Source: Urechidicola croceus
GTDB lineage: Bacteria > Bacteroidota > Bacteroidia > Flavobacteriales > Flavobacteriaceae
Reading direction: 5' to 3'
Length of the DNA: 64,000 nucleotides
Assembly (NCBI GenBank): GCA_905181865.1
Contig: CAJIZG010000001.1
Location: 310,001 to 374,000, forward strand
How positions within the stretch are numbered: position 1 is the first letter of the stretch; every line of letters starts with the position of its first letter. Positions 1 to 64,000 of the stretch are shown here, piece by piece. Under the pieces are notes generated by a model. That model was given only the letters and a program-made list of their open reading frames with translations, was not told the DNA's origin and did not search any database. The translations under genes and the position numbers were made by a program.

Positions 1-1
1 C

Positions 2-1318
2 TTTCTTCTATCCTCGTTAGGCTCTTACGGCTTCAATTATACTAACGGATCTGATCCTATTAAAGTTGGATTGATCGGAGCAGGATGGTATGGTAAGAGC
101 GATGTATTAAGGTTAATTCAAGTAGCAAACATTGAAGTTATATCTGTTTGTGATGTAGATCAAAACATGCTAAGTGAGGCCATTGAATTGATTAGTAAAA
201 GACAAAAATCTGGTAATAAACCAAAAGCATACGAAGATTACAGAAAATTACTTTCAGAAAACAAGTATGATATTGTGCTTATCGGCTCACCTGACCATTG
301 GCATTGCTTACAAGGTATCGAAGCCCTTAAATCTGGAGCACATGTCTATTTACAAAAACCGATAAGTGTTGATGTAATGGAAGGTGAAGCGCTAGTTGCA
401 GCGGCAAAAAAATACAATAGAATTGTTCAAGTAGGAATGCAACGAAGAAGCACCGCGCATCTAATAGATGCGAAAAAAAATATTGTAGAGGCTGGGTTAC
501 TTGGAAAAGTTTCGCATGTTGAAATGTGTTGTTATTATCACATGCGAGCAAACGGAAATCCACCAGAACAACCAGTGCCAGATTATTTTAATTATGATTT
601 GTGGACGGGTCCTGCTCCACTCCGCCCTTTTGACAAAATACCGCATCGAGGCTGGTGGCGCACCTTTATGGAGTATAGTAATGGAATTATGGGTGATATG
701 TGCATACATATGTTCGATGCTGTGCGCTGGACTTTAGATCTTGATTGGCCAAAAAAGATTAGTTCAACCGGAGGAATTTACGTCAACAAAGAAGGAAAAT
801 CCAATACTGCTGATACACAAACTGCTATTTTCGAGTTTGAAGAATTAAATTGTATTTGGCAACATCGAGCTTGGGGTGCTCCAGCGGATCCAGAATATCC
901 TTGGTCTTATATTATTTATGGAGATAAAGGAACCCTAAAATGTAGTGTTCATAAATATGAGTTCATTCCTAGAAACAAAAAAGAAAAAAGAATTAAAAAA
1001 GACGTGGTCTTCGAAAAAGAAAAATACCCCGAGGATTTAACAGAAAAAGATATGGAACTTCATACAGCTCCAGCCACGCGTGCACATATGCGCAATTTTC
1101 TAGCAGCCATTGAAAACAACGCTCAACCAGTCGCAAACATTAGACAAGCGCATATCTCCACAGCCAGTTGTATTTTGGCAAATATCTCTATGAAATTAGG
1201 AAGACCCCTCGTGTATGATCCTGATAACAGAATTGTAGTTGATGACCCAGAAGCAACTAAATTATTACATCGAGATTATAGATCACCTTGGGAACATCCT
1301 CAAACAGAGTATCTCTAA
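2..1318 (+). CDS. Gfo/Idh/MocA family oxidoreductase, 5' end outside window
   Basis: The reading frame is open from base 2, so the true start lies upstream; the TTG at 71 is not the start. The visible N-terminal residues (FLLSSLGSYGFN) look like the tail of a Tat-type signal peptide, common in secreted Bacteroidota members of this family. A Rossmann nucleotide motif GLIGAGWYG follows at about 70-90, then LQKP near 350-362, the position of the family's EKP catalytic lysine motif, and a GDMCIHMFD stretch near 690-720 in the C-terminal sugar-binding domain. The family oxidises or epimerises sugars and inositols with NAD(P). The substrate cannot be read from sequence. No operon partner survives downstream, because the next gene is cut by an insertion sequence. 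Confidence 0.88.
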   Translation, partial: FLLSSLGSYGFNYTNGSDPIKVGLIGAGWYGKSDVLRLIQVANIEVISVCDVDQNMLSEAIELISKRQKSGNKPKAYEDYRKLLSENKYDIVLIGSPDHWHCLQGIEALKSGAHVYLQKPISVDVMEGEALVAAAKKYNRIVQVGMQRRSTAHLIDAKKNIVEAGLLGKVSHVEMCCYYHMRANGNPPEQPVPDYFNYDLWTGPAPLRPFDKIPHRGWWRTFMEYSNGIMGDMCIHMFDAVRWTLDLDWPKKISSTGGIYVNKEGKSNTADTQTAIFEFEELNCIWQHRAWGAPADPEYPWSYIIYGDKGTLKCSVHKYEFIPRNKKEKRIKKDVVFEKEKYPEDLTEKDMELHTAPATRAHMRNFLAAIENNAQPVANIRQAHISTASCILANISMKLGRPLVYDPDNRIVVDDPEATKLLHRDYRSPWEHPQTEYL

Positions 1319-1372
1319 GTTTTACTAGATCTAGTATAAATTAGAAAAAAATATTCACTAAAAAATTAATAA

Positions 1373-1495
1373 ATGAATCTTCAAAAACAATCAATCAAAC
1401 ACCAAATAGTACTCGTTTTTCTAATTTTCACTTCTTCACTGTTTTATGCACAAAAACCGGCACATAGCATTTCAGACATGTATGTAGTCAAATAA
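1373..1495 (+). pseudogene. 5' stub of a secreted protein gene cut by the IS element
   Basis: An ATG at 1373 opens a short frame with a clear signal peptide: a basic start (MNLQKQSIKHQ), a hydrophobic core (IVLVFLIFTSSLF) and a cleavage-like YAQ. The mature part begins KPAHSISDMY and then enters the left end of the IS3 element at 1479, where it stops at 1493-1495. The gene followed the oxidoreductase by about 55 bp on the same strand, so it may have been an operon partner. The rest of the gene is not on the other side of the IS. The original function is unknown. Confidence 0.7.
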
Positions 1496-1543
1496 AAATG
1501 AACTTTTTCGCTCAAAATTTAAGAGAGGTTTCTGCTAATTTAG

Positions 1544-2509
1544 TTAAAAATTTTGATACTGTTTTTTTCTAGCTTTCAAAGTGCTATTTTTTGTCATTTT
1601 GCGTTTTCTTAATTTTCTTTCGGCTGTTCCAAAATATACTTCTGCTGGAGTTACATTTTTCAAAGATTCATGATAGCGTTCATAATTGTAATACTGAACA
1701 AATTCTTTCATTTTTTCTTCTAATTGTCCAGGGCTAAAGTAATTATCAAGTTTTACAATGTTTTTCATTGATCTATGATAACGTTCAATTTTGCCCTGAG
1801 TTTGAGGATGTAATGGTCTTCCTCTGATATGTTTCATATTTTTCTCTCCGATATAGTCTGCTAACTCGTGTGAGATGTAACAAGACCCATTATCTGACAA
1901 CAACCTAGGCATTGATTTTTCATTAACTCCAGAAAATGCAATAGCTGCATCGATTGTATTGGTGACATCTTCTGCTCTCATTGTTGAACAAAGCTTCCAT
2001 GTAACAATGTAACGACTGTAATCATCCAAAATAGTTGATAAATAATACCAACCCCAACCAAATATTTTGAAATAAGTAAAATCAGTTTGCCACATTTGAT
2101 TCACGGCAGTTGTTTTATCGTGAAAACTATCCGAAGCACTCATTATTCTAAATGAAGGCGATGATATGAATCCATTTTCCTTTAAAATCCGATAGACACT
2201 TGACTCGCTGATATAATAGTTGTAATTATCCGTAATATGCCAAGCAACCTCCCTAGAAGATAACTCAGGCTTTTCTAACGCAATTTCAACTACTTTGTCT
2301 CTATCGACGATATTTATCTTATTCCACGTCCCAACTCTCTCTGATTTCTTACGAGCTAGACCTTCAAAGCCTTTTTGGGTATATAAATTATACCAATTAT
2401 AAAAGGTTGTCTTATTGATTTTAAGCTCTTTGAGTGTTCGGTTTATTCCAAGATCAGACTGCTCAACAAGTTGTATCATTTCGTACTTTTCTGATTGACT
2501 ATAGTGCAT
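1544..2509 (-). CDS. IS3-family transposase orfB (DDE catalytic subunit)
   Basis: A 321-residue integrase-type transposase. An N-terminal helix-turn-helix (LKELKINKTTFYNWYNLY, residues ~26-43) is followed by the retroviral integrase core with the DDE triad in MWQTDFTYF, RLLSDNGSCY and GKIERYHRSMK, then the family's C-terminal block YYNYERYHESLKNVTPAEVY. It cuts and joins the IS ends, normally as an OrfAB fusion. The frame is open upstream of the ATG at 2509, through residues KKLTWRRVKREKY, to a run of eight A on the minus strand, so synthesis by -1 frameshifting from orfA is likely. Confidence 0.93.
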   Translation of the reverse strand: MHYSQSEKYEMIQLVEQSDLGINRTLKELKINKTTFYNWYNLYTQKGFEGLARKKSERVGTWNKINIVDRDKVVEIALEKPELSSREVAWHITDNYNYYISESSVYRILKENGFISSPSFRIMSASDSFHDKTTAVNQMWQTDFTYFKIFGWGWYYLSTILDDYSRYIVTWKLCSTMRAEDVTNTIDAAIAFSGVNEKSMPRLLSDNGSCYISHELADYIGEKNMKHIRGRPLHPQTQGKIERYHRSMKNIVKLDNYFSPGQLEEKMKEFVQYYNYERYHESLKNVTPAEVYFGTAERKLRKRKMTKNSTLKARKKQYQNF

Positions 2510-2523
2510 ATACTTCTCTCTTT

Positions 2524-2874
2524 TTACTCGTCTCCACGTAAGTTTTTTTTCAGAAACCGAACTTCTAGAGAAAGCTCTGCAACCAACTCTTTTAAAGTAC
2601 CATTCTCACCTTTGAGTTCGTGAACCTCCGATGTGTTAGCTTCTCGCATCGTATCTCCATTTAGCCTGCGCTTTCCTGCTTCCATGAAATCTTTGGACCA
2701 TTTGTAGTAATTAGCTTGATGGATGCTTTCTTTTCGACACAATTCTGCAATGGTCGTTTCACCACGCATTCCTTCAATAATAATCCTGATTTTGTCTTCT
2801 GAATTGTAAGCTTTTCTTGTCTTACGTTTTAAGTCGCTAATTAAAGCACTGGCACTTTTCTTGTTTTTCATCAT
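2524..2874 (-). CDS. IS3-family transposase orfA (DNA-binding protein)
   Basis: A 116-residue protein with a helix-turn-helix of the transposase-8 type (GETTIAELCRKESIHQANYYKW, split here as residues ~38-59) and a C-terminal heptad-rich segment (ELKGENGTLKELVAELSLEV) that fits the leucine zipper of OrfA proteins. It binds the IS inverted repeats and regulates transposition. It ends 14 bp before the orfB start codon. Its last codons contain the A8 slippery run (2543-2550) used to make OrfAB. Confidence 0.9.
   Translation of the reverse strand: MMKNKKSASALISDLKRKTRKAYNSEDKIRIIIEGMRGETTIAELCRKESIHQANYYKWSKDFMEAGKRRLNGDTMREANTSEVHELKGENGTLKELVAELSLEVRFLKKNLRGDE
2543..2550 (-). promoter_or_regulatory. 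Probable -1 ribosomal frameshift site between orfA and orfB
   Basis: On the minus strand the orfA codons read CTG AAA AAA AAC. Slipping back one base puts the ribosome into the orfB frame, which stays open (KKLTWRRVKREKYMHY) into the transposase. IS3 elements are known to make the active OrfAB fusion this way, usually on an A6G heptamer; here the run is A8 followed by C. No stimulatory structure was modelled. Confidence 0.7.
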
Positions 2875-2959
2875 TTAAGATTTAAAGGTTTGTAAAAATA
2901 ATAAAACCTATCTCTTATATTAAAGTGATAATTAGTTCACTTTTTGCTGACGTTATACA

Positions 2960-3559
2960 ATCATAAACAAACCCCCTGGCATACTGGTGTCTGGAAACAA
3001 ATTTAAAACTATAGACAACGCCCTTGTCCAAAACCTTCTTCCAAGTAATCAATTAGATGCGGCGAGACCTAGGCCAGTACATCGGTTAGACTACCCAACT
3101 ACTGGACTCTTACTTATTGGTAAAACGGTGACAAGTATCATAGCATTGAATAGAATGTTTGAAGAAAAAGAGATTTCTAAAACATATTATGCGATTACTA
3201 TTAGGAAAATGAATCCTTCGGGAACTATAGTCAACCCAATCGATAGCAAAGAAGCAAGTACCTATTATGAGTTAGAATCATCCGTCAATTCACAGCGATT
3301 TGAATCCCTTAATCTTGTGAAATTATACCCTAGAACAGGGCGAAAACATCAACTAAGAATTCACGCAGCTTCTTTAGGGAATCCAATTTTAGGTGATCCA
3401 GTTTACGGTATTGAAAATTTAATTTTAAAAGGCAAAGGACTCTTTCTTCATGCACACTCATTAGAGTTTATACATCCATTCACAAAGAGAAAACTTTTTA
3501 TCACAAAAGAATGTCCCAATAAATTTCAAAATATTTTTCCGAATGACTCGTGTTTTTAA
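2960..3559 (+). pseudogene. RluA-family pseudouridine synthase, N-terminus removed at the IS junction
   Basis: The frame is open from the IS boundary at 2960 and begins mid-domain with IINKPPGILVSGNK, the first conserved motif of RluA-type enzymes. The catalytic HRLD motif (RPVHRLDYPTTGLLL, about 3076-3120) and the RTGRKHQLRIHAASLGNPIL block are intact, so roughly 200 C-terminal residues remain. Reading back into the IS meets a stop at 2948-2950. A GTG at 2987 could start a shorter protein, but it would lack the first strand of the catalytic domain. RluA enzymes isomerise uridines in rRNA or tRNA; this copy is probably inactive. It overlaps the convergent LysE-type gene by 4 bp. Confidence 0.8.
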
Positions 3560-4164
3560 TGAAACCAAGCTACTATTCCCAATAGTAAAAAAAGAATGCT
3601 CAATAAATAATTAATATTCTTGGCTATAAAACTTACTTTTTTCTTAACAATTTTGGACAAAGATATATACGAAAAGAAAAGTAAAAATGCACCTAACACA
3701 ATTCCTACAACAAATAAAATAGTATACTCCTCTCCCATTAATAAAAACCCCTTTGCTCCTAAATAGGTGCTAACTCCTAAATAAAATGGTATTGCCAACA
3801 TATTCATTAAGGACATTCCTACCCCCCATAAAAAGTACCTGCCTTTATGTCTTCTTCTCTTTCTATATGTAAACTTTAACCGTGTTTTAACAAAAAAGGC
3901 AATGGCTAAAGCAAAAAAAACAAACACAGCAATCGTTTCTAACCTCCTTATAATTTGAGGATTTCCGTGTAAGTAACTTGTAAAAACTAGGGCGATCCCT
4001 GCTTGAAATAAGATTACAACAGAAGCACCTGTAGAAAACAAATAGGCTCGTTTTCTACCTTTGTCAATAGCAATTTGTACTGCTGTCATATTGAGCATTC
4101 CTGGCGCCAATAATCCAATGTATGCCGTTAAAACCCCAATAATCAAATGTGATAAATACTCCAT
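3556..4164 (-). CDS. LysE/RhtB-type family membrane exporter
   Basis: A 202-residue, highly hydrophobic protein with about six membrane segments (start LIIGVLTAYIGLLAPGML, then segments near 45-65, 72-92, 110-135, 145-170 and 182-200). The N-terminal PGMLNMTAVQIAIDKGRKRA corresponds to the PGP and helix-loop region of LysE/RhtB translocators, which export amino acids or related small molecules. It lies 6 bp downstream of priA on the same strand and is probably co-transcribed with it. Substrate unknown; divergent members are often only annotated as LysE family transporter. Confidence 0.72.
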   Translation of the reverse strand: MEYLSHLIIGVLTAYIGLLAPGMLNMTAVQIAIDKGRKRAYLFSTGASVVILFQAGIALVFTSYLHGNPQIIRRLETIAVFVFFALAIAFFVKTRLKFTYRKRRRHKGRYFLWGVGMSLMNMLAIPFYLGVSTYLGAKGFLLMGEEYTILFVVGIVLGAFLLFFSYISLSKIVKKKVSFIAKNINYLLSILFLLLGIVAWFH

Positions 4165-4170
4165 GTCTAC

Positions 4171-6633
4171 TTAATAATTATCTACGTCAACAATAAACTT
4201 TATTGGCCTAAAATCTTTTACTGCCTGAAAAATATTTTTAATTCTTGTGATGTTTTCTTTAGTTGTCTTCAACGATTGTTTTGGTGGAATTTTCAACACC
4301 AACGTTCTAATATACTCATTTCTAACCCTTGATACAGAGGGCACACTTGGTCCTAAAATATTTTCCTTAAAAATATTTACAAGTGATTTTCCTAACCAAA
4401 TCGCTCCAGCATCTACTTTTTGATAATCTCTATGTTTCAAAGTGATTTTTATAATTCTATAGTATGGAGGATAGTGATATTGCCAGCGTTCTTGTAGTTG
4501 CTCCGAAAACATTTCCTCATAACTATTTGTTGATACTTGCTGTAATATTTGATGATAAGGGTTAAAACTTTGAATGGCAACTCTTCCTTGTTTTTTAGAT
4601 CTTCCCGACCTACCAGAAACTTGAACCATCATATGAAAAGTTCGTTCATGCGCTCTAAAATCAGGAAAATTTAACATATTATCTGCATTTAACACACCAA
4701 CCAACGTAACATTAGAAAAATCTAGACCTTTAGATAACATTTGAGTTCCTACTAATACATCAATTTCTTGTGATTGAAATTTACTGATAATTTTTTGATA
4801 ACCATATTTCCCTCGAGTAGTGTCCAAATCCATTCTTCCCACAGCAATATTTGGGAACAACTCTTTCAATTCCAATTCAATTTGTTCTGTACCAAAACCT
4901 TTATTACTCAAATTCTCACTACCGCAAGCACCACAAGTATTAATCATAGCCTTATGATAGCCGCAATAATGACATCGCAATTCATTTTTGAATTTATGGT
5001 AGGTTAAACTAACATCACAATTTGGACATTCTGGTGCAATTCCACAGGTACCACATTCAACAATGGGGGAAAAACCACGTCTATTTTGAAATAAAATAAC
5101 TTGTTCTTTCGCATCTAAAGTTTCTCGAATCAGTTGAAGTAACCTGTCAGAAAAATGACCCGTCATTCTTTTTTTTCGGTGTTTCTCTTTAATATCTACC
5201 AATTCGATTTCCGGCAATAGCACATTACCATGCCTCCTATTTATATTTACGAGACCGTACTTTGCTTCCTTAGCATTCTGATAACTTTCAATAGAGGGTG
5301 TAGCAGAACCCAATAAAACCTTTGCTTGATGAATATTTCCCAAAACTATGGCAGAATCTCGAGCGTGGTACCTGGGAGCCGGATCAAATTGCTTGTATGA
5401 AGTTTCATGTTCTTCATCAACGACAATGAGTCCTAAATTTGAAAAAGGAAGAAATAAAGAAGATCTAGCTCCCAAAACAATTTGCGCTTTTGGCTTATTT
5501 TCTAATACATTATTCCACACCTCTACTCTTTCATTCATGGAATACTTTGAATGAAAAACAGCAACGCTTCCACCAAAATAGGTTTCCAGTCGTTCTACGA
5601 GTTGCGTGGTTAAAGCAATCTCTGGTAGTAAATATAAAACCTGCTTTCCTGCGCCCAATGTTTTCTTAATCAATTCTGCATAAACCTCTGTCTTTCCACT
5701 ACTTGTAATTCCGTGTAATAGTGTTACACTTTTATGCTGAAATGATTCTTCGATCTCTGAAAGAGCCTTTAATTGAAATTCATTTAATCTTTTTAAATTT
5801 GATACGGCTCCGTCAAAATTTATTCTATCAGTTTGAATAAAATAATATTCAAAAACCCCCTTTTCAACGAGTGCTTTTATCACTGCAGATGAAGTCCCTG
5901 AATGCTTTTCTAATTCTGTTACTTTAATAGGTTTTTTTGAGCTTACGTCTAGTTGAAAGTAAGCAAGCAGCGCTTCTCGTTGCTTTTTAGCTTTATTCAA
6001 AGATTCTAATAAATCTTGTAATTTATCAGAATTATACTTAGTCTCTAAGCGTATATATTTTATTAATTTCGGTTTGTATTGTTCGTAGATTCTTTCCTTT
6101 ATTAAAATCACTTCTTTTTCAAGCATAGACTTTAACAACGGTAAAACCGTTTTTTTTCCAACAATGTCAATCACCTGATTTACATTCAATTCAGATTGAT
6201 AACCTAAGGCTTCAAACACCAAAAACTCATCGTTGGTTAAAACTGTTTCATCTGTAAATAACTCATTTTTTAATATGGCCGTCTCACTTTCCAATAAAAA
6301 TGCAGAAGGCAAGGCTGCTCTGTAAATATCACCAAGCGTACACATATAGTAATCAGACATCCATTGCCATAAACTCAATTGTTTGGAATTTACAATAGGT
6401 TTTTCATCTAAAATTTGATGTATTTCTTTTGCTTCATAGCCATTTGGAGCAGTTGTGTGAATTTCAAAAACGAGGGCAGTATATATCTTACTTTTTCCAA
6501 ATTCAACCGCAACACGCATTCCTTTTTGTAAAAATTCCGCTTCAGCCTCCGTTATACTGTAGGTAAATAACTTTGGAAGTGGAATCGGTAATATTACGTT
6601 GACGTAATGTATAGAGCTTATTATTGAAGGCAA
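4171..6633 (-). CDS. priA: Primosomal protein N' (replication restart helicase PriA)
   Basis: An 820-residue protein of full family length. An N-terminal DNA-binding domain (YVNVILPIPLPKLFTY, residues ~10-25) precedes the superfamily 2 helicase core with Walker A HGITSSGKTEVY at ~308-318 and DEEH at ~406-409. Eight cysteines at about 527, 530, 536, 539, 554, 557, 567 and 570 form the two zinc sites typical of PriA. The C-terminal helicase motif VSGRSGR is present. PriA recognises stalled forks and D-loops and reloads the replicative helicase. The LysE-type gene follows 6 bp downstream. Confidence 0.97.
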   Translation of the reverse strand: MPSIISSIHYVNVILPIPLPKLFTYSITEAEAEFLQKGMRVAVEFGKSKIYTALVFEIHTTAPNGYEAKEIHQILDEKPIVNSKQLSLWQWMSDYYMCTLGDIYRAALPSAFLLESETAILKNELFTDETVLTNDEFLVFEALGYQSELNVNQVIDIVGKKTVLPLLKSMLEKEVILIKERIYEQYKPKLIKYIRLETKYNSDKLQDLLESLNKAKKQREALLAYFQLDVSSKKPIKVTELEKHSGTSSAVIKALVEKGVFEYYFIQTDRINFDGAVSNLKRLNEFQLKALSEIEESFQHKSVTLLHGITSSGKTEVYAELIKKTLGAGKQVLYLLPEIALTTQLVERLETYFGGSVAVFHSKYSMNERVEVWNNVLENKPKAQIVLGARSSLFLPFSNLGLIVVDEEHETSYKQFDPAPRYHARDSAIVLGNIHQAKVLLGSATPSIESYQNAKEAKYGLVNINRRHGNVLLPEIELVDIKEKHRKKRMTGHFSDRLLQLIRETLDAKEQVILFQNRRGFSPIVECGTCGIAPECPNCDVSLTYHKFKNELRCHYCGYHKAMINTCGACGSENLSNKGFGTEQIELELKELFPNIAVGRMDLDTTRGKYGYQKIISKFQSQEIDVLVGTQMLSKGLDFSNVTLVGVLNADNMLNFPDFRAHERTFHMMVQVSGRSGRSKKQGRVAIQSFNPYHQILQQVSTNSYEEMFSEQLQERWQYHYPPYYRIIKITLKHRDYQKVDAGAIWLGKSLVNIFKENILGPSVPSVSRVRNEYIRTLVLKIPPKQSLKTTKENITRIKNIFQAVKDFRPIKFIVDVDNY

Positions 6634-6833
6634 GGCTTATTTTTTTTATTTCTATTCAAATTTACAATTTATTGCCAATCCTAAAATTTTTTTTGAATGA
6701 TTTAATCGTAAGATTATCATCTCTTTACCTTTTTTTTGTTCAGTTCACAAAAAGATTATTTCGTTTTTGGCACGTAGTTTGTATTTTAAGAAGCAAAGGC
6801 TACCCGTTTATGAACCCTTTAAATTCAAAGAAT

Positions 6834-7976
6834 ATGAAAAATAAAATCTTATTTATTGTCGCAATTACTTGCTTTACAATATCCGTCCTAAATTTTAAAA
6901 TGAATGCCAGTAATTTTACAACTGTAAATTACGCTTCAGAAAACGCCATAAACTTTGTGGAAAATGGAATTACTTTTTCTATTTTTAAAAATGGAGAATT
7001 TGATTTTTATCTTAATAGCCGCACAAAAGGAGTCACTTTAAATTACAATGGTCCAAATGCGAGTATTAGTTTTAACGCTGGATACAATTATGAGGCATAT
7101 GTACAATATGATCAATTTGGTGCTGTAATTCAAATCGAAAATACGCCTGTTTACTATGATCAATTTGGCCGAATTTCACAAGTTGGAATTATAAATATCA
7201 ATTACAATCATGGTAGATTAATGCGCGTTGGAGGCTTGTACTTACATTATAATTTCTATGGAAATTATGCATACAATACAGGATATATCAATCATTACAA
7301 TAGAAATTATATATACCATGCATATCATAATTGGTTTATAAGACCTTATGCAACCTATTCAATTGTTAGAATGGCACCGTATAGACATCATTATAAGCCA
7401 CATAGATACCAATATTACAATGATCATAGATATGCTTACAAGCACAAGACTTATCATAATGGTCGTGATGCAGACAAAAGAAGAACATATCACAAGAAAT
7501 ATAATAATGATAGACAACACAAGAAGAATTATGTCTCGAATGATTATAGGAGAAAAGAAAGTTCTGCGCGTAGATTGACATCTTCCTCTGGCAATAGGTA
7601 TTCAGCAAAAAATAAATCAAAACATGGATCCTATAATAAGATGAATTCAAATACAAATACTAATAAACGTACCACTGGACTTCGACCAAATAGTAATTCT
7701 ACATCACAACAAGGCCGTAAATCAGCAGTTTCTATGTCAAATTATAAGCCGAGGAGTAGGGCATCGTCTCAATACAGGCAAGCCCCTAAAAGAGCTGCCG
7801 TAAAACAGAATGAACGCAGTCGTACTAATAAGGTTACACCAAAATCAAATTATAAAAGGTCTACAAATCAAGGAACTAGCAAAAGATCGGTGGGTACATC
7901 AAATTTAAATCAAAGACCTAAAAACGTACACCTTAAGAATATGAAACGACGCAAAGTAGTTAACAAAGGGTCATAA
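6834..7976 (+). CDS. Secreted hypothetical protein with strongly basic low-complexity C-terminus
   Basis: The frame is open from 6624, but the likely start is ATG 6834 (MKNKILFIVAITCFTISV), which gives a signal-anchor-like N-terminus; ATG 6810 is an alternative. Of about 380 residues, the first half contains two similar segments (YVQYDQFGAVIQIENTPVYY and PVYYDQFGRISQVGIININY) and is rich in Tyr, Asn and Gly. The second half is dominated by His/Tyr, then Arg, Lys, Ser, Asn and Thr, and looks disordered. Related uncharacterised proteins are, as I recall, common in flavobacteria. A hairpin terminator lies 43 bp downstream. No enzymatic motif is visible; a role in the envelope or binding anionic polymer is only a guess. 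Confidence 0.75.
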   Translation: MKNKILFIVAITCFTISVLNFKMNASNFTTVNYASENAINFVENGITFSIFKNGEFDFYLNSRTKGVTLNYNGPNASISFNAGYNYEAYVQYDQFGAVIQIENTPVYYDQFGRISQVGIININYNHGRLMRVGGLYLHYNFYGNYAYNTGYINHYNRNYIYHAYHNWFIRPYATYSIVRMAPYRHHYKPHRYQYYNDHRYAYKHKTYHNGRDADKRRTYHKKYNNDRQHKKNYVSNDYRRKESSARRLTSSSGNRYSAKNKSKHGSYNKMNSNTNTNKRTTGLRPNSNSTSQQGRKSAVSMSNYKPRSRASSQYRQAPKRAAVKQNERSRTNKVTPKSNYKRSTNQGTSKRSVGTSNLNQRPKNVHLKNMKRRKVVNKGS

Positions 7977-8018
7977 GCAAGAAGAGCCCGACCATAACCC
8001 CCATTATTTTTTTAATTA

Positions 8019-8045
8019 GAAATCCCGTTAAATTAACGGGATTTC
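8019..8045 (+). terminator. Rho-independent terminator after the basic protein gene
   Basis: A perfect 11-bp stem, GAAATCCCGTT (8019-8029) with AACGGGATTTC (8035-8045), and a 5-base loop, followed by TTTATTC. It sits between two convergent genes and points best to the plus strand; on the minus strand the bases after the stem are not T-rich. Confidence 0.8.
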
Positions 8046-8046
8046 T

Positions 8047-9216
8047 TTATTCTTCTATGGCTATCTTTTTCTCTTTCCTACTACCTTCATACATATCGTA
8101 TCGCACAAACCTACAATCTAAGTCCCCATTTTTTAGAGGAATACGTTTAGAAGTTCGCAATCCTACATGTTTTAATGCTTCCATATCAGAAGTAATAAAC
8201 CACACTTTTGAATCTGGATAGCCATGTTTTAAGGTGTCTCCTATTTTTTTATAAAATTCTGCCACATCAATATTCAAACGTTCACCATAAGGTGGATTAA
8301 ATAAAATAGTAGTAGATCCAAATACTTCCTTAACCGAATTAAAAAAGTTAACATGATGCACTCCTATAAACTCACTTAAGTTAGCACTTTCAATATTTTC
8401 ATTCGCTTTTCTAATTGCTGAAGGCGCTTTATCAAATCCCATTATTTTAAATTGTGGATTTACAATTTTCTTTATCAACGAATCTTGAATTGTAAAATAC
8501 AAGTCTTCACTGTAGTCATTCCACTTTTCAAAAGCAAATTCAGGTCTGTTAATATTCGCAGGAATATTACAAGCAATCATGGTCGCCTCTATTAAAATAG
8601 TGCCAGATCCGCACATAGGATCAATAAAATTAGTATGACCATCATAACCAGACAATAATACTAATCCTGCTGCTAAAACTTCATTAATAGGCGCAATATT
8701 AGTAGATGTTCTATACCCTCTTTTATGCAAAGAGTCTCCAGATGAATCTAGTGAAACGGTACATTGCTCTTTTTGAATATGTACATGAATTTTCACATCT
8801 GGATGCTTTATATCTACATTTGGACGCTTGTGGTATTTATGTCTGAAATAATCAGCAATAGCATCTTTAGATTTTAAGGCTATATAATGCGAATTAGAGG
8901 TAAAAAATTTAGAATTTACTACAGCCCCAATAGAAAAAGTACTGTCTGCTGATAAATAATTTTCCCAGTTTAACTTCTGTAAACCATCATACAAATCATC
9001 TTCATCAAAAACCTTAAAACTCTTGATTGGCTTTAATATTCTAATCGCGGTACGAAGTGCTATATTGGCTTTGTACATAAATCCAATATCCCCGAAAAAA
9101 GATACATTTCTAACCCCAACTTTTACATCTTGTCCTCCTAAGTTTTTAAGTTCATTGGCTAGAACTTCTTCTAGTCCAAACATGGTGGTAGCAACCATTT
9201 TGAAGTTTTTATTCAT
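8047..9216 (-). CDS. THUMP-domain class I RNA methyltransferase (RlmL/YpsC-like)
   Basis: A 389-residue protein with a THUMP RNA-binding domain (about residues 45-160) and a Rossmann methyltransferase domain. The SAM motif FIDPMCGSGTILIE is at ~197-210 and the catalytic NPPY, typical of N-methylation of guanine or adenine in RNA, at ~307-310. By family it should modify 23S rRNA (m2G2445-type). It corresponds to the N-terminal half of E. coli RlmL without the C-terminal RlmK part. It is divergent from the next methyltransferase gene, and their -7 boxes lie back to back. Confidence 0.88.
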   Translation of the reverse strand: MNKNFKMVATTMFGLEEVLANELKNLGGQDVKVGVRNVSFFGDIGFMYKANIALRTAIRILKPIKSFKVFDEDDLYDGLQKLNWENYLSADSTFSIGAVVNSKFFTSNSHYIALKSKDAIADYFRHKYHKRPNVDIKHPDVKIHVHIQKEQCTVSLDSSGDSLHKRGYRTSTNIAPINEVLAAGLVLLSGYDGHTNFIDPMCGSGTILIEATMIACNIPANINRPEFAFEKWNDYSEDLYFTIQDSLIKKIVNPQFKIMGFDKAPSAIRKANENIESANLSEFIGVHHVNFFNSVKEVFGSTTILFNPPYGERLNIDVAEFYKKIGDTLKHGYPDSKVWFITSDMEALKHVGLRTSKRIPLKNGDLDCRFVRYDMYEGSRKEKKIAIEE

Positions 9217-9232
9217 CTACTAAAATTTATGG

Positions 9233-9240
9233 CAAAGATA
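9233..9240 (-). promoter_or_regulatory. Bacteroidota -7 box for the THUMP methyltransferase
   Basis: TATCTTTG on the minus strand matches TAnnTTTG and ends 16 bp before the start codon at 9216. It is separated by only 3 bp from the divergent box at 9244-9251. Confidence 0.6.
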
Positions 9241-9243
9241 GTG

Positions 9244-9251
9244 TATTTTTG
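9244..9251 (+). promoter_or_regulatory. Bacteroidota -7 box for the downstream methyltransferase
   Basis: TATTTTTG matches TAnnTTTG and ends 19 bp before the ATG at 9271. This supports 9271 rather than the in-frame ATG at 9229, which would lie upstream of the transcription start. Confidence 0.6.
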
Positions 9252-9270
9252 CTTGAAGAAATTATTACGA

Positions 9271-10005
9271 ATGAATACTTCCAAAGATTGGTTCGCGTCT
9301 TGGTTCGACACCAGTTACTATCATATATTATACAAATATCGCGATCAAAAAGAAGCCCGATTATTCATGGCAAATCTTGTCGTTTTTTTGGGCTTAAAAT
9401 ATCATGATAAAATTCTAGATTTGGCTTGTGGAAAAGGTCGTCATTCACTGTTTTTGAATTCTTTAGGATTTGATGTTGTCGGTGCTGATTTATCACAAAA
9501 TAGCATTGATCATGCCAATGAATTTAGTAACGAAACATTGCGTTTTGTACAACGAGATATGCGTCATCCATTAAATTTGAAATACGATGCTATTTTTAAC
9601 CTTTTTACCAGTTTCGGATATTTTGAAAATGATAGTGAAGACCTTCAAGTTTTAGAAAATATTAAAAATGCCTTAAAATCGGATGATAGTGTTGCTGTTA
9701 TAGATTTTTTAAATGTTGAGAAAGCGGTTAAAAATATGACAACCGAAGAAAGGATTCTTAGAAATAATCTTAAATTCAATATTTCTAGATCTTTTAAAAA
9801 CGGGTTTATCATCAAAAAAATTGAGGTCGTAACACCTACAGAAACGCTTAACTATTTTGAAAGGATCAAATATTTAGACCTTAAAAAGATTCAATCTTAT
9901 TTAGATGCTAAAGGATTAAAACTAACACACACCTTCGGTGATTATGATCTACAAGAATTTGATGTAGAGAATTCGAATAGATTAATCTTAATTATCACTA
10001 AATGA
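9271..10005 (+). CDS. Class I SAM-dependent methyltransferase
   Basis: A 244-residue protein starting MNTSKDWFASWFDTSYYHIL; the ATG at 9229 precedes the probable promoter box. The SAM-binding motif I, ILDLACGKGRHS, is at ~48-59, an acidic residue ends the second strand (VVGADLSQ), and motif III-like YDAIFNLFTSFGYF follows. The family methylates small molecules or other substrates; the target cannot be read. The stop overlaps the start of the ZIP transporter gene by 4 bp, so the two are translationally coupled. Confidence 0.85.
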   Translation: MNTSKDWFASWFDTSYYHILYKYRDQKEARLFMANLVVFLGLKYHDKILDLACGKGRHSLFLNSLGFDVVGADLSQNSIDHANEFSNETLRFVQRDMRHPLNLKYDAIFNLFTSFGYFENDSEDLQVLENIKNALKSDDSVAVIDFLNVEKAVKNMTTEERILRNNLKFNISRSFKNGFIIKKIEVVTPTETLNYFERIKYLDLKKIQSYLDAKGLKLTHTFGDYDLQEFDVENSNRLILIITK

Positions 10006-10670
10006 GTTTAATCATTTTATTCTTGTCTGTAATTGCTGGAATTGGGATTGTTTATACCCTAAGACCAAATGCGAAATTCACACAACTATTGTTGTCTTTC
10101 AGCGGGGCCTATTTACTCGCCATCACGGTCACTAATTTACTCCCTGAAGTTTTTCAACATGCGGAAAAGAATGTTGGATTATTTATCATTTTAGGATTAT
10201 TAATCCAGTTAATCATGGATTATTTCTCTAAAGGTGCTGAACACGGTCATATCCATTCACATGATAACGGTAAACTTCCTACCTTTTTATTTATCAGTTT
10301 GTGCCTACATGCTTTTATGGAAGGAGTTCCCATAAACGATCATCAACATCAAGAATTATTATGGGCAATTATAGTTCATAAAATTCCGATTACTATTGTT
10401 TTAGGAAGTTTCTTGGTGCACTCAAAACGACCACTAGTACAATGCCTTAGCCTTCTTTTAATCTTTTCTTTAATGTCTCCATTAGGCAGTTTAATTGGTT
10501 CCAACGTACCCCTAGCCTTAATCTATAAAACCGAAATTACGGCAATTATTATAGGTGTTTTTTTGCATATTTCGACTATCATTATTTTTGAAAGTAGTGA
10601 AAACCACAAATTTAATATCGTAAAATTTATTGCTATTATCTTGGGATTTGGGGTAGCGCTAATAATTTAA
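10002..10670 (+). CDS. ZIP family divalent metal transporter
   Basis: A 222-residue membrane protein with about eight hydrophobic segments and a histidine-rich cytoplasmic loop (EHGHIHSHDNGK, ~80-91). The metal-site helices are recognisable as SLCLHAFMEGVP and IIVHKIPITIVLG, variants of the ZIP HNxxDG and HNxPEG motifs. ZIP proteins carry Zn2+, Fe2+ or other divalent metals into the cytoplasm. It overlaps the upstream methyltransferase gene by 4 bp and converges on recQ. Confidence 0.85.
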   Translation: MSLIILFLSVIAGIGIVYTLRPNAKFTQLLLSFSGAYLLAITVTNLLPEVFQHAEKNVGLFIILGLLIQLIMDYFSKGAEHGHIHSHDNGKLPTFLFISLCLHAFMEGVPINDHQHQELLWAIIVHKIPITIVLGSFLVHSKRPLVQCLSLLLIFSLMSPLGSLIGSNVPLALIYKTEITAIIIGVFLHISTIIIFESSENHKFNIVKFIAIILGFGVALII

Positions 10671-10710
10671 TATTATTTCTTGTATTTAAATGCAGTCGTA
10701 TATTTTACAA

Positions 10711-12900
10711 TTAATTAGCCACTTCACTCATAAACTTTATACGCATTAAACGCAATTCGTCTTCATCGTAATCTCCGTCAAATTCTTCCAATGCATCCTC
10801 TATAAGATCTGTTTTAGCTTCCATAAAATAATCAAAGATTTCTTCTTGCTGATCTTCATCTAATATATCATCTATATAGTACGATATATTCAATTTAGTC
10901 CCCATAAAAACAATCCGCTGCATCTCTTTAATTAAATCAACAAATTCGAGTCCTTTTGATTTTGCAATATCATCCAATGGTAATTTTCTATCCGTATTTT
11001 GAATAATATATAATTTTAAAGAAGAATTCTCACCTGTACTTTTCACAACTAAATCATCCGGACGAAGAATCTCGTTTTCCGCAACATATTCAGCAATCAT
11101 TTTTACAAAATCCTTTCCGAATTTTTTAGCTTTCCCTTCACCTACACCATGCACATTCCCCAATTCCTCAATAGAAATTGGATATTTCAAGGTCATATCA
11201 TTCAAAGAAGGATCTTGAAAGACAGCGAATGGAGGCACGCCAATACTCTTGGCGACGCGCTTTCTCAAATCTTTCAGCATTTGCATCAGTTTATCATCAG
11301 TACCGCGGTTACCCATTGAATTGGTAATAATATTACTATCTGCTTTCGCACTATACGTATGATCTTCTGTCATCATAAAAGAAACGGGGGTTTCAATAAA
11401 TATATTTCCCGCTTCCGTAATCTTTACGACCCCATATTCTTCAATCTCTTTGCGAATTAAATTCGCTACTAATACTTGCCTTAATAACGCCGTCCAAAAT
11501 AAATCTGGCTTGTACTTTCCTTTTCCAAAAAATGGTTGCTCCGTCGTTCTATGCGATTTGAGCATCGCATTTTCATTACCAGCCAAAGTATTTACAATTT
11601 CTTTCGGCTTATATTTTTCTTTAGTATATAAAACAGTTTCAAGCAATAACTTTACTTCGTCTTTTGCTTCAACCTTATTTTTCGGGTTTTTAACATTATC
11701 ATCCATATCGCCGCCCAGACCAGTAGTTTCATCAAACTGTTCTCCAAAATAATGCAATAAATATTTACGGCGACTCATAGAAGTTTCAGCATACCCTACT
11801 ACTTCTTGCAATAAAGCGTGTCCGACTTCCTGCTCTGCCACAGGTTTACCAGCCATAAATTTCTCTAATTTCTCTATATCCTTATACGAGTAATACGCCA
11901 AGCAATAGCCCTCACCATCATCTCTTCCGGCTCTACCTGTTTCTTGGTAATAACTCTCTAAACTCTTTGGAATATCGTGATGAATCACAAACCGCACATC
12001 AGGTTTGTCAATTCCCATTCCAAAAGCTATCGTAGCAACCACTATATCTGCATCTTCCATCAAAAACATATCTTGATGTCGCGCTCGTGTTTTAGCGTCC
12101 AATCCAGCATGATAAGGAATAGCATTTATGCCATTTACCTGTAATACTTGCGCAACCTCCTCTACTTTCTTCCTACTCAAACAATAAATAATACCTGACT
12201 TCCCCACAAATTGACGAACAAAACGAATGATATCAGAGTTCACTGCGTTCGTCTTTGACCTCACCTCATAATATAAATTAGGTCTATTGAAAGACGCTTT
12301 AAAGGTTACCGCATCGACCATACCTAAGGTCTTTAAAATATCTTCTTGTACTTTGGGGGTAGCAGTCGCTGTCAATCCAATGATAGGAACATCATCAATT
12401 TTACTTATAATATTTCTTAAATTTCTATATTCTGGTCGGAAATCATGCCCCCATTCTGAGATACAATGTGCTTCATCTATGGCAACAAACGAAATTGTTT
12501 GCTTTTTTAAGAAGTCTATATACTCTTCCTTCGTTAAGGATTCAGGCGCCACATAAAGTAATTTAGTAACCCCTCTTTCAATATCTTCCTTTACCACAGC
12601 CACATCCCCCCTATTTAAGGAAGAATTCAATACATGGGCAACACCGTATTCAGAGGATATTCCTCTGATAGCATCTACCTGGTTTTTCATTAGCGCAATT
12701 AATGGAGAAACAACAATGGCTGTTCCTTCCTTCATTAACGCGGGCAACTGATAGCAGATTGATTTACCTCCACCGGTTGGCATGATAGCAAAAGTATTAT
12801 TTCCTGCTAAAAGACTCGTTATAACTTGTTCCTGTAAACCTTTGAATTTTGAAAATCCAAAATATTTTTTAAGGGCTACATGTAAATTATTTTCCTTCAC
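10711..12900 (-). CDS. recQ: ATP-dependent DNA helicase RecQ
   Basis: A 729-residue helicase with Walker A MPTGGGKS at ~40-47, DEAH at ~142-145 (IDEAHCISEWGHDFRPEY), the AGRDDGEG arginine-finger region near 330, an RQC-type middle domain and a C-terminal HRDC domain (VAKSIGVPPFAVFQDPSLN, about 528-546). It unwinds DNA 3'-5' in RecF-type recombination and fork repair. The usual RQC zinc-binding Cys4 is not visible in the middle region, which has almost no cysteines, as in other flavobacterial copies I recall. It is divergent from kdsD. Confidence 0.95.
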   Translation of the reverse strand: MKENNLHVALKKYFGFSKFKGLQEQVITSLLAGNNTFAIMPTGGGKSICYQLPALMKEGTAIVVSPLIALMKNQVDAIRGISSEYGVAHVLNSSLNRGDVAVVKEDIERGVTKLLYVAPESLTKEEYIDFLKKQTISFVAIDEAHCISEWGHDFRPEYRNLRNIISKIDDVPIIGLTATATPKVQEDILKTLGMVDAVTFKASFNRPNLYYEVRSKTNAVNSDIIRFVRQFVGKSGIIYCLSRKKVEEVAQVLQVNGINAIPYHAGLDAKTRARHQDMFLMEDADIVVATIAFGMGIDKPDVRFVIHHDIPKSLESYYQETGRAGRDDGEGYCLAYYSYKDIEKLEKFMAGKPVAEQEVGHALLQEVVGYAETSMSRRKYLLHYFGEQFDETTGLGGDMDDNVKNPKNKVEAKDEVKLLLETVLYTKEKYKPKEIVNTLAGNENAMLKSHRTTEQPFFGKGKYKPDLFWTALLRQVLVANLIRKEIEEYGVVKITEAGNIFIETPVSFMMTEDHTYSAKADSNIITNSMGNRGTDDKLMQMLKDLRKRVAKSIGVPPFAVFQDPSLNDMTLKYPISIEELGNVHGVGEGKAKKFGKDFVKMIAEYVAENEILRPDDLVVKSTGENSSLKLYIIQNTDRKLPLDDIAKSKGLEFVDLIKEMQRIVFMGTKLNISYYIDDILDEDQQEEIFDYFMEAKTDLIEDALEEFDGDYDEDELRLMRIKFMSEVAN

Positions 12901-12929
12901 AAACTGACTATTATTAATCTATTTTTAAA

Positions 12930-12937
12930 TATATTTG
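12930..12937 (+). promoter_or_regulatory. -7 box upstream of kdsD
   Basis: TATATTTG fits TAnnTTTG and lies 44 bp upstream of the TTG start of kdsD. The operon downstream would be kdsD-tatC-lptB. Confidence 0.55.
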
Positions 12938-12981
12938 CAACTAAAGATATAACTTTTTTTCCGAATTCAAATATCTCATTA

Positions 12982-13947
12982 TTGAAAACAAATAATTCAA
13001 TTATTTCACTTGCTAAGCAAACAATTTCTATAGAAAGTGCAGCTATTGCGAATTTAATCAATTTTCTCGATGAGTCCTTTGAAAATACAGTTAAACTTAT
13101 TCACAATTCTAAGGGGCGCGTAATTATTACTGGAATAGGGAAAAGTGCTATTGTAGCGACCAAAATTGTGGCCACAATGAATTCTACAGGTACCCCTTCT
13201 ATATTTATGCATGCGGCAGATGCCATTCATGGAGATTTAGGGAATATCCAACAAGATGATGTTGTAATTTGCATATCGAATAGTGGAAATACTCCAGAAA
13301 TAAAAGTATTGGTTCCTCTTATAAAAAATTACGGCAATAAAGTCATTGCCTTAACAGGAAATCCAGCTTCTTATTTGGGAGTTCAAGCAAACTTTGTACT
13401 AAATTCTAGTGTTGAAAAAGAAGCCTGTCCAAATAATTTGGCACCCACTTCTAGCACAACAGCTCAAATGGTGATAGGAGATGCGTTGGCAGTTTGCTTG
13501 TTAGATTTAAATGATTTTGGCACCAAAGATTTTGCAAAATATCATCCAGGAGGCGCATTGGGTAAAAAAATATATTTGCGCGTAAGTGAATTGGTAGAAC
13601 GAAATGAAAAACCACAGGTTTCTCCAAGCACTGATATCAAAAAAGTATTATTAGAAATTTCAGAAAAAAGATTAGGCGCTACGGCTGTTTTAAATAACAA
13701 TACTATAATAGGTGTTATTACAGATGGTGATATTAGAAGAATGTTAAATGGAAAAGAAGATTTCCTAACGCTTTCTGCCAAAGATATTATGGGTTCCAAC
13801 CCAAAAACAATAAACTATGATGCCATGGCAGTTGCTGCCTTGGAAACCATGGAGCGTAACAATATAACACAATTATTAGTAGAAAAAAATAATGAATATG
13901 CTGGTATTATTCACTTACATGATTTAATAAAAGAAGGAATTTTTTAA
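12982..13947 (+). CDS. kdsD: D-arabinose-5-phosphate isomerase (KdsD/GutQ type)
   Basis: A 321-residue protein starting at TTG 12982; no in-frame ATG exists before the SIS domain, and MKTNNSIISLAKQTI aligns with the usual family start. A SIS sugar-isomerase domain (GIGKSAIVATKIVATMNSTG, and CISNSGNTPEI) is followed by two CBS domains from ~205 to the end (GVITDGDIRRML; QLLVEKNNEYAGIIHLHDL). It converts ribulose 5-phosphate to arabinose 5-phosphate, the first step to Kdo for lipopolysaccharide. kdsC is far away at 46.3 kb. tatC follows with one base between stop and start. Confidence 0.94.
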   Translation: MKTNNSIISLAKQTISIESAAIANLINFLDESFENTVKLIHNSKGRVIITGIGKSAIVATKIVATMNSTGTPSIFMHAADAIHGDLGNIQQDDVVICISNSGNTPEIKVLVPLIKNYGNKVIALTGNPASYLGVQANFVLNSSVEKEACPNNLAPTSSTTAQMVIGDALAVCLLDLNDFGTKDFAKYHPGGALGKKIYLRVSELVERNEKPQVSPSTDIKKVLLEISEKRLGATAVLNNNTIIGVITDGDIRRMLNGKEDFLTLSAKDIMGSNPKTINYDAMAVAALETMERNNITQLLVEKNNEYAGIIHLHDLIKEGIF

Positions 13948-13948
13948 A

Positions 13949-14767
13949 ATGAGCGAAGAACAAAAAGAAATGTCTTTTTTAGACCATTTAGAACAATTAC
14001 GTTGGCACTTAATACGTTCAACCTTAGCAATATTTATAGTGGGTATTGCCATATTTTCATTTAAAACAATTGTTTATGAGCGTTTTTTATTAGCCCATTT
14101 AGATGCAGATTTCCCCACCTATCAGTGGCTTTGTAAAGGGGCACAATATATAGGTATCGAAAGTGACTTTTGTAGCATGAATTTAAGTTCAAGTTTACAA
14201 AGTTTGTCACCTACAGGTCAATTAATGAATGCGATATGGACATCTTTAATTTTAGGATTACTCGTTTCTTTCCCTTATGTTTTATGGGAAATATGGAAGT
14301 TTATTAGTCCAGGACTGCATGAAAAAGAACAAAAAAAATCGAGAGCATTTATGTTTTATGCGTCCTGCTTGTTTTTTATTGGCGTACTCTTCAGTTATTA
14401 TGTAATTGCACCGTTGTCAGTTTCATTTTTCTATAACTTCAATATTACGGATATGATTGAAAATAAATTCGACTTCAAAACACATATCAACCTAATTACC
14501 AATACATTATTAGGGGTTTCACTCATGTTTGAATTACCCGTACTTATCTTTTTCTTAACAAAGATGGGATTAGTTACCCCTCCATTTTTAAAGAAACATC
14601 GAAAAATAGCACTCGTTTTAGTCTTAACGCTATCAGCCATAATTACCCCTCCGGATATTGCAAGTCAAGTAATTGTTACGTTGCCCATTATGCTTTTATA
14701 TGAAATCAGTATACTAATTTCAAAAAGAGTCGTGAAACAAGAATCTAAAGCATTGCGAAAACTTTAA
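13949..14767 (+). CDS. tatC: Sec-independent protein translocase TatC
   Basis: A 272-residue polytopic membrane protein. The N-terminal FLDHLEQLRWHLIRS (about residues 10-24) is the conserved TatC signature that contacts the twin-arginine signal, and PYVLWEIWKFISPGLHEKE (about 109-127) is the second conserved block. Six hydrophobic segments are visible. TatC receives folded Tat substrates; the Tat-like oxidoreductase at the start of the window would be a client. It directly follows kdsD and precedes lptB by 64 bp. Confidence 0.95.
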   Translation: MSEEQKEMSFLDHLEQLRWHLIRSTLAIFIVGIAIFSFKTIVYERFLLAHLDADFPTYQWLCKGAQYIGIESDFCSMNLSSSLQSLSPTGQLMNAIWTSLILGLLVSFPYVLWEIWKFISPGLHEKEQKKSRAFMFYASCLFFIGVLFSYYVIAPLSVSFFYNFNITDMIENKFDFKTHINLITNTLLGVSLMFELPVLIFFLTKMGLVTPPFLKKHRKIALVLVLTLSAIITPPDIASQVIVTLPIMLLYEISILISKRVVKQESKALRKL

Positions 14768-14831
14768 TAAAATTATCTGAACAACAAAGTTGAAAATCGT
14801 TGTTAATAGCGTTGTAATACATTAATAAACT

Positions 14832-15569
14832 ATGATACTAAGGGCAGACAACATCGTAAAAAAATACGGAAGTAGAACCGTTGTTAAAGGGATTTCTTTG
14901 CAAGTAGCACAAGGAGAAATCGTGGGTTTATTAGGCCCAAATGGCGCTGGAAAAACAACTTCTTTTTATATGATTGTTGGGATGATACAGCCCAATGCAG
15001 GTAATATTTATCTAGATGATGAAAATATTACAGCTGCACCGATGTATAAAAGAGCTCAAAAAGGAATCGGGTATTTAGCACAGGAAGCCTCTGTATTTAG
15101 AAAATTAAGTGTTGAAGATAATATTCTTTCTGTCCTTCAATTTACAAAATTATCAAAAATTGAACAGCGAAAAAAAATGGAATCTTTGATAGAAGAGTTT
15201 AGTTTAGGCCACGTTCGTAAGAACCGAGGGGATCTACTCTCTGGTGGTGAACGAAGAAGAACTGAAATTGCACGTTGTTTGGCCTCTGACCCCAAATTCA
15301 TCTTATTAGATGAACCTTTTGCAGGTGTTGATCCAATTGCCGTTGAAGACATTCAAGGAATTGTAGCGCAACTTAAAAACAGAAATATTGGCATTTTAAT
15401 AACAGATCACGATGTTCAGGCTACTCTGTCTATTACAGATAAAACTTTTTTAATGTTTGAGGGTGGAATTTTAAAAGAAGGAACTCCAGAAGATTTAGCT
15501 GCCGACGAAACAGTACGTCGTGTATATCTTGGAAAAGATTTTGAATTAAAGCGTAAGAAGTTCGATTAA
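14832..15569 (+). CDS. lptB: LPS export ABC transporter ATPase LptB
   Basis: A 245-residue ATPase with Walker A GPNGAGKTTSF (~34-44), Q-loop LAQEAS, signature LLSGGERRRTEIAR (~135-148) and Walker B FILLDEPFAGVDP. The short N-terminal LRADNIVKKYGSRTVVKGIS and the ending MFEGGILKEGTPEDLA match LptB rather than other ABC ATPases. It energises LPS extraction from the inner membrane with LptFG. The neighbourhood kdsD-tatC-lptB links Kdo synthesis and LPS export. Confidence 0.94.
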   Translation: MILRADNIVKKYGSRTVVKGISLQVAQGEIVGLLGPNGAGKTTSFYMIVGMIQPNAGNIYLDDENITAAPMYKRAQKGIGYLAQEASVFRKLSVEDNILSVLQFTKLSKIEQRKKMESLIEEFSLGHVRKNRGDLLSGGERRRTEIARCLASDPKFILLDEPFAGVDPIAVEDIQGIVAQLKNRNIGILITDHDVQATLSITDKTFLMFEGGILKEGTPEDLAADETVRRVYLGKDFELKRKKFD

Positions 15570-15605
15570 AATATTAATAGTATAATTACCGTCTATTCTT
15601 AACTT

Positions 15606-15633
15606 GCTCAGTGGTCACCGGTCGAAGTGAAGG
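15606..15633 (-). repeat. Dispersed intergenic repeat, copy 1 (degenerate)
   Basis: GCTCAGTGGTCACCGGTCGAAGTGAAGG shares CTCAGTG, GGTCAC and CGAAGTGA pieces with the other copies at 16037, 19640 and 26241; the order is partly scrambled, as expected for a nested or decayed copy. Confidence 0.5.
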
Positions 15634-15759
15634 TAGAAATCTATACCTAACTATTAGGTTTCTTATTTCTTGCTAACTTTACTCACCCTCCTTTTCTATT
15701 CGTTTTAGTGTTCGTGATCGTGATCTGCTTCGCAGTTTTCTTAATAAAAAGTTACAATA

Positions 15760-15778
15760 CTTCGGCTCCGCTCAGTAC
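15760..15778 (-). repeat. Dispersed intergenic repeat, copy 2 (short)
   Basis: ACTTCGGCTCCGCTCAGTAC is the reverse-complement form of the GAGCGGAGTCGAAGT core, with one change (GGC for GAC). Only the core remains. Confidence 0.5.
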
Positions 15779-16036
15779 AAGAAGCAAGACTTATTTTAAT
15801 TTACTCGAATTCTAATGTTTTATACGCTTTCAAATCCAGACCGAAATTTCTTTGGATTCTCATACGCTCCTAAAACTTGAATTCTACGGAAACTAAAAGT
15901 AGGGCCTTTGCTAAACGATAAACTCGGTAGTTGACTTAAAGTTATAATTTTTTAAATATCTTCATTACGGGTGGAATGCTAATGGAGAGTTGTAATTGGG
16001 TTATTTTACTTCTTTTGTCAGTACTGGATGGATCAA

Positions 16037-16080
16037 TGAGCAGTGGTCACTGAGCGGAGTCCAAGTGAGTCGAAGTAACC
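16037..16080 (+). repeat. Dispersed intergenic repeat, copy 3
   Basis: Contains GTGGTCACTGAGCGGAGT, then CCAAGTGAGTCGAAGTAACC. The CACT...AGTG ends of the core are complementary, so the unit can fold on itself. Close relatives are at 19640 (same orientation) and 26241 (inverted). Confidence 0.7.
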
Positions 16081-16163
16081 AATTCACACATATTCAAAAA
16101 CCCAAACTAAGCCTACAAAATAAAATTTCCAAAGTACCATCAACTCTCAACCATCAACCAACC

Positions 16164-16904
16164 CTACTTCTTTAAAAACATATTCTCCACAACGGAAGTT
16201 AATATGTATAATAAGATAATCAAGGGGAAAGCAACAAAATGCAATCCGATTAAAAGTGAAATTGAAGCAACTATAAATACATATTTAACTGCATTATTTC
16301 TAAAGGAGTACTCCGTAAATTTCAATGAAAAAAGTAGAATATTCGCATTCATCATAATACTTCCAGCAACTGTTATTACAAGTAAAAATGAAGTATTCTG
16401 AATCAAATAAATGGCAAAATCATTCGTACTATAATTCAAAATCAACGGTAAAGACAAAATAAATAAGGCATTTGCTGGCGTTGGGATTCCTATAAAAGAA
16501 GAAGATTGTTTCTTATCAATATTAAAATTGGCCAGTCGATAGGCTGAAGCAAGTGCAATTAAAAAACCGAAAAAAGGAACATAAGAATACCCTTCTTCAA
16601 AAAACATCCGTGGAATTAAATAATCTCCATTCCAATTTCCCAATGAATTCCGTAAGAGTTGAAACATCACTACAGCAGGAACTAAGCCACTTGTAACCAT
16701 ATCTGCTAAAGAGTCCAATTGTTTTCCGAGTTCTCCCTGCACCTTTAATAAACGTGCTAAAAAACCATCAAAAAAATCGAAAAAGATACCAAGAATCATA
16801 AAAAAACCCGCTTCAACAAGATGATTCTCCACGGCAAGTACCATGGCGATGATTCCCGATAACAAATTGAAAAGAGTTATTAAGTTTGGTATATGTTTTT
16901 TCAT
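16164..16904 (-). CDS. pssA: CDP-diacylglycerol-serine O-phosphatidyltransferase
   Basis: A 246-residue membrane protein with the complete CDP-alcohol phosphotransferase motif at residues 43-68: D43xxD46G47xxA50R51, G60, D64 and D68. At least seven hydrophobic segments are present. The protein forms phosphatidylserine from CDP-diacylglycerol and serine, the precursor of phosphatidylethanolamine. The length and the N-terminal KKHIPNLITLFNLLSGIIA match the PssA subfamily of Bacteroidota rather than PgsA. Confidence 0.92.
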   Translation of the reverse strand: MKKHIPNLITLFNLLSGIIAMVLAVENHLVEAGFFMILGIFFDFFDGFLARLLKVQGELGKQLDSLADMVTSGLVPAVVMFQLLRNSLGNWNGDYLIPRMFFEEGYSYVPFFGFLIALASAYRLANFNIDKKQSSSFIGIPTPANALFILSLPLILNYSTNDFAIYLIQNTSFLLVITVAGSIMMNANILLFSLKFTEYSFRNNAVKYVFIVASISLLIGLHFVAFPLIILLYILTSVVENMFLKK

Positions 16905-16929
16905 ATGTTTATTCTATTTGTTAATTCGG

Positions 16930-16988
16930 TCACATACTGTTCGCTATCGATCATTCCTTGCGCAATAAAAATTTGAACATGCTCGGCT
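16930..16988 (+). repeat. Dispersed 60-bp repeat, family B copy 1
   Basis: Begins CACATACTGTTCGCTAT and ends ATTTGAACATGCTCGGCT. It matches 17021-17078 and 27884-27945 at both ends, with a diverged middle. Confidence 0.55.
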
Positions 16989-17020
16989 CATATGGCTCTA
17001 TTTACTGTTTTTTAAAAGCC

Positions 17021-17078
17021 ACATGCTGTTCGCTATTGCTCTTTACCTAGGGTGATGAAATTTTGAACAAGTTCGTTT
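17021..17078 (+). repeat. Dispersed 60-bp repeat, family B copy 2
   Basis: Begins CACATGCTGTTCGCTATT and ends ATTTTGAACAAGTTCGTTT, about 90 bp after copy 1 in the same orientation. Confidence 0.55.
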
Positions 17079-17223
17079 TAGCCCTTGACATATTGACAAT
17101 CAACTATCAATCTCATGTAATTTTAAGAGCAGTTTCAAACCATGTTCATTTCTGTTTTCTACTTAAATTCAAGTAAATATATGTAATTTTGAACGAAGAA
17201 AACACCTATAGACCCACTAATTT

Positions 17224-18198
17224 ATGCCGCTAATAAAATCTACGTACCACCCAAAATTTCCGTTTACCAATACCCATGTAAATACCATATTTCGGACTTT
17301 TGTTAAGCCAAATTCAATAACTTATACGAGAGAACGATTGGAATTAGAAGATGGTGATTTTATGGATTTAGACAATTCAAAAGTAGGCTCTAAAGAAGTG
17401 GTTATTATCCTACATGGATTAGAAGGCAGTTCAACTTCCAATTATATAATGGCTGCGGCCAACGTACTAAACGCCAATAAATTTGATATCATGGTCGTAA
17501 ATCTAAGAGGATGCAGTGGCACGGACAATAGAAAATTCGCTTCTTACCACAGCGGTAAAACAGAAGACCTTGAAAGTGTTCTAAATCATGTTGAAAAAAA
17601 CCATCACTATGAAACTATAATACTCTTAGGATACAGCTTGGGTGGTAATATACTCTTGAAATACCTTGGAGAATATGCCAATCATATTAATTCAAAAGTT
17701 TGCTGTGCTATTGGTGTTTCTGTTCCCTGTGATTTGAAAGGGTCCTCGAAGAAGTTAGCCAAATGGTACAACACACCCTATATGAGACTCTTTTTAAAAA
17801 GTTTAAAAATTAAGTCTCTTAAAAAAGCGTCCTTATTTCCAAAATATAACATAGACACCCAAGCCATTGCAAAAGCCAAAAACTTCAAGGACTATGATGA
17901 AGCTTTTACCGCACCAGCCAATGGATTCTTGAGTGCTGAAGATTATTGGAAACAGGCCAGTTCAAAGCCTTACTTAAAAAATATACAAATACCCACACTC
18001 CTTATTAATGCCCAAGATGACACTTTTTTAGCTGAATCATGTTTCCCCATTGAAATAGCCAAAGATCATGCACACCTTATACTAGAAACCCCTAAATATG
18101 GTGGGCATGTAGGTTTCAATCAATATTTAATGTATAAAAGTGGATATTGGCTAGAAAAGCGCATACTCTCTTTCATTAAAAACAGCAATCTATTATAA
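17224..18198 (+). CDS. Alpha/beta hydrolase of the YheT family
   Basis: A 324-residue protein starting PLIKSTYHPKFPFTNTHVNT, a typical YheT beginning. The oxyanion-loop HGLEGSS is at ~64-70, the nucleophile elbow GYSLGGN at ~136-142 (Ser138), the acid is probably in INAQDDTFL and the histidine in GGHVGF near 297-302. Members are esterase-like; their physiological substrate is unknown. It stands alone, 72 bp ahead of the DUF4105 gene on the same strand. Confidence 0.88.
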   Translation: MPLIKSTYHPKFPFTNTHVNTIFRTFVKPNSITYTRERLELEDGDFMDLDNSKVGSKEVVIILHGLEGSSTSNYIMAAANVLNANKFDIMVVNLRGCSGTDNRKFASYHSGKTEDLESVLNHVEKNHHYETIILLGYSLGGNILLKYLGEYANHINSKVCCAIGVSVPCDLKGSSKKLAKWYNTPYMRLFLKSLKIKSLKKASLFPKYNIDTQAIAKAKNFKDYDEAFTAPANGFLSAEDYWKQASSKPYLKNIQIPTLLINAQDDTFLAESCFPIEIAKDHAHLILETPKYGGHVGFNQYLMYKSGYWLEKRILSFIKNSNLL

Positions 18199-18270
18199 AC
18201 TTTAGTAGATTTCTATAAATTACGGTATCTTCGGAACTGTTTTCTAAACCTGATTTAATTTATTCTTCCT

Positions 18271-19476
18271 ATGAGACAACTACTATTTCTATGTCTGCTT
18301 ATACTGTCTGCTAATTTGTATTCTCAAATCCTTGGTACTAGTGATAAAATAGGATTCCCACAATTAAGTGAACAAGCAGAAATAAGTGTTATTACTTGTG
18401 GCCCCGGAGAGGCTGTTTATGAAGCTTTTGGACATTCTGCCTTTAGAATACGTGATCCTAAATTAGGAATCGATCGCGTTTATAATTATGGGATTTTTGA
18501 TTTTAATACGCCTAATTATTACTTAAAATTTGCGCAAGGAAATTTACTATACTTATTAGGCTCCGGAGATTTTTTCTTCTTTATAAAAAGTTACCAATAT
18601 CAAAATAGATGGGTTAAAGCCCAAGTATTAGACATTTCTAGTAGAGAAGTTCAGGCTTGTTTTGACTACTTAGAAAATAATGCTTTACCAAAAAACAGGG
18701 CGTATTTATATGATTATTTTTTCGACAATTGTTCTACCCGATTATACGATGTAATCAATGCAATACTAGGAGAACAATTGCAATTACCAGCACTTTTTGA
18801 AGAAAATCCCAAAACACATCGCCAGTTAATACAACCTTATTTAACAGATCAATCCTGGGGAGATTTCGGAATTGACATTGCCTTAGGCTCTGTAATTGAT
18901 CGTGGGGTAACTATGAAAGAATTTCTATTTCTTCCCGAAAATGTATTGACCTTTTTTGACGATTTAAAAATCAAAAAAGACGGTATTACAAAAAACATTG
19001 TCAAACGAACAGAAGTTATTTTAAAAGATACGAATAGAAAAACCACAGATACGTATCTAACACCTTTTATGCTATTTGCTATAATAGGATTAATCGTTGT
19101 TGTCATAACCCGTAAAAATATAAAATCACACCTTCGAACCAAATGGTTAGATTTTACTCTCTTTTTCTCATTTGGTCTGATGGGGCTTGTGTTAACATTT
19201 ATTTCTTTTGCTACGAATCATGCTTCGGCCGCCAACAATTTTAATATTTTATGGGCTTTTACTCCAAATTTGGTAGTAAGTTTTGTTTTGCTTAAAAGTA
19301 AACTTCCCAAATGGTTCAGTTACTACCTACTCTTCCTTTTAATTTTGATTGGCGTAGTTTGTATCCTCTGGATTTTTAAAGTTCAAATCTTCTCTAATGC
19401 ATTGTTGCCTATTTTGATATTCTTGTCTGTGCGCTACGTTTATCTCTATAAATTGGGAAGAACCGTTGAAAGTTGA
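18271..19476 (+). CDS. DUF4105 protein, candidate lipoprotein N-acyltransferase (Lnb-like)
   Basis: A 401-residue protein with a signal peptide (MRQLLFLCLLILSANLYSQ). The periplasmic domain (~35-260) carries the DUF4105 signatures FGHSAFRI (His55) and DYFFDNCSTRLYD (Cys154), a Cys-His pair reminiscent of papain-like folds. Four C-terminal membrane segments follow from ~267 to 392. From memory, a DUF4105 protein has been reported as the Bacteroides lipoprotein N-acyltransferase Lnb; assignment of this copy is inference. No Lnt-like gene is in the window. Confidence 0.82.
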   Translation: MRQLLFLCLLILSANLYSQILGTSDKIGFPQLSEQAEISVITCGPGEAVYEAFGHSAFRIRDPKLGIDRVYNYGIFDFNTPNYYLKFAQGNLLYLLGSGDFFFFIKSYQYQNRWVKAQVLDISSREVQACFDYLENNALPKNRAYLYDYFFDNCSTRLYDVINAILGEQLQLPALFEENPKTHRQLIQPYLTDQSWGDFGIDIALGSVIDRGVTMKEFLFLPENVLTFFDDLKIKKDGITKNIVKRTEVILKDTNRKTTDTYLTPFMLFAIIGLIVVVITRKNIKSHLRTKWLDFTLFFSFGLMGLVLTFISFATNHASAANNFNILWAFTPNLVVSFVLLKSKLPKWFSYYLLFLLILIGVVCILWIFKVQIFSNALLPILIFLSVRYVYLYKLGRTVES

Positions 19477-19618
19477 ACGTCTTTGTGAAAAGTAATTTTT
19501 ATAGAAAAAATTGAAAAAGTGTACTAAAATGTTTTTGTACGCATCGAAAGTTTTAATCCAATAATCCAACATTGTAACACACAATTCTTATTGAGATATA
19601 TTTACTAAGCAATAGTTG

Positions 19619-20323
19619 CTAAGCAATGGTAACTGATGGGCGATCACTGAGCGGAGTCGAAGTGAGTTGAAGGAGGTCAAAGTGAATCCAATAAAAACCA
19701 TCATTTACAGTAATTCTATTAACTTCGGCTCCCCATGAATTATGCGGTTTATAATAAGGCCCTAAAATATTTTCATTATTTAATTCTATAAGACTCAAAA
19801 AGGGATACAACACCATTTCTTCATTAATCGTTAATTTGAATTCTTTATAAACTTGAAGAGACAAACCATTAACTAGATCTATTAATGTCATTTCTTCTTC
19901 AATAAAATTTTCTTGAATCTTTGCTACTGTATTTTCATGAAAGCAATCATCGTTGTCTATTCTTGTTGTTATTACAAATTTAGAGTTACTTTCTTGAAGA
20001 TCCTGAATGTCTTTTCTACATGCCACCTTCAGTTCATCTATATTATCAATGTATAATGGATAAAAATTAGCAAACTGCTCCTTAAGATCTTCATTTTTAT
20101 GCTTATACATTAAGGGGGTATTCGTATCAAAATATACCAACCATTTAAAATTCAAATTTACTTGAGCTTCTAACGAAGGAAAACAATAGGTTATAAATAA
20201 AGAATACCGATCCTTTAACCAAATATCATCATTTACTTGACTTCCAAATTTATCTTTATTCCAAACATTTTGTTTTAGATTAAACCGAGTAATTATAAAG
20301 TGTTGAAAAAAATTTTCTTCCAT
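19619..20323 (-). CDS. Putative glycosyltransferase (rhamnosyltransferase-like), C-terminal tail encoded by a repeat
   Basis: A 234-residue protein starting MEENFFQHFIITRFNLKQNVW. The segments WLKDRYSLFITYCFPSL and FVITTRIDNDDCFHEN (DxD-type motif at about residues 122-126) resemble the putative rhamnosyltransferase family (PF11316). The last ~20 residues (QLTSTPLSDRPSVTIA) are encoded by copy 4 of the dispersed GAGCGGAGTCGAAG repeat, so the original C-terminus has probably been replaced. It is the 3'-most gene of the minus-strand polysaccharide block, 10 bp after the SGNH gene. Acceptor and sugar unknown. Confidence 0.72.
   Translation of the reverse strand: MEENFFQHFIITRFNLKQNVWNKDKFGSQVNDDIWLKDRYSLFITYCFPSLEAQVNLNFKWLVYFDTNTPLMYKHKNEDLKEQFANFYPLYIDNIDELKVACRKDIQDLQESNSKFVITTRIDNDDCFHENTVAKIQENFIEEEMTLIDLVNGLSLQVYKEFKLTINEEMVLYPFLSLIELNNENILGPYYKPHNSWGAEVNRITVNDGFYWIHFDLLQLTSTPLSDRPSVTIA
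19627..19686 (+). repeat. Dispersed intergenic repeat, copy 4, inside the 3' end of a gene
   Basis: Contains CGATCACTGAGCGGAGTC followed by GAAGTGAGTTGAAGGAGG and TCAAAGTGA. This is the same unit as at 16037, but it lies in the last codons of the glycosyltransferase gene and contributes its final residues. Confidence 0.7.
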
Positions 20324-20333
20324 TTTTATTCAA

Positions 20334-21272
20334 TTAATTACCCAATAGGACTAAATCCTTTGAAAGCATTTTAGTAAACTTTTCGGCACCCAACTTGTTA
20401 AGGTGAGAAGCATTGTAAAAATACTTTTTCTCTAAACATATATCATCCTTTGAATAATCTAAATAAACAACATTGTGTTTCAATGCAAATGAATCAATCA
20501 ACGATACTATTTCATTCCTTTTACCCATAAATTTTTGTCCTTCAATATATTCTGGAGTATACACCAATACAACGCGTATATCATCTCGTTTACAGTCCAA
20601 AAGAAAACCATCAAACAAGACTAACAATTCTTTATCTAATTCTATCTCTATTGAATTTGCATTTGCTTTGGCCTTTTTAAAATCATCATTCCATACCTTA
20701 TCCTGTCCTTCATATCCATTTCTTCTTTTTAAATAGCTATTTTTTAATAGAGCAGCTTTAATAGCTTGAAATCTCCCAAAGTACCTGATGAAAGGGAGGT
20801 GATAATCATAAACAGTGAACCCCTTATACGACTCGGTATAGTATTTAATTTCTTTATTAAAAAAGATATAAGGTAAGAATTGATCTGAATTGTACAACTC
20901 CTTTTGCTTTATAAAACTGCGAACATCAACAGATAAGATTATTGTTTTTGGTTTTTTGTTATGCTTCATCAAAATTGTATGGCGCAAATGCTGCAACCAA
21001 AAGTTATGCCCATCAATTCCTAAATTGTAGGCTTTTCGCCCTGTGCTTGTTTCAATAATTTCTGGATCTATATGCACCAATGCTCTTGAAGAACCATAAA
21101 TCACAATTTCAGAATCAATAGTACCATCGTATAATGCATTCCAAACAGATAGTTCACCATGTGCAAAGGATCCATTCTTTTTCAATAAATTGGAAACGAT
21201 CAAATCTAATGGATACGCCAATAATACCATTGGAAATAAAAATAATATAACTTGTCTCGTAAACTTTTTCAT
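20334..21272 (-). CDS. SGNH-type membrane-anchored protein paired with MBOAT (AlgJ/DltD-like role)
   Basis: A 312-residue protein with one N-terminal membrane anchor (~7-28). The motif EIVIYGSSRALVHID (~55-69) resembles block I of SGNH hydrolases (GDS-like GSS), and FYNASHLNKLGAEKFT near the C-terminus supplies the block V histidine. Its start directly abuts the stop of the MBOAT gene. In alginate, teichoic acid and exopolysaccharide systems such a protein works with an MBOAT to O-acylate a surface glycan; that role is inferred here. Confidence 0.75.
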   Translation of the reverse strand: MKKFTRQVILFLFPMVLLAYPLDLIVSNLLKKNGSFAHGELSVWNALYDGTIDSEIVIYGSSRALVHIDPEIIETSTGRKAYNLGIDGHNFWLQHLRHTILMKHNKKPKTIILSVDVRSFIKQKELYNSDQFLPYIFFNKEIKYYTESYKGFTVYDYHLPFIRYFGRFQAIKAALLKNSYLKRRNGYEGQDKVWNDDFKKAKANANSIEIELDKELLVLFDGFLLDCKRDDIRVVLVYTPEYIEGQKFMGKRNEIVSLIDSFALKHNVVYLDYSKDDICLEKKYFYNASHLNKLGAEKFTKMLSKDLVLLGN

Positions 21273-22706
21273 TTAAAACTGAAAATAAATAAATTCTTCT
21301 CCTTCGCTTCCCATTAAAAAAATACTAATTACTATGATGTAGTAAAAACCCCACCTTAATGACTCATGCCAATTTTTTCCTAACTTCTCAATTGCGTATT
21401 CACTATCTCTCCCTACCCATTCAATGAACATAAAAATCAGTACCCAAATAATTATAGGCTTTTTAAAAGAAGGCATACCAAATAAACTCATCGAAAATAT
21501 TTCACTCAATATTTGAATCGCTTGTGACACAGTATCCGATCTAAAAAAGATCCATGCCACTAAGGTAAATCCAAATGTCATCGCCATTTGAATCAATTCC
21601 TTGAATGAGGGTAAATTACTATTGATAGCAACTACATCCATATATTTCCTGTTCTTTGAACGAAATAGAAGCGGTAAAAAATATAGTGCATTTAAGGCTC
21701 CCCAAATAATAAAGTTCCAATTGGCACCATGCCAAAAACCACTCACAATAAATATTACAAAAATATTTCGAACTACCCTTACTTTACCAACTTTACTTCC
21801 TCCTAAAGGAATATACAAATAATCACGAAACCAAGTTGACAAAGAAATATGCCAACGCCTCCAAAATTCGCCTATATTTCTTGAAAAATAAGGGAATGCA
21901 AAATTCTTTTGAAGATTAAATCCAAAAAGCCTTGACGTACCAATGGCTATATCTGAATACCCCGAATAGTCACCATAGATTTGAAATGCGAAAAACAACG
22001 ATCCTAATACCAAGGTACTCCCCGAATACACTTCTGAATTATTAAAAATTATGTTCGCATATTTTGCACAATTGTCAGCGATTACAATTTTTTTAAACAG
22101 CCCCCATAAAATTTGACGTAAACCATCACACGCTTTATTATAATCAAACTCTCGTTTTTTAACAAACTGTGGTAATAAATTAGTAGCTCGCTCAATAGGC
22201 CCAGCAACCAACTGAGGAAAAAAGGATACAAAAGCAGCAAAAGCAACAAAATCTTTGGTTGGTTTCATTTTTTTTCTATAAACATCAATGGTATAACTCA
22301 AAGTTTGGAAAGTATAAAAACTAATCCCAACTGGTAAAATTATGCTTAGAGAGCTTGCATCAATCTTATGACCAAAAAACGAAAACACATTCGTGAAATT
22401 ATCTAAAAAAAAATTATAGTACTTAAAGAAGCCTAGGAAACCTAAATTAACAAAAATACTTATCCAAAGCAATAGCCTTCTTTTCTTCAAGGTTTCCTCT
22501 TTCTCTAAAGCAATGCCAACTAAATAATCTACAAATGTGCTAAACAAAATTAAAAGTAAAAATCGCCAATCCCACGAGCCATAAAACACATAACTCGCAA
22601 TTACAATTAATAAATTTTGTAATTTAATATTTCTATTAAATACAAACCAATAGAGTATAAAAACTATTGGTAAAAACAGGGCGAAATCTATAGAATTAAA
22701 TAACAC
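21273..22706 (-). CDS. MBOAT family O-acyltransferase (AlgI-like)
   Basis: A 477-residue polytopic protein. Conserved MBOAT/AlgI blocks are visible: QLVAGPIERATNLLPQF (~165-181), GYSDIAIGTSRLFGF (~249-263), FWRRWHISLSTWFRDYLYIP (~281-300) and the catalytic SGFWHGANW with His326. It moves an acyl group, usually acetyl, across the inner membrane for glycan modification. It lies between the SGNH gene (0 bp) and the oxygenase gene (6 bp), so the three are one transcription unit. Confidence 0.93.
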   Translation of the reverse strand: MLFNSIDFALFLPIVFILYWFVFNRNIKLQNLLIVIASYVFYGSWDWRFLLLILFSTFVDYLVGIALEKEETLKKRRLLLWISIFVNLGFLGFFKYYNFFLDNFTNVFSFFGHKIDASSLSIILPVGISFYTFQTLSYTIDVYRKKMKPTKDFVAFAAFVSFFPQLVAGPIERATNLLPQFVKKREFDYNKACDGLRQILWGLFKKIVIADNCAKYANIIFNNSEVYSGSTLVLGSLFFAFQIYGDYSGYSDIAIGTSRLFGFNLQKNFAFPYFSRNIGEFWRRWHISLSTWFRDYLYIPLGGSKVGKVRVVRNIFVIFIVSGFWHGANWNFIIWGALNALYFLPLLFRSKNRKYMDVVAINSNLPSFKELIQMAMTFGFTLVAWIFFRSDTVSQAIQILSEIFSMSLFGMPSFKKPIIIWVLIFMFIEWVGRDSEYAIEKLGKNWHESLRWGFYYIIVISIFLMGSEGEEFIYFQF

Positions 22707-22712
22707 AATTAT

Positions 22713-23543
22713 TTATAAATACTTTTTAATTACTCTTATAAGAATTGGAGGTGCAAAATCTTTCAATAATATTTTCCATTTATTTTTTATAGGTTTAACA
22801 CTAGGTTCCTCATCATCGGAAGGCCTATCCTTAAATAGTGTGCCGTGATCAACTAATTTTTGATCAATTTCATCATGCGGTCTTCCATTGGTATAGTAAT
22901 ATAATGCCAGGGATTTTCGGCTTCTGTCTTCTGGACAATTCAATGCATCTGGATGACCATGATAAGACGTACTCGTAGTAGAGAAAATCGCCATTCTATT
23001 AAACAACGGCAAAATTTTATTTTCGCATTGTGTCATTTCTTTGTTCCACAATTCGAAATGCCCTCCAAAATTTTCTTGCCAATCCTTATTTAAATAAACT
23101 AATACGTTCAACCGACGATCTAGGCCTGTTTTTCGATGTTTATTAAAATCGGCATGCACCTTTAGCAAACCACCTTGTTTGATTTCATGAAGTCCACCTC
23201 CTGCATAAAAAGGATCTGGAATTAAGGTTTCTTCAATACCCGTTAATTCTTGCAAAAATTCTAAAAATGGTTGTGAATTCAAAAAATGCATTAACTTTTT
23301 TGTTTTTTCTCCAAACAGCTCTTCTCCTTTACCCGCGAATTTTTTCTCTTTTGAGCTCTTATATTGCAACGACTTGCCTTCCGCCAAATCTGGAAATTCA
23401 TCTAAGACTGCACTTAATATCGTTTCGTCAAAGAATGCATCAAAATAAATATTAGGAAAAGGCATTGCATTCGCATATGCACCTTTAAATTCTTGTGAGA
23501 CATCAGTCAAATTCTGAAATTTATTCGATACTATTTTTCCCAT
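22713..23543 (-). CDS. 2-oxoglutarate/Fe(II)-dependent oxygenase (prolyl-4-hydroxylase-like)
   Basis: A 276-residue protein with the iron triad of the family: HAD at ~130-132 (GGLLKVHADFN), a distal histidine in YHGHP (~195-197) and the 2OG-binding basic residue in RSRKSLALYYY (~207-217). The FGGHFELW strand matches P4H-like folds. In glycan clusters such proteins are often annotated as 2OG-Fe(II) oxygenases of unknown target. It is 26 bp downstream of the ABC permease and 6 bp upstream of the MBOAT gene; hydroxylation of a sugar, lipid or acyl precursor is a guess. Confidence 0.85.
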   Translation of the reverse strand: MGKIVSNKFQNLTDVSQEFKGAYANAMPFPNIYFDAFFDETILSAVLDEFPDLAEGKSLQYKSSKEKKFAGKGEELFGEKTKKLMHFLNSQPFLEFLQELTGIEETLIPDPFYAGGGLHEIKQGGLLKVHADFNKHRKTGLDRRLNVLVYLNKDWQENFGGHFELWNKEMTQCENKILPLFNRMAIFSTTSTSYHGHPDALNCPEDRSRKSLALYYYTNGRPHDEIDQKLVDHGTLFKDRPSDDEEPSVKPIKNKWKILLKDFAPPILIRVIKKYL

Positions 23544-23569
23544 TTCAATCTTTTTATATGCTCTAATAC

Positions 23570-24439
23570 CTAAATAGTATCGATAAAACTTTTTTCTGTT
23601 TTGTTAAATAACAAAATCCCAAAAAACAAAACAATCAATGTCACAATTGTTGTAAATAACAGACCATTCCAGGAAAAAGTCCCATCACTCAACAACATAT
23701 AACGCGCCGATTCTATAACGTAAGCCATCGGATTGTATTCTACCAACCATGCAAAACGCGGTAGTTTTTCACGCATTAGGGCAATGGGGTACATCACAGC
23801 CGAGATATACATTAATAATTGCACACCAAAATTTAATAAAAATTTTAAATCTCTATATTTTGTTACCATTGAAGAAATAATCATTCCCAATCCCAAACCT
23901 AACAGACCCATTAAAACTATAAGTAGCGGAAAAAAAAATGTCAATTTGTTTAATCCAATTGCCGCTCCATTACTATAGTAATACACATAAAATCCTGCAA
24001 GGATAAATAATTGAATTCCGAATCGAACCAAATTTGTAATGACAGAGACTAAAGGCATAATCAAACGTGGAAAATACACCTTACTAAAAATACCAGCATT
24101 ACCCTTAAAAGTATCTGACGTACCTGTAAAACAACTTTTAAAATAATTCCAAGTGGTAATCCCTACTAAATTAAACATGAATGGCGGAATACTACCGGTA
24201 TCGATATTAGCGACCTTATTAAAAATCAATGTAAATGTTAAGGCTGTGAAAATCGGTTGAATCAAATACCACAACGGTCCTAAAATGGTTTGTTTATATA
24301 CCGTTATTATATTCCGTTTCACAAACAATTCTAGTAAATCACGATAGTCCCAAACCTCTCTTAAATTAAAACTAAAAAGATTATTCTTAGACGTAATTTC
24401 GTGAAGCCATTCTTCTTGTGAATATTGAGGGGTTTTCAT
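23570..24439 (-). CDS. Polysaccharide ABC exporter permease (Wzm/TagG type)
   Basis: A 289-residue permease with a long cytoplasmic N-terminus (LREVWDYRDLLELFVKRNI), the family motif QTILGPLWYLIQPI (~50-63), six membrane segments and the closing VEYNPMAYVIESAR (~232-245). Such permeases export O-antigen or capsule together with a Wzt-type ATPase. No ATPase gene adjoins it here: the next gene downstream is the oxygenase, and the 248 bp upstream are empty. The ATPase must be elsewhere or lost. Confidence 0.9.
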   Translation of the reverse strand: MKTPQYSQEEWLHEITSKNNLFSFNLREVWDYRDLLELFVKRNIITVYKQTILGPLWYLIQPIFTALTFTLIFNKVANIDTGSIPPFMFNLVGITTWNYFKSCFTGTSDTFKGNAGIFSKVYFPRLIMPLVSVITNLVRFGIQLFILAGFYVYYYSNGAAIGLNKLTFFFPLLIVLMGLLGLGLGMIISSMVTKYRDLKFLLNFGVQLLMYISAVMYPIALMREKLPRFAWLVEYNPMAYVIESARYMLLSDGTFSWNGLLFTTIVTLIVLFFGILLFNKTEKSFIDTI

Positions 24440-24687
24440 ACTTTGATAATGTCCAAAATTAATGCATTGTTAATACGTCCTCTTATGAGTATTCAAAGCC
24501 ATTTTTACAAATATAGTTGATATTATCACATTTCAATAAATTGAATAAAAACAAGTTTTCAACAAAGTTTATTGACAATTAAAACTGATTATTGCGATCT
24601 GTCAACATTCTTCTCGAAATATAGATTGTAGATTTCAAACATTCTTTTCATAAAAGTATTTCTAAGTAATATAGAAGTGATTAATAC

Positions 24688-25746
24688 CTATTTAGCATGA
24701 TACTCCTTATAAAACGCTACAAACGCTTCAATCCCTTCTTCCACCGTCGTTTCTGGCTTAAAGCCAATATAGTCAAACAAACTGCTCACATTGGCATAGG
24801 TTGATGGTACATCACCGGGTTTCATAGGTTTATATATAATTTTTCCTTTTTTATGTAACGCTTTTTCAATGGCATGCACAAATTCCATCAAACCTACTGG
24901 ATTGTTATTTCCTATATTAAAAAGTTGATAAGGAGCCGTACTTTTTGAAGGAACAGGATGCTTTGCGTTAAATACAGGATTGTTCTTTTGAGGAGGTTTT
25001 GGCAATAAGCGTTTGATACTTTCTACAATATCATCTATATAGGTGAAATCACGACTCATCTCGCCATTGTTATAGACATCAAACTCTTTATCCTCAAGAA
25101 TTGCCTTTGTAAAGATATATAAGGCCATGTCTGGTCTTCCCCAGGGTCCATAGACGGTAAAGAAACGCAAACCCGTACACGGAATATTGAATAAGTGTGC
25201 GTACGAATGTGCCATCATTTCGTTGGCTTTTTTACTCGCCGCATATAGCGCCATCGGATGATCTGCAGAATCATCTTCTTTAAATGGAATGGCTTCACTC
25301 AATCCATAGACAGAACTCGATGAAGCAAATACTAAATGCTCGATGGGAAAAGATCGACAACATTCTAATACATTTAAAAAACCAGTAATATTATTATCTA
25401 TATAGGATTGTGGGTTTTCTAGAGAATAGCCAACTCCGGCTTGTGCAGCCAAATTAACAACATAATCGAATTGATGTTTGGAGAACAACTTTTTCAAATT
25501 GTCTAGATCTTGTAAATTTAATTTGATAAAAGTAATGGTCCCTTTTATTTCGGTATTGCCGACTATCTGATCTGTTGCAACACCAAGTTCTTGTAATCTC
25601 GCCAATTTTAGCGCAGGATCGTAATAGTCATTAATGCTATCCAATCCATAGACATCCAATCCTTCTTTTTGCAACTTCTTGGCTAAATGAAACCCAATGA
25701 ACCCAGCTATTCCGGTCACTAAAACTTTTTTCTTTTCTTCAATCAT
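24688..25746 (-). CDS. NAD-dependent UDP-sugar epimerase (UDP-glucuronate 4-epimerase type, CapI-like)
   Basis: A 352-residue short-chain dehydrogenase of the extended class. The NAD motif TGIAGFIGFHLAK is at ~11-23, the catalytic Ser region ASSSSVYG at ~141-148 and YAASK at ~168-172. DSINDYYDPALKLARL (~36-51) and RFFTVYGPWGRPDMAL are characteristic of UDP-glucuronate epimerases of capsule clusters. It supplies a nucleotide sugar for the polysaccharide exported by this block. A remnant of a second epimerase start lies upstream at 26050. Confidence 0.88.
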   Translation of the reverse strand: MIEEKKKVLVTGIAGFIGFHLAKKLQKEGLDVYGLDSINDYYDPALKLARLQELGVATDQIVGNTEIKGTITFIKLNLQDLDNLKKLFSKHQFDYVVNLAAQAGVGYSLENPQSYIDNNITGFLNVLECCRSFPIEHLVFASSSSVYGLSEAIPFKEDDSADHPMALYAASKKANEMMAHSYAHLFNIPCTGLRFFTVYGPWGRPDMALYIFTKAILEDKEFDVYNNGEMSRDFTYIDDIVESIKRLLPKPPQKNNPVFNAKHPVPSKSTAPYQLFNIGNNNPVGLMEFVHAIEKALHKKGKIIYKPMKPGDVPSTYANVSSLFDYIGFKPETTVEEGIEAFVAFYKEYHAK

Positions 25747-26033
25747 TTTTGGTATCTAACTTTATTTTTTTCCTGACTTATGAAATACGATTTGAGCCTT
25801 TTAGCCAAAAACATTTTCCCGTAAAATGTTTTTAAATACTTTTCTCTTTTCAAAGCATCTCGTTGTGACAAGGATACCTCATAATAAATTAATGCAAAAA
25901 GTCTTCTATATTTCGTCGATATAACCTATCTTTTTTGATGTTGCTCAAATCGTACATTCAGATTTTTGGTATAGCCAACGTAGTAATTACCATCTTTTTC
26001 ACTTTGAAATACATACGTAAAATAAAAAGTCAT
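25743..26033 (-). pseudogene. GIY-YIG domain protein with one internal amber stop
   Basis: From ATG at 26033 the frame reads MTFYFTYVFQSEKDGNYYVG, then YTKNLNVRFEQHQKR, a TAG at 25926-25928, and continues in the same frame VISTKYRRLFALIYYEVSL, SQRDALKREKYLKTFYGKMF to a TGA at 25743-25745. This is the complete ~95-residue single-domain GIY-YIG family (UPF0213-like), interrupted only by the TAG. The stop overlaps the epimerase start codon by 2 bp. Such short proteins are numerous in flavobacterial polysaccharide regions. Confidence 0.82.
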
Positions 26034-26049
26034 TTGATTTTAATGTATT

Positions 26050-26094
26050 TCACTGGTTGAAAATCGCTGCTCCAGTAATTAATACTTTCTTCAT
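26050..26094 (-). pseudogene. Remnant of the start of an NAD-dependent epimerase gene
   Basis: The frame from ATG 26094 reads MKKVLITGAAIFNQ and stops. MKKVLITGAA is the classic first strand and glycine loop of extended SDR epimerases (normally followed by GFIG), so a second epimerase gene has been deleted just after its first ten codons. Short length limits certainty. Confidence 0.5.
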
Positions 26095-26240
26095 TTTCTA
26101 AAAAACATTCTTAAATTTATAAGACAAATATAATTTTTTAATAGCACTAAACGCAGTATCGACTCGAATTAAACAATGCGCAAAACCATTTTACAATTCA
26201 ACAATTTGCTCTTTCTAATTTTAGCCCATCGCTTGGACTC

Positions 26241-26365
26241 AATTCGACTGACTTCGACTCACTTCGACTCCGCTCAGTGACCACTCAACTACTATGCGAC
26301 AACTACTATGTGACCATTACAACCACTATGCGACAAGCGCTCAGTGACCACCGCTCTATGACCGC
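26241..26365 (-). repeat. Dispersed intergenic repeat, copy 5 (compound, inverted)
   Basis: Reads CGACTGACTTCGACTCACTT, CGACTCCGCTCAGTGACCAC, then a stretch of ACTACTATGYGAC-like short repeats, then GCGCTCAGTGACCACCGC. It is the inverted form of the 16037 and 19627 units plus a second partial unit and simple repeats, 70 bp ahead of ftcD. Confidence 0.65.
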
Positions 26366-26406
26366 AGAAAGTAAAGGATTCAGAGAATTCAAACACTAAA
26401 ACTTAG

Positions 26407-26414
26407 TATATTTG
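26407..26414 (+). promoter_or_regulatory. -7 box for the formimidoyltransferase gene
   Basis: TATATTTG fits TAnnTTTG and lies 19 bp upstream of the ATG at 26434. Confidence 0.6.
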
Positions 26415-26433
26415 AACTTCAATAAAAAAACAA

Positions 26434-27462
26434 ATGCAACAACTCATTGAATGTGTTCCAAACATTAGTGAAGGTAGAGATATAGATAAAATAAACGAAA
26501 TCGCACACATAGTTTCAACTGTTGAAGGTGTTCAACTCTTATATGTAGATTCTGGATATGCAACAAATAGAACCGTTATTACCTTTGTTGGAGAACCCAA
26601 TAACGTCGTAAAAGCCGCTTTTAGACTCATTAAAAAAGCCGCTGAACTAATTGATATGACTCAGCAAAAGGGGACGCATCCTCGCTTTGGCGCTACGGAT
26701 GTTTGTCCTTTAATTCCGATTGCGAATATCACCCTAGATGAAACAGTACACTATGCACATCTATTGGGAGAACGTGTAGGGAAAGAGTTAGGGATCTCTG
26801 GATACTATTACGAATATGCGGCTACTTCAACAAAGCGAAAAAACCTAGCGAATTGTAGAAGTGGAGAATATGAAGGTTTACAAACTAAAATTACAGATCC
26901 TTCTTGGAAACTCGATTTTGGTCCTACGGTTTATAATGATCAAATTGTTAGATCAGGAGTCACTGCTATTTCAGCACGTAATTTTTTGATCGCCTATAAT
27001 GTTAATTTGGATAGTACGTCCGCGACCATTGCCAGCGAGATCTCTTTTGATATTCGAGAATCGGGTAGAAAAATAATTGATAAAAATGGCACATCCCTTC
27101 GAACTCCGGGAAAACTAAAAGCGGTCAAAGGTTTTGGTTGGTATATTGATGAATACAACATCGCTCAGGTTTCATATAATTTAACGAATATCAACGTAAC
27201 GCCTATTCACGTTGCTTATGAAGAAACGATAAAGGCTGCTACCAAACGAGGCGTTAAAGTGACAGGGTCAGAACTCATTGGACTGATTCCTCTTGCTGCA
27301 ATACTTGAAGCTGCTGATTATTTCTTACAAAAAGAAAACCGAGCACTAACAATTTCAGAAACAGAAAAAGTAGTACTTGCTATCAAAAAACTGGGATTGG
27401 ATGATTTAAAACCCTTTGACCCAAAAGAAAGGATACTCGAATATAACTATAAAAAACTTTGA
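26434..27462 (+). CDS. ftcD: Glutamate formimidoyltransferase
   Basis: A 342-residue protein starting MQQLIECVPNISEGRD, the hallmark of formiminotransferases. Further family blocks are THPRFGATDVCPLIPI (~83-98), FGPTVYNDQIVRSGVTAIS and RESGRKIIDKNGTS. It transfers the formimino group from N-formimino-glutamate to tetrahydrofolate in histidine degradation. It corresponds to the transferase half of vertebrate FTCD, without cyclodeaminase. Its 3' end overlaps aroQ on the other strand by 16 bp. Confidence 0.92.
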   Translation: MQQLIECVPNISEGRDIDKINEIAHIVSTVEGVQLLYVDSGYATNRTVITFVGEPNNVVKAAFRLIKKAAELIDMTQQKGTHPRFGATDVCPLIPIANITLDETVHYAHLLGERVGKELGISGYYYEYAATSTKRKNLANCRSGEYEGLQTKITDPSWKLDFGPTVYNDQIVRSGVTAISARNFLIAYNVNLDSTSATIASEISFDIRESGRKIIDKNGTSLRTPGKLKAVKGFGWYIDEYNIAQVSYNLTNINVTPIHVAYEETIKAATKRGVKVTGSELIGLIPLAAILEAADYFLQKENRALTISETEKVVLAIKKLGLDDLKPFDPKERILEYNYKKL

Positions 27463-27860
27463 ATCGCTAAGTCGTAACTTTGCATTCCAAATCCTGCAAT
27501 AATCCCTCTTACATTCGGCGCTAAAAATGAGGTATGTCTGAATTCTTCTCTGGCATGTACATTAGAAATATGCACTTCAATCACCGGAGTTTCAATACCT
27601 TTTATGGCATCCCCCAACCCCACTGAAGTATGTGTATAGGCTCCCGCATTAAATACAATACCATCGTAACTAAATCCAACCTCATGCAACTTATCAATTA
27701 ATTCTCCCTCTATATTAGATTGATAGTAGGTTAAATTTAGAGTTGAGAATTTTTCTTGTAATTCCTTAAAATAATCTTCAAACGTAGCGGTTCCATATAT
27801 GGCAGGTTCTCTTTTTCCTAAAAGGTTTAAATTGGGTCCGTTTATTATCAATATGTTCAT
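27447..27860 (-). CDS. aroQ: 3-dehydroquinate dehydratase, type II
   Basis: A 137-residue enzyme. INGPNLNLLGKREPAIYG (~6-23) contains the catalytic Tyr22 and nearby Arg, NAGAYTHTSV (~71-80) is the substrate loop, and EVHISNVHAREEFRHTS (~95-111) carries the catalytic histidine. It performs the third step of the shikimate pathway. It converges on ftcD with a 16-bp overlap of coding ends. Confidence 0.95.
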   Translation of the reverse strand: MNILIINGPNLNLLGKREPAIYGTATFEDYFKELQEKFSTLNLTYYQSNIEGELIDKLHEVGFSYDGIVFNAGAYTHTSVGLGDAIKGIETPVIEVHISNVHAREEFRHTSFLAPNVRGIIAGFGMQSYDLAIQSFL

Positions 27861-27883
27861 ATGTTCCTGTTTATGTATGCTTG

Positions 27884-27945
27884 TTGTTTCATGCTGTTCG
27901 CTTTAAATCATTTTTTCGTTAATGACAAAAATGTAACAGGCTCGT
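27884..27945 (+). repeat. Dispersed 60-bp repeat, family B copy 3
   Basis: Begins TTTCATGCTGTTCGCTTT and ends AAATGTAACAGGCTCGTTTG, matching both ends of the two copies near 17 kb. It lies between the divergent aroQ and xerD genes. Confidence 0.5.
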
Positions 27946-28028
27946 TTGACAAATCAAAAATAAAATAATTTATTCGATTTGCTTCGTATTGCTTCACAAT
28001 TATATGATATTAAATTACCTTTACTTCA

Positions 28029-28925
28029 ATGAACTGGAATACTGCTATTAAAGATTATCTTTTATATCTTAAAATTGAACGTGGACTGTCAAAGAATTCT
28101 CTGGATAGTTATGCGTCAGACATTCGAAAGTTATGTGTTTATTTAGAAGCACATGAAATCACTATTTCCCCAGCAAAAATAGATACTGATACCATACAGC
28201 AATTTATTTATGAGGCATCTAAATCTATCAATCCTAGATCCCAATCTCGCTTAATATCTGGACTTCGAAGTTTTTTTGATTATCTACTCTTTGAAAAATA
28301 TCGAGAAATCAACCCTACAGACCTTCTTGAATCTCCAAAAATTGGAAGAAAACTTCCTGATACGATGTCTATTGAAGACATTGATTTTATTATTGGCGCC
28401 ATAGATCTAAGCAAACCCCAAGGAGAACGGAACAGGACTTTATTAGAAACTCTCTATAGTTGTGGACTGCGTGTTTCAGAATTGATTACACTACAAATTT
28501 CTGATTTATTTTTTGAAGAAGGATTTATTCGGGTACTTGGAAAGGGCAACAAACAACGCTTTGTACCTATCAATCTACAAACCGAAAAGTATATTACCTT
28601 TTATAAAGATACGATTAGAAACCATATTCCTGTTCAAAAGGGATTCGAAGATACCCTATTTTTAAATCGGAGAGGAAAACAACTTACACGGGTCATGATT
28701 TTCACTATTATTAAAGACTTGTGTATAAAAACAGGCTTTAAAAAGAAAATTAGTCCGCATACTTTTAGACACTCTTTTGCGACTCATTTATTAGAAAATG
28801 GTGCCGATTTACGTGCAATTCAGCAAATGCTAGGACACGAAAGTATTACCACAACCGAGATTTATATGCATTTGGATAAAAGTCATTTACAGAAAGTGAT
28901 GGAACAATTTCATCCCCGAAAATAA
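28029..28925 (+). CDS. xerD: Tyrosine recombinase XerD
   Basis: A 298-residue recombinase with an N-terminal SAM-like core-binding domain (~1-90) and the catalytic domain with R148 (SCGLRVSEL), K172, H244-R247 (HTFRHSFATH), H270 (LGHESI) and Y279. It resolves chromosome dimers at dif with XerC. Full length, with no mobile-element context, so it is the housekeeping Xer protein. Confidence 0.93.
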   Translation: MNWNTAIKDYLLYLKIERGLSKNSLDSYASDIRKLCVYLEAHEITISPAKIDTDTIQQFIYEASKSINPRSQSRLISGLRSFFDYLLFEKYREINPTDLLESPKIGRKLPDTMSIEDIDFIIGAIDLSKPQGERNRTLLETLYSCGLRVSELITLQISDLFFEEGFIRVLGKGNKQRFVPINLQTEKYITFYKDTIRNHIPVQKGFEDTLFLNRRGKQLTRVMIFTIIKDLCIKTGFKKKISPHTFRHSFATHLLENGADLRAIQQMLGHESITTTEIYMHLDKSHLQKVMEQFHPRK

Positions 28926-28929
28926 AAAA

Positions 28930-28949
28930 AGCACCCAAATTTAGGTGCT
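28930..28949 (-). terminator. Terminator between xerD and rny
   Basis: AGCACC (28930-28935) pairs with GGTGCT (28944-28949). On the minus strand the stem is followed by seven T, a strong signal for rny; it may also act weakly on xerD. Confidence 0.75.
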
Positions 28950-28974
28950 CTATAATTATATATGCATTCAATTC

Positions 28975-30543
28975 TTATTTGGCTATATTAACGGCTCTGG
29001 TTTCACGAATTACCGTTACTCTCACTTGCCCAGGATATGTCATATCGTTTTGTATTTTTTGAGAAATACTAAAAGACAATTCAGCCGCTTTTAAATCGTT
29101 TACTTTTTCACTTTCAACAATTACACGCAACTCTCTTCCTGCTTGAATAGCATAGGCCTTTTGTACTCCTGCGAATCCGAATGCAACATCTTCTAAATCC
29201 TTTAAACGCTGAATGTAAGAATCTAATACTTGTCTTCTTGCTCCTGGTCTCGCTCCAGAAATAGCATCACATACCTGAACAATTGGTGCAATTAATGTTT
29301 TCATTTCTATCTCGTCGTGATGCGCTCCAATAGCATTACATACGTCTGGCTTTTCACCATACTTCTGCGCCCACTCCATACCCAATATGGCATGTGGTAA
29401 TTCACTTTCTGTATCTGGCACTTTTCCTATATCGTGCAATAAACCTGCTCTCTTTGCAACTTTTGCATTTAAACCAAGTTCAGCTGCCATTATTCCACAT
29501 AGATTCGCAACCTCACGTGAATGCTGTAATAAATTCTGACCATAAGAAGATCTAAATTTCATACGACCAATTGTTTTAATCAATTCCGGGTGTAATCCAT
29601 GAATTCCTAAGTCAACTACCGTACGCTTGCCAACTTCAATAATTTCTTGATTGATTTTATTTTCCGTTTTCTTCACCACCTCTTCGATACGTGCTGGATG
29701 AATTCTTCCATCGGTAACTAAATTGTGAAGCGATAAGCGCGCTACCTCTCTACGCACTGGATCAAAACAAGAAAGTATAATTGCTTCTGGGGTATCATCT
29801 ACTATAATCTCCACACCGGTAGCCGCTTCTAATGCTCTAATATTACGACCTTCACGACCGATAATACGTCCTTTTACATCATCAGACTCCAAATTAAATA
29901 CAGAGACACAATTCTCTACTGTTTGTTCAACACCTACACGCTGAATGGTACTCAATATCACCTTTCTAGCATCTTGATCTGCTGTTAATTTTGCCTCTTC
30001 TAAAGTTTCTTGAATAAAAGCCATAGCATCAGATTTGGCCTCCTCTTTTAAAGAGGTAACTAATTCTTTCTTTGCGTCTTCAGCAGACAACCCAGATATA
30101 ACTTCTAAATTTTCTACTTGCTTTTTATGAATTTTTTCCAGTTCATTTTCTTTGCGCTCGATGAATTCGAATTTATGGTCGTAATCTGCAGTTTTCTTCT
30201 CCAGTTCTTGACTTAACTTTTTAGTATTACTTAGTTCTTGAGAAATCTGAGATTCTTTATCTCTTACTCTTTTTTCGGTCTCATTCATTTTTTTATCTCT
30301 CGATAAAATAACTTTCTCATGTTCCGATTTTAATTCTATAAATCTTTCTTTTGCTTGTAATATTTTCTCTTTTTTAATTCCATCTGCATCCATCTTTGCT
30401 TCTTTTAAAATTGAAGCGGCATTTTTATGTGCTCTTTTTATGGTTCCCGATGCTTTCCTTTTTTCTGCGGATTTGGCAATTACATAGCCCACCGCCAACC
30501 CTATAACTACACCAATAACTATTGGTCCTATCATTTCTTCCAT
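28975..30543 (-). CDS. rny: Ribonuclease Y
   Basis: A 522-residue protein with one N-terminal membrane helix ([19 protein letters not shown]), a long coiled coil (~30-200), a KH domain ([20 protein letters not shown]) and an HD domain ([14 protein letters not shown]) with its metal-binding HD. It is the membrane-bound endonuclease that initiates mRNA decay. The 6S RNA gene and zapA lie immediately upstream on the same strand. Confidence 0.96.
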
Positions 30544-30560
30544 TTGGTTAATTTTAAGTA

Positions 30561-30725
30561 AAAAAAAAGCCTATATTAGAGAAGTTTCTGCAAACTCCAA
30601 TTTAAACATTTTATAGAACTAACAAATTGATCAAGGATCCGCTCTAGACGGCTTACTTTAACAATTATGACTCATCCTTCAGAATTAATTCCTGTTGAGT
30701 TTGACGAACAATGACTAATATAGGC
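30561..30725 (-). ncRNA. ssrS: 6S RNA (6S-Flavo type)
   Basis: On the minus strand the segment begins GCCTATATTAG (30725-30715) and ends CTAATATAGGC (30579-30569), a perfect 11-bp closing stem, then eight T (30568-30561). A second helix inside is CAAACTC with GAGTTTG. A long, mostly unpaired ~157-nt molecule with a terminal stem and internal bubble is the 6S layout, and the place just downstream of zapA is where 6S RNA is found in many bacteria. 6S RNA sequesters the housekeeping RNA polymerase in stationary phase. Confidence 0.82.
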
Positions 30726-30750
30726 AGTATTATTGTTTATTTTAAAGAAC

Positions 30751-31041
30751 TTACTGTAAGTGCGTATCTAGTAATTTTGATAGCGCCTCTATTTTTTTTA
30801 TTGCTTCTTCTGTATCTGATGCACTCGTAATGTTTTTTATCTCCGTTTGTGAAGCAAATTGTAATGCACACATCGCCAATACATCTTGCTTATCACTAAC
30901 TGCATAATTTTGTTCAAACTTCGATACCAGTTCATTAATATTCTTTGCGGCTTTACGCATCCCTTCTTCTTCACTAGCGTTATTCACACTTAAGGGATAT
31001 ACACGTCCACCTATGGTGATCTTAATTTTGAGCTTTTCCAT
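30751..31041 (-). CDS. zapA: Cell division protein ZapA
   Basis: A 96-residue protein. LKIKITIGGRVYPLSVNNAS is the beta-hairpin N-terminus, EEEGMRKAAKNINELVSKF the first helix and DVLAMCALQFASQTE the coiled coil typical of ZapA. It cross-links FtsZ filaments at the division ring. It follows a small coiled-coil gene by 15 bp and precedes the 6S RNA gene. Confidence 0.88.
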   Translation of the reverse strand: MEKLKIKITIGGRVYPLSVNNASEEEGMRKAAKNINELVSKFEQNYAVSDKQDVLAMCALQFASQTEIKNITSASDTEEAIKKIEALSKLLDTHLQ

Positions 31042-31056
31042 TACTTAAAGAACATA

Positions 31057-31347
31057 TTATTCGCTTAATTTAACTATACACTTGTCAACCTCACGAATCA
31101 AAGCATTTATTTTGAGTTTTGTTTCTCTTGTACTTTCATTGCTGCCTTCGATAGTTTTGGCAATCTTCAACAATTGATAAGAACTCTCTTTCTCATTCAA
31201 TTGTTCCGTTTTCTCTGTCAATTGATTTTCTAAACCGACTACTCTTTGATGTAAAAACTGGTTTTCTTCCTTCAAAAAAACGTAAACTTCCAAAATTTTT
31301 TCGAACTTATCTTCCAGTAAACTAGCAGCTTCTATTATTTTTCGCAT
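31057..31347 (-). CDS. Small coiled-coil protein upstream of zapA
   Basis: A 96-residue, mostly helical protein with heptads over almost its entire length (FEKILEVYVFLKEENQFLHQ; RVVGLENQLTEKTEQLNEKE). It is co-transcribed with zapA. By position and size it may be a division-ring partner (a ZapB-like role), but sequence alone does not show it. Confidence 0.72.
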   Translation of the reverse strand: MRKIIEAASLLEDKFEKILEVYVFLKEENQFLHQRVVGLENQLTEKTEQLNEKESSYQLLKIAKTIEGSNESTRETKLKINALIREVDKCIVKLSE

Positions 31348-31518
31348 CTATTATCAGAGATATCAAAACTATGTATCAAATGTACCAATCTTATCTCAAT
31401 ATAACAACTGTTTTGCTCATTTTTGCACAAAAAAAATTAATATCCTTACGTACAAATGCTTAGAATTTTTAGTGCCAATTACATATTAATTTTGTTATTT
31501 TAGCATAAAATAGCACCA

Positions 31519-33210
31519 TTGAATAAGTTTATATTTACACTTTGTTTTTCCTTTATTTTAAACTCCTTTTCGCAGGATAAATATCCGCAGTCCTACTTTC
31601 AAAATCCATTGGATGTACCGCTGTATCTCTCTGGAACTTTTGGTGAACTAAGATCCAATCACTTTCATTCTGGCTTAGATCTAAAAACGCAACAACGAGA
31701 AGGATTGAAAGTTTTTGCAGCCGCCCAAGGATACGTTTCTAGAATTCGTGTATCTCATTATGGATTTGGGAAAGCGCTGTATATTACACATCCGAACGGC
31801 TACACAACAGTTTATGCACATTTAAAAAAATTCAACCCTGCCATTGAAAGTTATCTTAAAAAAGCGCAGTATAAAAAAGAAAGTTTCGAAATTCAACTAT
31901 TCCCTTCCAAAGATGCCTTAACAGTAACTCAGGGAGAGATTGTTGCTTTTTCTGGAAGTACTGGAGGTTTTATTGGACCTCATCTGCATTATGAAATTAG
32001 AGATGGAAATTCAAAACCCATCAATCCATTATTATTTGGAATTAAAGTAAAAGATACCAAAGAGCCACGTATCAACACTTTAATGGTATATCCTGTAGAT
32101 AGTACTTCTCATGTCAATCAATCCAATATTCCATTGCAAATTAACTTTAGAACACAAAATGATGGTTCTTTACTTGCTAGTAAAATTTCCGCTTTTGGGA
32201 AAATAGGATTTGGGGTTAATGTTTATGATCAACTGAACGGTGCTTTAAATAAAAACGGTATTTACAGCTTGGAATTGTCTGTAAATGGACAGAAAAAATA
32301 TTTTCACGATGTTGAAACATTTTCTTTTGCTGAAACCAAACACCTCAATCAACTCATAGACTATAAAAGATACGCAGACTTAAATCAAAGAATACAGCGC
32401 TGTTTTGTAACAGAACACAACCCATTAAGTATCTATAAAAATGTAAAAGATCGTGGCTATGTTTTAGTTAAGGATCAATTATCTTACAATGTCAAGATTG
32501 TTGCGAAAGACCTGAAAGGAAATACGAGTACGTTGCTAATTCCTGTACTTGGTAAAAAAGACACAATCCTTGTTTTCGAAAAAGAAAAAACTACTAATTA
32601 TAGGATTAAGGCTGCCGAATTTAATACATTTTCTAAAGATGGAGTTAGTATTTCTTTCCCTAAAAACACTTTTTATGACGATTTTTACTTAGATTTTAAA
32701 ACCGATAATGGTGAAGCAACTGTCCATAAAAGTAATGTACTTGTGCATAAAAATTATACTTTGACTTTTGATGTTAGTTCTTATTCTAAAGTAGCAAAAG
32801 AAAAACTTTTTATTGCAAGTTATAATAGTAACGGATATCCTGGATTTCTGAATACCACTAAAAAAGAAAACTCCTTTTATACCAGTACAAAAAATTTAGG
32901 TAAATTTGCCTTGCTGTCGGACATAAAAAAACCATCTTTAGAATTATCGAATTTTAAACACAAACAATGGGTAACAAATTTTAGTAAAATTAGTTTAAAA
33001 GTAACGGATGATCTCTCTGGGTTAAAAACATATAGAGGTGAAATTGACGGAGATTGGATATTGCTAGAATACTCTCCGAAGCACCGTACGCTTACGTATG
33101 ATTTTTCAGACAAAAAATTTACAACTGCCAAGCACCTTCTAAAGGTCATCGCAGTTGATAACGTAGGAAATACGAATACCCTTAAAGCCACGTTTTTTAG
33201 AAAAAAATAA
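31519..33210 (+). CDS. Secreted M23 family metallopeptidase (LytM/peptidoglycan endopeptidase)
   Basis: A 563-residue protein starting at TTG 31519 (MNKFIFTLCFSFILNSFSQ, signal peptide). The M23 domain (~35-175) has the zinc ligands NHFHSGLD (His50, Asp54) and PHLHYEI (His155, His157). The remaining ~390 residues are beta-rich without a recognised domain, common in Bacteroidota M23 proteins. It is expected to cleave peptidoglycan cross-links. The TonB receptor gene starts 17 bp after it. Confidence 0.9.
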   Translation: MNKFIFTLCFSFILNSFSQDKYPQSYFQNPLDVPLYLSGTFGELRSNHFHSGLDLKTQQREGLKVFAAAQGYVSRIRVSHYGFGKALYITHPNGYTTVYAHLKKFNPAIESYLKKAQYKKESFEIQLFPSKDALTVTQGEIVAFSGSTGGFIGPHLHYEIRDGNSKPINPLLFGIKVKDTKEPRINTLMVYPVDSTSHVNQSNIPLQINFRTQNDGSLLASKISAFGKIGFGVNVYDQLNGALNKNGIYSLELSVNGQKKYFHDVETFSFAETKHLNQLIDYKRYADLNQRIQRCFVTEHNPLSIYKNVKDRGYVLVKDQLSYNVKIVAKDLKGNTSTLLIPVLGKKDTILVFEKEKTTNYRIKAAEFNTFSKDGVSISFPKNTFYDDFYLDFKTDNGEATVHKSNVLVHKNYTLTFDVSSYSKVAKEKLFIASYNSNGYPGFLNTTKKENSFYTSTKNLGKFALLSDIKKPSLELSNFKHKQWVTNFSKISLKVTDDLSGLKTYRGEIDGDWILLEYSPKHRTLTYDFSDKKFTTAKHLLKVIAVDNVGNTNTLKATFFRKK

Positions 33211-33227
33211 TTCCTAGAATAAATAAT

Positions 33228-35675
33228 TTGAAAACGATTTTAAAATTTTCTTTTTTTCTTTACTTAATTTCGTACCACGCATATTGTCAAAATATTACCG
33301 TAGAAGGGTTTATAAAAGATACAGACGGAAATCCAATAGAAAATATATCTGTTTCATTTGGCTCTAGGGGTACGAATAGTAAAATAAACGGGGAATATAA
33401 ACTTACAATTCCTTCAGGGAAAGAAATCAAACTTGAATTTAGTCATATTTCATATAGTACCTTAACTATAAAAATTAATACTCTGAATAAAAACACCATT
33501 CAGTACTCACCAATTCTACAATTAAAAACTGAAAGTCTTGACGAAATAAACCTTAAAAACAAGAATAAAAAAATTAAAATTATTACTATCGACATTACAA
33601 ATAAAACTCCCGGTGCAAACGCTGGAGTAGAAAATGTATTGATGACTTTACCAGGGGTCAACAACAACAATGAATTAAGTTCACAATACAATGTGAGGGG
33701 TGGTAATTTTGATGAAAACCTTGTATATATAAACGGTATAGAAGTATATCGTCCTTTTTTAATTCGTTCTGGACAACAAGAAGGCTTAAGTTTTGTAAAC
33801 TCGAATATGACGGAAAAAGTTAATTTTTCGGCTGGTGGGTTTCAATCAAAATATGGCGATAAGCTCTCGTCTGTATTAGATATTACATATCGTAAACCAA
33901 CTAAGTTCGCTGCAAGTGCGGAAGCAAGTTTACTTGGTGGAAGTGCTACAGTAGAAAGTAGTGCCTTTCATAATAAATTATCCTTCATTATAGGGGCACG
34001 ATATAGAGACAACAGTTTATTGGTAAATAATAAAGATATTGAAACCGACTATTCTCCTAAATTCATAGATATTCAGACCTTTGTTCGTTATGATTTTGGA
34101 AAACGATTCAAATTGGATTTCTTAGGTAATTATTCTAAAAATAACTATAACTATACGCCAATTACACGAAGAACTAAATTTGGAACACTGACAGAACCTT
34201 TAGAACTGATTGTTTTTTATAACGGACAAGAAAAAGATCAATATACCACCATATTCGGATCCTTTAAGGGACACTACATTGTAAACAACAACTTTGAGAT
34301 GAGTCTCACTGCGAGTGCATATAATACTACTGAAGTTGAAAATTATGATATTTTGGCATCTTATAATTTAGAGGACGTTGAATCTAACTTTTCTTCAGAA
34401 GATTTTGGGGAAGTTCAGTTTTCTAAAGGAATTGGAAATCAACTAAATCATGCTCGAAATAATTTAGATGCATTCATTACCAATGTTCAATTAAAAAGTT
34501 CTTATAAGCAACATGGACACCATTTTGAATTTGGAGTTAAATACCAAAAGGAAGCTATTAAAGATCGATTGATTGAATGGGAAGTAATCGATTCGGCTGG
34601 CTTTAACATTAGACCGCCCAATCATAGTATAAAAGAGGAACCTTATGCAGTGTATGAAGGAGAAATTCTTCCATATCAAAATGTTCGCGCATTCAATAAT
34701 ATTACTTTAGACCGAATTTCCGGATTTATTCAATGGACTAAACTTGATCTTTGGGGAGACCATAATGTATCCTATAACTTAGGAGTTAGAGCACAGACTT
34801 GGAAGGTTTCAGGTGAGAATATAACCACAACAAACAATCAAACAATTGTAAGTCCGAGAGGTCAAATTACGATTAGCCCAAATTGGGAAAGAGACATGCT
34901 GTTTCGTCTTTCAACAGGGTTTTATCACCAACCACCATTCTATAGAGAATTTAGAGATTCAACTGGTAAGGTACAACCCATGGTTAAAGCCCAAAAATCG
35001 TATCATATCGTATTGAGTAATGATTATAATTTTAACCTTTGGGAAAGACCGTTTAAACTTGTTTCCGAAATTTACTACAAACACCTTACAGATGTTAATC
35101 CATATACTATAAACAATGTAAGAATTAGATATTCTGCCAAGAATAATGCTGTTGCTTATGCTACGGGACTTGAAGTGCGCTTAAATGGTGAATTTGTTCC
35201 CGGAACAGAAAGTTGGATAAGTATGGGTATCATGACCACAAAAGAGAATATTGAAAACAAGGGCTACATTCCAAGACCAACAGATCAGCGGTTTAAAATG
35301 GCGATACTATTTCAAGATTATGTGCCGACCATTCCAGCCTTTAGAATGTATCTTAATCTCGTTTTTAACTCAGGACTTCCAGGTGGCTCTCCATCCTATG
35401 TAGATCCTTATAAATATCAAAATAGATTAAATTCATATAAAAGAGCAGACGTAGGACTGATTTATGCTATAATTGACCAAAACAAAGAAATCAATTCCAA
35501 ATTTTTAAAGAGTTTTAAAGAACTTAATTTTGGAATTGAAATCTATAATCTATTTGATATTCAAAATTCTATTACCAACACATGGGTACGTGATGTGTAT
35601 TCAAAACGTTCTTACGGGATTCCAAATTATATGACGGGTCGCGTCTTTAATCTAAAACTTACCATGACGTTTTAA
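33228..35675 (+). CDS. TonB-dependent receptor with carboxypeptidase-like N-terminal domain
   Basis: An 815-residue outer-membrane protein starting at TTG 33228 (signal peptide MKTILKFSFFLYLISYHAYC). A CarboxypepD_reg-like domain (VEGFIKDTDGNPIENISVSF, ~25-100) precedes the plug (NVLMTLPGVNNNNELSSQYN and VRGGNFDENLVYINGIEVYR, ~140-178) and a beta-barrel ending in KLTMTF, with a terminal aromatic residue for insertion. The substrate is unknown; no SusD-like partner is present, so it is not a classic SusCD pair. Confidence 0.93.
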   Translation: MKTILKFSFFLYLISYHAYCQNITVEGFIKDTDGNPIENISVSFGSRGTNSKINGEYKLTIPSGKEIKLEFSHISYSTLTIKINTLNKNTIQYSPILQLKTESLDEINLKNKNKKIKIITIDITNKTPGANAGVENVLMTLPGVNNNNELSSQYNVRGGNFDENLVYINGIEVYRPFLIRSGQQEGLSFVNSNMTEKVNFSAGGFQSKYGDKLSSVLDITYRKPTKFAASAEASLLGGSATVESSAFHNKLSFIIGARYRDNSLLVNNKDIETDYSPKFIDIQTFVRYDFGKRFKLDFLGNYSKNNYNYTPITRRTKFGTLTEPLELIVFYNGQEKDQYTTIFGSFKGHYIVNNNFEMSLTASAYNTTEVENYDILASYNLEDVESNFSSEDFGEVQFSKGIGNQLNHARNNLDAFITNVQLKSSYKQHGHHFEFGVKYQKEAIKDRLIEWEVIDSAGFNIRPPNHSIKEEPYAVYEGEILPYQNVRAFNNITLDRISGFIQWTKLDLWGDHNVSYNLGVRAQTWKVSGENITTTNNQTIVSPRGQITISPNWERDMLFRLSTGFYHQPPFYREFRDSTGKVQPMVKAQKSYHIVLSNDYNFNLWERPFKLVSEIYYKHLTDVNPYTINNVRIRYSAKNNAVAYATGLEVRLNGEFVPGTESWISMGIMTTKENIENKGYIPRPTDQRFKMAILFQDYVPTIPAFRMYLNLVFNSGLPGGSPSYVDPYKYQNRLNSYKRADVGLIYAIIDQNKEINSKFLKSFKELNFGIEIYNLFDIQNSITNTWVRDVYSKRSYGIPNYMTGRVFNLKLTMTF

Positions 35676-35697
35676 TCTGTCTTTAAATCAAGAACCA

Positions 35698-36150
35698 TTA
35701 TTTTAGTATCTGACTTGTATGTTCCTTGGTCTTAACTTTAGAAATCACTTCTTCGATAATACCTTTTTCGTCTATCACAAAGGTGGTGCGATGGATGCCG
35801 TCATATTCTTTACCCATAAATTTCTTTGGACCCCAAACACCGTAGGCATTAATTACTTCTTTCTCCTCATCAGCCAAGAGTGGAAAAGGAAATTCATGCT
35901 TGTTTATAAAGTTTTGTTGTCTCTTTTGAGAATCGGCACTAGCGCCTAAAACATCATATCCACTTGAAAGAAACATTTTATAATTATCTCTTAAGTTACA
36001 TGCCTCAACCGTACAGCCAGGTGTACTTGCCTTTGGATAAAAGAATAAAACTAACTTTTTACCCTTATAATCAGCTAATTGTATCAATTCTCCATTTTGG
36101 TCTTGGCAACTAAAATTTGGTGCCTTATCTCCTATTTTTAATGTAGTCAT
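35698..36150 (-). CDS. bcp: Thioredoxin-dependent thiol peroxidase (Bcp/PrxQ)
   Basis: 150 residues when started at ATG 36150 (MTTLKIGDKAPNFSCQDQNG); the longer frame from 36192 would overlap the nth start and its promoter box. Peroxidatic Cys46 and resolving Cys51 are in TPGCTVEACNLRD, followed by the usual FPLLADEEKEVINAYGVWG. It reduces hydroperoxides using thioredoxin. Divergent from nth. Confidence 0.93.
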   Translation of the reverse strand: MTTLKIGDKAPNFSCQDQNGELIQLADYKGKKLVLFFYPKASTPGCTVEACNLRDNYKMFLSSGYDVLGASADSQKRQQNFINKHEFPFPLLADEEKEVINAYGVWGPKKFMGKEYDGIHRTTFVIDEKGIIEEVISKVKTKEHTSQILK

Positions 36151-36156
36151 ATTTCT

Positions 36157-36164
36157 TATTTTTG
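36157..36164 (+). promoter_or_regulatory. -7 box for nth
   Basis: TATTTTTG fits TAnnTTTG and ends 20 bp before the ATG at 36185. Confidence 0.55.
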
Positions 36165-36184
36165 TACTGTAAACATACTCAAAA

Positions 36185-36823
36185 ATGACCAAACAAGAAA
36201 AAGTTCAATTTGTAATTAATACCTTGGAAGAATTATACACGGAAACCCCAATTCCTTTAGAACATAAAGATCCGTATACGCTGTTAATTGCAGTTTTACT
36301 TTCTGCACAATGCACGGATGCCAGAGTTAATACCATAACACCATTACTTTTTGCAAAAGCAGATAATCCTTATGATATGGTGAAACTTACCGTTGAAGAA
36401 ATTAAATCTATTATAAGGCCTTGTGGATTATCTCCTATGAAATCAAAGGGAATATATGGGTTGTCTACTATATTAATTGACAAGCACAGTGGATTGGTAC
36501 CGCAAAGTTTTGAAGCGTTGGAAGAATTGCCCGCTGTTGGGCATAAAACTGCGAGCGTTGTTATGAGTCAAGCTTTTAATGTAGCTGCGTTTCCCGTAGA
36601 CACACATATTCATCGATTGATGTATCGATGGGGATTAACGAATGGGAAAAATGTAACTCAGACAGAAAAAGATGCCAAGCGCTTATTCCCAAAAGAATTA
36701 TGGAATAAATTACACCTACAAATTATCTACTACGGTAGAGAATATTCTCAAGCACGAGGATGGAATGTAGAAAATGATGTCATTTTTAAAACAATAGGAA
36801 GAAAATCAATTATTCTAAATTAA
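36185..36823 (+). CDS. nth: Endonuclease III (DNA glycosylase/AP lyase) lacking the iron-sulfur cysteines
   Basis: A 212-residue protein with the helix-hairpin-helix LPAVGHKTASVVM (~115-127, catalytic Lys121) and the active-site Asp139 in PVDTHIHRL. It removes oxidised pyrimidines in base excision repair. The C-terminal C-x6-C-x2-C-x5-C motif that binds [4Fe-4S] in E. coli Nth is replaced by GREYSQARGWNVENDVIF, without any cysteine. Confidence 0.92.
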   Translation: MTKQEKVQFVINTLEELYTETPIPLEHKDPYTLLIAVLLSAQCTDARVNTITPLLFAKADNPYDMVKLTVEEIKSIIRPCGLSPMKSKGIYGLSTILIDKHSGLVPQSFEALEELPAVGHKTASVVMSQAFNVAAFPVDTHIHRLMYRWGLTNGKNVTQTEKDAKRLFPKELWNKLHLQIIYYGREYSQARGWNVENDVIFKTIGRKSIILN

Positions 36824-37012
36824 TATTAAAAATGATTGATGCTACCTTTGAATTATGCCTTCTTTAGTTGAGCTATAAAAAAGTAGCATATCTTAAATAA
36901 GGTTCTATTTTAGATTGAAATATCGAGAAAACAAATTTAATCGATTCTTTTAAATTTTATTTGACTTTACAACTAAATAAAGCCCGATTTATATACTAAA
37001 CAAGGCCTTTGA

Positions 37013-37153
37013 CTAATTCAAATATAATTCAAAATTTCTCTTACTATCCCTATTTATAATTTTTAACGATTTCGAATAATTAAGCAAAAATTGAATTGTT
37101 TCTTCTTTTGGTTGCTTCTTAAAAGAAGGCTTTTCAGTGTATTGTTTTATCAT
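37013..37153 (-). CDS. Small 46-residue ORF downstream of the sigma factor
   Basis: ATG 37153 begins MIKQYTEKPSFKKQPKEETI and the frame continues QFLLNYSKSLKIINRDSKRN to a TAG at 37013. The composition (charged start, helix QFLLNYSKSLKI) and the position 58 bp after the sigma factor stop, same strand, suggest a real gene. I recall similar short proteins after this sigma factor in other flavobacteria, but this cannot be verified here. Function unknown; it is too short for most gene finders. Confidence 0.6.
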   Translation of the reverse strand: MIKQYTEKPSFKKQPKEETIQFLLNYSKSLKIINRDSKRNFELYLN

Positions 37154-37211
37154 AAACCCCAAGTTATTATATGTTATCTATAGGGTTAACGATACAATTT
37201 AAATAATATTG

Positions 37212-37796
37212 CTAGTTCACTAGAACAATATTATGCTTTTCTATTAATTTTCTCATATTTATTAAAGAATATCTCATTCTACCTAATGCCGTATTAATAC
37301 TTACACCCGTACTTTCAGCTATTTCTTTAAAACTCATATCCTTGTACATGCGCATTATCAATACCTCTTTTTGATCTTCTGGAAGTTCCTCTACCAACCT
37401 TCTCAAATCGCTAAGTATCTGCTCTTTTATCAATTGCTTCTCCACATTTAATTCACCATCACCCAAAACCGAAAATATATCAAATTCATCGGTATTCTTA
37501 AAGGTTGGCATCCTATTAGATCTTCTAAAATGATCTATGACTAAATTATGTGCAATTCGCATTACCCATGGAAGGAATTTACCTTCCTCATTATAACTCC
37601 CTTTTTTCAAAGTTTTAATAACCTTAATAAAAGTATCCTGAAAGACGTCTTCCGTAATATCTCTCTCTAAAACTTTTGAAAAAATAAAATTATAAATTCT
37701 TTGTTTATGTCGCTTGATAAGAATTTCAATCGACTTTTCATCACCATTAATGTAATCCGAAACAAGTTTGCTATCTAATACTTTAAATTGATCCAT
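37212..37796 (-). CDS. RNA polymerase sigma factor of the ECF/RpoE-like class
   Basis: A 194-residue sigma factor with region 2 (ERDITEDVFQDTFIKVIKTL; WVMRIAHNLVIDHFRR, ~44-90) and region 4 (LPEDQKEVLIMRMYKDMSFK; EIAESTGVSINTALGRMRYS, ~137-176). No anti-sigma gene adjoins it; downstream is a 46-residue ORF. This conserved single-copy type in flavobacteria may be a general rather than a stress-specific sigma factor, but its regulon cannot be inferred here. Confidence 0.92.
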   Translation of the reverse strand: MDQFKVLDSKLVSDYINGDEKSIEILIKRHKQRIYNFIFSKVLERDITEDVFQDTFIKVIKTLKKGSYNEEGKFLPWVMRIAHNLVIDHFRRSNRMPTFKNTDEFDIFSVLGDGELNVEKQLIKEQILSDLRRLVEELPEDQKEVLIMRMYKDMSFKEIAESTGVSINTALGRMRYSLINMRKLIEKHNIVLVN

Positions 37797-38032
37797 ACCT
37801 TATATTTCTTTAAATTTTTCAGAATTGAAAGAAAAACACCTCTCAATTCATTTATTTTTTTCTTTAAAGTAATAGTATGTTATACGCAGTATTTTTTATA
37901 AGTGAGCCACAAATATTAACTATTTTTCATTAACTTCCAAATAGATTCTGTTTTTTTTAATCGTAATAATTTAAAAGGTATCGTAACGGACGAAATAACG
38001 CTAACTTCTTATCGAATGACAAATCTTTGCTT

Positions 38033-38040
38033 TACCTTTG
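38033..38040 (+). promoter_or_regulatory. -7 box for uvrA
   Basis: TACCTTTG fits TAnnTTTG and ends 25 bp before the ATG at 38066, which supports that start over the upstream in-frame codon at 38027. Confidence 0.6.
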
Positions 38041-38065
38041 TAATTATTCGTTTTTTTTTACAGAG

Positions 38066-40870
38066 ATGACCAAAAATATAGCTTCGCTAAGCCCTAAAGA
38101 AAATATCTTAATAAAAGGTGCAAAATTGCACAATCTTAAAAATATCGATGTTGCTATCCCTAGAAATAAACTTGTTGTAATCACAGGACTTTCAGGATCT
38201 GGAAAGTCTAGTTTGGCATTTGACACGTTATATGCAGAAGGACAAAGACGTTATGTAGAAAGTCTATCTTCCTACGCCAGACAATTTTTAGGAAGGTTAA
38301 ACAAACCCAACGTAGATTATATAAAAGGTATATCGCCAGCCATTGCCATTGAACAAAAGGTTAATAGTACAAATCCGAGATCTACAGTGGGCACCTCTAC
38401 TGAAATTTATGATTATTTAAAATTACTGTTTGCGCGGATTGGAAGAACAATTTCCCCTATTTCAAATAGAGAAGTAAAAAAAGATACGGTTTCAGATGTA
38501 ATTAATTATGTTAAAAAACTAGAAGAAAAAACAAAATTATTACTCTTAGCCCAAGTTCATATTCCAGAGGAAAGAAGTGTTGAAAAATCTCTTGCTATAT
38601 TAGCACAGCAAGGATATGCTAGAATTAAACGCAAAGGTGAAATAATACGAATTGAAGATTTTTCAAAAACTGTAAAATCCTCTAAAGATCCCATGGGACA
38701 TGACTTTGAATTGGTGGTTGATCGTGTTGTAGTTCAGCAAAATGAAGATTTTTACAATAGATTGGCAGACGCCGTCCAAATTGCCTTTTTTGAAGGAAAA
38801 GGTAGTTGTAGTTTGGAAAACTTAAAGACCAATACCATCACTCAATTTAGTAATTCATTTGAATTAGATGGTATGCAATTTTTGGAACCAAATACTCATT
38901 TATTTAGTTTCAATAACCCTTATGGAGCCTGTCCAACCTGTGAAGGGTATGGAGATATTATTGGAATTGATAGGGAACTTGTAATTCCAAATACTGGAAT
39001 ATCTATTTTTGAAGATGCCATTCTGCCTTGGAAGTCAGAATCTTTTAGTGAGTACAAGAATAATTTAATAGACAACGCATATAAATTTGATTTCCCTGTG
39101 CATCGCTCCTATTTTGAACTTTCAAAAGAACAAAAAGAAATACTTTGGAATGGAAATGAATATTTTAAAGGATTACATGCTTTTTTTAAGTTTTTAGAAG
39201 CCAAAAGTTATAAAATACAATACCGTGTAATGCTTTCAAGGTATAGAGGAAAAACAAAGTGTTCTTCCTGTAATGGAAGAAGACTTAGAAAAGAAACTGA
39301 CTATATTAAGGTGAGTGAAATGACCATCTCGCAAATGGTTGAACTTCCTTTAGATGAATTGCAATCCTTCTTTTTAAAGTTACACCTCGCTGAAAGTGAA
39401 TTTGAAATTTCTAAGCGACTACTGACGGAAATAAACAATAGAATATCATATTTGATCAATGTAGGTTTAGGATACTTGACTTTAAACAGAACATCAAATA
39501 CCTTATCTGGAGGTGAAAGTCAACGAATTAACCTCGCTACTTCATTGGGTAGTAGTTTAGTTGGTTCTATGTATATATTAGACGAACCCAGTATTGGACT
39601 GCACCCAAAAGATACTGAACGTTTAATTGAGGTACTCAAACATTTACGCGATCTAGGAAATACCGTAATTGTGGTGGAACATGATGAAGACATCATGAAA
39701 GCAGCCGATAAAATAATTGATATTGGACCAGAAGCAGGCACCTATGGAGGTCATATTGTTGCTGAAGGAAATTATGATGAAATATTAAAATCTGATTCCC
39801 TTACTGCCAACTATTTAAATGGTTCTGAAAAAATAGAAATTCCTAAAATAAGAAGAACTCCTACTAACTTTATAGAGATTATTGGAGCGCGACAAAACAA
39901 TCTAAAAAATATAAATGTAAAGTTTCCATTAAATGCATTGACTGTAATTACAGGAGTTTCAGGAAGTGGAAAAAGTACCTTGGTACGTAAAATTATTTAC
40001 CCAGCGTTGCAGAAAAAAATTGCTGGTTTTGGAGAGAAAGCAGGACAATTTACTTCTATCAAAGGAGACTTTAGTAAAATTGAACATATTGAATTTATAG
40101 ATCAAAACCCTATTGGTAGGTCCAGTAGATCCAATCCTGTTACCTATGTAAAAGTCTATGATGACATAAGAAGTTTATTTTCTAATCATAAGATTTCAGT
40201 CATACGGAATTATAAACCCAAACATTTTTCATTTAATGTAGAAGGAGGTCGCTGCGAAACCTGTAAAGGAGATGGTGAAGTGACGATTGAAATGCAGTTT
40301 ATGGCAGATGTTCATTTAGAATGTGATGTTTGCAAGGGTAAACGTTTTAAAAAAGAAATACTGGAAGTCAAAGTAAATGGCAAATCGATTAATGATATCC
40401 TAAATATGACTATTGATGATGCAATTCACTTTTTCAAAAACGAAAACCAGTCAAAAATATCAAGGAAACTAAAACCACTTCAAGATGTAGGATTAGGCTA
40501 TGTAACTTTAGGGCAGTCTTCTTCTACCCTATCTGGTGGGGAGGCGCAAAGAATTAAATTGGCCTCATTTTTAGTAAAAGGAACAAGACAAAGCAAGTCG
40601 TTATTCATTTTTGATGAACCTACAACAGGCTTGCACTTTCACGATATTAAAAAATTATTAAAATCCTTCAATGCACTCATTAAAAATGGACACTCCATTA
40701 TGGTCATTGAACACAATATTGAATTAATCAAATGCGCCGATTACATTATAGATCTCGGTAAAGAAGGTGGTAAAAATGGTGGTGAATTAATGTTTCAAGG
40801 GACTCCCGAAAAATTAGTGAGCACTAAAAAAAGTTTTACTGCTCACTATTTAAAGGAAAAGTTAGCGTAA
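38066..40870 (+). CDS. uvrA: Excinuclease ABC subunit A
   Basis: About 934 residues from ATG 38066 ([20 protein letters not shown]). Two ABC ATPase modules: Walker [11 protein letters not shown] near residue 37 and [13 protein letters not shown] near 637; signatures [13 protein letters not shown] and [13 protein letters not shown]. Zinc-binding pairs [10 protein letters not shown] with KCSSCNGRR, and [10 protein letters not shown] with CDVCKGKR, are present. It recognises bulky DNA lesions and loads UvrB. The insertion between the first zinc halves is short, within the normal range of UvrA. Confidence 0.96.
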
Positions 40871-40900
40871 CTTTATATACCTACTAATCATCATTCGGTA

Positions 40901-41587
40901 TTATTCTTTTGCTGCCGCTTCCTCTAAAGAAGAAAGCTGTGTTTTTGCTAATACAAATTCTGGATACAATTGAACAGCGCGCTTAAATGCAATGATAGCC
41001 TCAGCATTTTTCTTTAATTGCACTGCTATAATTCCTTCTAAATAGGCAATCGCTGGTTTTAGTTTAACATCCTGATTGTAACTAGCATTCACTTTAAATG
41101 AAATACTTATATTTTCTTCAATCGCTAAAGTGTTTGCTTTTTTTACTCCTGCATAAGCCTCTTCGAGTTTATTTGTTTCCAAATAAAGCCCTGCCAACTT
41201 ATATGCGTGATATGCTCTATTTGATTTTGATAATAATTTATCATACCCTTCAGCAGCTTTTGCCTTCGCACCAATAGACTCTAATGAAACTGTGTTCATT
41301 TCAAGTATTTCAATATTAGCTGGTTTTCTTTCCAATACATCATTGGTAACCAAAAAACAAGAAAGGTATTCTCTATTATTAAAATATAGATATGCTAGAC
41401 TATCCTTATAAACACTGGTAACGCCTTGCAATGCAATAATATCATACATTTTTGAAATAGCAACATTTTTATCTCCGTATGCTAACGCTTGCGTAATTTT
41501 TACTTTTTCTAACGCCACGCCATTCTGTGACTGTGTACTTCCTAATATTGCAACAAAAAATACTAGGGCTAATAATCGTTTATTCAT
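40901..41587 (-). CDS. Periplasmic tetratricopeptide repeat protein
   Basis: A 228-residue protein with a signal peptide (MNKRLLALVFFVAILGSTQSQ). TPR-like helical pairs are visible from ~100, with YKLAGLYLETNKLEEAYAGV and LEGIIAVQLKKNAEAIIAFK, RAVQLYPEFVLAKTQLSSLE near the end. It is probably a scaffold for protein-protein contacts in the envelope. Nothing in the context gives a specific partner. Confidence 0.8.
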   Translation of the reverse strand: MNKRLLALVFFVAILGSTQSQNGVALEKVKITQALAYGDKNVAISKMYDIIALQGVTSVYKDSLAYLYFNNREYLSCFLVTNDVLERKPANIEILEMNTVSLESIGAKAKAAEGYDKLLSKSNRAYHAYKLAGLYLETNKLEEAYAGVKKANTLAIEENISISFKVNASYNQDVKLKPAIAYLEGIIAVQLKKNAEAIIAFKRAVQLYPEFVLAKTQLSSLEEAAAKE

Positions 41588-41715
41588 TTTATGTTTTTTA
41601 AAATTTAATATTATACAATTAAAAACTAGTATGAAATTCTAATTTTTAACGTGCGCTAATGTATTAATTTGTACCCATATAACTTACTAAAACTCTCATA
41701 AAATTGAGCACAAAA

Positions 41716-41741
41716 AAAGCTTCCTTACTTAAGGAAGCTTT
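41716..41741 (-). terminator. Terminator of tRNA-His
   Basis: AAAGCTTCCTT (41716-41726) pairs with AAGGAAGCTTT (41731-41741) around a 4-base loop; on the minus strand it is followed by TTTT and GTG. It sits directly after the tRNA. Confidence 0.8.
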
Positions 41742-41742
41742 A

Positions 41743-41818
41743 TGGGTGGAAGACCGGATTCGAACCGGCGACCCTCGGTACCACAAACCGATGCTCTAAC
41801 CAACTGAGCTACAACCAC
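41743..41818 (-). tRNA. tRNA-His (GTG anticodon)
   Basis: On the minus strand GTGGTTGTAGCTCAGTTGG opens the acceptor and D arm, the anticodon loop reads TTTGTGGT, and the T arm is GCCGG TTCGAAT CCGGT. A G lies at position -1 and a C at 73, the identity pair for histidyl-tRNA synthetase. The 3' end reads CCACCCA, so a complete CCA is not clearly encoded beyond position 73. Acceptor positions 5-68 and 6-67 are T-T mismatches by my alignment. Confidence 0.92.
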
Positions 41819-41883
41819 CATGTAACTTGCGGGTGCAAATTTAGTTTTTTTTATACTTTCTGCAACACTTTTTTAATTAATTT

Positions 41884-42600
41884 TTAAAATAAATCACTCA
41901 AACTATTTATAGCGACTATTCGTTCTACATTGAATCCTTCAGCATGCTCAACACCAATCAATCTCCCTAAGTCTTGTGCTCTGTATTTAACACTCTCTAT
42001 AAAATTTTGACTAGAAATAGGAGAACTAGGTTCTTTACTGTTTGCATCGTAAAATTGAGAGCTATAGGCTAACACTGCTTCCATTTTAACGTCAATAAAC
42101 CCAGATACATCGACTACAAAGTCTGGCTCTAAATTTTTCCATTGTATATAATGATACACATATTTTGGCCTCCAATGCTCTTGTAGTGCTCCATCAACCG
42201 CTGTTTCAATCTTTCGTAATCCCGATAAAAAACAAGCATCAGAAACTAGTTTACTTCCTGTACCATGATCTATATGCCGGTCGTGTATTGCATTACACAA
42301 TACTATTTCAGGTCTATATTTTCTGATACTTTTAATAATCTCTAATTGGTGTACTTTATCGTTAATAAAGAATCCGTCAGAAAAATTCAAGTTGTCTCTC
42401 ACTACTATTCCAAGGGTTTTGGCAGCACTTGAAGCCTCTACATCTCTAATCTCAGCAGAACCGCGTGTCCCTAACTCACCTCTTGTCAAATCAACAATTC
42501 CAACCTTTTTACCCAAGGAAACTTCCTTCGCTATTGTTGCACCACAACCTAATTCAACATCATCTGGATGCGCTCCAAAAGCTAGAATATCTAATTTCAT
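41884..42600 (-). CDS. bshB1: Bacillithiol biosynthesis deacetylase BshB1
   Basis: A 238-residue LmbE-like protein. The zinc motif GAHPDDVELGCGAT is at ~9-22, VDLTRGELGTRGS (~37-49) and the histidine-rich NAIHDRHIDHGTGSKL near 113-128 complete the active site. It removes acetyl from GlcNAc-malate in bacillithiol synthesis, a thiol used by Bacteroidota. A -7 box TACCTTTG lies at 42617-42624 on the minus strand. Part of its 5' end has been copied to 43840-43942. Confidence 0.94.
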   Translation of the reverse strand: MKLDILAFGAHPDDVELGCGATIAKEVSLGKKVGIVDLTRGELGTRGSAEIRDVEASSAAKTLGIVVRDNLNFSDGFFINDKVHQLEIIKSIRKYRPEIVLCNAIHDRHIDHGTGSKLVSDACFLSGLRKIETAVDGALQEHWRPKYVYHYIQWKNLEPDFVVDVSGFIDVKMEAVLAYSSQFYDANSKEPSSPISSQNFIESVKYRAQDLGRLIGVEHAEGFNVERIVAINSLSDLF

Positions 42601-42616
42601 ATTTTTCTGTTTACGA

Positions 42617-42624
42617 CAAAGGTA
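42617..42624 (-). promoter_or_regulatory. -7 box for bshB1
   Basis: TACCTTTG on the minus strand, 16 bp upstream of the start codon. The duplicated fragment at 43959-43966 carries the same box. Confidence 0.55.
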
Positions 42625-42785
42625 CTAAAATTACACATTAATCTTAATTACTCATTTTTTATAATGAATGGTACTAAAAACACAATAAATGGTAGATTAC
42701 CTATCAATTTGTTTGTTTGATTAAATTATTTAATATACATTTACTGCGTAATTAAGTATAATATTAACATCAACCCCTGCAGAAG

Positions 42786-43697
42786 ATGAAAACCAAAATC
42801 CTACTATCGCTACTTTTATTAGTTTGTTCAAGCACAATTTTCGCAACAGTTTCTGAGATCGAAAAAAACGTCTTGGTTGACTTATATAATTTAACTGAAG
42901 GAAAGAACTGGAATACTTCTTGGGATTTAAATCAACCTGTAGAAAACTGGTATGGTGTTACTGTTGAAAACGACAAAGTAGTCCGTCTCGATTTAAGTAT
43001 TAATAATTTAAAAGGAAATTTGCCTATTAATTTGGGAGATCTTACTTTCCTTGAATCTATTAATTTACACATGAACAACTTAACAGGTGCGATACCTTCT
43101 AGTTTAGGGAGTATTTTAACACTTAAGGAATTAAACATGTCTTTCAATCAATTGAATGGTGAAATTCCTAGTACTATTGGAGATGCTCATTCATTGGAAA
43201 TTATTTCTTTATTCATGAATCGTCTTGAAGGGGCTATTCCGAATGAAATAGGAGGATTAACACAACTTCAAAAATTAGTTCTTTACAACAACAACTTAAG
43301 TGGTTCTATTCCTAATGAAATTGGTGCATTAGAGAAACTAGTAGAATTACATTTAAGCAGTAATAGATTTAGCGGAATCTTGCCATTAGAAATTACAAAC
43401 CTAAAAGAGTTAAAAATATTAAGTGTCTTTGATAATTACATGATTGGTATTATTCCAAATGAAATTGGTCAAATGACAAATTTACAAGAGTTATCATTAG
43501 CGAACAATTCTTTTGAAGGACCGGTTCCTTCGGAAATCGCACAACTATCAAGACTTGAAACTCTTATGTTAAATAATAACTTTTTTGATCCAGGATTCGA
43601 TCAAAATATTGGGTTGATTCCTACATTAAAGAATTTTAATTTCATCTCCACTCCAAGAGATGCTAAAGTTATTCAAAATGCACTTGCATTTGATTAA
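42786..43697 (+). CDS. Secreted leucine-rich repeat protein (plant-type LRR), copy 1
   Basis: A 303-residue protein with a signal peptide (MKTKILLSLLLLVCSSTIFA). An N-terminal cap (ALxxLYNxTxGxNW-like LVDLYNLTEGKNWNTSWDLN) is followed by about nine plant-type repeats of the form LxxLxLxxNxLxGxIPxxLGxL (for example LKELNMSFNQLNGEIPSTIG, ~107-135), and a C-terminal cap ends at AFD. The family mediates protein or ligand binding; the partner is unknown. It is the intact member of a tandem pair. Its -7 box is degraded (TACATTTA, 42736-42743) relative to that of copy 2. Confidence 0.85.
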   Translation: MKTKILLSLLLLVCSSTIFATVSEIEKNVLVDLYNLTEGKNWNTSWDLNQPVENWYGVTVENDKVVRLDLSINNLKGNLPINLGDLTFLESINLHMNNLTGAIPSSLGSILTLKELNMSFNQLNGEIPSTIGDAHSLEIISLFMNRLEGAIPNEIGGLTQLQKLVLYNNNLSGSIPNEIGALEKLVELHLSSNRFSGILPLEITNLKELKILSVFDNYMIGIIPNEIGQMTNLQELSLANNSFEGPVPSEIAQLSRLETLMLNNNFFDPGFDQNIGLIPTLKNFNFISTPRDAKVIQNALAFD

Positions 43698-43733
43698 ATT
43701 AGAATCCTTTTTTGATATAAAAACTATAGGTAT

Positions 43734-43848
43734 TTACCCTTTTATCCAATCTATAATTGAAGCATCAGCTAGTAAAGTAGTCAACTAAATTAATACTTTA
43801 ACGAATGGATCCTTTATGCCAATCAAGTATTTCTGAAAGTTACAATCT
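43734..43848 (-). pseudogene. 3' fragment of glutathione peroxidase gene at the duplication junction
   Basis: From the stop equivalent at 43734-43736, the sequence parallels 44877-44988, the last ~37 codons of the intact peroxidase gene (shared TTACCCTTTTATCCAATCTA and AATCAAGTATTTCTGAAAGT). It has several substitutions and an indel-rich middle and ends abruptly at 43848, where bshB1 sequence begins. It is a dead by-product of the duplication. Confidence 0.85.
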
Positions 43849-43942
43849 TTTTACCCAAGGAAACTTCCTTCGCTATTGTTGCACCAAAACCTAATTTAAC
43901 ATCATCTGGATACGCTCCAAAAGCTAGAATATCTAATTTCAT
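43823..43942 (-). pseudogene. 5' fragment of bshB1 at the duplication junction
   Basis: From ATG 43942 it reads MKLDILAFGAYPDDVKLGFG, then ATIAKEVSLGKKIV, matching the first 34 residues of BshB1 with substitutions, including His to Tyr in the zinc motif (AHPDD to AYPDD). After the junction at 43848-43840 the frame enters peroxidase sequence out of frame and stops at 43823. A promoter box (43959-43966) remains, so a transcript is possible. Confidence 0.85.
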
Positions 43943-44077
43943 ATTTTTCTATTTATGACAAAGGTACCAAAATCACACATTACTATTAATACCTTGTTTT
44001 TTACAATGAATGGTTATAAAAATATAATAAATGGTAAATTATATATAAATTTGTTTGGTTGATTAAATTATTTCACA

Positions 44078-44085
44078 TATATTTG
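44078..44085 (+). promoter_or_regulatory. -7 box for LRR copy 2
   Basis: TATATTTG fits TAnnTTTG and lies 36 bp upstream of the ATG at 44122. The equivalent position before copy 1 (42736-42743) reads TACATTTA. Confidence 0.55.
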
Positions 44086-44121
44086 TTACGTAATTAAGTA
44101 TAATATTAATCCCTACAAAAG

Positions 44122-44793
44122 ATGAAAACTAGAATCCTACTATCGCTACTTTTATTAGTTTGTTCAAACGCAATTTTCGCAATAGTTTCTGAGATTGAAA
44201 AAAAAGTTTTGGTTGACTTATATAATTCAACTGAAGGAAATAACTGGAATACCTCATGGGATTTAAATGAACCTGTAGAAAGTTGGTATGGTGTTACTGT
44301 TGAAAACGACAAAGTAGTCCGTCTTGATTTAAGTATTAATAATTTAAAAGGAAATTTGCCTATTAATTTAGGAGATCTTACTTCCCTTCAATCTATTAAT
44401 TTACATAAGAATAACTTAACAGGTAAGATCCCTTCTAGTTTAGGGAGTATTTTAACACTTAAGGAATTAAATATGTCTTTCAATCAATTGAATGGTGAAA
44501 TTCCTCGTACTATTGGAAATGCGCATTCATTGGAAATTATTTCTTTATTCATGAATCGTCTTGAAGGGGCTATTCCAATTGAAATAGGAGGATTAACACA
44601 ACTTAAAAAATTAGTTCTTTACAATAATAACTTAAGTGGCTCTATTCCTAATGAAATTGGTGCATTAGAGAACCTAATAGAATTACATTTAAGTCGTAAT
44701 AGATTTAGTGGAATCGTGCCATTGGAAATTACAAACCTAAAAGGGTTAAAAATATTAAGTGTATTTGACAATTATATGATTGGTATTAATTAA
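44122..44793 (+). CDS. Secreted leucine-rich repeat protein, copy 2 (C-terminally truncated)
   Basis: A 223-residue protein almost collinear with copy 1 (signal peptide MKTRILLSLLLLVCSNAIFA, same cap and first six to seven LRRs). After LKILSVFDNYMIGI the sequence stops with N-TAA, whereas copy 1 continues for 80 residues; the nucleotides show a deletion joining GGTATT to the 3' flank. The last repeats and the C-terminal cap are missing, so folding may be impaired, but the frame before that is free of stops. Confidence 0.78.
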   Translation: MKTRILLSLLLLVCSNAIFAIVSEIEKKVLVDLYNSTEGNNWNTSWDLNEPVESWYGVTVENDKVVRLDLSINNLKGNLPINLGDLTSLQSINLHKNNLTGKIPSSLGSILTLKELNMSFNQLNGEIPRTIGNAHSLEIISLFMNRLEGAIPIEIGGLTQLKKLVLYNNNLSGSIPNEIGALENLIELHLSRNRFSGIVPLEITNLKGLKILSVFDNYMIGIN

Positions 44794-44825
44794 ACTAGAA
44801 TCCTTTGTTATAGTAATCAAAAAAA

Positions 44826-44850
44826 GAGAACCATACACAGTATGGTTCTC
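44826..44850. terminator. Bidirectional terminator between LRR copy 2 and glutathione peroxidase
   Basis: GAGAACCATAC (44826-44836), loop ACA, GTATGGTTCTC (44840-44850), preceded by an A-tract and followed by TTTTTT, so it can serve both convergent genes. The matching place after LRR copy 1 has lost the hairpin. Confidence 0.85.
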
Positions 44851-44876
44851 TTTTTTGATATAAAGACTATAGGTAT

Positions 44877-45458
44877 TTACCCTTTTATCCAATCTATAAT
44901 TGAAGTATCATCTGGTAAAGTCTTCGGAGAAATTACTTTGACTAATTGACCCTTTGCGTCAATCAAGTATTTCTGAAAGTTCCAACCTACTTCTGAATCT
45001 TGTAAACCATTTCTATTCTTAGACGTTAGAAATTGATACATATCATGCATGTCATCTCCTTTTACAGATATTTTTGACATCATAGGAAACGAAACATCGT
45101 AATTTTCTTTACAAAAAGAAGCTATTTCTTGGTTTGTTCCTGGTTCTTGTCCCCCAAAATTATTTGCAGGAAAACCAACAATTACAAAATCATCATTCTT
45201 ATATAATTCATATAAGGCTTGTAATCGCTTATATTGTGGAGTAAGTCCGCATTTAGATGCCGTATTTACTACCATAATTTTTTTACCTTGCAATGATGAG
45301 AAATCAAATTCATCTCCATATAAATCATTTACTTTAAACTGATAAATATTTTCTGAATTTATGCCTACTTCAGATTCAGGTGTTTTTATTTCTTTCTTCG
45401 AATTATTACAACTTGTCATAATAATTGATAGACACATTATACCGAGTATTTTTTTCAT
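44877..45458 (-). CDS. Glutathione peroxidase family lipoprotein (cysteine type)
   Basis: A 193-residue protein with a lipoprotein signal (MKKILGIMCLSIIMTSC, Cys17). The thioredoxin-like domain has the active-site VNTASKCGLTPQY (Cys70, in place of selenocysteine), FPANNFGGQEPG, and VGWNFQKYLID with the conserved Trp and Asn. It reduces peroxides, probably with thioredoxin-like donors, in the periplasm or inner face of the outer membrane. Its 3' end was copied to 43734-43848. Confidence 0.92.
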   Translation of the reverse strand: MKKILGIMCLSIIMTSCNNSKKEIKTPESEVGINSENIYQFKVNDLYGDEFDFSSLQGKKIMVVNTASKCGLTPQYKRLQALYELYKNDDFVIVGFPANNFGGQEPGTNQEIASFCKENYDVSFPMMSKISVKGDDMHDMYQFLTSKNRNGLQDSEVGWNFQKYLIDAKGQLVKVISPKTLPDDTSIIDWIKG

Positions 45459-45549
45459 ATTAAATTGATTTTATAAATGATTTTAAACCGCAATTTACAA
45501 AAAAGAAAAATCAAGTCATGAAATTATTTATATTCACTATTTTCGCTCT

Positions 45550-46302
45550 ATGATCAGAGTGATAATAATTGGTAGTGGTAATGTGGGAATTCATCTGGCA
45601 CGTGTTTTTCTAAATACTCGAGAAATTAAATTAGTTCAAGTTTATAATAGAACTCTTGAACCCCTAAAAAAAATTGAGGGTAAAGTATCTACTACAACTA
45701 ATTTAAATGAACTAAAAGATGCAGATATTTACATTATTTCTGTATCAGACAATTCTATAGAAAATATTTCAAAGAGTTTAAATTTTACTGCTAAATTAGT
45801 AGTCCATACATCGGGAAGTACCCACTTAAACACTTTAAACAGTTCCAATAGAAAAGGGGTTTTTTATCCTTTGCAGACTTTTTCTAAAAATAAAGAACTC
45901 TCTTTTAAAGGCATTCCAATCTGTATAGAATCAGAAAACAATAATGACCTTATGCTCCTAAAATCATTAGCTTCGCTGATTTCAAATAATGTCTATATTT
46001 TGGATTCTAAACAAAGATTTAACATGCATATAAGTGCTGTATTTGTAAATAATTTTGTGAATAACTTGTATTATATAGGAAATGAAATTTGCGAAAAAAA
46101 TAATATCCCTGTTGAAATTTTACATCCGTTAATTAAAGAAACAGCAGAGAAAGTACAAACACTTGCGCCCAAAGATGCTCAAACAGGACCTGCTAGAAGA
46201 AAAGATACTGCTACTATTGAAAGTCAACTTAAGCAACTTACAGAGCATCATGCAGCTATTTATAAGATTTTAACAGACTCTATTATTAAAACATATTCTT
46301 AA
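45550..46302 (+). CDS. Rossmann-like and DUF2520 domain protein
   Basis: A 250-residue protein with an NAD(P)-type N-terminus VIIIGSGNVGIHLARVF and DIYIISVSDNSI, then a helical DUF2520 domain containing FYPLQTFSK, FVNNFVNNLYYIGNEIC and TGPARRKD. The family resembles ketopantoate or pyrroline-carboxylate reductases, but its reaction is not established. It precedes kdsC with one base between stop and start, so the two are coupled. Confidence 0.85.
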   Translation: MIRVIIIGSGNVGIHLARVFLNTREIKLVQVYNRTLEPLKKIEGKVSTTTNLNELKDADIYIISVSDNSIENISKSLNFTAKLVVHTSGSTHLNTLNSSNRKGVFYPLQTFSKNKELSFKGIPICIESENNNDLMLLKSLASLISNNVYILDSKQRFNMHISAVFVNNFVNNLYYIGNEICEKNNIPVEILHPLIKETAEKVQTLAPKDAQTGPARRKDTATIESQLKQLTEHHAAIYKILTDSIIKTYS

Positions 46303-46303
46303 A

Positions 46304-46831
46304 ATGGAAAAAAGTTACAAAGAAATTATGCCTGCAATAAAAACGTTTATTTTTGATGTAGATGGTGTTTTAACAGATGGAAATGTTCATGTTTTTGAAA
46401 ATGGACAATTGGTAAGGCAAATGAATATTAGGGATGGATACGCACTAAAAACTGCTGTTGATGCAGGATATAGAGTCTGTATAATTTCAGGTGGCAGCAA
46501 TGAAGGAGTCCGTAAAAGATTGAAAGGATTAGGTTTGACAGATATATATTTAGGTGCGCATTATAAAATAGATCAATTCACCCAAATAGTGGACAAATAC
46601 CAATTAAATGCAAGCGAAATATTATATATGGGAGATGATATCCCTGATTATCCTGTAATGGAACTTGTTGGATTACCCTGTTGTCCTAACAATGCAGCTC
46701 AAGAAATTCAGAACATCTCAAAATACATATCACACAAAAATGGGGGTGATGGTTGCGCAAGAGATGTCATTGAACAAGTATTAAAAGTTCAAGGGAAATG
46801 GAACGATACATTCAATGCTAAATATGACTAA
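46304..46831 (+). CDS. kdsC: 3-deoxy-D-manno-octulosonate 8-phosphate phosphatase (KdsC)
   Basis: A 175-residue HAD phosphatase without cap domain. TFIFDVDGVLTDGNVHV carries the nucleophile Asp18 and Asp20, IISGGSNEGVRKRLKGLG the second and third motifs, and YMGDDIPDYPVME the acidic motif IV. It dephosphorylates Kdo 8-phosphate in LPS inner-core synthesis. KdsD of the same pathway is at 13 kb. A weak hairpin follows at 46870-46894. Confidence 0.93.
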   Translation: MEKSYKEIMPAIKTFIFDVDGVLTDGNVHVFENGQLVRQMNIRDGYALKTAVDAGYRVCIISGGSNEGVRKRLKGLGLTDIYLGAHYKIDQFTQIVDKYQLNASEILYMGDDIPDYPVMELVGLPCCPNNAAQEIQNISKYISHKNGGDGCARDVIEQVLKVQGKWNDTFNAKYD

Positions 46832-46869
46832 GACCCGGCTAATTCGCCGTTTGACTATTCCAAAAATTA

Positions 46870-46894
46870 AAGACACATTAAATTAAAGTGTCTT
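46870..46894 (+). terminator. Possible terminator after kdsC
   Basis: AAGACAC (46870-46876) pairs with GTGTCTT (46888-46894) around an AT-rich loop; the following sequence has only a short T-rich stretch, so it is a weak call. Confidence 0.45.
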
Positions 46895-46999
46895 AGTATC
46901 TTTCCAAATCATGCACATTTCCGTCAGCCAATAAACCAAATAGAACTTTTGGGCATCGTAGTTCTGCATTATAAAAATGAAGTAGCTCCTAATTAAATT

Positions 47000-47007
47000 T
47001 ATCTTTG
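47000..47007 (+). promoter_or_regulatory. -7 box for the ketoacyl synthase gene
   Basis: TATCTTTG fits TAnnTTTG, 18 bp upstream of ATG 47026. It overlaps the longer in-frame start at 47005, which is therefore unlikely. Confidence 0.6.
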
Positions 47008-47025
47008 TTAAACAAGCCAAAATAT

Positions 47026-48108
47026 ATGAGTCTTCAAACCTATAGTATTTTCACCGGAACTGGAAGTTATATTCCTACACGTTGCATTAAAAATCAAGAT
47101 TTTTTGAATCATACGTTTTATGAAAAGAACGGTGAACCAATAAGAAAATCAAATCAAGAAATTATTGAAAAATTTGAGGAGATTACAACGATAAAGGAAC
47201 GTCGATATGTTACAGATGATCTAAATACTTCTGACATCGCTTATTTATCTGCTGAAAAAGCCATTAAATCCGCCAACATTAGTAAGGAATCATTAGATTA
47301 TATTATAGTAGCTCATAATTTTGGGGATACCACTCCTTCAAATAAACAAGTTGATCTTATGCCAAGTTTGGCATCTCGTGTTAAGTATAAACTAAAGATC
47401 AAAAATCCTAACACGGTTGCATATGATCTACCATTCGGATGTCCAGGTTGGGTTCAAGCTATAATTCAAGCAGATTATTATATAAAATCTGGTGATGCAA
47501 AAAAAATTCTAGTTATTGGTTCAGATGTTTTATCTAGAGTAACAGATCCTCATGATCGTGACAGTATGATTTATGCTGATGGTGCTGGAGCAGTTATATT
47601 AGAAGCTAAAGAAAGTACTACTCCGGTTGGAATTCTAGGGCACAAGACAAGGTCTGATACTTATTTTCATTCCCAACTACTCGTTATGGGTGATTCTTAC
47701 AAAAAAGATGATCTTACAGAAAATGAATTATATTTGAAAATGAATGGAAGAAGACTATACCAATACGCTCTAGAAACGGTGCCACAGAGTGTAAAGGAGT
47801 GTTTGGACAAAATTGGAATTAATCCAAAGGATATTAAGAAGTTACTAATTCATCAAGCAAATGGTAAAATGGATGATGCTATTTTACAGCGACTCTTTGA
47901 TCTTTATGGTGAAAAAAATATCCCAAAAGATATTATGCCAATGACTATTTCTACACTTGGAAATTCTTCTGTGGCGACCATACCTACATTATTAGATCTT
48001 ATTTTAAAAGGTGAATTACCTAAACACTCTATAAATAAGAGTGATCTCATTATTTTTGCTTCTGTAGGAGCTGGTATGAATATTAGTACTTTTATTTATA
48101 AATCTTAA
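47026..48108 (+). CDS. 3-oxoacyl-ACP synthase III family protein
   Basis: A 360-residue thiolase-fold enzyme. The catalytic triad is visible: Cys139 in DLPFGCPGWVQ, His276 in LLIHQANGKMDDA and Asn313 in TLGNSSVAT. DGAGAVILEA near 185-194 is also typical. It condenses acetyl- or other acyl-CoA with malonyl-ACP; the genomic setting is not a fatty-acid operon, so it may be a second FabH-like enzyme with another acyl substrate. It overlaps pcm by 4 bp, tail to tail. Confidence 0.9.
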   Translation: MSLQTYSIFTGTGSYIPTRCIKNQDFLNHTFYEKNGEPIRKSNQEIIEKFEEITTIKERRYVTDDLNTSDIAYLSAEKAIKSANISKESLDYIIVAHNFGDTTPSNKQVDLMPSLASRVKYKLKIKNPNTVAYDLPFGCPGWVQAIIQADYYIKSGDAKKILVIGSDVLSRVTDPHDRDSMIYADGAGAVILEAKESTTPVGILGHKTRSDTYFHSQLLVMGDSYKKDDLTENELYLKMNGRRLYQYALETVPQSVKECLDKIGINPKDIKKLLIHQANGKMDDAILQRLFDLYGEKNIPKDIMPMTISTLGNSSVATIPTLLDLILKGELPKHSINKSDLIIFASVGAGMNISTFIYKS

Positions 48109-48779
48109 TTTTTATTTTCGAGCATAGGTACAAATCGAAAATCACCAAATTCATGCTTTTCGAACTCTTTTTCTGATTTACGAATAAACAAGGTCATAAT
48201 TTGAGTGCTATCACCTATGGGTATTACTAACCGACCTCCTACTTTTAACTGACTTAATAATGGTTTTGGAACAAAAGGAGCACCGGCAGTAACAATAATA
48301 CCGTCAAAAGGAGCTTCATCTGGTAATCCTTTATACCCATCTCCAAATATCAATACCTTTGGTTTATAGCGTGTTTTTGATAAAAATAGTTTCGTTTTCT
48401 TATATAATTCTCGCTGACGTTCTATCGAATATACCTTGGCTTTCAATTCTAACAAAACGGCTGTTTGATATCCCGACCCTGTACCTATTTCAAGCACTTT
48501 TGCTCCCAGTTTTAACTGTAATAATTCTGATTGAAAAGCAACCGTATAAGGTTGTGAAATCGTTTGTTCCGCAGCAATAGGAAAGGCCTTGTCTTGATAC
48601 GCAAAATCTCCAAAACTCGAATCCATAAATAAATGCCGCGGGATTTTCCGAATACTATCCAAAACTTTTTCGTCTTGTATACCTTTATCTATCAGGGTTT
48701 TAACCAACTTATTTCGAAGCCCTTGATGCTTTAATGTATCTTTCAATTTCGTAAAATTTGGAAGGCTAAAAATAGGCAT
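48105..48779 (-). CDS. pcm: Protein-L-isoaspartate O-methyltransferase
   Basis: A 224-residue enzyme. FPIAAEQTISQPYTVAFQSE is the family's substrate-binding segment, VLEIGTGSGYQTAVLLEL the SAM motif I, and FDGIIVTAGAPFVPKPLL the motif near the active site. It methylates isoaspartyl residues to start protein repair. It is divergent from the next oxidoreductase gene and converges on the KAS III gene. Confidence 0.95.
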   Translation of the reverse strand: MPIFSLPNFTKLKDTLKHQGLRNKLVKTLIDKGIQDEKVLDSIRKIPRHLFMDSSFGDFAYQDKAFPIAAEQTISQPYTVAFQSELLQLKLGAKVLEIGTGSGYQTAVLLELKAKVYSIERQRELYKKTKLFLSKTRYKPKVLIFGDGYKGLPDEAPFDGIIVTAGAPFVPKPLLSQLKVGGRLVIPIGDSTQIMTLFIRKSEKEFEKHEFGDFRFVPMLENKN

Positions 48780-48797
48780 TTACGCATAAAAAATTAT

Positions 48798-48805
48798 TAT
48801 TTTTG
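48798..48805 (+). promoter_or_regulatory. -7 box for the second Gfo/Idh gene
   Basis: TATTTTTG fits TAnnTTTG, 15 bp upstream of ATG 48821, and excludes the TTG at 48803 as start. Confidence 0.55.
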
Positions 48806-48820
48806 GAGAAAACAAATATT

Positions 48821-49783
48821 ATGTTGAGAGTGGGCGTATTAGGTGCTGGACATCTAGGAAAAATACATTTAAAATTATTAAATCAATCTTCTAAATATGA
48901 ACTCATAGGCTTTTATGATCCATGTAAAGAAAATGCACTATCCGTTGAAAAAGAATTTGGTTACACAAGTTTTGACACCATTTCTGAATTAATTTCTAAA
49001 GCAGATGTTATAGATATAGTCACTCCTACTCTTTCACATTTTGATTGTGCTAAAGAATCCATTCAAGCTGGTAAACATGTTTTTATTGAAAAACCAATTG
49101 CGAAAACTATTGAGGAAGCACAGGCGATTCGAGTATTGGCCAGTCAAAACCATGTTATTGGGCAAGTAGGACATGTAGAACGCTTTAACCCAGCATTTAC
49201 CGCCGTAAAGGATATGATTGCTGACCCAATGTTTATTGAGTGCCATCGATTGGCTGAATTTAACCCGAGAGGAACCGATGTTCCTGTAGTTTTGGATTTA
49301 ATGATTCATGACATCGATATTATTCTAAGTGTTGTAAATTCTAAAGTTAAGAGCGTACATGCGAGTGGTGTTTCCGTAATCTCAGATACTCCGGATATTG
49401 CAAATGCTCGTATTGAATTTAAAAATGGATGTGTAGCGAATTTAACCGCAAGTCGTATTTCTATGAAGAATATGCGTAAAACCAGATTTTTCCAAAAAGA
49501 TGCTTATATCTCCGTGGATTTCTTAGAAAAGAAAAGTGAGGTTGTAAAAATGAAGGATGTTCCAGAAAATCCTGATGAATTTGCAATGATTTTACAAAAT
49601 GCAGAAGGAGTTAAAAAGCAAATTTATTTTGAAAATCCGAAAGTTGAAAACAACAATGCTATTCTCGATGAACTAGAAACGTTTGCTGATGCCATTGTAA
49701 ATGAAACTAGGCCTGTTGTTTCCTTAAATGACGGGACCAAAGCCTTAAAAGTAGCGCAACAAATTATCGCTAGTTTTAAGTAA
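48821..49783 (+). CDS. Gfo/Idh/MocA family oxidoreductase
   Basis: About 320 residues from ATG 48821 (MLRVGVLGAGHLGKIHLKLL). The Rossmann GxGxxG is at 8-13, the EKP motif HVFIEKPIAKT near 88-98, and VLDLMIHDIDIILS is the C-terminal domain's metal-like motif. This flavobacterial subfamily normally neighbours a 3-hydroxybutyryl-CoA dehydrogenase gene, as here. The substrate is unknown. Confidence 0.88.
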   Translation: MLRVGVLGAGHLGKIHLKLLNQSSKYELIGFYDPCKENALSVEKEFGYTSFDTISELISKADVIDIVTPTLSHFDCAKESIQAGKHVFIEKPIAKTIEEAQAIRVLASQNHVIGQVGHVERFNPAFTAVKDMIADPMFIECHRLAEFNPRGTDVPVVLDLMIHDIDIILSVVNSKVKSVHASGVSVISDTPDIANARIEFKNGCVANLTASRISMKNMRKTRFFQKDAYISVDFLEKKSEVVKMKDVPENPDEFAMILQNAEGVKKQIYFENPKVENNNAILDELETFADAIVNETRPVVSLNDGTKALKVAQQIIASFK

Positions 49784-49818
49784 TTTTATATTAATTAAAA
49801 TAGTCTAAAACTAATCTC

Positions 49819-50707
49819 ATGAAAACAATTGCTACAATTGGTGCTGGTATCATGGGAAATGGTATTGCTCATACTTTTGCTCAATATAACTATCGCGTTC
49901 ATTTAATTGATCTTTCTGAGAAAGTTTTAGAACAGAGTATCCATAAAATTAGTGATAATCTCGATCGAATGATTTCCAAAGGGGTTATTGCTACAGGTGC
50001 TAAATAAAAAAATTTGGATAACATTCAAACACATACAAACCTTCAAGAAGGAGTTTGCGATGTAGATTTAGTTGTTGTGGCTGCTTCTGAGAATAAAGAA
50101 ACCAAAAGTGCTATTTTTAAGCAATTAGATACCTATTGTAAACCTCATACTATTTTAGCAACAAATACCTCTTCCATTTCTATATCAGAAATAGCCGACT
50201 CCACTCACAGAGCAAGTAAAGTAATTGGCATGCACTTTATGAATCCTGTTCCGTTGATGAAATTGGTAGAAGTAATAAAAGGAAATAAAACATCCCCTGA
50301 GGTTACTAAAATGATTATGGATTTGGCCCTTCAACTTGAAAAAATTCCATTAGAAGTAAACGGTTATCCTGGTTTTGTAGCAAATAGAATTTTAATACCA
50401 ATGCTTAACGAAGCGATAGGAATACTTCAAAATGGTGTTGCAGGGGTCAAAGAAATAGATACAATAATGAAACTTGGAATGGTACATCCTATGGGCACTT
50501 TACAACTAGCAGATTTTATTGGTTTGGATGTATGACTTTCCATACTTAACGTCTTATATAAAGGATTGAACGACGTAAAATATGCCCCTTGTGATCTACT
50601 CTGTTGAAATAGTTGCGTCAGGTAACTTAGGAATAAAATCTGATAAAGGGTTTTATGATTATTCAAGAAACAAAAGAGCAGCAATAGTAGCACAACAATT
50701 TTTATAA
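49819..50707 (+). pseudogene. 3-hydroxybutyryl-CoA dehydrogenase, disrupted by two stops and a frameshift
   Basis: From ATG 49819 the NAD motif TIATIGAGIMGNGIAHTFAQ is intact, but TAA at 50005-50007 interrupts the frame, which continues in phase (DNIQTHTNLQEGVCDVDLVV; NTSSISISEIADSTHRASKV; GMHFMNPVPLMKLVEVI) to a TGA at 50533-50535 where Cys is expected (FIGLDVC). After KYAPCDLL a one-base insertion near 50602 shifts the frame; VEIVASGNLGIKSDKGFYDY then runs to TAA 50705-50707. Three independent lesions mark a dead gene. The family oxidises 3-hydroxyacyl-CoA with NAD. Confidence 0.9.
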
Positions 50708-50726
50708 AACAAACTACATAAAAAAA

Positions 50727-50749
50727 TGCCTAAATTTAAAATTTAGGCA
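50727..50749. terminator. Bidirectional terminator
   Basis: TGCCTAAAT (50727-50735) pairs with ATTTAGGCA (50741-50749), with A6 before and T7 after, so it serves the pseudogene on the plus strand and the efflux operon ending at 50791 on the minus strand. Confidence 0.85.
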
Positions 50750-50790
50750 TTTTTTTATGTGTGTGACTATTTTTCTTTCGGCTTTAATTA

Positions 50791-51897
50791 CTAGTTCTCC
50801 GAATCTTCTTTTTCCGAAGTTTTGTTCCAAATTTTTATATCATCGTCCATGGTTACTCCACTAATCAACTCTGTATTTATTCCATCAGACAATCCAATTT
50901 CTATATCTTTTCTTTCAAATTGACCGTCAGCAATCTTCACGTCTACATATGGTTTTTCTGTCTTTTTATCAAATTGTAACAATGACTCTTTTATAGCCAA
51001 TACACTATCTTTCTGTTCTAAAACAATTTCAGCATTGGCACTGTAGCCTGCTCTTACAAAATAATTATCATCTAGTACAATATCAGCCTTAATTTTAAAC
51101 TGTACAGCCCCATTCTCTTCAGTCCCCTTAGGAGCAATAAATGTAAGTTTTGCTTGAAATTTTTTCTCATCAATGGCTCCCAAACCAATTTCAATTTCAA
51201 TTCCTTCCTTTAATTTACCAACTTCAGATTCATCAACTTGCCCTTCAAAAATCATTTTGCTCATATCTGCAATTAAAGCAATTGTAGTACCTGCATTAAA
51301 ATTATTCGATTGAATTACTTGATATCCTTCTTTTACAGGAATCTCCAATATCATCCCAGAAGTAGTTGCTCTAATGTTCGTATTTGCAACACCTCCTGGT
51401 CCTCCAGCAGATCCTTTTTTAATTATCTCGTAATCCGTCTGCGCATTACTTAAATCTTGTTTAGTTCTATCATAGGCCAATTCCACACTTTCATATTCTC
51501 TTCTAGCGATTACACCTTTATCAAACAGCGCTTTATTTCTATCAAAAGAAATTTTTGCATTATCCACTTGAATCTGAATACTACTAATTCTTCCTTTCGC
51601 AGCATTCAATGATTGCTCATTTGGAACTACACGAACAGTAGCAATAAGATCTCCTTTCTTCACTATTGTTCCTTCAACAAGATATACTATGTCAATAATT
51701 CCAGAAATTTGAGGTTTAATTTCAACCTCTTCTAATGGCAAAACTTTACCCGTAGCTACGGTTTTATTCACAATAGTAGCTTTTAATAATTTTGAAGTTT
51801 CAAATGTAATTGGAGAGGCACTGTTTTTTTTGCCAAACCAAACTAAAACAGCAGCTAAGGCGACTACAATTGAACCAAATATTAATATTTTTTTCAT
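50791..51897 (-). CDS. Periplasmic adaptor (membrane fusion protein) of a MacAB-like efflux system
   Basis: A 368-residue protein with an N-terminal membrane anchor (MKKILIFGSIVVALAAVLVW), a biotinyl-lipoyl-like region (TGKVLPLEEVEIKPQISGII), a coiled-coil hairpin (~95-160) and a beta-barrel domain. It bridges the MacB-type permease and an outer-membrane channel. It is the last gene of the minus-strand operon ATPase-permease-permease-adaptor. No TolC-like gene is in the operon. Confidence 0.9.
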   Translation of the reverse strand: MKKILIFGSIVVALAAVLVWFGKKNSASPITFETSKLLKATIVNKTVATGKVLPLEEVEIKPQISGIIDIVYLVEGTIVKKGDLIATVRVVPNEQSLNAAKGRISSIQIQVDNAKISFDRNKALFDKGVIARREYESVELAYDRTKQDLSNAQTDYEIIKKGSAGGPGGVANTNIRATTSGMILEIPVKEGYQVIQSNNFNAGTTIALIADMSKMIFEGQVDESEVGKLKEGIEIEIGLGAIDEKKFQAKLTFIAPKGTEENGAVQFKIKADIVLDDNYFVRAGYSANAEIVLEQKDSVLAIKESLLQFDKKTEKPYVDVKIADGQFERKDIEIGLSDGINTELISGVTMDDDIKIWNKTSEKEDSEN

Positions 51898-51937
51898 TCG
51901 ATTTTTATTTATTCTTTTTGATTAGTATATCTATTCT

Positions 51938-53182
51938 TTATTCATCACTTAAAGCTTCAATAGGTCTCATTTTTACGGCTACTTGAGCAGGTATTAATCC
52001 TATTAACGTGCCAAGCACAACCAACGCACCATATGCAATTAAAATCACAGGAATATTAACCGTAGGATTCACGAGAAAAGGAGTCTCTGCATTACTTATA
52101 AAATGATCTACAACCATTAGCACAAATCCACCCAAAATAATTCCCAATGACCCTGCTAAGGTTGTTAAAAATACAGATTCTAAAACTATCTGCTTTCTGA
52201 TTTCTGAAGGTTTGGCTCCCAAGGCTCTTCTTATTCCTATTTCTTGCGTTCTTTCCTTTACTGTAATTAACAGAATATTTCCAATGGCAAAAACACCGGC
52301 AATTAGCGTTGCGATACCTACAAACCAAGTTAAAAATTGCATTCCAGTTAAAAAACCAGTTATCTTCTTAAATTCACTCCCCATATTGGCACTGCCAAAA
52401 GCTCGTTCATCTTCTGGATGTACACCGTGTAAATTTTTCAGTAATAATTTCACATCCAATTCTAATTGTTCAATATCCGTATCTTGTTTTCCTGTAATAG
52501 CAAGCCATCCTATATTATCACCTTTATTATAGACTTGCTGAAAGGTTGAAAATGGAATATGAAGTCCTCCACTAGGTCCGCCCACTCTCATTCCATTCTT
52601 ATAATGTCCAATCACTTTAAAATTAACATTATTAATTTTAATATACTGACCAACTGCTCGCTCTCCTATATCGAACAACTGTTTATAAGTTTCGTCTTCA
52701 ATAACGCAAACTTTCTTTTTGTATTCAATATCATTCTCATTAATAAACCTTCCATATTCCAAGTTTTTTTTCTGAATCTCATCCAAAGAAGGAAAATCAC
52801 CAAAAACACCAATATTCACTGATTTCATCTTATTTATGACTAAACTATTGGAATTAAACCTTGGCACTATATATTCAATACCTTCCAGCTCTCGCTCTAT
52901 CGCTTTAGCATCAGACATTTTAAGTTGCATCCTTCTTCCTTCTTGAAATCCTTGAAATGGCTTACTCGTATTTTGTCCCCACATAAATACTGTATTGGTG
53001 GCAAAATCTCCAAACAATTTATTAAAACTATTTTCAACTCCACGAGCTGAACCTAGCAAAACAATCAGTAAGAATATACCCCACATCACTCCTAATATGG
53101 TAATACCTGTGCGCAACTTATTTTTACGGATACTTCCGTAAATTTCTTGCCAAGTGTCTATGTCAAAAATAAATATTTTCAT
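51938..53182 (-). CDS. MacB-type ABC transporter permease, second subunit
   Basis: A 414-residue protein with the MacB_PCD/FtsX layout: one N-terminal membrane segment (ITILGVMWGIFLLIVLLGSA), a ~210-residue periplasmic domain and three C-terminal segments, with VKERTQEIGIRRALGAKPSE and IPAQVAVKMRPIEALS as FtsX motifs. It forms a heterodimer with the neighbouring permease (6-bp gap). The substrate may be a macrolide, a lipid or a peptide; mechanotransmission rather than transport proper is known for MacB. Confidence 0.9.
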   Translation of the reverse strand: MKIFIFDIDTWQEIYGSIRKNKLRTGITILGVMWGIFLLIVLLGSARGVENSFNKLFGDFATNTVFMWGQNTSKPFQGFQEGRRMQLKMSDAKAIERELEGIEYIVPRFNSNSLVINKMKSVNIGVFGDFPSLDEIQKKNLEYGRFINENDIEYKKKVCVIEDETYKQLFDIGERAVGQYIKINNVNFKVIGHYKNGMRVGGPSGGLHIPFSTFQQVYNKGDNIGWLAITGKQDTDIEQLELDVKLLLKNLHGVHPEDERAFGSANMGSEFKKITGFLTGMQFLTWFVGIATLIAGVFAIGNILLITVKERTQEIGIRRALGAKPSEIRKQIVLESVFLTTLAGSLGIILGGFVLMVVDHFISNAETPFLVNPTVNIPVILIAYGALVVLGTLIGLIPAQVAVKMRPIEALSDE

Positions 53183-53187
53183 GCTAA

Positions 53188-54417
53188 TTAATCTCCTCTT
53201 AAGGCATCTATAGGTTTTATTCTAGCGGCTCTTTGTGCAGGTATAAATCCTGCGATTGTGCCTGCCAATATTAGTACAATAGTTGCTCCAACAACTACAT
53301 AATTTTCTACGCTAGGATTTACAATAAAATATTTTTCCAATCCATCACCAATCATCCTTAACACGGTTGTTCCAACTAGCAAACCAACATATCCTGATAT
53401 TGTTGTAATAAATATTGATTCTAACATGATCATCCCAATAATTGATTTAGGAGTTGCTCCTAATGCTTTTCTTACTCCTAACTCAACGGTTCTTTCCTTT
53501 ACGATATAAACCATTATGTTACTGATTCCAATAACCCCGGCCAATAAAGTCCCAATACCAATTATTAATATCCCAATATTTAGCCCAAACATCATACTAG
53601 AAACCTGCCGATTCCCTTCAGCATAATTTTGAACTCTAATGGCTCTTTGATCGTTTGGAGCTACGTTATGTTTTTCCTTTAAATCCCGTTCTAATGTATT
53701 TCCAAATGCAATAGCCTCATCTACACTCATTTTTGGATTATACGTCAGGCCAAAACCTTCAACATTATCAGAATTTCCATATATTTTTTGAAAACCTGTA
53801 AAAGGTGTATAAATTACGCGCTCTTCCCGATCTCCTCCAATATCTGAGAAAGTTCCAATAATTTTATAAGAAATACCGCCCAGAAAAATATCTTTTCCTA
53901 GTCCACTTCTTTCGCCGAATAAATCTTTTTCTACCAATCTACCAATACAAATAACTTTTGATCTATTATGTACATCTCTTGTATTGATATATCTACCCGA
54001 CTCTATCTCTGCCGACTGTAACACTTGATAACTTGGATAAACGGCTCTAACACTATAGCTGTTCTGTTTTCCTTTATAAACGCCTTGAAGTTGTCTTGTC
54101 ATCGTTGGACTAATCCCCAGCATTTTATCTTCATAGTTCTTAGTCAGATACGATAAGTCATCATTTTTTAATCTTATCCTTCTCCCACTTTGCAAGCCTT
54201 TATAAGGTTTGGTAGTTTTCCCTCCATAGATATAGATGGATAACATAGAATTCCTTGCAAACTCTCTTTCGAACGTATGTAACAATCCATTCCCAACGCC
54301 AAATAGTAAGGTGAATAATAATATTGCAAACGCAATCGTAAACCCAGACAGAACAGTTCTTAACTTATTCTTTCTAATGGTTTCAAAGATTTCTATCCAA
54401 CGATCTAAATCAAACAT
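53188..54417 (-). CDS. MacB-type ABC transporter permease, first subunit
   Basis: A 409-residue paralogue of the next gene, with the same N-terminal segment (LSGFTIAFAILLFTLLFGVG), periplasmic domain and FtsX motifs (VKERTVELGVRKALGATPKS, IPAQRAARIKPIDALRGD). It is 5 bp downstream of the ATPase gene. Two non-identical half-permeases instead of a fused MacB homodimer is common in Bacteroidota. Confidence 0.9.
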   Translation of the reverse strand: MFDLDRWIEIFETIRKNKLRTVLSGFTIAFAILLFTLLFGVGNGLLHTFEREFARNSMLSIYIYGGKTTKPYKGLQSGRRIRLKNDDLSYLTKNYEDKMLGISPTMTRQLQGVYKGKQNSYSVRAVYPSYQVLQSAEIESGRYINTRDVHNRSKVICIGRLVEKDLFGERSGLGKDIFLGGISYKIIGTFSDIGGDREERVIYTPFTGFQKIYGNSDNVEGFGLTYNPKMSVDEAIAFGNTLERDLKEKHNVAPNDQRAIRVQNYAEGNRQVSSMMFGLNIGILIIGIGTLLAGVIGISNIMVYIVKERTVELGVRKALGATPKSIIGMIMLESIFITTISGYVGLLVGTTVLRMIGDGLEKYFIVNPSVENYVVVGATIVLILAGTIAGFIPAQRAARIKPIDALRGD

Positions 54418-54421
54418 ATAT

Positions 54422-55114
54422 TTATATGGTTACCGCTTTTTTTGTTTTCTCATCACTAATAATGACGCCATCTTTTAATCGAACTATTCTTTCTGATTGC
54501 TCTGCAATTTCTTCCTCATGCGTAATCACAAAAACTGTCATTCCTTCCCTATTAATTTCCTTTAGCAATTCCATTACAGAATCGGAAGTTACCGAGTCAA
54601 GTGCTCCTGTAGGCTCATCTGCTAAAACCACTTTCGGTTCTGTCACCAGCGCTCTAGCAATTGCTACTCGTTGTTTTTGTCCACCTGAAAGTTCATTAGG
54701 AAGATGATTTGCCCAATCCTTTAAACCAACTTTATCCAAATATTCCATCGCTGTAACTAATCTTTCCTTGCGCCCTACTCCTTTATAATACAAGGGCAAC
54801 GCAACATTTTCTACTGCTGTTTTATACGAAATCAAATTAAACGATTGAAAAACAAAACCTAAAAATTTATTTCTTAAATTCGCGGCCTTTGTCTCATCCA
54901 ATTCTTTGATTTCTTGACCATTTAAAATATAAACTCCTTCATCATGCGTATCCAATAATCCAACAATGTTAAGCAACGTCGACTTCCCAGAACCCGAAGA
55001 GCCCATAATAGAAACAAATTCTCCTTCTTTAATATGTAAATTTAATCCTTTTAATACGTGTAATGAATCCTTACCCATAGGGTAAGACTTATGTAAGTTC
55101 TTAATTTGAATCAT
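54422..55114 (-). CDS. ABC transporter ATPase of the MacB/LolD class
   Basis: A 230-residue ATPase: Walker [14 protein letters not shown] (~37-49), Q-loop FVFQSFNLIS, signature ELSGGQKQRVAIARAL (~141-156), Walker B VVLADEPTGALDS (~160-172), H-loop VFVITHEEE. It drives the two FtsX-type permeases that follow. It is the first gene of the operon and is divergent from the DCC protein gene. Confidence 0.92.
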   Translation of the reverse strand: MIQIKNLHKSYPMGKDSLHVLKGLNLHIKEGEFVSIMGSSGSGKSTLLNIVGLLDTHDEGVYILNGQEIKELDETKAANLRNKFLGFVFQSFNLISYKTAVENVALPLYYKGVGRKERLVTAMEYLDKVGLKDWANHLPNELSGGQKQRVAIARALVTEPKVVLADEPTGALDSVTSDSVMELLKEINREGMTVFVITHEEEIAEQSERIVRLKDGVIISDEKTKKAVTI

Positions 55115-55199
55115 TTAACTAGAATTTTTAGTCAAAATAGCAATTACATAAATGTAAATTACTAAGATTATGTTAAAAGACAAATTGAATTTGATTGTG

Positions 55200-55207
55200 T
55201 AACTTTG
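55200..55207 (+). promoter_or_regulatory. -7 box almost touching the GTG start of the DCC gene
   Basis: TAACTTTG fits TAnnTTTG and ends only 4 bp before the GTG at 55212, which predicts a leaderless transcript. Confidence 0.55.
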
Positions 55208-55211
55208 TACC

Positions 55212-55622
55212 GTGAAAAACTATGTACAAGAACCATTAATTTTATTTGATGGCGTATGCAACTTATGCAATTCGTCAGTCCATTTTATTATCAAATATGA
55301 TACCAATTCTCAATTTAAATTTGCTTCTTTACAATCAGACGCTGCAAAAGAAATTTTGTTACAAAAAAAAGAACGAAATAATCAATTAAATTCTATCATA
55401 CTGATATACAACGGTATTTTTTTTTATAAATCGTCCGCAATACTTGAAATATGCTCAATTTTGGGAGGAGTATTCAACATAGCCAAAATATTTTATATTA
55501 TTCCAAGAGTGGTAAGAGATCAACTGTATGATCTTATTGCAAAGAGAAGATATCGTTGGTTCGGTAAAAGAAAACATTGTTTGATACCGACAGCTGCATT
55601 AAAAAGTAGATTTATTAGTTAG
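55212..55622 (+). CDS. Thiol-disulfide oxidoreductase, DCC family
   Basis: A 136-residue protein started at GTG 55212 (MKNYVQEPLILFDGVCNLCN). The family signature DGVCNLCNSSVHF (~13-25) holds a CxxC, and KFASLQSDAAKEIL plus YDLIAKRRYRWFGKR match DCC proteins. They are thioredoxin-like and of unknown target. The 3' end overlaps 24 bp of the sulfurtransferase pseudogene on the other strand. Confidence 0.88.
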   Translation: MKNYVQEPLILFDGVCNLCNSSVHFIIKYDTNSQFKFASLQSDAAKEILLQKKERNNQLNSIILIYNGIFFYKSSAILEICSILGGVFNIAKIFYIIPRVVRDQLYDLIAKRRYRWFGKRKHCLIPTAALKSRFIS

Positions 55623-56460
55623 CCAAGTGCAACCGGTAGTTCTTCCAAACTCCCCCCACTCTGTCCAAGAACCGTCGTAGATTGCCTTAGAATTAATTCC
55701 GGCAACCTCCGCATCCAATACTAAAATACACGCTGTTATTCCCGAACCACATGAGAAAAATAAAATTATTTTCGGAGTATTTCGGAAAAATTTCTTTTAA
55801 TACTTCTCTAGATTTCATTTGCACACCATTTAATAAAGTAGTATAAGGCAAACTTTTAGAATTCTGTATATGTCCACTTCGCAATCCTTCTGTGGGCTCT
55901 GAAATAGTGCCTAAATACCTGTGATATGATCTTGCATCCAAAATAACCTTCTTACTATCTTTAATAGCATTTAAAATACTGGTATAATCATAAATTAATC
56001 CCGAAGTATAATTTGCGGTAAAACTTCCTTTTTTAAAAGCAATAGCAAAAGAATTTTGAACCGGATAGCCTAATTCTAGCCAAAGAGGCAATCCTCCATC
56101 CAATATTGCTACATTATGAAAACCCATCGTTTTGAACATCCATCAAACTCTGGGAGTAGAATAATATCCATATTGATCGTACACAACAATCGCACTGTTA
56201 TTATTCACGCCTAATTCCCTCGCTTTTTCTTCAAATTCTTCAATATTCAACATTGTATTGGGAAATGGAGCCTCTATTTTTGAAAACACCTTTTTTATAT
56301 CAAGAAATCGTGCGTTCTTTATAGATAAATTCTGATCGACTTTATTCTCATCATCAACGGCTCTTTTTATGGTAGCATGAATCACAATAAGATTCTTGCA
56401 AGATCCATTATCATTTAACCACGTTACTGAGACTATTGGATGTGTCAATTTTATCATCAT
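55599..56460 (-). pseudogene. Rhodanese-type sulfurtransferase, disrupted
   Basis: From ATG 56460 the frame reads MIKLTHPIVSVTWLNDNGSC to YYSTPRV, then TGA at 56143-56145 where Trp is expected (RVWWMFK), and continues in phase (MFKTMGFHNVAILDGGLPLW; KVILDARSYHRYLGTISEPT). Near 55790 the frame shifts; the catalytic loop SCGSGITACILVLDAEVAG and YDGSWTEWGEFG lie in another frame, ending at 55599. Two-domain 3-mercaptopyruvate or thiosulfate sulfurtransferases are of this size. Two lesions show loss of function. Confidence 0.88.
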
Positions 56461-56467
56461 TCAATTC

Positions 56468-57772
56468 TTAAGGCATTTCATAATTGTCATCCCAACTCTT
56501 AGCATAAGGGTCTCCTAATTTCCCAACAGATTTCGCCACTAACATAGCAACTGCTGCATCACCTGTTACGTTCACCATGGTTCTGCACATATCTAAAGGT
56601 CTATCAACGGCAAAAATTAGTGCCAATCCTGCTTCGGGTATTCCAGCATATCCCAGAACACCAACCAACATAACCATTCCGGCCCCTGGAACTGCCGCCG
56701 AACCGATCGAAGCCAATGTAGCAGTTGCTATAATTCCTAATTGAGTAGAAAAATCTAAATCCATACCAAATGCCTGAGCAATAAATACAGCTGCTACCGC
56801 TTGATACAAACTTGTTCCGTCCATATTAATAGTCGCGCCTATTGGTAGCACAAAACTGGCTACTTCTTCTTCTACACCTAAATGCTCTGTTACTCTTTCC
56901 ATAGTAACTGGTAGGGTTGCAGCACTAGAACTCGTAGAAAACGCTAACAATTGGGCAGGTGAAATACCTCTCATAAAAAACATAGGTTTCTTTTTGGTAA
57001 ATACTGCTACAATTAGAACATATATACTTATCATGAGCAGAAGTCCAAACACTACCGTTATTGCATACCATCCTAAAGCCTTAAAGAGATCTAAACTTGG
57101 AGATTCAACAATGAGTGCTGCTAACAATGCGAAAACTCCATAAGGCGCGGCCAACATTATTAAATCAACCATTTTTAATATCACTTCATTAAACCCATCA
57201 AAAAAGTTTTTTACTGTTTTTCCCTTTTCCTCAGGGATCAATATCAATGCGATACCAAAAAAAACTGCAAAAAATATAATTTGCAACATATTTCTATTAC
57301 TTGTTGCCGCACTAAAAATATTCTCTGGAACTATATCTTCCAATGCTTGTAGAGGCCCCGTATCTTTTTGAATTTTAGCCTCTGCTTTATATTTTTCTGT
57401 ATTTCCGCTATAATTCTCTACCATTTCTAATCGTGTAGATTCATTTATAGATTGACCTGGGTTCACAAAATTAACAAGGGTTAAACCTATAGTAACTGCA
57501 ATTATTGTCGTGCCAATATAAATACCAATTGTTTTACCACCCATTTGGGAGAGTTTAGATATATCCTTTAAATCGGATACACCCTTTATCAAAGCCGCTA
57601 ATATTAATGGAATGGCAATCAGCTTTAATGAATTGATAAATATTTTTCCAAAAGGTTTTATCCAATCTTGAATAATCTCTTTTCCTCCTTCAAAATATGT
57701 AAACAAGAGCCCTATTAAAACTCCGAATACCATTCCTAATAATATTTTCCAGTATAAGGCTAATTTTTTCAT
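56468..57772 (-). CDS. Dicarboxylate/amino acid:cation symporter (DAACS family)
   Basis: A 434-residue transporter. The serine-rich re-entrant loop AFSTSSSAATLPVT (~281-294) and LPIGATINMDGTSLYQAVAA (~313-332) are diagnostic of the GltP/DctA family, with eight membrane segments. It takes up glutamate, aspartate or C4-dicarboxylates with Na+ or H+. An extra soluble loop (~125-150) separates two segments. It ends 8 bp before the sulfurtransferase pseudogene and may be co-transcribed with it. Confidence 0.93.
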   Translation of the reverse strand: MKKLALYWKILLGMVFGVLIGLLFTYFEGGKEIIQDWIKPFGKIFINSLKLIAIPLILAALIKGVSDLKDISKLSQMGGKTIGIYIGTTIIAVTIGLTLVNFVNPGQSINESTRLEMVENYSGNTEKYKAEAKIQKDTGPLQALEDIVPENIFSAATSNRNMLQIIFFAVFFGIALILIPEEKGKTVKNFFDGFNEVILKMVDLIMLAAPYGVFALLAALIVESPSLDLFKALGWYAITVVFGLLLMISIYVLIVAVFTKKKPMFFMRGISPAQLLAFSTSSSAATLPVTMERVTEHLGVEEEVASFVLPIGATINMDGTSLYQAVAAVFIAQAFGMDLDFSTQLGIIATATLASIGSAAVPGAGMVMLVGVLGYAGIPEAGLALIFAVDRPLDMCRTMVNVTGDAAVAMLVAKSVGKLGDPYAKSWDDNYEMP

Positions 57773-57886
57773 ATAAATAAAGTTAAATTTAAAAATTGAA
57801 AGTTAGCAAAATTATCAATCTTATAAGTCAAAAAAAAGGATTCTAAAAAAGTTTAATCAATTGGGCAGTAAATTTAATTGAAATTG

Positions 57887-57894
57887 TATTTTTG
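57887..57894 (+). promoter_or_regulatory. -7 box for the DUF6787 gene
   Basis: TATTTTTG fits TAnnTTTG, 17 bp upstream of ATG 57912; TTGGG at 57861 is at a suitable distance for the -33 element. Confidence 0.6.
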
Positions 57895-57911
57895 CGCCAC
57901 AACTTTTTAAA

Positions 57912-58223
57912 ATGGAAAAATTAAAACAACGTTGGGGGTTATCTTCTAACTGGCAAATTATAGCAATTATCATTGTATTCTCAATAAATGGTTCTTTTGC
58001 TGCTAAAGTCGCTGGGCCAGTGACCAATTTCTTTGGCTTAAATGCTCAGACCACAGAACCTTACGCTCTTTACTTAGTTTTAAGAATTTTACTTATGTTT
58101 CCTATTTACCAACTCACACTTCCGCTGGTAGGATGGGTTTTTGGTCAATTTAATTTTTTCTGGAATTTTGAAAAGAAAATGTTAAGAAGAATGGGGCTTA
58201 AGCGTTTTTTTCCTGAAGACTAA
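57912..58223 (+). CDS. Small membrane protein of the DUF6787 type
   Basis: A 103-residue protein starting MEKLKQRWGLSSNWQIIAII. Two to three hydrophobic segments (IIAIIIVFSINGSFAAKVAG; LVLRILLMFPIYQLTLPLVG) and the closing FGQFNFFWNFEKKMLRRMG are typical of a small protein conserved in flavobacteria that I associate with DUF6787. Function unknown. Confidence 0.8.
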   Translation: MEKLKQRWGLSSNWQIIAIIIVFSINGSFAAKVAGPVTNFFGLNAQTTEPYALYLVLRILLMFPIYQLTLPLVGWVFGQFNFFWNFEKKMLRRMGLKRFFPED

Positions 58224-58370
58224 TAGTTTCTTTCAAAATAGCCGCTCGTAAATCCAACAGAATTTAAAAGTTGGCAATATTTCTGTTCCTAAAAAACCTA
58301 CTTCTTCTGGAAAAAATAGTACACTAGTTACTTTTGAAAAATTCCCTTTGTATATCTTTAAACTAAACCA

Positions 58371-58391
58371 CTATGGACTAAAGTACCATAG
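58371..58391 (-). repeat. Hairpin at one end of the IS200/IS605-like remnant
   Basis: CTATGG (58371-58376) pairs with CCATAG (58386-58391) around ACTAAAGTA. The location just outside the transposase remnant suits the sub-terminal palindrome recognised by Y1 transposases. Confidence 0.5.
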
Positions 58392-58425
58392 GTTTCTAAA
58401 TCTGACTAAAGTAAGCTGTAGGTTA

Positions 58426-58856
58426 TTACTGAAATATAAAAGCGTCTGTATCATTATTTAACTTTCGATGATGTTCCAAATAATCATGTACCATCTTATC
58501 AGCACTATTTCCTGGACGCCAACAACCAAAGCATATTACCCAAAAATGTCACCCTCAATATCTATTTGGGATTTTGGGAAATTATGCTGTAATCTCCAAG
58601 AACTTCTTCCTCTTAATTTCTTCACTATACTGCTTATATCCTGTGATGGTACATACTCCAAATACATATGAACATGATCTTTACTAACAATACCTTCTAA
58701 TATATTAATCCCTTCTACATCATATATTTGTATAAGAATTACTCTAAATACTTTCTCAATACCCCCTTCTAATACTAAATATCAGTATTTTGTACTCCAC
58801 ACTATATGGACGGTCAACCTCGATAAGGTATGACCTTTTACTCTTTGATCTAACAT
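58426..58856 (-). pseudogene. IS200/IS605-family Y1 transposase (TnpA), degraded
   Basis: From ATG 58856: MLDQRVKGHTLSRLTVHIVW, a TGA, YLVLEGGIEKVFRVIL, then VSKDHVHMYLEYVPSQDISS with the HUH motif (HVH), VKKLRGRSSWRLQHNFPKSQ and DIEGDIFG, a TAA, and after a frame change GNSADKMVHDYLEHHRK (the helix that normally holds the catalytic Tyr region). Two stops and a frameshift make it inactive. It is a relic of a small single-strand transposon. Confidence 0.85.
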
Positions 58857-58912
58857 AGCCCAAAGATGAAAATTTTTATAAACTAAAGCGATATCCACTA
58901 AAGCACGCAGTT

Positions 58913-59052
58913 TCAACTACTTTTGAGACCAATAAAATATGCAATTAAAGGCGCACAAATCCCATCCCCCCTATACTAGAAAAAATAAAAAATAACATAC
59001 CAACAGCATCTAGTAAAACGCTAGTAACTAATTTTTTATATGTAGAGCACAT
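58913..59052 (-). pseudogene. Remnant of a small membrane protein gene
   Basis: From ATG 59052 the frame reads MCSTYKKLVTSVLLDAVGML and FFIFSSIGG, then the phase is lost; another frame gives APLIAYFIGLKSS to a TGA at 58913. The two pieces recall a flavobacterial membrane protein of the pattern KKLITSxLLDAxGM...WAPLxAY. It is the upstream neighbour of the transposase relic. Confidence 0.45.
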
Positions 59053-59075
59053 TTAAAAGAAACCTTTGAATGACA

Positions 59076-59720
59076 CTATTCTTTCTTCAACTTATCTTTA
59101 TATTGTTTCAAAAATTTTTCTAGTTTAGGATTTATTACAACCCTACAATAACCTTGATTTCTATTATTTACAAAATAGTTCTGATGATAATCTTCGGCAG
59201 GATAGTAATTACTGAATTTTGTAACCTCAGTTACAATTTTATTTTCAAAAACGTTTGCCTCGTTTAAAGCGTCAATCATCTTATTCGCAGTCGACTGTTG
59301 TTTGACATTGTGAAAAAAGACAGCTGAACGATATTGCGTTCCAACATCAGCGCCTTGACGATTTAATGTAGTCGGGTCATGCGTATTAAAAAATACGTCT
59401 AATAATGTGCTAAAATCAATTATTTTTGCATCAAAACCAATATGAATAACTTCGGCGTGCCCAGTATTTCCTGTAGTTACTTCTTTGTAAGTTGGATTCT
59501 TAACATGACCACCAGAATATCCTGATTCCACACTCACTATTCCTTCTAATTGATCAAAAATCACCTCAGTACACCAAAAACATCCATTTCCAAATGTTAT
59601 ATACTCTATACTTGTATTTGTCTTTTTAGTATCCATTTTAACTAAATTTTGTTTTTTTTGGGCCTGTGAATTACACGATACTATAACTAAGCCTAATATA
59701 ATTAATTCTTTAATCCTCAT
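59076..59720 (-). CDS. msrA: Peptide-methionine (S)-S-oxide reductase, lipoprotein form
   Basis: A 214-residue protein with a lipoprotein signal (MRIKELIILGLVIVSC, Cys16). The MsrA domain has GNGCFWCTE (catalytic Cys47), SGYSGGHVKNPTYKEV, THDPTTLNRQGADVGTQYRS and EDYHQNYFVNN. It repairs oxidised methionine in periplasmic or surface proteins. It is a stand-alone gene in the pseudogene-rich stretch. Confidence 0.94.
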   Translation of the reverse strand: MRIKELIILGLVIVSCNSQAQKKQNLVKMDTKKTNTSIEYITFGNGCFWCTEVIFDQLEGIVSVESGYSGGHVKNPTYKEVTTGNTGHAEVIHIGFDAKIIDFSTLLDVFFNTHDPTTLNRQGADVGTQYRSAVFFHNVKQQSTANKMIDALNEANVFENKIVTEVTKFSNYYPAEDYHQNYFVNNRNQGYCRVVINPKLEKFLKQYKDKLKKE

Positions 59721-60368
59721 TTTCTAATATTTATTCATAAAGTCGAAAATATTTCGAAATAATTACAAATCTAAAAAATAATCATTGGTACAACTACTTG
59801 TTGTAATAAAATAAATTCCACTTCATTTTTTTTATAAAAAAAACTAGAAGTAACAATGCAATTAAAATCTTCTTTTTTCGGGTATATACTCTCTATTTAG
59901 AGCCTTCTCTCTTTTTCTCAAAAAAAAATCCTCAACATTTTTTTGATTATGCCTGATGATATTAGCGGGATCAGAGCAACTTGGGCTAATTTAAAAACAG
60001 TCCTTACAGCCAGTTTAAACAAAGTGGACATGAAGTTGGAAGTAATACACTGTTTATTGCGCATTGATCACATGTTATTGAACGAAATTCAATTAAGCAA
60101 CATCCGGAACATGTCGCTCATCTTATTCTCACTTTTTTAAAAATATTAAATAGTGATTATACAGAACCCATATGGGCTATATATCACTTCCGTTGAATGG
60201 ATCATCTCTCTTTCGTATTTTCATAGCTAGGGAAAAAGCCAGATTATTTTATCTCAGTATTGGATACGTTGAGAATGTTTAGATCTGGAGATTATAAAAT
60301 AGTTTGGCGTTTAAAAATTACAAAGTGGTATCACATTTCAATCGGAAAAATAAACTTATTTTTGTTTT
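59721..60368. other. Degenerate region of about 650 bp, former coding DNA
   Basis: No intact gene is seen. On the plus strand a frame from ATG 59856 starts with a signal-like MQLKSSFFGYILSI, then TAG, then SLLSFSQKKILNIFLIMPDD, reminiscent of a secreted sulfatase start (xPNIxFIMxDD). From 59999 a different frame gives SPYSQFKQSGHEVGSNTLFI, AH, TGA, SHVIERNSIKQHPEHVAHLI. A third piece near 60229 reads LGKKPDYFISVLDTLRMFRS. These look like overlapping relics of more than one gene; products are not identified. Confidence 0.45.
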
Positions 60369-61475
60369 ATGATTACAGCGGAACAGTTAAAAAATATTAC
60401 TAAAAGAATTGATAAACTAAGAGGATACTTAGCTATTGATAAAAAATTAATGGAAATTGTAAATGAAGAAGAAAAGACTATAAGTCCTAATTTTTGGAAT
60501 AATCCAAAAGAGGCTGAAGCCTTTATGAAGGTGCTTAGAGGGAAAAAAAAATGGGTAGATGAGTACAGCAATGTTTCCACTTACAGAGATGATTTAGAAG
60601 TTCTTTTAGAATTCTATAAAGATGAACTTGCTACTTCGAAAGAAGTTATTGAGCAACATGACAAGACCGTTATATTATTAGAGAACATTGAGTTTAGAAA
60701 TATGCTTTCCGAAGAAGGTGACAATTTAAGTGCCGTTCTTCAAATTACGGCAGGAGCAGGTGGAACCGAAAGTTGTGATTGGGCTGAAATGCTACTTAGA
60801 ATGTATATAATGTGGAGTGAAAAACAAGGTTTTAAAGTTAGAGAACTTAACTATCAGTCTGGCGATGTGGCCGGAATTAAAACTGCAACGATAGAAATTG
60901 AGGGTGATTTTGCATTTGGTTATTTAAAAGGCGAGAATGGTGTTCACAGACTAGTTCGAATTTCTCCATTTGATAGCAACGCCAAAAGACATACTAGTTT
61001 TGCTTCAGTATATGTTTACCCTTTGGTTGATGACAGTATAGAAATTAAAATAAACCCAGCCGATATTGAAATAGTAACCTCGAGGTCTAGTGGTGCTGGA
61101 GGGCAAAATGTGAATAAAGTGGAGACAAAAGTACAACTTACTCATAAACCTTCTGGGATTAAAATTCAATGTTCAGAAACTAGGTCACAACACGAAAACA
61201 GGGAGAGAGCCATGCAAATGTTAAAGTCTCAACTATATGAAATTGAATTGAAAAAGCGTCAGGAAGCCAGAAGTGACATTGAGGATGGGAAAATGAAAAT
61301 TGAATGGGGAAGTCAAATCAGAAATTACGTTATGCACCCCTATAAATTAGTTAAAGATGTGCGAACAAGTCATGAAACTGGTAACGTAGAATCCGTAATG
61401 AATGGTGAAATTGATGGTTTTCTAAAGGCCTTTTTAATGCTAAACGGACAAAAACAAGAAGAAAATGAACTCTAA
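60369..61475 (+). CDS. prfB: Peptide chain release factor 2
   Basis: A 368-residue release factor with SPF at 199-201 (RISPFDSN, stop-codon recognition of UGA/UAA) and GGQ at 244-246 ([13 protein letters not shown]). The site of the autoregulatory TGA in E. coli, after RGYL, reads RGYLAIDKK here with no stop, so the gene is made without frameshifting. The HAD gene overlaps its end by 11 bp. Confidence 0.96.
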
Positions 61476-62082
61476 AATAAAAACAATCATATTTGATCTA
61501 GGCGGGGTACTTGTAGATTGGGATCCTCAAAATTTGTATAAAAAAATATTTGAAAGCCAAGAAGAAATGAATTGGTTTCTAAACAATGTTTGCACTTCCG
61601 AATGGAATATAGAACAAGATGGTGGACGCACTATAAAAAAAGCTGTTCAATTAAAAACTCTCGAATTTCCTGACTTTAAAGAATATATTGAACTTTTTTA
61701 TGAACGCTGGGAAGAAATGTTCGCTGGAATAATTGAAGAAAATGTAGTTATTCAACAAAAACTAATTGCAAATAAAAATTACAGAGTTTATGCACTTACC
61801 AACTGGAGTGGAGAAAAATGGAATAAGGCGTTAGAATTATTTCCTTTTTTTAATGATTTTGAAGGTGTGGTAGTTTCAGGAATTGAAAACACAAGAAAAC
61901 CTTTCGATATAATTTATACGTTAATTTTAGATAGGTATCAAATTGATGCTGAAACGGCATTATTTATTGATGATAATCTTAATAACGTGAATGCAGCTAA
62001 AAAAAATGGGATACAAGCCATTCATTTTTCTGGAGAAAAAAAATTACACTTATTACTAAAAGATATTGGAATAATTTTATAA
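61465..62082 (+). CDS. HAD-superfamily hydrolase (epoxide hydrolase N-like/YihX type)
   Basis: A 205-residue HAD protein. [18 protein letters not shown] has the nucleophile Asp, [10 protein letters not shown] the second motif, and [19 protein letters not shown] the acidic motif IV. YihX-type phosphatases act on sugar phosphates such as glucose 1-phosphate. The ATG lies inside the end of prfB (11-bp overlap), so translation is coupled. Confidence 0.88.
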
Positions 62083-62196
62083 ATTTAGCCTAGATAAGAA
62101 AATAACTATTTCACAATGAATGGTGTTTTATTTTCCCTAAAAGGTATTTTTTTTTGTATAAATAGTATTTTAGTGTTAATTAAGCTGTATTTTAAT

Positions 62197-62204
62197 TATA
62201 TTTG
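62197..62204 (+). promoter_or_regulatory. -7 box for the outer-membrane receptor gene
   Basis: TATATTTG fits TAnnTTTG, 55 bp upstream of ATG 62260. Confidence 0.5.
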
Positions 62205-62259
62205 TCATCTATCTTCGAATTAACATTCGAAAAATAGTTAAGAAAATCTGCTATATTAA

Positions 62260-64000
62260 ATGAAAAAAGTATTATGCTCAATATTTTTGTCAACTTTTAT
62301 TATTATAAATAGTTTTGCTCAAGACACCGAAACTTATGCTATTTCAGGAAAAATAATTGATTCTTTATCCAATCAACCTTTAGAATATTCAACAATATCT
62401 TTAACGAATAACAGCACCAAAGAACTTACTGGAACTATTTCCGATAAAAATGGTTATTTTAAAATTAATACCAATCCCGGAGAATATACTTTGATTATTA
62501 AATTTTTTTCCTACAATGATATTATTAAACCGAACTTGAATATAGATAAGAATATAAATATTGGTGATATTATATTATCTCCGAAGGCGGAATCGCTCAA
62601 CACTATCGAGGTTTCTGGAAAAACTAAAATTACATCAATAAAATTGGGGAAAACTGTTTATAATATAGAACTCGATATTTCAGCACAAGGAGGAACTATA
62701 AATGATATTCTCAGCAGTACCCCCTCAGTTTCTGTAATAAATGGAGTGCCAACAATTAGAGGGTCTACAGCTACTGTTTTGATTAACGGACGGGTAACAT
62801 CGATGTCAAAAACAGAGGCTTTAGAGAATTTACAAGCCTCTCTTATTAAAAAGATAGAAATAATTACTGTACCAACTTCAAAAAACAGAGCCGATAGTAG
62901 CGGTGGTATTATAAACATAATATTAAAAAAGGGTTTAGACAAGGGCTGGAATGGCTCTGTTACTGCGACAGCCGGAATAAAAAATGTTTATGGAGGAGCT
63001 GCAACATTAAATTACCGTAAACATAAGTTTAATTTTTACTCAAACACTAGTTATTTTCAACGCGAAAGAATAGGTTCAAGTACCATTAAAAATGAATACT
63101 TTTTAAATGGGATTACAGATGAATATTTAACAGAGAATCTCATCAATAAAAGAAAGACTGATGTCGTCAACACTATAGTAGGAATTGATTATTACATGAA
63201 TGATAACTCTTCTCTTCATGTTCAAGGAGAACTTGCTGCTTTTGATGGCACTATTGATAGAAAAAATAAGTATAATTTCTCAAATTCATTTAACAATCTA
63301 ACGAATTCAATCGATCAATTTACATATACAGATCATCTAAATGATATCTACGAATTCTCTACTTCTTACAACAACTATTTTGATGGAGAAGGTAAAAATC
63401 TAACCTTACACCTAAGATATCAAGTCGATAAAGAATATAATGATGGCGACGTATTTTTTTATGAATTATATCCCAATCAAGGGTCATTATCAGAAGAGGA
63501 TGAATTATTCTATGACAATTTGGATTTTAAAAAAGTAACTTTTACGGCGTCCTATGCTTTTCCTTTTGCTAAAAATTCTAGTTTAGAAATAGGGACCGCT
63601 ATAGATCATGGCCAACTAATATACGATTACGGAAATAAAGTTATCCTTAATGGAGACTTTGTTACCAACCCTTTAAATACAGATAAAATAACCTACGATG
63701 AAGATGTAGTTGGATTTTATGCTGAATACGAATCTGGAAATGATACATTCTCTTACAAATTGGGGTTGAGAAGTGAAAGCACAAATTTGACAATAAATTT
63801 TTTAACTTCTCAAATTATAAAGACAAAAAATTACACCGATTTGTTTCCAAGTGCTATTTTTGAATATACCTTTAACGAAAATAAAAGACTCGAATTATAT
63901 TATGGTCGAGGAATTGAACGTGCTAGTTATGGATATTTATACCCTTTCGAACAAAGAGTAAGTGAAACTACATCCGAAAAAGGAAACATAGAATTACTAC
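62260..64000 (+). CDS. Outer-membrane beta-barrel receptor (TonB-dependent receptor-like), 3' end outside window
   Basis: An open frame from ATG 62260 to the window end (580 codons seen). The signal peptide is MKKVLCSIFLSTFIIINSFA. A carboxypeptidase-like domain (ISGKIIDSLSNQPLEYSTIS; TISDKNGYFKINTNPGEYTL) precedes a plug with TINDILSSTPSVSVINGVPT and RADSSGGIINIILKKGL, then alternating barrel strands. This is the outer membrane beta-barrel family (OMP_b-brl_3) of Bacteroidota. Ligand unknown. It was probably missed by simple ORF calling because its stop lies outside. Confidence 0.9.
   Translation, partial: MKKVLCSIFLSTFIIINSFAQDTETYAISGKIIDSLSNQPLEYSTISLTNNSTKELTGTISDKNGYFKINTNPGEYTLIIKFFSYNDIIKPNLNIDKNINIGDIILSPKAESLNTIEVSGKTKITSIKLGKTVYNIELDISAQGGTINDILSSTPSVSVINGVPTIRGSTATVLINGRVTSMSKTEALENLQASLIKKIEIITVPTSKNRADSSGGIINIILKKGLDKGWNGSVTATAGIKNVYGGAATLNYRKHKFNFYSNTSYFQRERIGSSTIKNEYFLNGITDEYLTENLINKRKTDVVNTIVGIDYYMNDNSSLHVQGELAAFDGTIDRKNKYNFSNSFNNLTNSIDQFTYTDHLNDIYEFSTSYNNYFDGEGKNLTLHLRYQVDKEYNDGDVFFYELYPNQGSLSEEDELFYDNLDFKKVTFTASYAFPFAKNSSLEIGTAIDHGQLIYDYGNKVILNGDFVTNPLNTDKITYDEDVVGFYAEYESGNDTFSYKLGLRSESTNLTINFLTSQIIKTKNYTDLFPSAIFEYTFNENKRLELYYGRGIERASYGYLYPFEQRVSETTSEKGNIELL

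Follow-up and report, generated by a model that had tools for sequence, protein, structure and literature searches.

In the 64-kb window, the whole stretch of DNA analyzed here, two plus-strand LRR genes (42786-43697 and 44122-44793) are enclosed by bshB1 and a glutathione-peroxidase-family gene, both on the minus strand. We put a probability of about 93% on the reading that the second LRR gene arose by a single tandem duplication at short homology, followed by drift and by separate losses in the two copies. The window lies on a 0.79-Mb contig of a genome of 3.42 Mb in 6 contigs.

Two head-to-tail units and their junction

The genes, units, edges and remnants that carry the argument are as follows.

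41884-42600, minus: bshB1, bacillithiol biosynthesis deacetylase, intact (open reading frame; NCBIfam TIGR04001, E 1.3e-87, 293 bits against a cut-off of 182.5)
42498-43839, plus: duplication unit A, 1342 bp (repeat families D1-D3 and D5; alignment)
42498-42506, plus: left ancestral breakpoint, TTCCAACCT, inside the bshB1 5' end
42786-43697, plus: LRR gene copy A, full length, 303 aa (open reading frame; Pfam LRR_1, E 4.3e-26)
43734-43839, minus: remnant of the peroxidase 3' end, with 16 of 103 aligned bases different, a 3-base length difference and an in-frame stop
43840-44979, plus: duplication unit B, 1140 bp (repeat offsets; alignment)
43840-43848, plus: duplication junction, TTACAATCT, two changes from TTCCAACCT
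43840-43942, minus: bshB1 5'-end remnant, differing at 5 of 103 bases
44122-44793, plus: LRR gene copy B, 223 aa, with an in-frame 240-bp deletion (open reading frame; repeat offsets 1336 to 1096; cut alignment)
44877-45458, minus: glutathione-peroxidase-family gene, intact (Pfam PF00255, E 1.7e-38)
44980-44988, plus: right ancestral breakpoint, TTCCAACCT, inside the 3' part of the peroxidase gene

The LRR_1 domain exceeds the Pfam cut-off of 20.6 in both copies (85.8 bits in A, 66.3 bits in B), and the start of the copy A protein resembles a signal peptide when judged by eye. A tRNA-His gene (41744-41818, minus) adjoins the 3' end of bshB1 and is the sole tRNA found in the window.

A sequence-only reading of this DNA had described two units, each holding a bshB1 5' end, an LRR gene and a peroxidase 3' end, and all of its coordinates hold. 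The units are direct head-to-tail copies that abut without a gap. In an alignment cut at the two deletions, with one base counted twice, 995 of 1094 bases (91%) are identical. Similarity extends to both gene ends, where its absence would have counted against a duplication: 43840-43942 aligns to 42498-42600 (98/103 identical) at the bshB1 start, and 43707-43839 aligns to 44850-44979 (113/130, with 3 gap columns) across the peroxidase end and the bases preceding it. Identity is 150/179 in the intergenic region and 621/667 in the shared LRR coding sequence. In an uncut global alignment, 1017/1123 bases are identical and the two deletions appear scattered, as 17 and 219 gap columns; their sizes, 47 and 240, were taken from the repeat offsets, which step from 1342 through 1336, 1096 and 1143 to 1140 along the units, together with the cut alignment, which prints 239, one base fitting either side. 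With about 9% of aligned bases differing between the copies, an assembly artefact is unlikely.

The outer edges match exactly over 9 bp, and the flanking bases differ on either side. As the sequence-only reading had it, both ancestral breakpoints carry the same nine bases and the junction copy departs from them. Breakpoints placed at random in bshB1 and the peroxidase gene share at least 9 bp in a fraction of 9.8e-5 (2,000,000 random pairs). Read from the sequence, the nine bases encode Val-Gly in BshB1 and Gly-Trp in the peroxidase, in different frames. Did the match predate the event? At the same two sites in the eight relatives that have all three genes, 2 to 6 bases are common in seven and 11 bases in one, a genome without the duplication (G009, locus L033). 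That at least 9 bp are common in only one of these eight relatives counts against our main explanation, and a match predating the event therefore cannot be demonstrated. The 9-bp match is real, yet it proves no particular enzyme route.

We propose that the 9-bp site in the peroxidase gene was joined to the same 9 bp in bshB1, on the sister chromosome or on the template strand. The copied segment extends from bshB1, of which it takes in the first 103 bp, across the divergent promoter region and the LRR gene, past the likely terminator lying between the convergent genes, and ~112 bp into the end of the peroxidase gene. No gene was broken, because each outer gene remained whole on its own side; that both are intact had been claimed from the sequence and is borne out. 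Afterwards, both gene-end fragments decayed, copy B lost 80 C-terminal codons, and copy A lost the exact -7 box and the likely terminator.

By which route might the joining have occurred? Template switching in replication, with the polymerase jumping backward on the 9 bp, is a serious possibility beside breakage and joining of sister chromosomes, although we put it at somewhat less than even odds. Either route would be expected to leave short homology at the edges, and the sequence does not separate the two; inserted or inverted pieces, possible traces of complex switching, were not seen in the alignment of A with B. A duplication mediated by an insertion sequence or long repeats on either side is extremely improbable, and we found no point in its support. 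At the settings used, no further direct repeats of at least 60 bp were reported in the window, the units themselves being the only long repeats, and the open frames of 40000-47500 look, judged by eye, like ordinary genes.

The short-homology duplication accounts less evenly for the two remnants. From half of the 16.2% divergence between the copies, 8.3 changes are expected in each; the peroxidase remnant is high (P 0.011) and the bshB1 remnant unremarkable (P 0.17), and this unevenness (16/103 over 5/103) counts against the main explanation. The bshB1 remnant retains the old ATG, reaches a stop soon past the junction, outside the peroxidase frame, and has AYPDD in place of the intact gene's AHPDD, a metal-binding motif. 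It is unlikely that either remnant yields a functional member of its protein family.

Single-copy relatives, kinship and age

A genus search with the region covered 14 genomes, the window's own among them; of the 13 others, 12 gave a match.

bshB1, a single LRR gene and the peroxidase gene in this order: G001, G002, G004, G006, G009, G011, G012, G013
bshB1 next to one LRR gene, the peroxidase match lying on a different contig: G005, G008
LRR gene, but no bshB1 in the fetched 3 kb: G003
bshB1, but no LRR match in the fetched 3 kb of a 4.6-kb contig: G007
No match: G010

Thus, the three-gene order with a single LRR gene is present in 8 of the 13 other genus genomes, and bshB1 stands beside a single LRR gene in 10 of 13; the ancestral order rests on these 10, and the three exceptions count against the main explanation. 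None of 93 fetched relative loci (13 from the genus and 80 from relatives found by bshB1, the records partly overlapping) has a match across the junction. The comparison with related loci called for by the sequence-only reading therefore comes out as predicted, and its account of a tandem duplication on a 9-bp microhomology with later drift at the junction is supported by the edges, the alignment and the relatives. When the junction stretch was searched against 299 family genomes, evenly drawn and including the window's own, 179 matched; among the matches listed, all those from other genomes start at query position 137 or beyond, that is, on the bshB1 side only.

Of the 80 loci kept from the bshB1 search, 7 have an LRR match (E below 1e-15), one LRR gene each, in Lutibacter (5) and uncultured Flavobacteriaceae (2); three are probably the same records as G009, G012 and G013. 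Judged by these seven loci, the window's organism is probably a near relative of Lutibacter. Querying named genomes with the LRR protein gave no match. In Galbibacter sp. EGI 63066 (L084, 4316-4813), a peroxidase match (75%) lies less than 200 bases from the bshB1 start, at a locus that has no LRR match; the two redox genes can therefore adjoin without an LRR gene. The duplication has so far been seen only in this genome. A literature search combining 'leucine-rich repeat' and 'Lutibacter', the sole terms tried for this locus, returned no paper.

Copies A and B are sisters with support of 1.000 in both the codon tree and the protein tree, with G002 next. Could the second LRR gene have been transferred horizontally into the locus from another strain? 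The ~9% difference between the copies would fit such an origin. The extra copy, however, has both flanking gene ends in register and one junction, and transfer would have to mimic all of this as well as the sister relationship; none of the genus genomes holds a donor nearer to B than A is, the family search having covered the junction stretch. We regard transfer as very improbable and retain a duplication within the locus.

How old is this duplication? Copies A and B are separated by a dS of 0.182 and a dN of 0.047; the ratio of 0.26 suggests constraint on the LRR protein, in one copy or in both and over part or all of the time. The raw synonymous difference (23/142.2 sites) and the raw intergenic difference (29/179) are both 16.2%, which fits one event without later conversion. 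The nearest relative stands at a dS of 1.4 to 1.5, near synonymous saturation, and the duplication is therefore younger than that split. It is an old, single event, and that split is the closest bound on its age that the relatives compared provide.

Gene conversion between the copies was considered and rejected: the longest identical run, 53 columns out of the 949 lying between the left edge and the copy B deletion, was reached in 2658 of 5000 shuffles, and the divergences agree. Nor do we claim unequal selection on the copies. Polarized with outgroups, base changes number 8 replacement and 14 synonymous in A and 14 and 9 in B, with 2 unassigned, although outgroups near saturation make this assignment rough; a Fisher test of A against B gives P 0.23 (B entered as 13 and 9, the last B codon beside the deletion being set aside). 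Amino-acid changes number 6 in A and 12 in B, with 5 unassigned.

Separate losses in the two copies

The regulatory features of the two units are the following.

42712-42743, plus: promoter region of LRR copy A, TTTG ... TACATTTA, with a -7 box one base off TAnnTTTG (motif inspection; relatives)
43959-43966, minus: duplicated -7-like box of bshB1, TACCTTTG, retained and pointing left toward copy A
44054-44085, plus: promoter-like pair of LRR copy B, TTTG-N20-TATATTTG, consensus retained
44820-44856, no strand: perfect hairpin with 17-nt arms and A and T tails, a likely two-way terminator (inverted repeat I6; folding)

Copy B has lost 80 codons in frame, from 303 to 223 aa, just before the original stop codon, which remains. 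The 240-bp step is read as a deletion in copy B because the LRR frames of relatives reach the same C-terminus as copy A: in 10 relatives they span 279 to 306 aa and share it. Two of these ten (L035 and L036) are without one inner repeat, and an eleventh (L039), at 242 aa from the first ATG, has a complete C-terminal end.

Copy A has lost 47 bp, and with them the hairpin that follows the LRR gene and that copy B retains. From the LRR stop to the peroxidase stop, the predicted folding energy is -27.1 kcal/mol in B (86 nt) and -3.1 in A (43 nt, a shorter stretch); in 8 of 8 relatives it is -19.4 to -43.8 (70 to 259 nt). The hairpin at 44820-44856 went unlisted in a simple terminator scan; calling it a terminator relies on the perfect inverted repeat and on folding.

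According to PMC9723704, the main sigma factor of one flavobacterium has TAnnTTTG as its -7 consensus. In 8 of 10 relatives, a box of this form starts 40 to 50 bases ahead of the start codon and is preceded by TTTG at a distance of 19 to 21 bases; the pair arises in 0.2% of single-base shuffles of the two intergenic stretches. The exact box is absent from the other two (L031 and L038), and its loss in copy A therefore need not mean a loss of expression. The bshB1 -7-like box is present in both copies, without a recognized upstream box. A scan with the E. coli consensus found fewer promoter sites than in shuffles.

Upstream of the LRR promoter in both units lies a direct repeat, AATGGT-N15-AATGGT, with a 21-base period (42667-42693 and 44009-44035), which by eye is also present in relatives L031, L033 and L034. 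The pair occurs at 7 exact places in the window's own genome, two of them the window copies, against 2 for a reversed control, and may possibly be a regulator site. The most similar other pair, judged by eye, lies elsewhere in this genome (C3; L137, 1501-1527) within ~1.5 kb without a frame of at least 60 aa; that stretch is flanked by the start of a GTPase gene, presumably YchF-like, and by a 338-aa frame. An AATGGT regulon is not claimed, as the L137 pair does not adjoin the start of a long gene.

The sequence-only reading had held that only the LRR gene was effectively duplicated. The duplication of the LRR gene stands; the word only, and with it a simple doubling, does not, since the divergent promoter region was duplicated too, B is without 80 codons, and A has lost the consensus -7 box along with its likely terminator. 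Neither copy retained the whole ancestral unit. These losses may alter expression. The decay might even be complementary and have turned the copies into one split unit: terminator-less A, which encodes the whole protein, would be read through into B, which has the consensus promoter, the terminator and the short LRR protein, while the duplicated bshB1 promoter would fire unterminated leftward antisense transcription across A. We consider such a unit unlikely.

Known duplications and the fate of this one

The locus has head-to-tail copies, a junction of short identity formed by the outer ends, and a single-copy ancestor without the junction, the marks of a short-junction tandem duplication. Such events are known in bacteria, for example among spontaneous rearrangements in Salmonella (PMC3411829). 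There, 5 of 8 tested duplications were verified, and the microhomology cut-off deduced for true duplications was at least 11 bp; the one 9-bp duplication candidate in the table is unverified by probe, a point against 9 bp as typical (PMC3411829). As in the Salmonella duplications, a short shared sequence joins the present copies, and long flanking repeats are absent. The Salmonella duplications arose newly in culture (PMC3411829), whereas this one is old, was found in a sequenced genome, has diverged by ~9% and comprises copies with different losses. In TDAH, an engineered tandem duplication, 9-bp microhomology borders led by illegitimate recombination to tandem copies, although its authors state that microhomology was unnecessary in their own earlier study (PMC11111574). 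The 9-bp border sequences and the tandem copies are as in TDAH, but that was a selected, designed construct (PMC11111574), and this is a natural locus with no known selection.

The rearrangement is of a known, ordinary kind and reveals no new mechanism. What is added to the earlier description is the evidence from relatives and the differing losses in the two copies. Why, then, does the locus merit attention? Bacterial tandem duplications are usually lost quickly. This locus still shows both parental edges and the junction along with two dead gene fragments, and it has a single-copy outgroup; as a fossil of one microhomology duplication it is unusually complete. Its interest lies in the legibility of the event, and the locus shows the long-term fate of a bacterial tandem duplication.
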